The position numbers and the translations under genes were made by a program. Below are positions 1-11,030 of a DNA stretch of 11,030 nt, one piece after another; position 1 is the first letter of the stretch, and each line of letters opens with the position of its first letter. The stretch covers positions 1 through 11,030 of the forward strand of contig JABXGS010000048.1 of NCBI GenBank assembly GCA_016550425.1. The letters run 5' to 3'. The notes under the pieces are model-generated. The model saw nothing but the letters and a program-made list of their open reading frames with translations. It was not told where the DNA came from and searched no databases. The DNA is from an archaeon. GTDB taxonomy: Archaea > Asgardarchaeota > Hermodarchaeia > Hermodarchaeales > Hermodarchaeaceae.

Positions 1-255
1 AACACAGCAGGCATGCGCCCAAGTTTCAAATACCTGGTGCTGGCGAAGTGCGTTCCATAGCTGGTTAGGCTGGTAATCCTTTATGCGGTTTCGTAGGGTT
101 AGATGGTGGCTTCTGGCTACGACAGATATCGAGTCAAGTTGTACAGCAGCGATTTCTTTGATAGCTTTTTGTGGTGTTGACCAAAGAGGATCTTCACCTA
201 AACCTTGGCGTATTGTGAATGCTGCTTGTAAGGATGGAATGTCTACGAATTCCAT
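1..255 (-). CDS. YcaQ-like winged-helix DNA glycosylase, N-terminal part (runs off left edge)
   Basis: Reading the minus strand from ATG at 255 gives 85 uninterrupted codons to the window edge, so the gene is partial. The translation contains, in order, LQAAFTIRQGLG (residues 9-20), IAAVQLDSISVVARSHHLTL (about 36-55) and a final ETWAHACC. This order (aliphatic helix, QLDS-V-VRAHH, then E-WAHxA) is that of the YcaQ / HTH_42 family (COG3214). Members unhook interstrand DNA crosslinks or excise alkylated bases; the QLDS and AHH region is the family's most conserved part. The ATG is the only ATG/GTG/TTG in frame after the TGA at 294-292. There is no strong SD; a TATA-like CCTTTTATGG lies about 50 nt upstream (310-301). 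It lies 83 nt downstream of the methyltransferase gene on the same strand. Family assignment is from recognised motifs; activity is inferred. Confidence 0.8.
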   Translation of the reverse strand, partial: MEFVDIPSLQAAFTIRQGLGEDPLWSTPQKAIKEIAAVQLDSISVVARSHHLTLRNRIKDYQPNQLWNALRQHQVFETWAHACCV

Positions 256-300
256 TGGACCACGTCTAGATTGGATATGACGTATCTCTCTTCAATCTAA

Positions 301-310
301 CCATAAAAGG
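301..310 (-). promoter_or_regulatory. Possible TATA box for the YcaQ-like gene
   Basis: On the minus strand this reads CCTTTTATGG. A transcript start about 25 nt downstream would fall near 279 and leave a leader of about 24 nt before the ATG at 255. No clear BRE is visible, and the gene could instead be read through from the upstream operon. Confidence 0.25.
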
Positions 311-338
311 GTAATATGGCATCGCATGATCTTTGAAA

Positions 339-1127
339 TTAGTTAGACTTCTTCAATGTGAATACAACTGCATCGATGGGCGCTTTAACTATACAGGGTT
401 CATCAATCTCGAAATCCGTGTATGCTCCAAACAGAGTATTCCAATAATCAAGAGGTTTGAACACAAAGGCAAAGAAGAGCAACCACGCAAACATCTTCCG
501 ATTTCGAATCAACTCGAGAGTGACAAATCTTCCTCCGGGTTTAAGAACACGGGTTATTTCGTTGAGGGCTTTGATTTTCATAGCTTCCTCTTCAATTTCA
601 TGGAGAACTGAACCCATGGTGACGACATCAAAGCTAGCGTCCTCGAAGGGAAGTTCGGTGGCATCACCATGTTGAAATTCTGTTTGGTCACTGACTCCTT
701 CAATGCGTGCATTTTCTGTAGCAACATTAAGTGAAGGCCCATTTACCCATTCGAAGATATCGATCCCTGTGACCTTGCCCGTGGTTAAGCGCTTCGCAAT
801 TCCTATGGCGACCCGACCAGTTCCACACCCGATATCAAGAACCTGTTCATCCCCATTGAGTGTTTTATCGAAACCTGAAACCGTACTCCACATTGGTCCT
901 ACTTTCTCAAGGTGAAATACCCTTCGATAAAGAAGCGCATAGGCGATGCCCAGCCATAATCCGATAATCGCAAATGGTATGCCAATCCCAAGAAGAAACC
1001 ATTGGAAGGGAGGAAGAAATTGAAATGATAGAACCGTTAATATCAATCCGGCAATTCCAAGCATTCCTAATGCAGCAAAGGGTTTGATTGCGACAAAACC
1101 ATACTTCGGTTTCTCTGTGTTTGTCAT
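339..1127 (-). CDS. Membrane-anchored class I SAM-dependent methyltransferase
   Basis: 262-aa protein. Two hydrophobic helices (about residues 15-36 and 42-66) precede a UbiE/Methyltransf_11-type Rossmann domain. Motif I is VLDIGCGTG (97-105), followed by the acidic residue of GIDI (121-124), HGDA (153-156), FDVVTMGSVLHEI (166-178) and LKPGGRF (195-201). It should bind S-adenosylmethionine and methylate a small molecule, lipid or quinone near the membrane; the substrate cannot be read from sequence. A further hydrophobic stretch (213-222) may dip into the membrane. I chose ATG at 1127 because GTGA lies 6 nt upstream. A TTG at 1181 is in frame and would add 18 charged residues and overlap the preceding gene by 14 nt. 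Last member of the likely five-gene minus-strand operon. Confidence 0.85.
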   Translation of the reverse strand: MTNTEKPKYGFVAIKPFAALGMLGIAGLILTVLSFQFLPPFQWFLLGIGIPFAIIGLWLGIAYALLYRRVFHLEKVGPMWSTVSGFDKTLNGDEQVLDIGCGTGRVAIGIAKRLTTGKVTGIDIFEWVNGPSLNVATENARIEGVSDQTEFQHGDATELPFEDASFDVVTMGSVLHEIEEEAMKIKALNEITRVLKPGGRFVTLELIRNRKMFAWLLFFAFVFKPLDYWNTLFGAYTDFEIDEPCIVKAPIDAVVFTLKKSN

Positions 1128-1167
1128 GGGTTTCACTTTTTTCTCTTCTTTGCTATTACTTCTGTAT

Positions 1168-1977
1168 TCAATATTTAGCAAAGCCCAGCATCTTGGGAAC
1201 CAACTCCTCTAGTAATGGCTCAAGTGTGGGGCCTGTCGGATCTCGAGTTTCATGATAAAGAATGTCTAATTGCTCCGCCACTGTTTGAGCTGCTCTTCTG
1301 GGTACTTGACGACGGTCTCGGGGATTTGATTTATGGCCTAAAAGGGCAATGGGGACATCCCCGTTAATATCTTTAACAAGATCATGCAAAGATGGAATTG
1401 AGTCTAAAGCTTGTTTGTTCCGTACATTATAAACCAGAATGGTTCCATGGGCTCCCCGATAATGAGTGAGAAAATAAGGGATATGGGGTGGAAGGATATT
1501 CCAAGCAAGAACTCGAACCCTGTTTTCAGCATTCTCATAATCACGAAAGGAGAGGCTGAATCCAAGGGTTGCTCGGTAATCAGAAGGGCTGATTTCAAAG
1601 TGTGATCGTTCAAGGAGATTCGTGAGGTCGAGGTCTTTATCGGCCACGATTAAAAGTTTGAGTCCAAATTCTTGGCGAGACAAATCGCCCATTAATGCAG
1701 TTTGAGAGGTGATTGTATAACCACCAGGAAGCAATTGTTTATCTTTCAGCCAGGCGTGAAATTGCGTCGCCATTTCAGCTTCTTTCTGTTTAACTGGATC
1801 CAGAGAATTTACCACTACTCTGTAGGGATCCGTAGAATCCTTGGCTTCATCCACAATTCGAAGCTTCATATCGAATCGTGTGAGCTGGGATTGGCAATTC
1901 GGGCATTGACCTTGTTCGTCACGCTCAACAGACTTTCCACAATACCAGCATTCTTCCGGAATAATCTCTCGCCTCAA
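1168..1977 (-). CDS. Zinc-ribbon protein with degenerate Rab/Ras-like GTPase fold (pseudo-GTPase)
   Basis: 269 aa. Residues 10-28 form a zinc ribbon, CxxC-x11-CxxC (C10, C13, C25, C28). Residues 107-265 follow a Rab-family small GTPase from end to end, but the nucleotide-binding motifs are lost. The P-loop position reads VADKDLDLT (111-119), with no GKS. Switch I keeps ATLGFSLSF (136-144). The DTAGQ position reads WNILPP (159-164). HYRGAHGTILVYNV (172-185) is a near match to the Rab helix-strand segment after switch II. NKxD has become HKSN (215-218), and ETSAK reads HETRD (242-246). GTP binding and hydrolysis are therefore unlikely; a scaffold or sensor role is inferred. The start is TTG at 1977, the only one ahead of the zinc ribbon; it overlaps the TGA of the radical SAM gene (TTGA), and GAGTGA lies 4 nt upstream. 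Residues 35-106 form a linker I do not recognise. Confidence 0.8.
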   Translation of the reverse strand: MRREIIPEECWYCGKSVERDEQGQCPNCQSQLTRFDMKLRIVDEAKDSTDPYRVVVNSLDPVKQKEAEMATQFHAWLKDKQLLPGGYTITSQTALMGDLSRQEFGLKLLIVADKDLDLTNLLERSHFEISPSDYRATLGFSLSFRDYENAENRVRVLAWNILPPHIPYFLTHYRGAHGTILVYNVRNKQALDSIPSLHDLVKDINGDVPIALLGHKSNPRDRRQVPRRAAQTVAEQLDILYHETRDPTGPTLEPLLEELVPKMLGFAKY

Positions 1978-3263
1978 CTTTTCACTCGTTTGTGGTCCTT
2001 TTCTCTGTTGCGCAATGAGCGTGTTTTCCCTAGATTGTCGAGTTCCTTTTTGGTTTGCTCTAAAATCGGACCTGTTCCTTTGGACAATATTTCTTGAATT
2101 TCCTCAGCGATGGCAGAATGTATCCCGAGCTGCTCTTCTAGGACACCTTGTTGGATAAGGTCGGCTATTTCGCTATTGCTTCTCTCGATTTGAATAGCCG
2201 CATGAAGATACGGTTGCCAAGTCTCTCGGTGCTTTCCCAACACCATTGACTGGTAAAACACAATATCAAGTAGCGAATTGAGAACCTTAATGTTGAGGGG
2301 AGATTCACCTGGTATTTTATGCCGTAGAGAACGATCTGAAATCCCCACTTCCTTGCAGATTTGCCGTCCTTGAATCATTACATTAACAGGCAGCAGGTCC
2401 ATGATTGGATAGCCATAAGTGTGATTATTTGCATATATCTGCTGCAGCAAATCAAAGGATTCGGGAACCTGTCGTCGGACGACATTGAAGAAATAGGCTT
2501 TCTGGCGTCCTGGCTTGAGGGTCATCCCCGAAAAGAGGATAAACTCTGCCTCAGCTTTCTTCGCATCTTTCGCTAGTCCCTCCATGTTCTCAATGGAATC
2601 GCCAATCGTGGGTATGCAAGGATAGGCATAAACGCCTCCAAATAATCCAGCCCTTCGAATCTCTTTTAGCGCTGCAAATCTTTCCCAGGTTGCCGAGGAC
2701 TTGGGCTCAAATATCGTCTTCATCTCTTCATCATGCAATGTGATGCTAAAACAGACATTCACAAAGGCTTGTTCATGTATCTCCTTCAGCAAATCCAAAT
2801 CCTCCAAAACCGAAGCAGATTTTGTCAAGATAAAAACTGGTAAACGAAAATCGTGGAGGGTTTCCAGCACCTGGCGCGTGATACGATACTCCTCTTCAGC
2901 CTGCTGATAGGCATCTGAAACCCCTCCCGAAATTCCTACAATGATTTTTTGTGGCCCCTGATCAATTAATTTCGACGCATCTTTGTCGTTGAGGAATCGA
3001 ACCAATGTTTCCGATTTAACACGACTTTGAGATCGTAACTTCGCTCGTTCTAGTTCTTTGCGAAGAATTTGTGGGGCATTTTCTTTTATTCGGATGTGGG
3101 TGTAAAAATTGTCGATGCGATAATACTGGCAGTTTCCATCGCAGTACACACACCCGTGTTCACAACCTCGATATGAGTTCATGTGGCGGTGGCTGTGAAA
3201 CCATGTATCACCATAATGTAGTTTGGATAACAGTGTCTTGGCTTGAATTTTTTCGTATTGCAT
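1974..3263 (-). CDS. SplB-like radical SAM protein (COG1533, DNA-repair photolyase family)
   Basis: 429 aa. YRGCEHGCVYCDG (31-43) supplies the C-x3-C-x2-C ligands (C34, C38, C41) of a radical SAM 4Fe-4S cluster. Other COG1533 hallmarks follow: IRIKENAPQILRKEL (57-71), IIVGISGGVSDAYQQAEEEY (107-126), LPVFILTKSASVLEDLDLL (141-159) and FSITLHDEEM (172-181). Spore photoproduct lyase repairs UV-linked thymines, but most archaeal relatives have no proven substrate. This one has an insertion of about 25 residues (80-104) between the cluster region and the first strand, and a basic helical tail (about 345-429). Start is ATG at 3263; no strong SD is seen, and 60 nt separate it from the upstream gene. 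Its stop overlaps the start of the pseudo-GTPase gene, so the two products are probably made together. Family is certain from motifs; the substrate is unknown. Confidence 0.88.
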   Translation of the reverse strand: MQYEKIQAKTLLSKLHYGDTWFHSHRHMNSYRGCEHGCVYCDGNCQYYRIDNFYTHIRIKENAPQILRKELERAKLRSQSRVKSETLVRFLNDKDASKLIDQGPQKIIVGISGGVSDAYQQAEEEYRITRQVLETLHDFRLPVFILTKSASVLEDLDLLKEIHEQAFVNVCFSITLHDEEMKTIFEPKSSATWERFAALKEIRRAGLFGGVYAYPCIPTIGDSIENMEGLAKDAKKAEAEFILFSGMTLKPGRQKAYFFNVVRRQVPESFDLLQQIYANNHTYGYPIMDLLPVNVMIQGRQICKEVGISDRSLRHKIPGESPLNIKVLNSLLDIVFYQSMVLGKHRETWQPYLHAAIQIERSNSEIADLIQQGVLEEQLGIHSAIAEEIQEILSKGTGPILEQTKKELDNLGKTRSLRNREKDHKRVKS

Positions 3264-3323
3264 TGACTTCCAAGGCTAGGATGATGAGTAGAAACATTAA
3301 CTTTGTTATCTTTCGGTTTGTAA

Positions 3324-3692
3324 TTAGGTGTGATGAAGTCCGTTCACCTGTTGGATGATTTGAAAGATGAATTCCCCAAAGTTCCCACTATTTCGAATCC
3401 GTTTTTTCAGGTAATCTCGAAGAACATGCTTGTCCATTCCAACATCGCATTGACTTAGAACCACAACCTCAGTGAGTAAATCCAAGAGGAGGCGTTGCTC
3501 ACGGCGAGTGAGAGTTGGTCCCAGCTTATCGAGAACGTAGAAGGCATCGGAGAATTCAAGGGTTCCAACAGTTGACAGTTGAGTGAGAGCCGACAAGGTG
3601 TGGCCCGCTAAATAGTCCTTCCCGATTTCAAGAAGGCGGTCACTAATTTTCTCGTCTTTGCCGACGTTTTTCTTTACTTTGCTTATTGACAT
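3324..3692 (-). CDS. Small all-helical protein of unknown function
   Basis: 122 aa, not recognised. The sequence is predicted by eye to be wholly helical, with a basic N-terminus (residues 1-15), a leucine-rich core including REQRLLLDLLTEVVVLSQ (64-81), and a basic LRDYLKKRIR (91-100). It has no signal peptide, membrane segment or metal motif, and a single Cys (82). Start is ATG at 3692 with GGGAG about 10 nt upstream; that SD lies in the last codons of the regulator gene, whose stop is only 6 nt away, so the two are almost surely co-transcribed. It may be a partner of the adjacent regulator or of the radical SAM protein; no sequence evidence decides this. Confidence 0.7.
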   Translation of the reverse strand: MSISKVKKNVGKDEKISDRLLEIGKDYLAGHTLSALTQLSTVGTLEFSDAFYVLDKLGPTLTRREQRLLLDLLTEVVVLSQCDVGMDKHVLRDYLKKRIRNSGNFGEFIFQIIQQVNGLHHT

Positions 3693-3698
3693 GATTCA

Positions 3699-4358
3699 TT
3701 ACTCCCGTCTCTCCTCGATGAAAACACGAAAACGATGCTGGCGCGCCTCAGCTGGATCGACCCGAACACGTATGCCTTCCAACAGCTGACTCAGACGATT
3801 CCAAAAATCCTGATGAAACTGGGTTGCCAGTGCATCAGGAAGGACAGCTAATGCTGACTGGAACACGTTGTTGTGAATAACAATGGTTTGTTGTTGCCCT
3901 ATCTGGTCAAAGGAAACATAGAATCCAAACTGATCTAATGCTTCAACGATTCTGATAAGTCGATCTTGGAGATTTCCAGTGGGTGTGTCAGGGAGGATTT
4001 GCTGCCATACTCGGGTTACTACTTGACGAATGAGCGTGTTGGTCGTTTTCGCATCCAAAGATCGAACAAGAACCTGGAAGAGGGCTTCAAGAAACGATGT
4101 CGTTTGTGTTGGAAACAGAGAGTAAGCTAATGGTGTTAGGGTGTAGAGGCGTTTGGGCCGCCCACGTGTTGCGTGTTGATAGGTTGAGAAGATGAGTCCA
4201 GCGAGTTCCAATACGTCCAAATGACCACGAATCGCACTGATGTTGATTCCAAGATTTTCTGCAAGAGTGACAGCATTGACGTCGGTTCGTAGCAGGGATT
4301 CGAGGATGAGTCGGCGTGTCCCTGTTACTATTGGGGATAGCTTGTTTTGTGACGTCAC
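3699..4358 (-). CDS. Winged-helix transcriptional regulator (COG2345-like)
   Basis: 219 aa. A winged helix spans about residues 14-78: RRLILESLLRTDVNAVTLAE, then GINISAIRGHLDVLELAGLI with the recognition helix, then the wing RGRPKRLYTLT (65-75). That wing is typical of COG2345 (SufR/DeoR-like) regulators. The C-terminal half (80-219) is an effector or dimerisation domain of about the usual length. SufR relatives hold an Fe-S cluster through conserved cysteines, but this protein has no cysteine at all, so it cannot sense Fe-S that way. Start is GTG at 4358, about 35 nt from a good TATA box. As first gene of the minus-strand cluster it probably controls its own operon; this is inferred from position. 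Confidence 0.8.
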   Translation of the reverse strand: MTSQNKLSPIVTGTRRLILESLLRTDVNAVTLAENLGINISAIRGHLDVLELAGLIFSTYQHATRGRPKRLYTLTPLAYSLFPTQTTSFLEALFQVLVRSLDAKTTNTLIRQVVTRVWQQILPDTPTGNLQDRLIRIVEALDQFGFYVSFDQIGQQQTIVIHNNVFQSALAVLPDALATQFHQDFWNRLSQLLEGIRVRVDPAEARQHRFRVFIEERRE

Positions 4359-4391
4359 GTCGCTGAACCTTGAAGGTCCTGATGCCTTTTT

Positions 4392-4402
4392 CTATTTAAA
4401 TC
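4392..4402 (-). promoter_or_regulatory. TATA box of the regulator/radical SAM/pseudo-GTPase operon
   Basis: On the minus strand this reads GATTTAAATAG, close to the archaeal TTTAWATA box. The expected transcript start is near 4370, leaving a leader of roughly 12 nt before the GTG at 4358. The 160-nt gap to the permease gene upstream supports a separate promoter here. Nothing else in that gap (4359-4518) stands out. Confidence 0.5.
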
Positions 4403-4518
4403 AATATGTAGGTAATAAAGTGACTATAATGTGGGTAATAGAGACGTTTTACGTTGAATGGGTTAATCCTATCAACACGTTCGCCATCATTCGTAGCGCG
4501 CAGATTGGTTCTTAATAG

Positions 4519-5784
4519 CTACTCATAGCGGAGCGCTTTGACAGGATCTAGCTTAGCTGCTTTGCGGGCAGGGTAGAGTGCAAAGACAACGCTAACGAGG
4601 ATAGCGAAGCCCATCGCGATGAGAATAGTTTCAATTGGCAGGACAGGAACCAGTGTGAAGGTACCGCTTCCACCGAACCCACCGAACCCGCCACCATTGC
4701 CTCCAAAGTCTGTAGCAAATCCTCCGCTAAATAAGGCTGGTAGCATGAGTCCCATTCCATAGGCGAGGAAGAATCCGACGACGATTCCAATGACTCCTCC
4801 GATGACTCCGAGTAACACGGCTTCCGATATGAATTGGCTGAGTATAGTTCGGTCTTTAGCTCCGAGTGCTTTCATAATTCCAATTTCGCGGGTTCGCTCC
4901 ATGACAGAAACGAGCATGATGTTGAGAATCGAGATGCCTGCAACAAGAAGAGCAATTGAGGCAATTGCCAGTAAGAAGACCTCCATGATGTTAAAAACAT
5001 TTGACACCATATCAATAATCGCAGTAGGGACAAGGACATAAACTTGGTCCTGGAAGGCATCGCTGATTTCATCAGCAATCGTATTTGCTTGGTTGGGATC
5101 TCCAATTCGGACTAAAATGCTATCGATATTTTCGGTGTTGAATATGGCTTGATACGCATCAAAAGGCATGAATACTGATCGATCAAAGGGAAGCATCCCG
5201 GTTGATCCAACTTCATCTAAAACCCCACCAACGATAAAGGAATAGTTAAGATAAGCAAAACCAATACCAACGCGGACTAGGACTTCAATTGTAACATTAT
5301 CTCCTGCCTGCGCAATAGGATCCTGTAGATACCCAATGACGATTGATTCATTATCATCAGGATAATCACCACTAGAAAACGTAATACGGTGACCATACGT
5401 TGCTTCCAAGTCGGTAAAGTTCATGCCAGCCAATCGTGTGGCTAATGTTCCCCCTGTTTCATTATAGACAGTGATCCCTGATTGTGAAAAAGGTAATGTG
5501 GCCTCGACTCCTGTAATGTTTTGGATTGTATACGTATCATTGATGTTGAATGTTGTTAGTCCACCCCCTCCCAGAAGTCCACCACCTGGTAATACTGTAA
5601 GAATGTCCATGTCCAATCCTTGCATCAACTGTGCATTAATTTGGGTTTCAAAACCGCCACTTAGAGCAGAAATTGAAACCACTGCCATAATACCAACAAT
5701 AATGCCTAATGTAGTAAGGGCAGTTCGGGATTTTCGACGCCTCATATTTGTAAACGATAATCCGAGAATATTGCGGAATTTCAT
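4519..5784 (-). CDS. MacB/FtsX-type ABC transporter permease
   Basis: 421 aa with the MacB layout. TM1 is about residues 22-42, after the basic MRRRKSR. A large extracytoplasmic MacB_PCD-like domain covers about 43-265. TM2 is 268-292, followed by the coupling segment ERTREIGIMKALGAKDR (296-312). TM3 is 320-345 and TM4 385-405, and it ends in YPARKAAKLDPVKALRYE. These are the hallmarks of type VII (mechanotransmission) ABC systems, which export or move lipids, peptides or drugs. Two glycine-rich stretches are unusual: GGGLLGGGG (67-75) and GG-G repeats at 354-374 in the outer TM3-TM4 loop. Start is ATG at 5784, overlapping the ATPase stop (ATGA) with GGAGGCGA about 6 nt upstream, so the two are coupled. 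Confidence 0.92.
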   Translation of the reverse strand: MKFRNILGLSFTNMRRRKSRTALTTLGIIVGIMAVVSISALSGGFETQINAQLMQGLDMDILTVLPGGGLLGGGGLTTFNINDTYTIQNITGVEATLPFSQSGITVYNETGGTLATRLAGMNFTDLEATYGHRITFSSGDYPDDNESIVIGYLQDPIAQAGDNVTIEVLVRVGIGFAYLNYSFIVGGVLDEVGSTGMLPFDRSVFMPFDAYQAIFNTENIDSILVRIGDPNQANTIADEISDAFQDQVYVLVPTAIIDMVSNVFNIMEVFLLAIASIALLVAGISILNIMLVSVMERTREIGIMKALGAKDRTILSQFISEAVLLGVIGGVIGIVVGFFLAYGMGLMLPALFSGGFATDFGGNGGGFGGFGGSGTFTLVPVLPIETILIAMGFAILVSVVFALYPARKAAKLDPVKALRYE

Positions 5785-6554
5785 TGAATCGCCTCCAGTC
5801 CACCACCTGCATGTTCGGCAACAAATTCCCCATCGCGCATTTCAATAACCCGATCGGCAACGGTTGTAAGCCTTGTATCGTGTCCCACCACAATGAAGGT
5901 GAGTCCTTGGGTTTTATTCAACTGCCGAAGCAGAGTGATGATTTCGGCTCCTGTTTTTGTATCGAGATTTCCCGTGGGTTCATCTGCCAGGATAATTCGC
6001 GGGTTATTCGCAAGTGCCCTAGCAATAGCTACGCGTTGTTGTTCCCCACCACTTAATTCTGAAGGGACATGATCACGACGTTCACCCAGACCAACCCGGG
6101 TGAGAAGATCACGCGCGCGTTCATGTGCTGTTGCAGAGGGAATGTCAGCGAATTTTAGAGGTAGTTCAACATTTCCTTGAGCTGTAAGTTGAGGCATTAA
6201 GTTGAAAAATTGAAACACAAACCCTACTCGACGTAGCCGTACATCAGCGAGTTTATTGTGGTCAAGCGTGGAGAGATCCAAGCCTTCGACGTAGACTTTT
6301 CCGCTAGTGGGCTGGTCGAGGGCCCCAAGTAGGTGTAAGAGAGTGGATTTGCCGCTACCTGATACCCCTAAGATAACGAGGAATTCACCACGGTGTACTT
6401 GGAGGTTAACTCCACGAACGGCATTGACTTCAACGGGGCCCATCTGATAGGTTTTCCATAAGTCGATGGCTTCTATGATGTATTTTGAGGTCCTGGATTG
6501 GTAGTCAAATAGGGCACTTAGGGTATCCTCGGTGGGTTGTTCTGCTTGGGTCAC
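5781..6554 (-). CDS. MacB/LolD-type ABC transporter ATP-binding protein
   Basis: 257 aa. Walker A is GVSGSGKST (63-71), Q-loop Q115, signature LSGGEQQRVAIARAL (167-181), Walker B IILADEPTGNLD (187-198) with catalytic E192, and the H-loop H225. FQFFNLMPQLTAQGNVELPL (114-133) is typical of the LolD/MacB/SalX group (COG1136). The first 25 residues are an extra, polar N-terminal extension. It powers the permease encoded next. Start is GTG at 6554 with GGTGA 6 nt upstream; the ATG just before is out of frame. The gene is divergent from the PadR regulator, which probably controls it. Confidence 0.93.
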   Translation of the reverse strand: MTQAEQPTEDTLSALFDYQSRTSKYIIEAIDLWKTYQMGPVEVNAVRGVNLQVHRGEFLVILGVSGSGKSTLLHLLGALDQPTSGKVYVEGLDLSTLDHNKLADVRLRRVGFVFQFFNLMPQLTAQGNVELPLKFADIPSATAHERARDLLTRVGLGERRDHVPSELSGGEQQRVAIARALANNPRIILADEPTGNLDTKTGAEIITLLRQLNKTQGLTFIVVGHDTRLTTVADRVIEMRDGEFVAEHAGGGLEAIQ

Positions 6555-6615
6555 GGTTTTTCACCATTCTGTTGAGTGGGATTCTCTCTGGAAGGAATTT
6601 ATGACTCTAAAAAAC

Positions 6616-6653
6616 ATGAAATTAACAAACATATATAAGCTTTCGTAATTCAT
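6616..6653. promoter_or_regulatory. Shared divergent promoter with candidate PadR operator
   Basis: The only good TATA element between the ABC and padR-type genes is ATATATAA (6631-6638). Read plus, it lies about 27 nt before the PadR ATG, giving a leaderless transcript. Read minus, CGAAAG-CTTATATATG has a good BRE and would start the ABC message near 6609, with a leader of about 55 nt. An imperfect inverted repeat flanks it: ATGAAATTA (6616-6624) and TAATTCAT (6646-6653), matching at 8 positions with one extra A and a 21-nt spacer. A dimeric regulator bound there would block both directions. TATA is seen directly; the operator role is inferred. Confidence 0.5.
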
Positions 6654-6661
6654 TAGGTCAT

Positions 6662-7141
6662 ATGGCATTTCCGCCATTCTTCCAACGACCAAAGGGCGTA
6701 CTCCTACGCATATCAATACTTCGAATACTCAACGACGAACCCATGCATGGCTATCAACTTATGAAGCAAATCGAAGAATCAACAAGTGGGGCTTGGATTC
6801 CTTCGCATTCTCTACTTTATAACACCTTAAGCGATCTCGAAGAACAACGCTTTATCTCCAGTAAGAAAGAATTCAAAGGCGAAGTAGAACGCACCAATTA
6901 CTCAATCACTAAGGCAGGAAAGACCTACCTGAAAGAACAAGTCACACAAATGGTTCGAATGATTTCCCAAATGATGAGCACAGCAGCGATGCGTCCATTT
7001 CAACAGATGCCTCGCCTACTCCTAGAACAGCTCGAACCGGAAGAGCGGAGAACCTTTCTTACTCAGGTAAGGGATGCGCTACAAGACTCGCTCCAAGAAG
7101 TGGAAAAAGACTTAGCGAAATTAGAATCCCACGAGTCTTAG
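6662..7141 (+). CDS. PadR-family transcriptional regulator
   Basis: 159 aa. The N-terminal winged helix has the family pattern: LLRISILRILNDEPMHGYQL (14-33) with the hallmark P-HGY, the recognition region PSHSLLYNTLSDLEEQRFI (47-65) and the wing end RTNYSITKAGKTYL (77-90). The C-terminal part (about 93-155) is a charged helix with coiled-coil character, as in two-domain PadR proteins that dimerise through it. PadR members commonly repress neighbouring ABC or MDR exporters and release on binding the exported compound. Here the gene is divergent from an ABC exporter, with a shared TATA element. ATG at 6662 lies about 27 nt after TATA, so translation is probably leaderless. Confidence 0.92.
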   Translation: MAFPPFFQRPKGVLLRISILRILNDEPMHGYQLMKQIEESTSGAWIPSHSLLYNTLSDLEEQRFISSKKEFKGEVERTNYSITKAGKTYLKEQVTQMVRMISQMMSTAAMRPFQQMPRLLLEQLEPEERRTFLTQVRDALQDSLQEVEKDLAKLESHES

Positions 7142-7177
7142 TTTTAGAGCGCATGGAGCTATTTTGATTTTTGAAAT
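7142..7177 (+). terminator. T-rich stretch after the PadR gene
   Basis: TTTTAG, TATTTTGATTTTTG and similar runs follow the PadR stop codon within 35 nt. Archaeal termination often needs only such U-rich tracts. No stable hairpin is obvious. The facing gene on the other strand ends at 7181. Confidence 0.35.
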
Positions 7178-7180
7178 AAC

Positions 7181-7432
7181 CTAAAGGTCTTCATAAGGGA
7201 CACCGCCTTGAGGTTCCCGAGGAAAGAAAACGGGAAGCCATGGAAGAACAGCAAGCCCACCAAAGACTAGAAAAAGAATGAGTAATGTGATGAGATTTTC
7301 AGAGGGTTGCAAGGCGGAGCTAAAAATGATTATCCAAATCACAGCGATGATGGCGAAAGCAATTAGGAAAATCAGGCTCGCATACACTCGGGATTTTCGG
7401 CTGAATGGGTGCGGTTCTTTCTTCTCGTTCAT
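7181..7432 (-). CDS. Small two-helix membrane protein, unknown function
   Basis: 83 aa, not recognised. A short basic N-terminus (NEKKEPHPFSRKSR) leads into TM1 (about residues 16-38), a short polar loop (SALQPSEN), TM2 (about 47-69) and a soluble tail ending GGVPYEDL. The positive-inside rule puts the N-terminus in the cytoplasm, so both ends are probably inside. I chose ATG at 7432 because GTGA lies 4 nt upstream; a TTG at 7462 is also in frame and would add 10 residues. It converges with the PadR gene and lies downstream of the flavin-reductase gene on the same strand, 71 nt away, so the two may be co-transcribed. Confidence 0.65.
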   Translation of the reverse strand: MNEKKEPHPFSRKSRVYASLIFLIAFAIIAVIWIIIFSSALQPSENLITLLILFLVFGGLAVLPWLPVFFPREPQGGVPYEDL

Positions 7433-7503
7433 TTCATCACGAGTTGTTTTTGGTTGGCCCAATAATCTGAAAGGCGTGGGAATGCTTTGGTATATGGAGA
7501 GCG

Positions 7504-8070
7504 TTAGAATTTAATTTCAACGGATTCAAGACTGCAGGTTGTAAAGAACTGCTTTCCTGTGTGCTGTGCCGGCCGGAATTTGGTGATATCCCAGGTTTTA
7601 GAGAAATAACCTTCCATGACATGAGCAGCCATAATTTCTCCAATGATAATATCATGATCTCCCGTTTCTATGGTTTTCCACACTTTACATTCTAAGTGTG
7701 CAACGCATTCCTCGATAAGAGGGGCTGTCACCATTTTCGCTTTTCGCGGAGTAAGATCTAATTCAGCGAACTTATCCATGTCTTTTCCGCTGATTCGTCC
7801 TGCGCGCATGACCTTCTCTGCCATGTCAAAGGTTGGAATATTGACCACGAATTCACCGGTTTCTTGGATAATTTTGTATGAGAATCGTTCTTTTCGAATA
7901 CTCATCGCTATGAGAGGAGGATTCACACTAGTGGGTATAATCCAGGCAATTGTCAAGACATTATTTTGACCATCTTTGGTTTTTGATGAAACCATTGCTG
8001 CATTGTACGGATGCAACATGTAAATTGATTGGTTCAGGGGAACCGTTACTTTTTCTGGACCTTCAGGCAT
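7504..8070 (-). CDS. Flavin-reductase/flavoredoxin-like FMN-binding protein
   Basis: 188 aa, the usual length for the family (Flavin_Reduct, COG1853). Visible family blocks are HPYNAAMVSSK (20-30), NVLTIAWIIPTSVNPPLIAM (37-56), GEFVVNIP (72-79), SGKDMDKF (94-101), ECVAHLECKV (121-130) and GDHDIIIGE (137-145). Members bind FMN in a split-barrel fold and either reduce flavin with NAD(P)H or carry electrons, often in anaerobes. The partner here is not evident. Start ATG at 8070 places PEKVTVPLN at the family's usual N-terminus; an in-frame TTG at 8097 is possible but no better supported. It is divergent from the MBL-fold gene with about 175 nt between. Confidence 0.88.
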   Translation of the reverse strand: MPEGPEKVTVPLNQSIYMLHPYNAAMVSSKTKDGQNNVLTIAWIIPTSVNPPLIAMSIRKERFSYKIIQETGEFVVNIPTFDMAEKVMRAGRISGKDMDKFAELDLTPRKAKMVTAPLIEECVAHLECKVWKTIETGDHDIIIGEIMAAHVMEGYFSKTWDITKFRPAQHTGKQFFTTCSLESVEIKF

Positions 8071-8145
8071 TTCTGAACAACTTCCAATACGATTCAAAGC
8101 TTAACAGATACTTAGCTTCGTTGGCTTGGTATGGATTATTTTACT

Positions 8146-8156
8146 CCATAAAAAGG
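8146..8156 (-). promoter_or_regulatory. Possible TATA box for the flavin-reductase gene
   Basis: Minus strand CCTTTTTATGG. The expected start near 8125 leaves a leader of about 55 nt to the ATG at 8070. The box closely resembles the one before the YcaQ-like gene (CCTTTTATGG). Confidence 0.3.
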
Positions 8157-8215
8157 CATACCACTAACTAGGTGTCGTACACTCATAGTAGCTTTATCAG
8201 GTGGATTACTCAGGA

Positions 8216-8223
8216 TTTTAATA
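8216..8223 (+). promoter_or_regulatory. TATA box for the MBL-fold/GNAT gene pair
   Basis: TTTTAATA, centred about 27 nt before the GTG at 8248. The spacing predicts a leaderless mRNA, which supports GTG 8248 over the later in-frame TTG 8257 and GTG 8263. Confidence 0.45.
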
Positions 8224-8247
8224 GCTCTGCTTCCCTCTACAATCTGT

Positions 8248-8904
8248 GTGGTTCAATTGACTGTGACCATAAAATATCTAGCTCATGCTAGCTTCCAAAT
8301 CAAATCCGATACGAAGATCATCTACGTCGACCTTGAAGAATACGCCAAACCCAAAGAACCCGCTGATATCATACTCTCAACACACATTCATACTGATCAC
8401 TGTGATCCAAAGAAAATCAAGACAGTTCGCACAGATAACACAGTAGTTATTGCCCCCAAAAATTGCCATGAAAAAATTGGTGGCACCGTGTATGCTCTAA
8501 AACCTGGAGAAGAAAAAGTAATTGATGATGTAACGATACGAGCGGTTGAAGCATATAATGAAACACGCTTCCGCTCCCCAGGAAACCCATATCACCCCAA
8601 AGGATTGGGTGTTGGTTACATCATCACAGTTGAAGGTAAACACATCTACCATGCCGGAGATACTGATTTTATCTCAGAAATGAAAGAACTTGGGTCTATT
8701 GACGTTGCTCTACTGCCAGTTGGTGGCACATATACGATGGAAACAGATGATGGAGCCGATGCGGCTCTCGCCATAAATCCCAAAGCCGTTATCCCAATGC
8801 ATACATGGGGGAAACCTGTTTCGGACTTCAAAGATAAGATTGAAGCCAATTCAAACATTCAAGTCGCTATCATGGAAGAAGACGGCGAATTCACCGTCAA
8901 CTAG
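8248..8904 (+). CDS. MBL-fold metal-dependent hydrolase (UPF0173/COG2220-like)
   Basis: 218 aa. Starts with KYLAHASFQI (9-18), typical of COG2220. Metal ligands are all present: STHIHTDHCD (44-53; H46, H48, D50, H51), the HAGDTD block (H135, D138) and IPMHTWG (H185). It should bind two metal ions, usually zinc. Members include RNA/DNA-processing and small-molecule hydrolases; this short form (UPF0173 length) lacks the beta-CASP insert, so nucleic-acid cleavage is not indicated and the substrate is unknown. The GTG start lies at the expected leaderless position. GNAT gene follows after 60 nt on the same strand. Confidence 0.9.
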   Translation: MVQLTVTIKYLAHASFQIKSDTKIIYVDLEEYAKPKEPADIILSTHIHTDHCDPKKIKTVRTDNTVVIAPKNCHEKIGGTVYALKPGEEKVIDDVTIRAVEAYNETRFRSPGNPYHPKGLGVGYIITVEGKHIYHAGDTDFISEMKELGSIDVALLPVGGTYTMETDDGADAALAINPKAVIPMHTWGKPVSDFKDKIEANSNIQVAIMEEDGEFTVN

Positions 8905-8964
8905 CCCTGTTCACCTCCAAAGTATCCAAATGAATTGACGCAAAAGGAGTGAGTGTGACAATCT

Positions 8965-9750
8965 GTGACCATTAAAGTGCAACCACTCACTGTCCCCATC
9001 AAAGAAATCGAAGACTACCTGCGCCAAGATCTTCCTCTCAATGGATTACCCCTATACGATCTCACCTTAGCCTGGGATTCGAGTGAATGGTTCATTGCTC
9101 GAGAAAACGGAACACTTGTCGGATGTCTTATTGTGTACACTGGGGGTCGTGGGATGTACAGTTTCTTTACTCGTGGCAACCCTCCGGTTGTTGATAAACT
9201 CATAGCCAATATGCCTTATCCTACAATTTTTGCGATTATCCCACAGGAGCATCATCCAATTGCCAACGCTTATTACCAATTTCTTTCATACGGCACCTTT
9301 CTCTTGATGATACTTGAAGAATCGCGCTGTCAAATGCCTAAACTTCATGAAACCATTCGCATGACTCCCAAAGACCTAACTGAGGTAGACAGATTTTACT
9401 CAACAACCACTGCTGGGGCATGGAATCCAGCGCAACTCGACATTGGTCCCTTTTACGGAATCCGTGACCACAACAAACTCGTATCGATTTGTGGAACAAT
9501 CGGGGTCTATGAAGCTAGTCCCGGTGTCGCTGTAATTGGCAATCTTGTCACGCTCCCAGCATATCAGAATCGTGGCTATGGAACTAGCGTTCTCTGTGCT
9601 GTTATTCGTGAACTCTTCAGTAAATTTCAACATGTGACACTCATGGTTGACTCCGATAACCTCGGGGCCATCCGTATCTATGAACGGTTGGGCTTTCTCG
9701 TTCATCGTAAGCTAGATATCGGTGTCTGCCAACGACGTGAAACACGCTGA
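8965..9750 (+). CDS. GNAT-family N-acetyltransferase
   Basis: 261 aa. The C-terminal half is a GNAT domain: motif A is IGNLVTLPAYQNRGYGTSVL (191-210), with the acetyl-CoA pyrophosphate-binding Q-x-R-G-x-G (Q201, R203, G204, G206). Motif B follows as VDSDNLGAIRIYERLGF (228-244). This matches the FR47-like/Eis-distant GNATs. The N-terminal half (1-130) has a weaker GNAT-like pattern (WFIARENGTLVGCLIVYTGG, 42-61), so it may be a tandem with a degenerate first copy. The acceptor substrate is unknown. Start GTG 8965 is the first after an in-frame stop; GGAGTGAG lies about 12 nt before it. The start context (GTGACCAT-AAA) closely resembles that of the MBL gene (GTGACCATAAAA at 8263). Probably co-transcribed with the MBL gene. 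Confidence 0.88.
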   Translation: MTIKVQPLTVPIKEIEDYLRQDLPLNGLPLYDLTLAWDSSEWFIARENGTLVGCLIVYTGGRGMYSFFTRGNPPVVDKLIANMPYPTIFAIIPQEHHPIANAYYQFLSYGTFLLMILEESRCQMPKLHETIRMTPKDLTEVDRFYSTTTAGAWNPAQLDIGPFYGIRDHNKLVSICGTIGVYEASPGVAVIGNLVTLPAYQNRGYGTSVLCAVIRELFSKFQHVTLMVDSDNLGAIRIYERLGFLVHRKLDIGVCQRRETR

Positions 9751-9777
9751 CCTTTACTCATCAGAAAATAAAAGCCA

Positions 9778-9879
9778 TTATAATCGTTTACTGGTCTTCT
9801 TCTTTGGTTTTTTCTTCTTTGATTTCTCTGGTAACACATCTACCCAATTTTCGTGATCTTTATCTCGGGATTCACCCAT
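9778..9879 (-). CDS. 33-aa Lys-rich microprotein (candidate)
   Basis: Short ORF from ATG 9879. The first half is acidic and polar (MGESRDKDHENWVDVLPEK); the second half is almost all Lys, Pro and Ser/Thr (KSKKKKPKKKTSKRL), resembling a nucleic-acid-binding or ribosome-associated tail. An excellent SD, GGAGGTC, lies about 6 nt before the ATG, better than for most genes here. Against it: the Lys codons are the complement of the T-rich tract after the GNAT gene, which by itself could be a terminator. I do not recognise the protein. Confidence 0.4.
   Translation of the reverse strand: MGESRDKDHENWVDVLPEKSKKKKPKKKTSKRL
9795..9827 (+). terminator. T-rich tract after the GNAT gene
   Basis: Plus-strand pyrimidine-rich run including TTCTTCTTT and GGTTTTTTCTTCTTT, 45 nt past the GNAT stop. 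It has the look of a U-rich archaeal terminator. The same bases on the minus strand encode the Lys-rich tail of the 33-codon ORF. Confidence 0.4.
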
Positions 9880-9949
9880 TATGCGACCTCCGGTTCGTTG
9901 AATTAAAGTTTTGACTAGACGCCCCCTATGATGTTAAGAAATTGAAGGG

Positions 9950-9967
9950 TTTATCCAAGGGGATAAA
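9950..9967. repeat. Perfect short inverted repeat TTTATCC-AAGG-GGATAAA
   Basis: 7-bp arms (9950-9956 and 9961-9967) with a 4-nt spacer, in the divergent gap between the 33-codon ORF (minus) and the first repeat unit (plus). It could be an operator or a small hairpin. One arm sequence, GGATAAA, recurs at 10189. Confidence 0.4.
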
Positions 9968-9981
9968 AAGCCGCCAGTAAC

Positions 9982-9990
9982 ATTTTTAAT
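9982..9990 (+). promoter_or_regulatory. TATA-like box before repeat unit A
   Basis: ATTTTTAAT, expected transcript start near 10010. An equivalent box precedes unit B (AAATATTTAATC, about 10676-10688). Position relative to the repeats is alike in both. Confidence 0.3.
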
Positions 9991-10195
9991 CCGCTGTTTT
10001 CAATCCCGTGCTGAGGTGTATTCAATGATTCTATTCAAAAAGGGTACACTCGCATATTCGTTGAGTCAATAGTGAGATTCGCGAATCTATTTTCACCATC
10101 ATTATCTGGATTGATGAAATGGCTGACATAAGGTTAGACGAGGCGGGAATGATCGCGTTGTGCAAAGCGATAAGGGCAGTCCAGAAAAGGATAAA
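9991..10195 (+). repeat. Repeat unit A: diverged direct copy of unit B (10702-10880)
   Basis: The best-conserved part starts at 10069. Blocks shared with unit B are ATAGTGAGATT-C/G-GCGAATCT, TGGATTGAT, ATG-N-CTGA, and TTGTGCAAA-GCGATAAGGGC versus GGTTCAAATGCGATAGGGC. Both copies begin with an AATCCGC next to a TATA-like box and hold a hairpin soon after it (here GAGGTGTA 10013-10020 with TACACTC 10045-10051). Both copies end 40-55 nt before the next predicted promoter start. Unit A holds tiny ORFs of 15 codons (10025-10072, GAGGTG upstream) and 30 codons (10119-10211); only an 18-codon ORF (10818-10874) sits at the same place in B. They may be short paralogous RNAs or duplicated small-protein genes. 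Confidence 0.5.
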
Positions 10196-10211
10196 CAATC
10201 ATTTATTATAA
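10119..10211 (+). CDS. 30-codon ORF in repeat unit A (doubtful)
   Basis: ATG at 10119 preceded by TTGATGA. The product is short and partly amphipathic (MADIRLDEAG, then ALCKAIRAVQKR). The ATG and the next few bases are shared with unit B, where reading continues for only 18 codons and the frame is altered by two 1-nt indels (an added T after CAAA and a lost A in ATAAGG). No recognised family. Confidence 0.2.
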   Translation: MADIRLDEAGMIALCKAIRAVQKRINNHLL

Positions 10212-10228
10212 TAGCAAGACTTTTATAC
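10202..10228 (+). promoter_or_regulatory. TATA-like elements before the structured RNA
   Basis: TTTATTATAATAG (10202-10214) and TTTTATAC (10221-10228). The first predicts a start near 10233, just before the 5' arm of the RNA's closing helix (10239); the second would start near 10250. Confidence 0.4.
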
Positions 10229-10307
10229 TAATTAAAACGCCCTCTCACCCGCAACTCGGGGCCTGCAAAGGTTTCGGGTTGACAACACAATTGGAGGGAT
10301 CCAGGAA

Positions 10308-10445
10308 ATGGGCCCAAACCGAAATCGAACTCGACTAGCAGAAATGGGAGTCGCTGAACGTGCTGTTGCGGGTGTACGCAACCCTGCTCCAGTTGCACGT
10401 CCTGAAGTGCGGCGAGCTATCATGCTTGTGCTCACCCGACATTAA
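10308..10445 (+). CDS. 45-codon ORF inside the structured region (doubtful)
   Basis: ATG 10308 with GGAGG about 10 nt upstream; product rich in Arg, Ala and Val (begins MGPNRNRTRLAEMGV). It overlaps arms of three helices of the proposed RNA, and a longer overlapping frame also exists on the other strand, which suggests chance open frames in GC-rich DNA. Kept only as an alternative reading. Confidence 0.15.
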   Translation: MGPNRNRTRLAEMGVAERAVAGVRNPAPVARPEVRRAIMLVLTRH

Positions 10446-10537
10446 CTGGTGAAAGGGACAATGAGTGCACTCAACACAGAGTCTTCACGACTCATTCGGT
10501 AACGGGTCTTCGCAACGCTTCAATGCCACCTATCGCC

Positions 10538-10567
10538 GTAGCGGGGAGGGAAGTACATCTCTGCTAC
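10538..10567 (+). other. 10-bp hairpin within the structured RNA
   Basis: GTAGCGGGGA, loop GGGAAGTACA, TCTCTGCTAC; two of the ten pairs are G-U. One more C-G pair extends it (10537/10568). It is nested inside the 15-bp helix at 10498-10512/10612-10626. Confidence 0.55.
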
Positions 10568-10700
10568 GACATGAAGTAAACCGTCCAGGACTGTATTTTT
10601 TAGTGTGTCCTCGAAGGTCCGTTACCTCCATTTTTGGTTCTTAGTCCCCTGATCCGTGGCAGAGGGCTTAGTAGAAAAATATTTAATCTAGCTTGGGTAA

Positions 10701-10726
10701 TCCGCCGGTGAGGCTTATCCGGTGGA
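10701..10726 (+). other. 8-bp hairpin at start of repeat unit B
   Basis: TCCGCCGG, loop TGAGGCTTAT, CCGGTGGA, with one G-U pair. It lies about where a transcript from the TATA-like box near 10682 would begin. No T-run follows, so it is not a simple terminator. Confidence 0.45.
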
Positions 10727-10880
10727 ATTGAATAAGTTGGATAATTAGCCCTTGTCGCCATGTGGATAGTGAGATTGGCGAATCTTTTGTTAGTCGGTTA
10801 TATGGATTGATCTTAGAATGTCTGAGAAGGAAAGTTTCGCAGGGTTCAAATGCGATAGGGCTAGTTCAGATTAGGTTAAT
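10702..10880 (+). repeat. Repeat unit B: diverged direct copy of unit A
   Basis: The conserved core is 10766-10879. It contains ATAGTGAGATTGGCGAATCT (10766-10785), TGGATTGAT, the ATG of an 18-codon ORF (10818-10874), and the hairpin TCGCA/TGCGA around GGGTTCAAA, which matches ATCGC/GCGAT in unit A (10152-10170 region). The two arms of that hairpin differ between copies yet both still pair, a hint that RNA structure is kept. Confidence 0.5.
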
Positions 10881-10895
10881 TGTTTGTTTTTTCTT
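10881..10895 (+). terminator. T-rich tract after repeat unit B
   Basis: TGTTTGTTTTTTCTT directly follows the conserved core of unit B. It is a plausible U-rich terminator for a short transcript from that unit, just before the promoter of the next gene. Confidence 0.35.
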
Positions 10896-10896
10896 A

Positions 10897-10912
10897 TAGA
10901 AATATATTTAAA
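10897..10912 (+). promoter_or_regulatory. BRE/TATA promoter of the gene at 10955
   Basis: TAGAAA followed by TATATTTAAA (10903-10912), a good archaeal BRE and TATA pair. The expected start near 10933 leaves a leader of about 22 nt carrying the SD AAAGGAGG (10940-10947). Confidence 0.55.
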
Positions 10913-10954
10913 CCATTGCTTGGATACCCACTTCAAATCAAAGGAGGCTTAGCC

Positions 10955-11030
10955 ATGCTCCAAAATGAAGAACCAATTGCAGAGATCAAAGAGGTCGTTC
11001 GGGTGTACAAGAAACCCCTCCATCGGCCGC
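10955..11030 (+). CDS. Start of a protein gene, function unknown (runs off right edge)
   Basis: ATG 10955 with a strong SD, AAAGGAGG, ending 7 nt upstream, and a well-placed promoter. Only 25 codons are visible: an acidic start (MLQNEEPIAEIKEVV) followed by a basic RVYKKPLHRP. This is too little to name a family. That it is a real gene is likely from promoter plus SD; its relation to the repeat and RNA region before it is unknown. Confidence 0.65.
   Translation, partial: MLQNEEPIAEIKEVVRVYKKPLHRP

Follow-up and report, generated by a model that had tools for sequence, protein, structure and literature searches.

A zinc-ribbon protein of Hermodarchaeota with a Rab-like domain and a lost nucleotide site, probably a binding module rather than a switch

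The gene described here encodes a protein in which a putative zinc ribbon and a family-specific helix and loop precede a Rab-like domain that has lost the nucleotide-binding motifs of small GTPases and kept its switch-facing surface. As the site is gone and this face is kept, the simplest way in which the protein could work is as a constant binding surface. Hence, we consider it probable that this motif-dead protein of Rab fold is a nucleotide-independent, always-on protein-binding module rather than a switch. We infer that it does not bind GTP, and we propose its adaptor role and the identity of its partner. Hermodarchaeota are archaea related to the ancestors of eukaryotes. The small GTPases found in Asgard archaea are regarded as what eukaryotic membrane traffic was made from, and any of them is readily taken for a switch.

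We call "the window" the whole stretch of 11,030 nucleotides that was analysed. The gene lies where the preliminary description had placed it, and is read on the minus strand, from 1977 to 1168. Its features are the following:

1168..1977, minus strand: coding sequence of the zinc-ribbon / Rab-fold pseudo-GTPase, 269 residues, TTG start, stop included
1894..1950, minus strand: putative zinc ribbon, residues 10-28, CxxC-x11-CxxC, with four conserved cysteines
1669..1800, minus strand: family-specific helix and loop, residues 60-103, conserved about as well as the G-like domain (helix 61-79 in the model)
1621..1644, minus strand: P-loop equivalent, residues 112-119 (ADKDLDLT), from comparison with Rab8A and the 17-row alignment
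1546..1581, minus strand: switch I equivalent, residues 133-144 (DYRATLGFSLSF), strongly conserved
1486..1503, minus strand: G3/switch II equivalent, residues 159-164 (WNILPP against WDTAGQ); W159 17/17, N160 15/17, P163 17/17, P164 16/17
1444..1464, minus strand: HYRGAHG, residues 172-178, the Rab YYRGA motif being kept; Y173, G175, H177 and G178 each 17/17
1324..1335, minus strand: G4 equivalent, residues 215-218 (HKSN against NKxD), from the 17-row alignment
1237..1251, minus strand: G5 equivalent, residues 243-247 (ETRDP against ETSAK), from the 17-row alignment

The Rab-like domain spans the protein from about residue 102 to the C-terminus. The likeness to Rab that had been claimed from the sequence is well past chance: the window protein matches the Ras model of Pfam above its cut-off (E=3.9e-12), and its closest solved relative by sequence is Rab8A in the PDB (E=3.6e-12). 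The segments ATLGFSLSF, WNILPP, HYRGAHGTILVYNV, HKSN and HETRD are found in the register that had been given for them. The statement that all the nucleotide-binding residues are replaced is true of the P-loop glycines and lysine, of DxxG, of the asparagine of NKxD and of SAK; it does not hold for T119, T137, K216 and the ET of ETSAK, which are kept.

We followed these positions in a conservation alignment of 17 rows, the window and 16 relatives (P0001, P0005, P0006, P0009 and P0010 were omitted from alignment A3 because each repeats or nearly repeats the window or a locus). In every row the P-loop glycines are replaced by A/S and D/E and the lysine by L, A, V or I, the aspartate of the DxxG place by N or S and its glycine by P, the asparagine of NKxD by H or Y, and the SAK places by R/Q/K, D/N/S and P. 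DxxG strings are present in 14 rows, but away from the G3 place, and the aspartate of NKxD is kept in two rows. The preliminary description had named orthologues regularly carrying intact GKS and NKxD motifs as the observation that would speak against it; GxxxxGK[ST] and [NT]KxD occur in none of the 17 aligned rows, anywhere in the sequence. The replacing residues have in turn become constant or almost constant (P163 and P247 in 17 rows, D117 and P164 in 16, N160 and H215 in 15), and the retained Rab residues W159, Y173, G175, G178, K216 and R223 are invariant. In what we take to be the interswitch aromatic triad, W159 and Y173 are thus kept throughout, with L/M instead of F at the third place; compared with the Rab-specific motifs RabF1-5, HYRGA is largely kept and the segment after G3 is two residues shorter. 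As for prenylation cysteines, the six C-terminal residues contain no cysteine in any of the 17 rows (the row of P0013 is incomplete).

The residues that are kept raise the question of a ligand. T137 is present in 15 rows and replaced by serine in the other two, K216 and T244 are present in 17 and E243 in 16, while the Ser/Thr place of the P-loop holds T or S in eight rows (T119 in the window); for this reason weak or unusual binding of some ligand would still be compatible with the family. That the remodelled contacts actually bind a nucleotide or another small molecule, the protein being a ligand sensor, seems improbable to us, however, given that the P-loop glycines and lysine have been exchanged in all the rows.

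Forty frames of other small GTPases were fetched from the four genomes that carry the gene, out of 49 paralogue places, and 39 of them keep GxxxxGK[ST], as do four further places (L129-L132, one of which is from G069). The one frame without this motif, L115 (2-1054, minus strand), is a Rab-like gene of G003 whose P-loop part seemingly lies in another frame; it enters the domain past an apparent frame break, of the assembly or of the gene. The 17 rows form one clade with support 100/100, on a stem of 1.55 or 1.72 changes per site in two trees, the first of which, like alignment A4, uses 27 of the 40 fetched paralogues and the second 36.

A profile search of 5.8 billion proteins gave 17 proteins of the family, where a first protein search had given 13; two are named Promethearchaeota archaeon, three hypothetical protein, and the rest are unnamed. 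P0015-P0017 are more distant members, 49-51% identical. Among 227 genomes from the phylum to which G002 belongs, taken here as the Asgard archaea, the gene is present in four, three Hermodarchaeota and H03M_Hermod, in a single copy each; at most 11 candidates were scored per genome, so that this count could miss a very diverged copy. The single-copy gene has so far been seen only in Hermodarchaeota. Orthologues in other groups were sought and rejected: further matches at E<=1e-22 occur only in G093, G094, G095 and G097, and L016, the one of these four that was examined, is an active Rab with the motifs GDHAVGKTS and NKTD. L016 (907-2505, minus strand) is an Asgard protein of 532 residues with its active Rab domain at 183-338 according to Pfam; its last 170 residues resemble a second, degenerate G domain which no Pfam model calls and which is possibly another pseudo-GTPase.

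A protein deprived of its motifs could be a decaying gene on its way out, and one genome may seem to agree. The gene block of the window (ABC transporter, FtsX-like permease, HTH, 122-residue protein, radical SAM, methyltransferase) recurs in G068, but there without the pseudo-GTPase. In the tree, the radical SAM protein of G068 falls immediately outside the group formed by the window and L001-L003 (95/94), which allows both a gain of the pseudo-GTPase after the split and a loss in G068. Against decay, the frame is intact in all five DNA loci (the window and L001-L004), the conservation across the 17 rows reaches down to 49% identity, and new residues have become fixed family-wide, such as P163 and P247. 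The synonymous distance dS is undefined or above 2.3 in nine of the ten pairs of loci, so that the test of selection is that of the sole unsaturated pair, L003 and L004, for which dN is 0.035, dS 0.224 and dN/dS 0.157, near the 0.142 of the neighbouring AlkZ-like gene in the same pair. The intact frames together with this ratio make decay very unlikely, and we rejected it, in agreement with the preliminary description, which had judged the gene not to be decaying. GTPase descent, loss of the G motifs across the clade and purifying selection (the latter from one unsaturated pair), which are the marks of the pseudo-GTPase class, were all found. A chimeric assembly is also unlikely, since the same gene order recurs on separate contigs.

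The CxxC-x11-CxxC motif noticed at the outset is located at residues 10-28. Its cysteines are found in every aligned row that reaches them (first pair 7/7, second pair 8/8), and the two CxxC knuckles are encoded in all five DNA loci. Curated ribbon models match only below their cut-offs (DZR_2 with E=0.0037 in the window, Zn_Ribbon_1 with E=0.0038 in L003). Over the ribbon stretch, the nine pairs of loci other than L003/L004 have pN of 0.16-0.22 against pS of 0.61-0.97 (the pair L003/L004, with a pS of 0, is uninformative), which means that the ribbon is coding; that it binds zinc is what its four cysteines suggest. The linker at residues 37-59 varies freely.

Several gene calls of the databases cut off this ribbon: P0001 begins at Met37, without it, and P0007-P0011 have the same start. 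The calls P0002, P0005, P0006, P0012 and P0014 include it wholly or partly, and upstream of Met37 the DNA of all five loci is in frame with all four ribbon cysteines. The start codon is predicted as TTG in the window, where it and the stop codon of the preceding radical SAM gene (1974..3263) overlap, and differs among loci: TTG also in L002, GTG in L003 and L004. In L001 (about 6230-6290) the stretch from the in-frame stop to the first ribbon cysteine contains neither ATG nor GTG nor TTG, and in all five loci ATTATT stands after a GGCGAG-like stretch (1977-1950 in the window). These two observations suggest that initiation may be non-canonical.

The preliminary description expected a Rab-like fold and would have counted a structure unlike that of small GTPases against itself; the predicted models match the Ras fold, even from the family sequences alone. 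The confidence of this family-only model is low (pLDDT 59.8), and the superposition on its matches in Foldseek is loose (rmsd 12.6 and TM 0.59 to target for the top match). A deeper model is drawn towards the Rab fold by the active Rabs in its alignment. Its 12 best-ranked chains are all Rabs in exchange-factor complexes, several of them nucleotide-free (SH3BP5, TRAPP, Mon1-Ccz1, GRAB, Fuzzy-Inturned, Rabin8, Sec2 and rabex-5 are among these complexes), and the top five stand more than 1 Z unit above rank 13. TRAPPII, GRAB, Rabin8, rabex-5 and Fuzzy-Inturned act as exchange factors.

Such a ranking could be that of a frozen mimic of nucleotide-free Rab, which would capture exchange-factor-like or roadblock/longin proteins and so tune the active small GTPases of the cell. 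In its favour, seven genomes have 20-31 Ras-family and 9-13 roadblock matches each. However, the ranking is that of the pseudo-GTPase model alone; Foldseek puts an active, GppNHp-bound Rab8 third for the same deeper model; the ranks of the family-only model are tied in one search and led by Rab3B with Rep15 in Foldseek; and TRAPP was found in none of the seven genomes, by a search equally silent in its controls. We therefore regard this mimicry as rather unlikely. According to a paper on dynein, a small GTPase that has no nucleotide is stable solely in complex with an exchange factor (PMC4359372), so that the pseudo-GTPase may be built for a stable open state.

For the binding module that we prefer, the following course may be proposed. 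A Rab-like GTPase would have lost its nucleotide site on the stem of the family; the fold would have stayed, its switch-facing surface (DYRxTLG, W159, Y173, GAHG) becoming fixed; the N-terminal helix-loop and the zinc ribbon would have been added and become fixed in turn. The Rab face and the helix-loop might then hold one partner, leaving the ribbon to bind another one or nucleic acid.

A first indication of the partner comes from the neighbouring genes:

1974..3263, minus strand: radical SAM protein (CxxxCxxC), upstream; nearest to the PA0069/Rv2578c families, below cut-off
339..1181, minus strand: SAM-dependent methyltransferase, downstream; a relative occurs in the block of G068, but L001-L004 lack one at the same place
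1..255, minus strand: AlkZ-like DNA glycosylase gene, of which the window, by its end, holds the start only (PF06224 E=4e-09)

An AlkZ-like gene lies downstream on the same strand in all five loci (PF06224 E=7.1e-55 for the copy of L002), with the methyltransferase in between in the window only. The radical SAM gene is upstream in the four loci with flank (the window and L001-L003), overlapping the pseudo-GTPase gene in the window and separated from it by 103 bases in L002 and 249 in L003; in G004 the two genes are on separate contigs, each near a contig end. Both neighbours mostly occur without the pseudo-GTPase, since among the 227 genomes 80 have the radical SAM protein at E<=1e-60 and 35 the AlkZ-like protein at E<=1e-40, against four with the pseudo-GTPase, and the family is within the flank of three of 30 radical SAM loci (G001-G003).

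Some other features of these regions may be recorded. A 122-residue protein without Pfam or NCBIfam match (window 3324-3692) and an ArsR/SufR-like regulator (3699-4358) accompany the radical SAM gene as conserved neighbours, in G068 too. There, at 5386-6816 of L080, the radical SAM gene is followed by a TrmO-like gene on the opposite strand and then by a methyltransferase, these two occupying the place of the window's pseudo-GTPase and methyltransferase. Further along the window, about 1.1 kb (9751-10880) hold no ORF over 67 residues and no Rfam match, and the frame at 10880-11029 resembles the start of an ABC-transporter gene of L003.

We then surveyed all 37 AlkZ-like places, taking in flanks of at most 4 kb, as far as the contig reached. 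Eight are in Hermodarchaeota-like genomes (G001-G004, G068 twice, G069 and G070, those of G068-G070 being called so from neighbours 52-69% identical), and four of these eight have the pseudo-GTPase. At 14 of the 29 other places, an active Rab-like gene is found within 2 kb of the AlkZ-like gene, always on the same strand, 12 times downstream and twice upstream, and within 250 bases in 11 cases. As a control, such a gene is within 1.5 kb of none of the 30 radical SAM loci, and the 187 Ras-family matches in approximately 16.6 Mb of seven Hermodarchaeota-like genomes lead to a chance expectation of about 0.05 per AlkZ place. The 14 active Rabs, from 14 Asgard genomes, form one family (100/100) with the motifs GDGxVGKT and NKxD (L060, L064, L067, L069, L070, L072, L073, L075, L078, L079, L087, L137, L140, L145 and L151, where L060 is the place of L087). 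With the AlkZ-like gene they make a candidate for a conserved Rab-DNA-repair gene pair.

The protein of the AlkZ-like gene is the best candidate partner, and the pseudo-GTPase might be its partner subunit in the repair of DNA lesions, perhaps with the radical SAM protein, the ribbon touching DNA or an enzyme. Such a role amounts to the adaptor reading, now with its partner specified, and it would fit with E. coli YcaQ, of the AlkZ family, which is reported to unhook DNA crosslinks (PMC7367128). We put it forward tentatively, as the less likely outcome, because several facts do not fit well. No Rab-fold gene is in the available flank, sometimes short, of 15 of the 29 other places and of four of the eight Hermodarchaeota-like ones. 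The 14 genomes are related, so that one old ancestral linkage may have been counted many times. The active Rabs are mostly downstream of AlkZ whereas the pseudo-GTPase is upstream, and a methyltransferase intervenes in the window. Finally, the two Rab families may or may not be sister paralogues: placing the pseudo-GTPase with the AlkZ-linked Rabs costs 0.00 in log-likelihood (p-AU 0.498), but of six control groupings only one is rejected at 0.05.

Among known systems, the best functional parallel is CENP-M of the human kinetochore, which has a small-GTPase fold, does not bind GTP and is needed for the assembly of a complex (PMC4080450). There too the P-loop, switch and DxxG motifs are lost. 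The parallel is one of function; CENP-M has deleted switch I, which is among the best-kept parts of the archaeal protein, and the latter has the added zinc ribbon and helix-loop. A second parallel is the Ras-like domain of the fungal dynein light intermediate chain, whose closed, empty nucleotide site is a docking site for another subunit, whereas metazoan chains still bind GDP (PMC4359372); the fungal chain has distinguishing insertions of its own and, in the text covered, no zinc ribbon. The pseudoGTPase domains of p190RhoGAP are likewise evolutionarily conserved and GTPase-like, but form parts of a large RhoGAP of eukaryotes. Among the active Rab-like GTPases of Asgard archaea, of which Thor-Rab is described as GDP-bound (PMC10933270), the fold is the same, and the paralogues examined share the interswitch Trp and the RGA-like segment; these keep their G motifs, while the pseudo-GTPase family stands apart on its long stem. 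The words pseudo, degenerate and Hermod are absent from the main text of that paper, in the part available, and among the matches listed, titles and abstract starts name no archaeal or Asgard Rab-fold pseudo-GTPase. Pseudo-GTPases are already known; an archaeal one, derived from a Rab and fused to a zinc ribbon, is new.

A conserved motif-dead member means that in one or more Asgard lineages the Rab fold is already put to use with its nucleotide site gone; eukaryotes offer the like in CENP-M and in the light intermediate chain of fungal dynein. The protein is a small, expressible test case of how a GTPase turns into a scaffold, and the recurrent pairing of Rab-fold and AlkZ-like genes points to a testable role outside membrane traffic. 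We may go as far as to imagine, though we hold it to be a doubtful extension, that Asgard Rab-fold proteins take part in genome maintenance, the AlkZ-like protein being paired with an active Rab in some lineages and, in Hermodarchaeota, with a Rab turned into a permanently nucleotide-free zinc-ribbon scaffold resembling an exchange-factor-bound Rab. If this were true, archaea would have a counterpart of CENP-M, in which the Rab fold has moved from membrane traffic to chromosomes.
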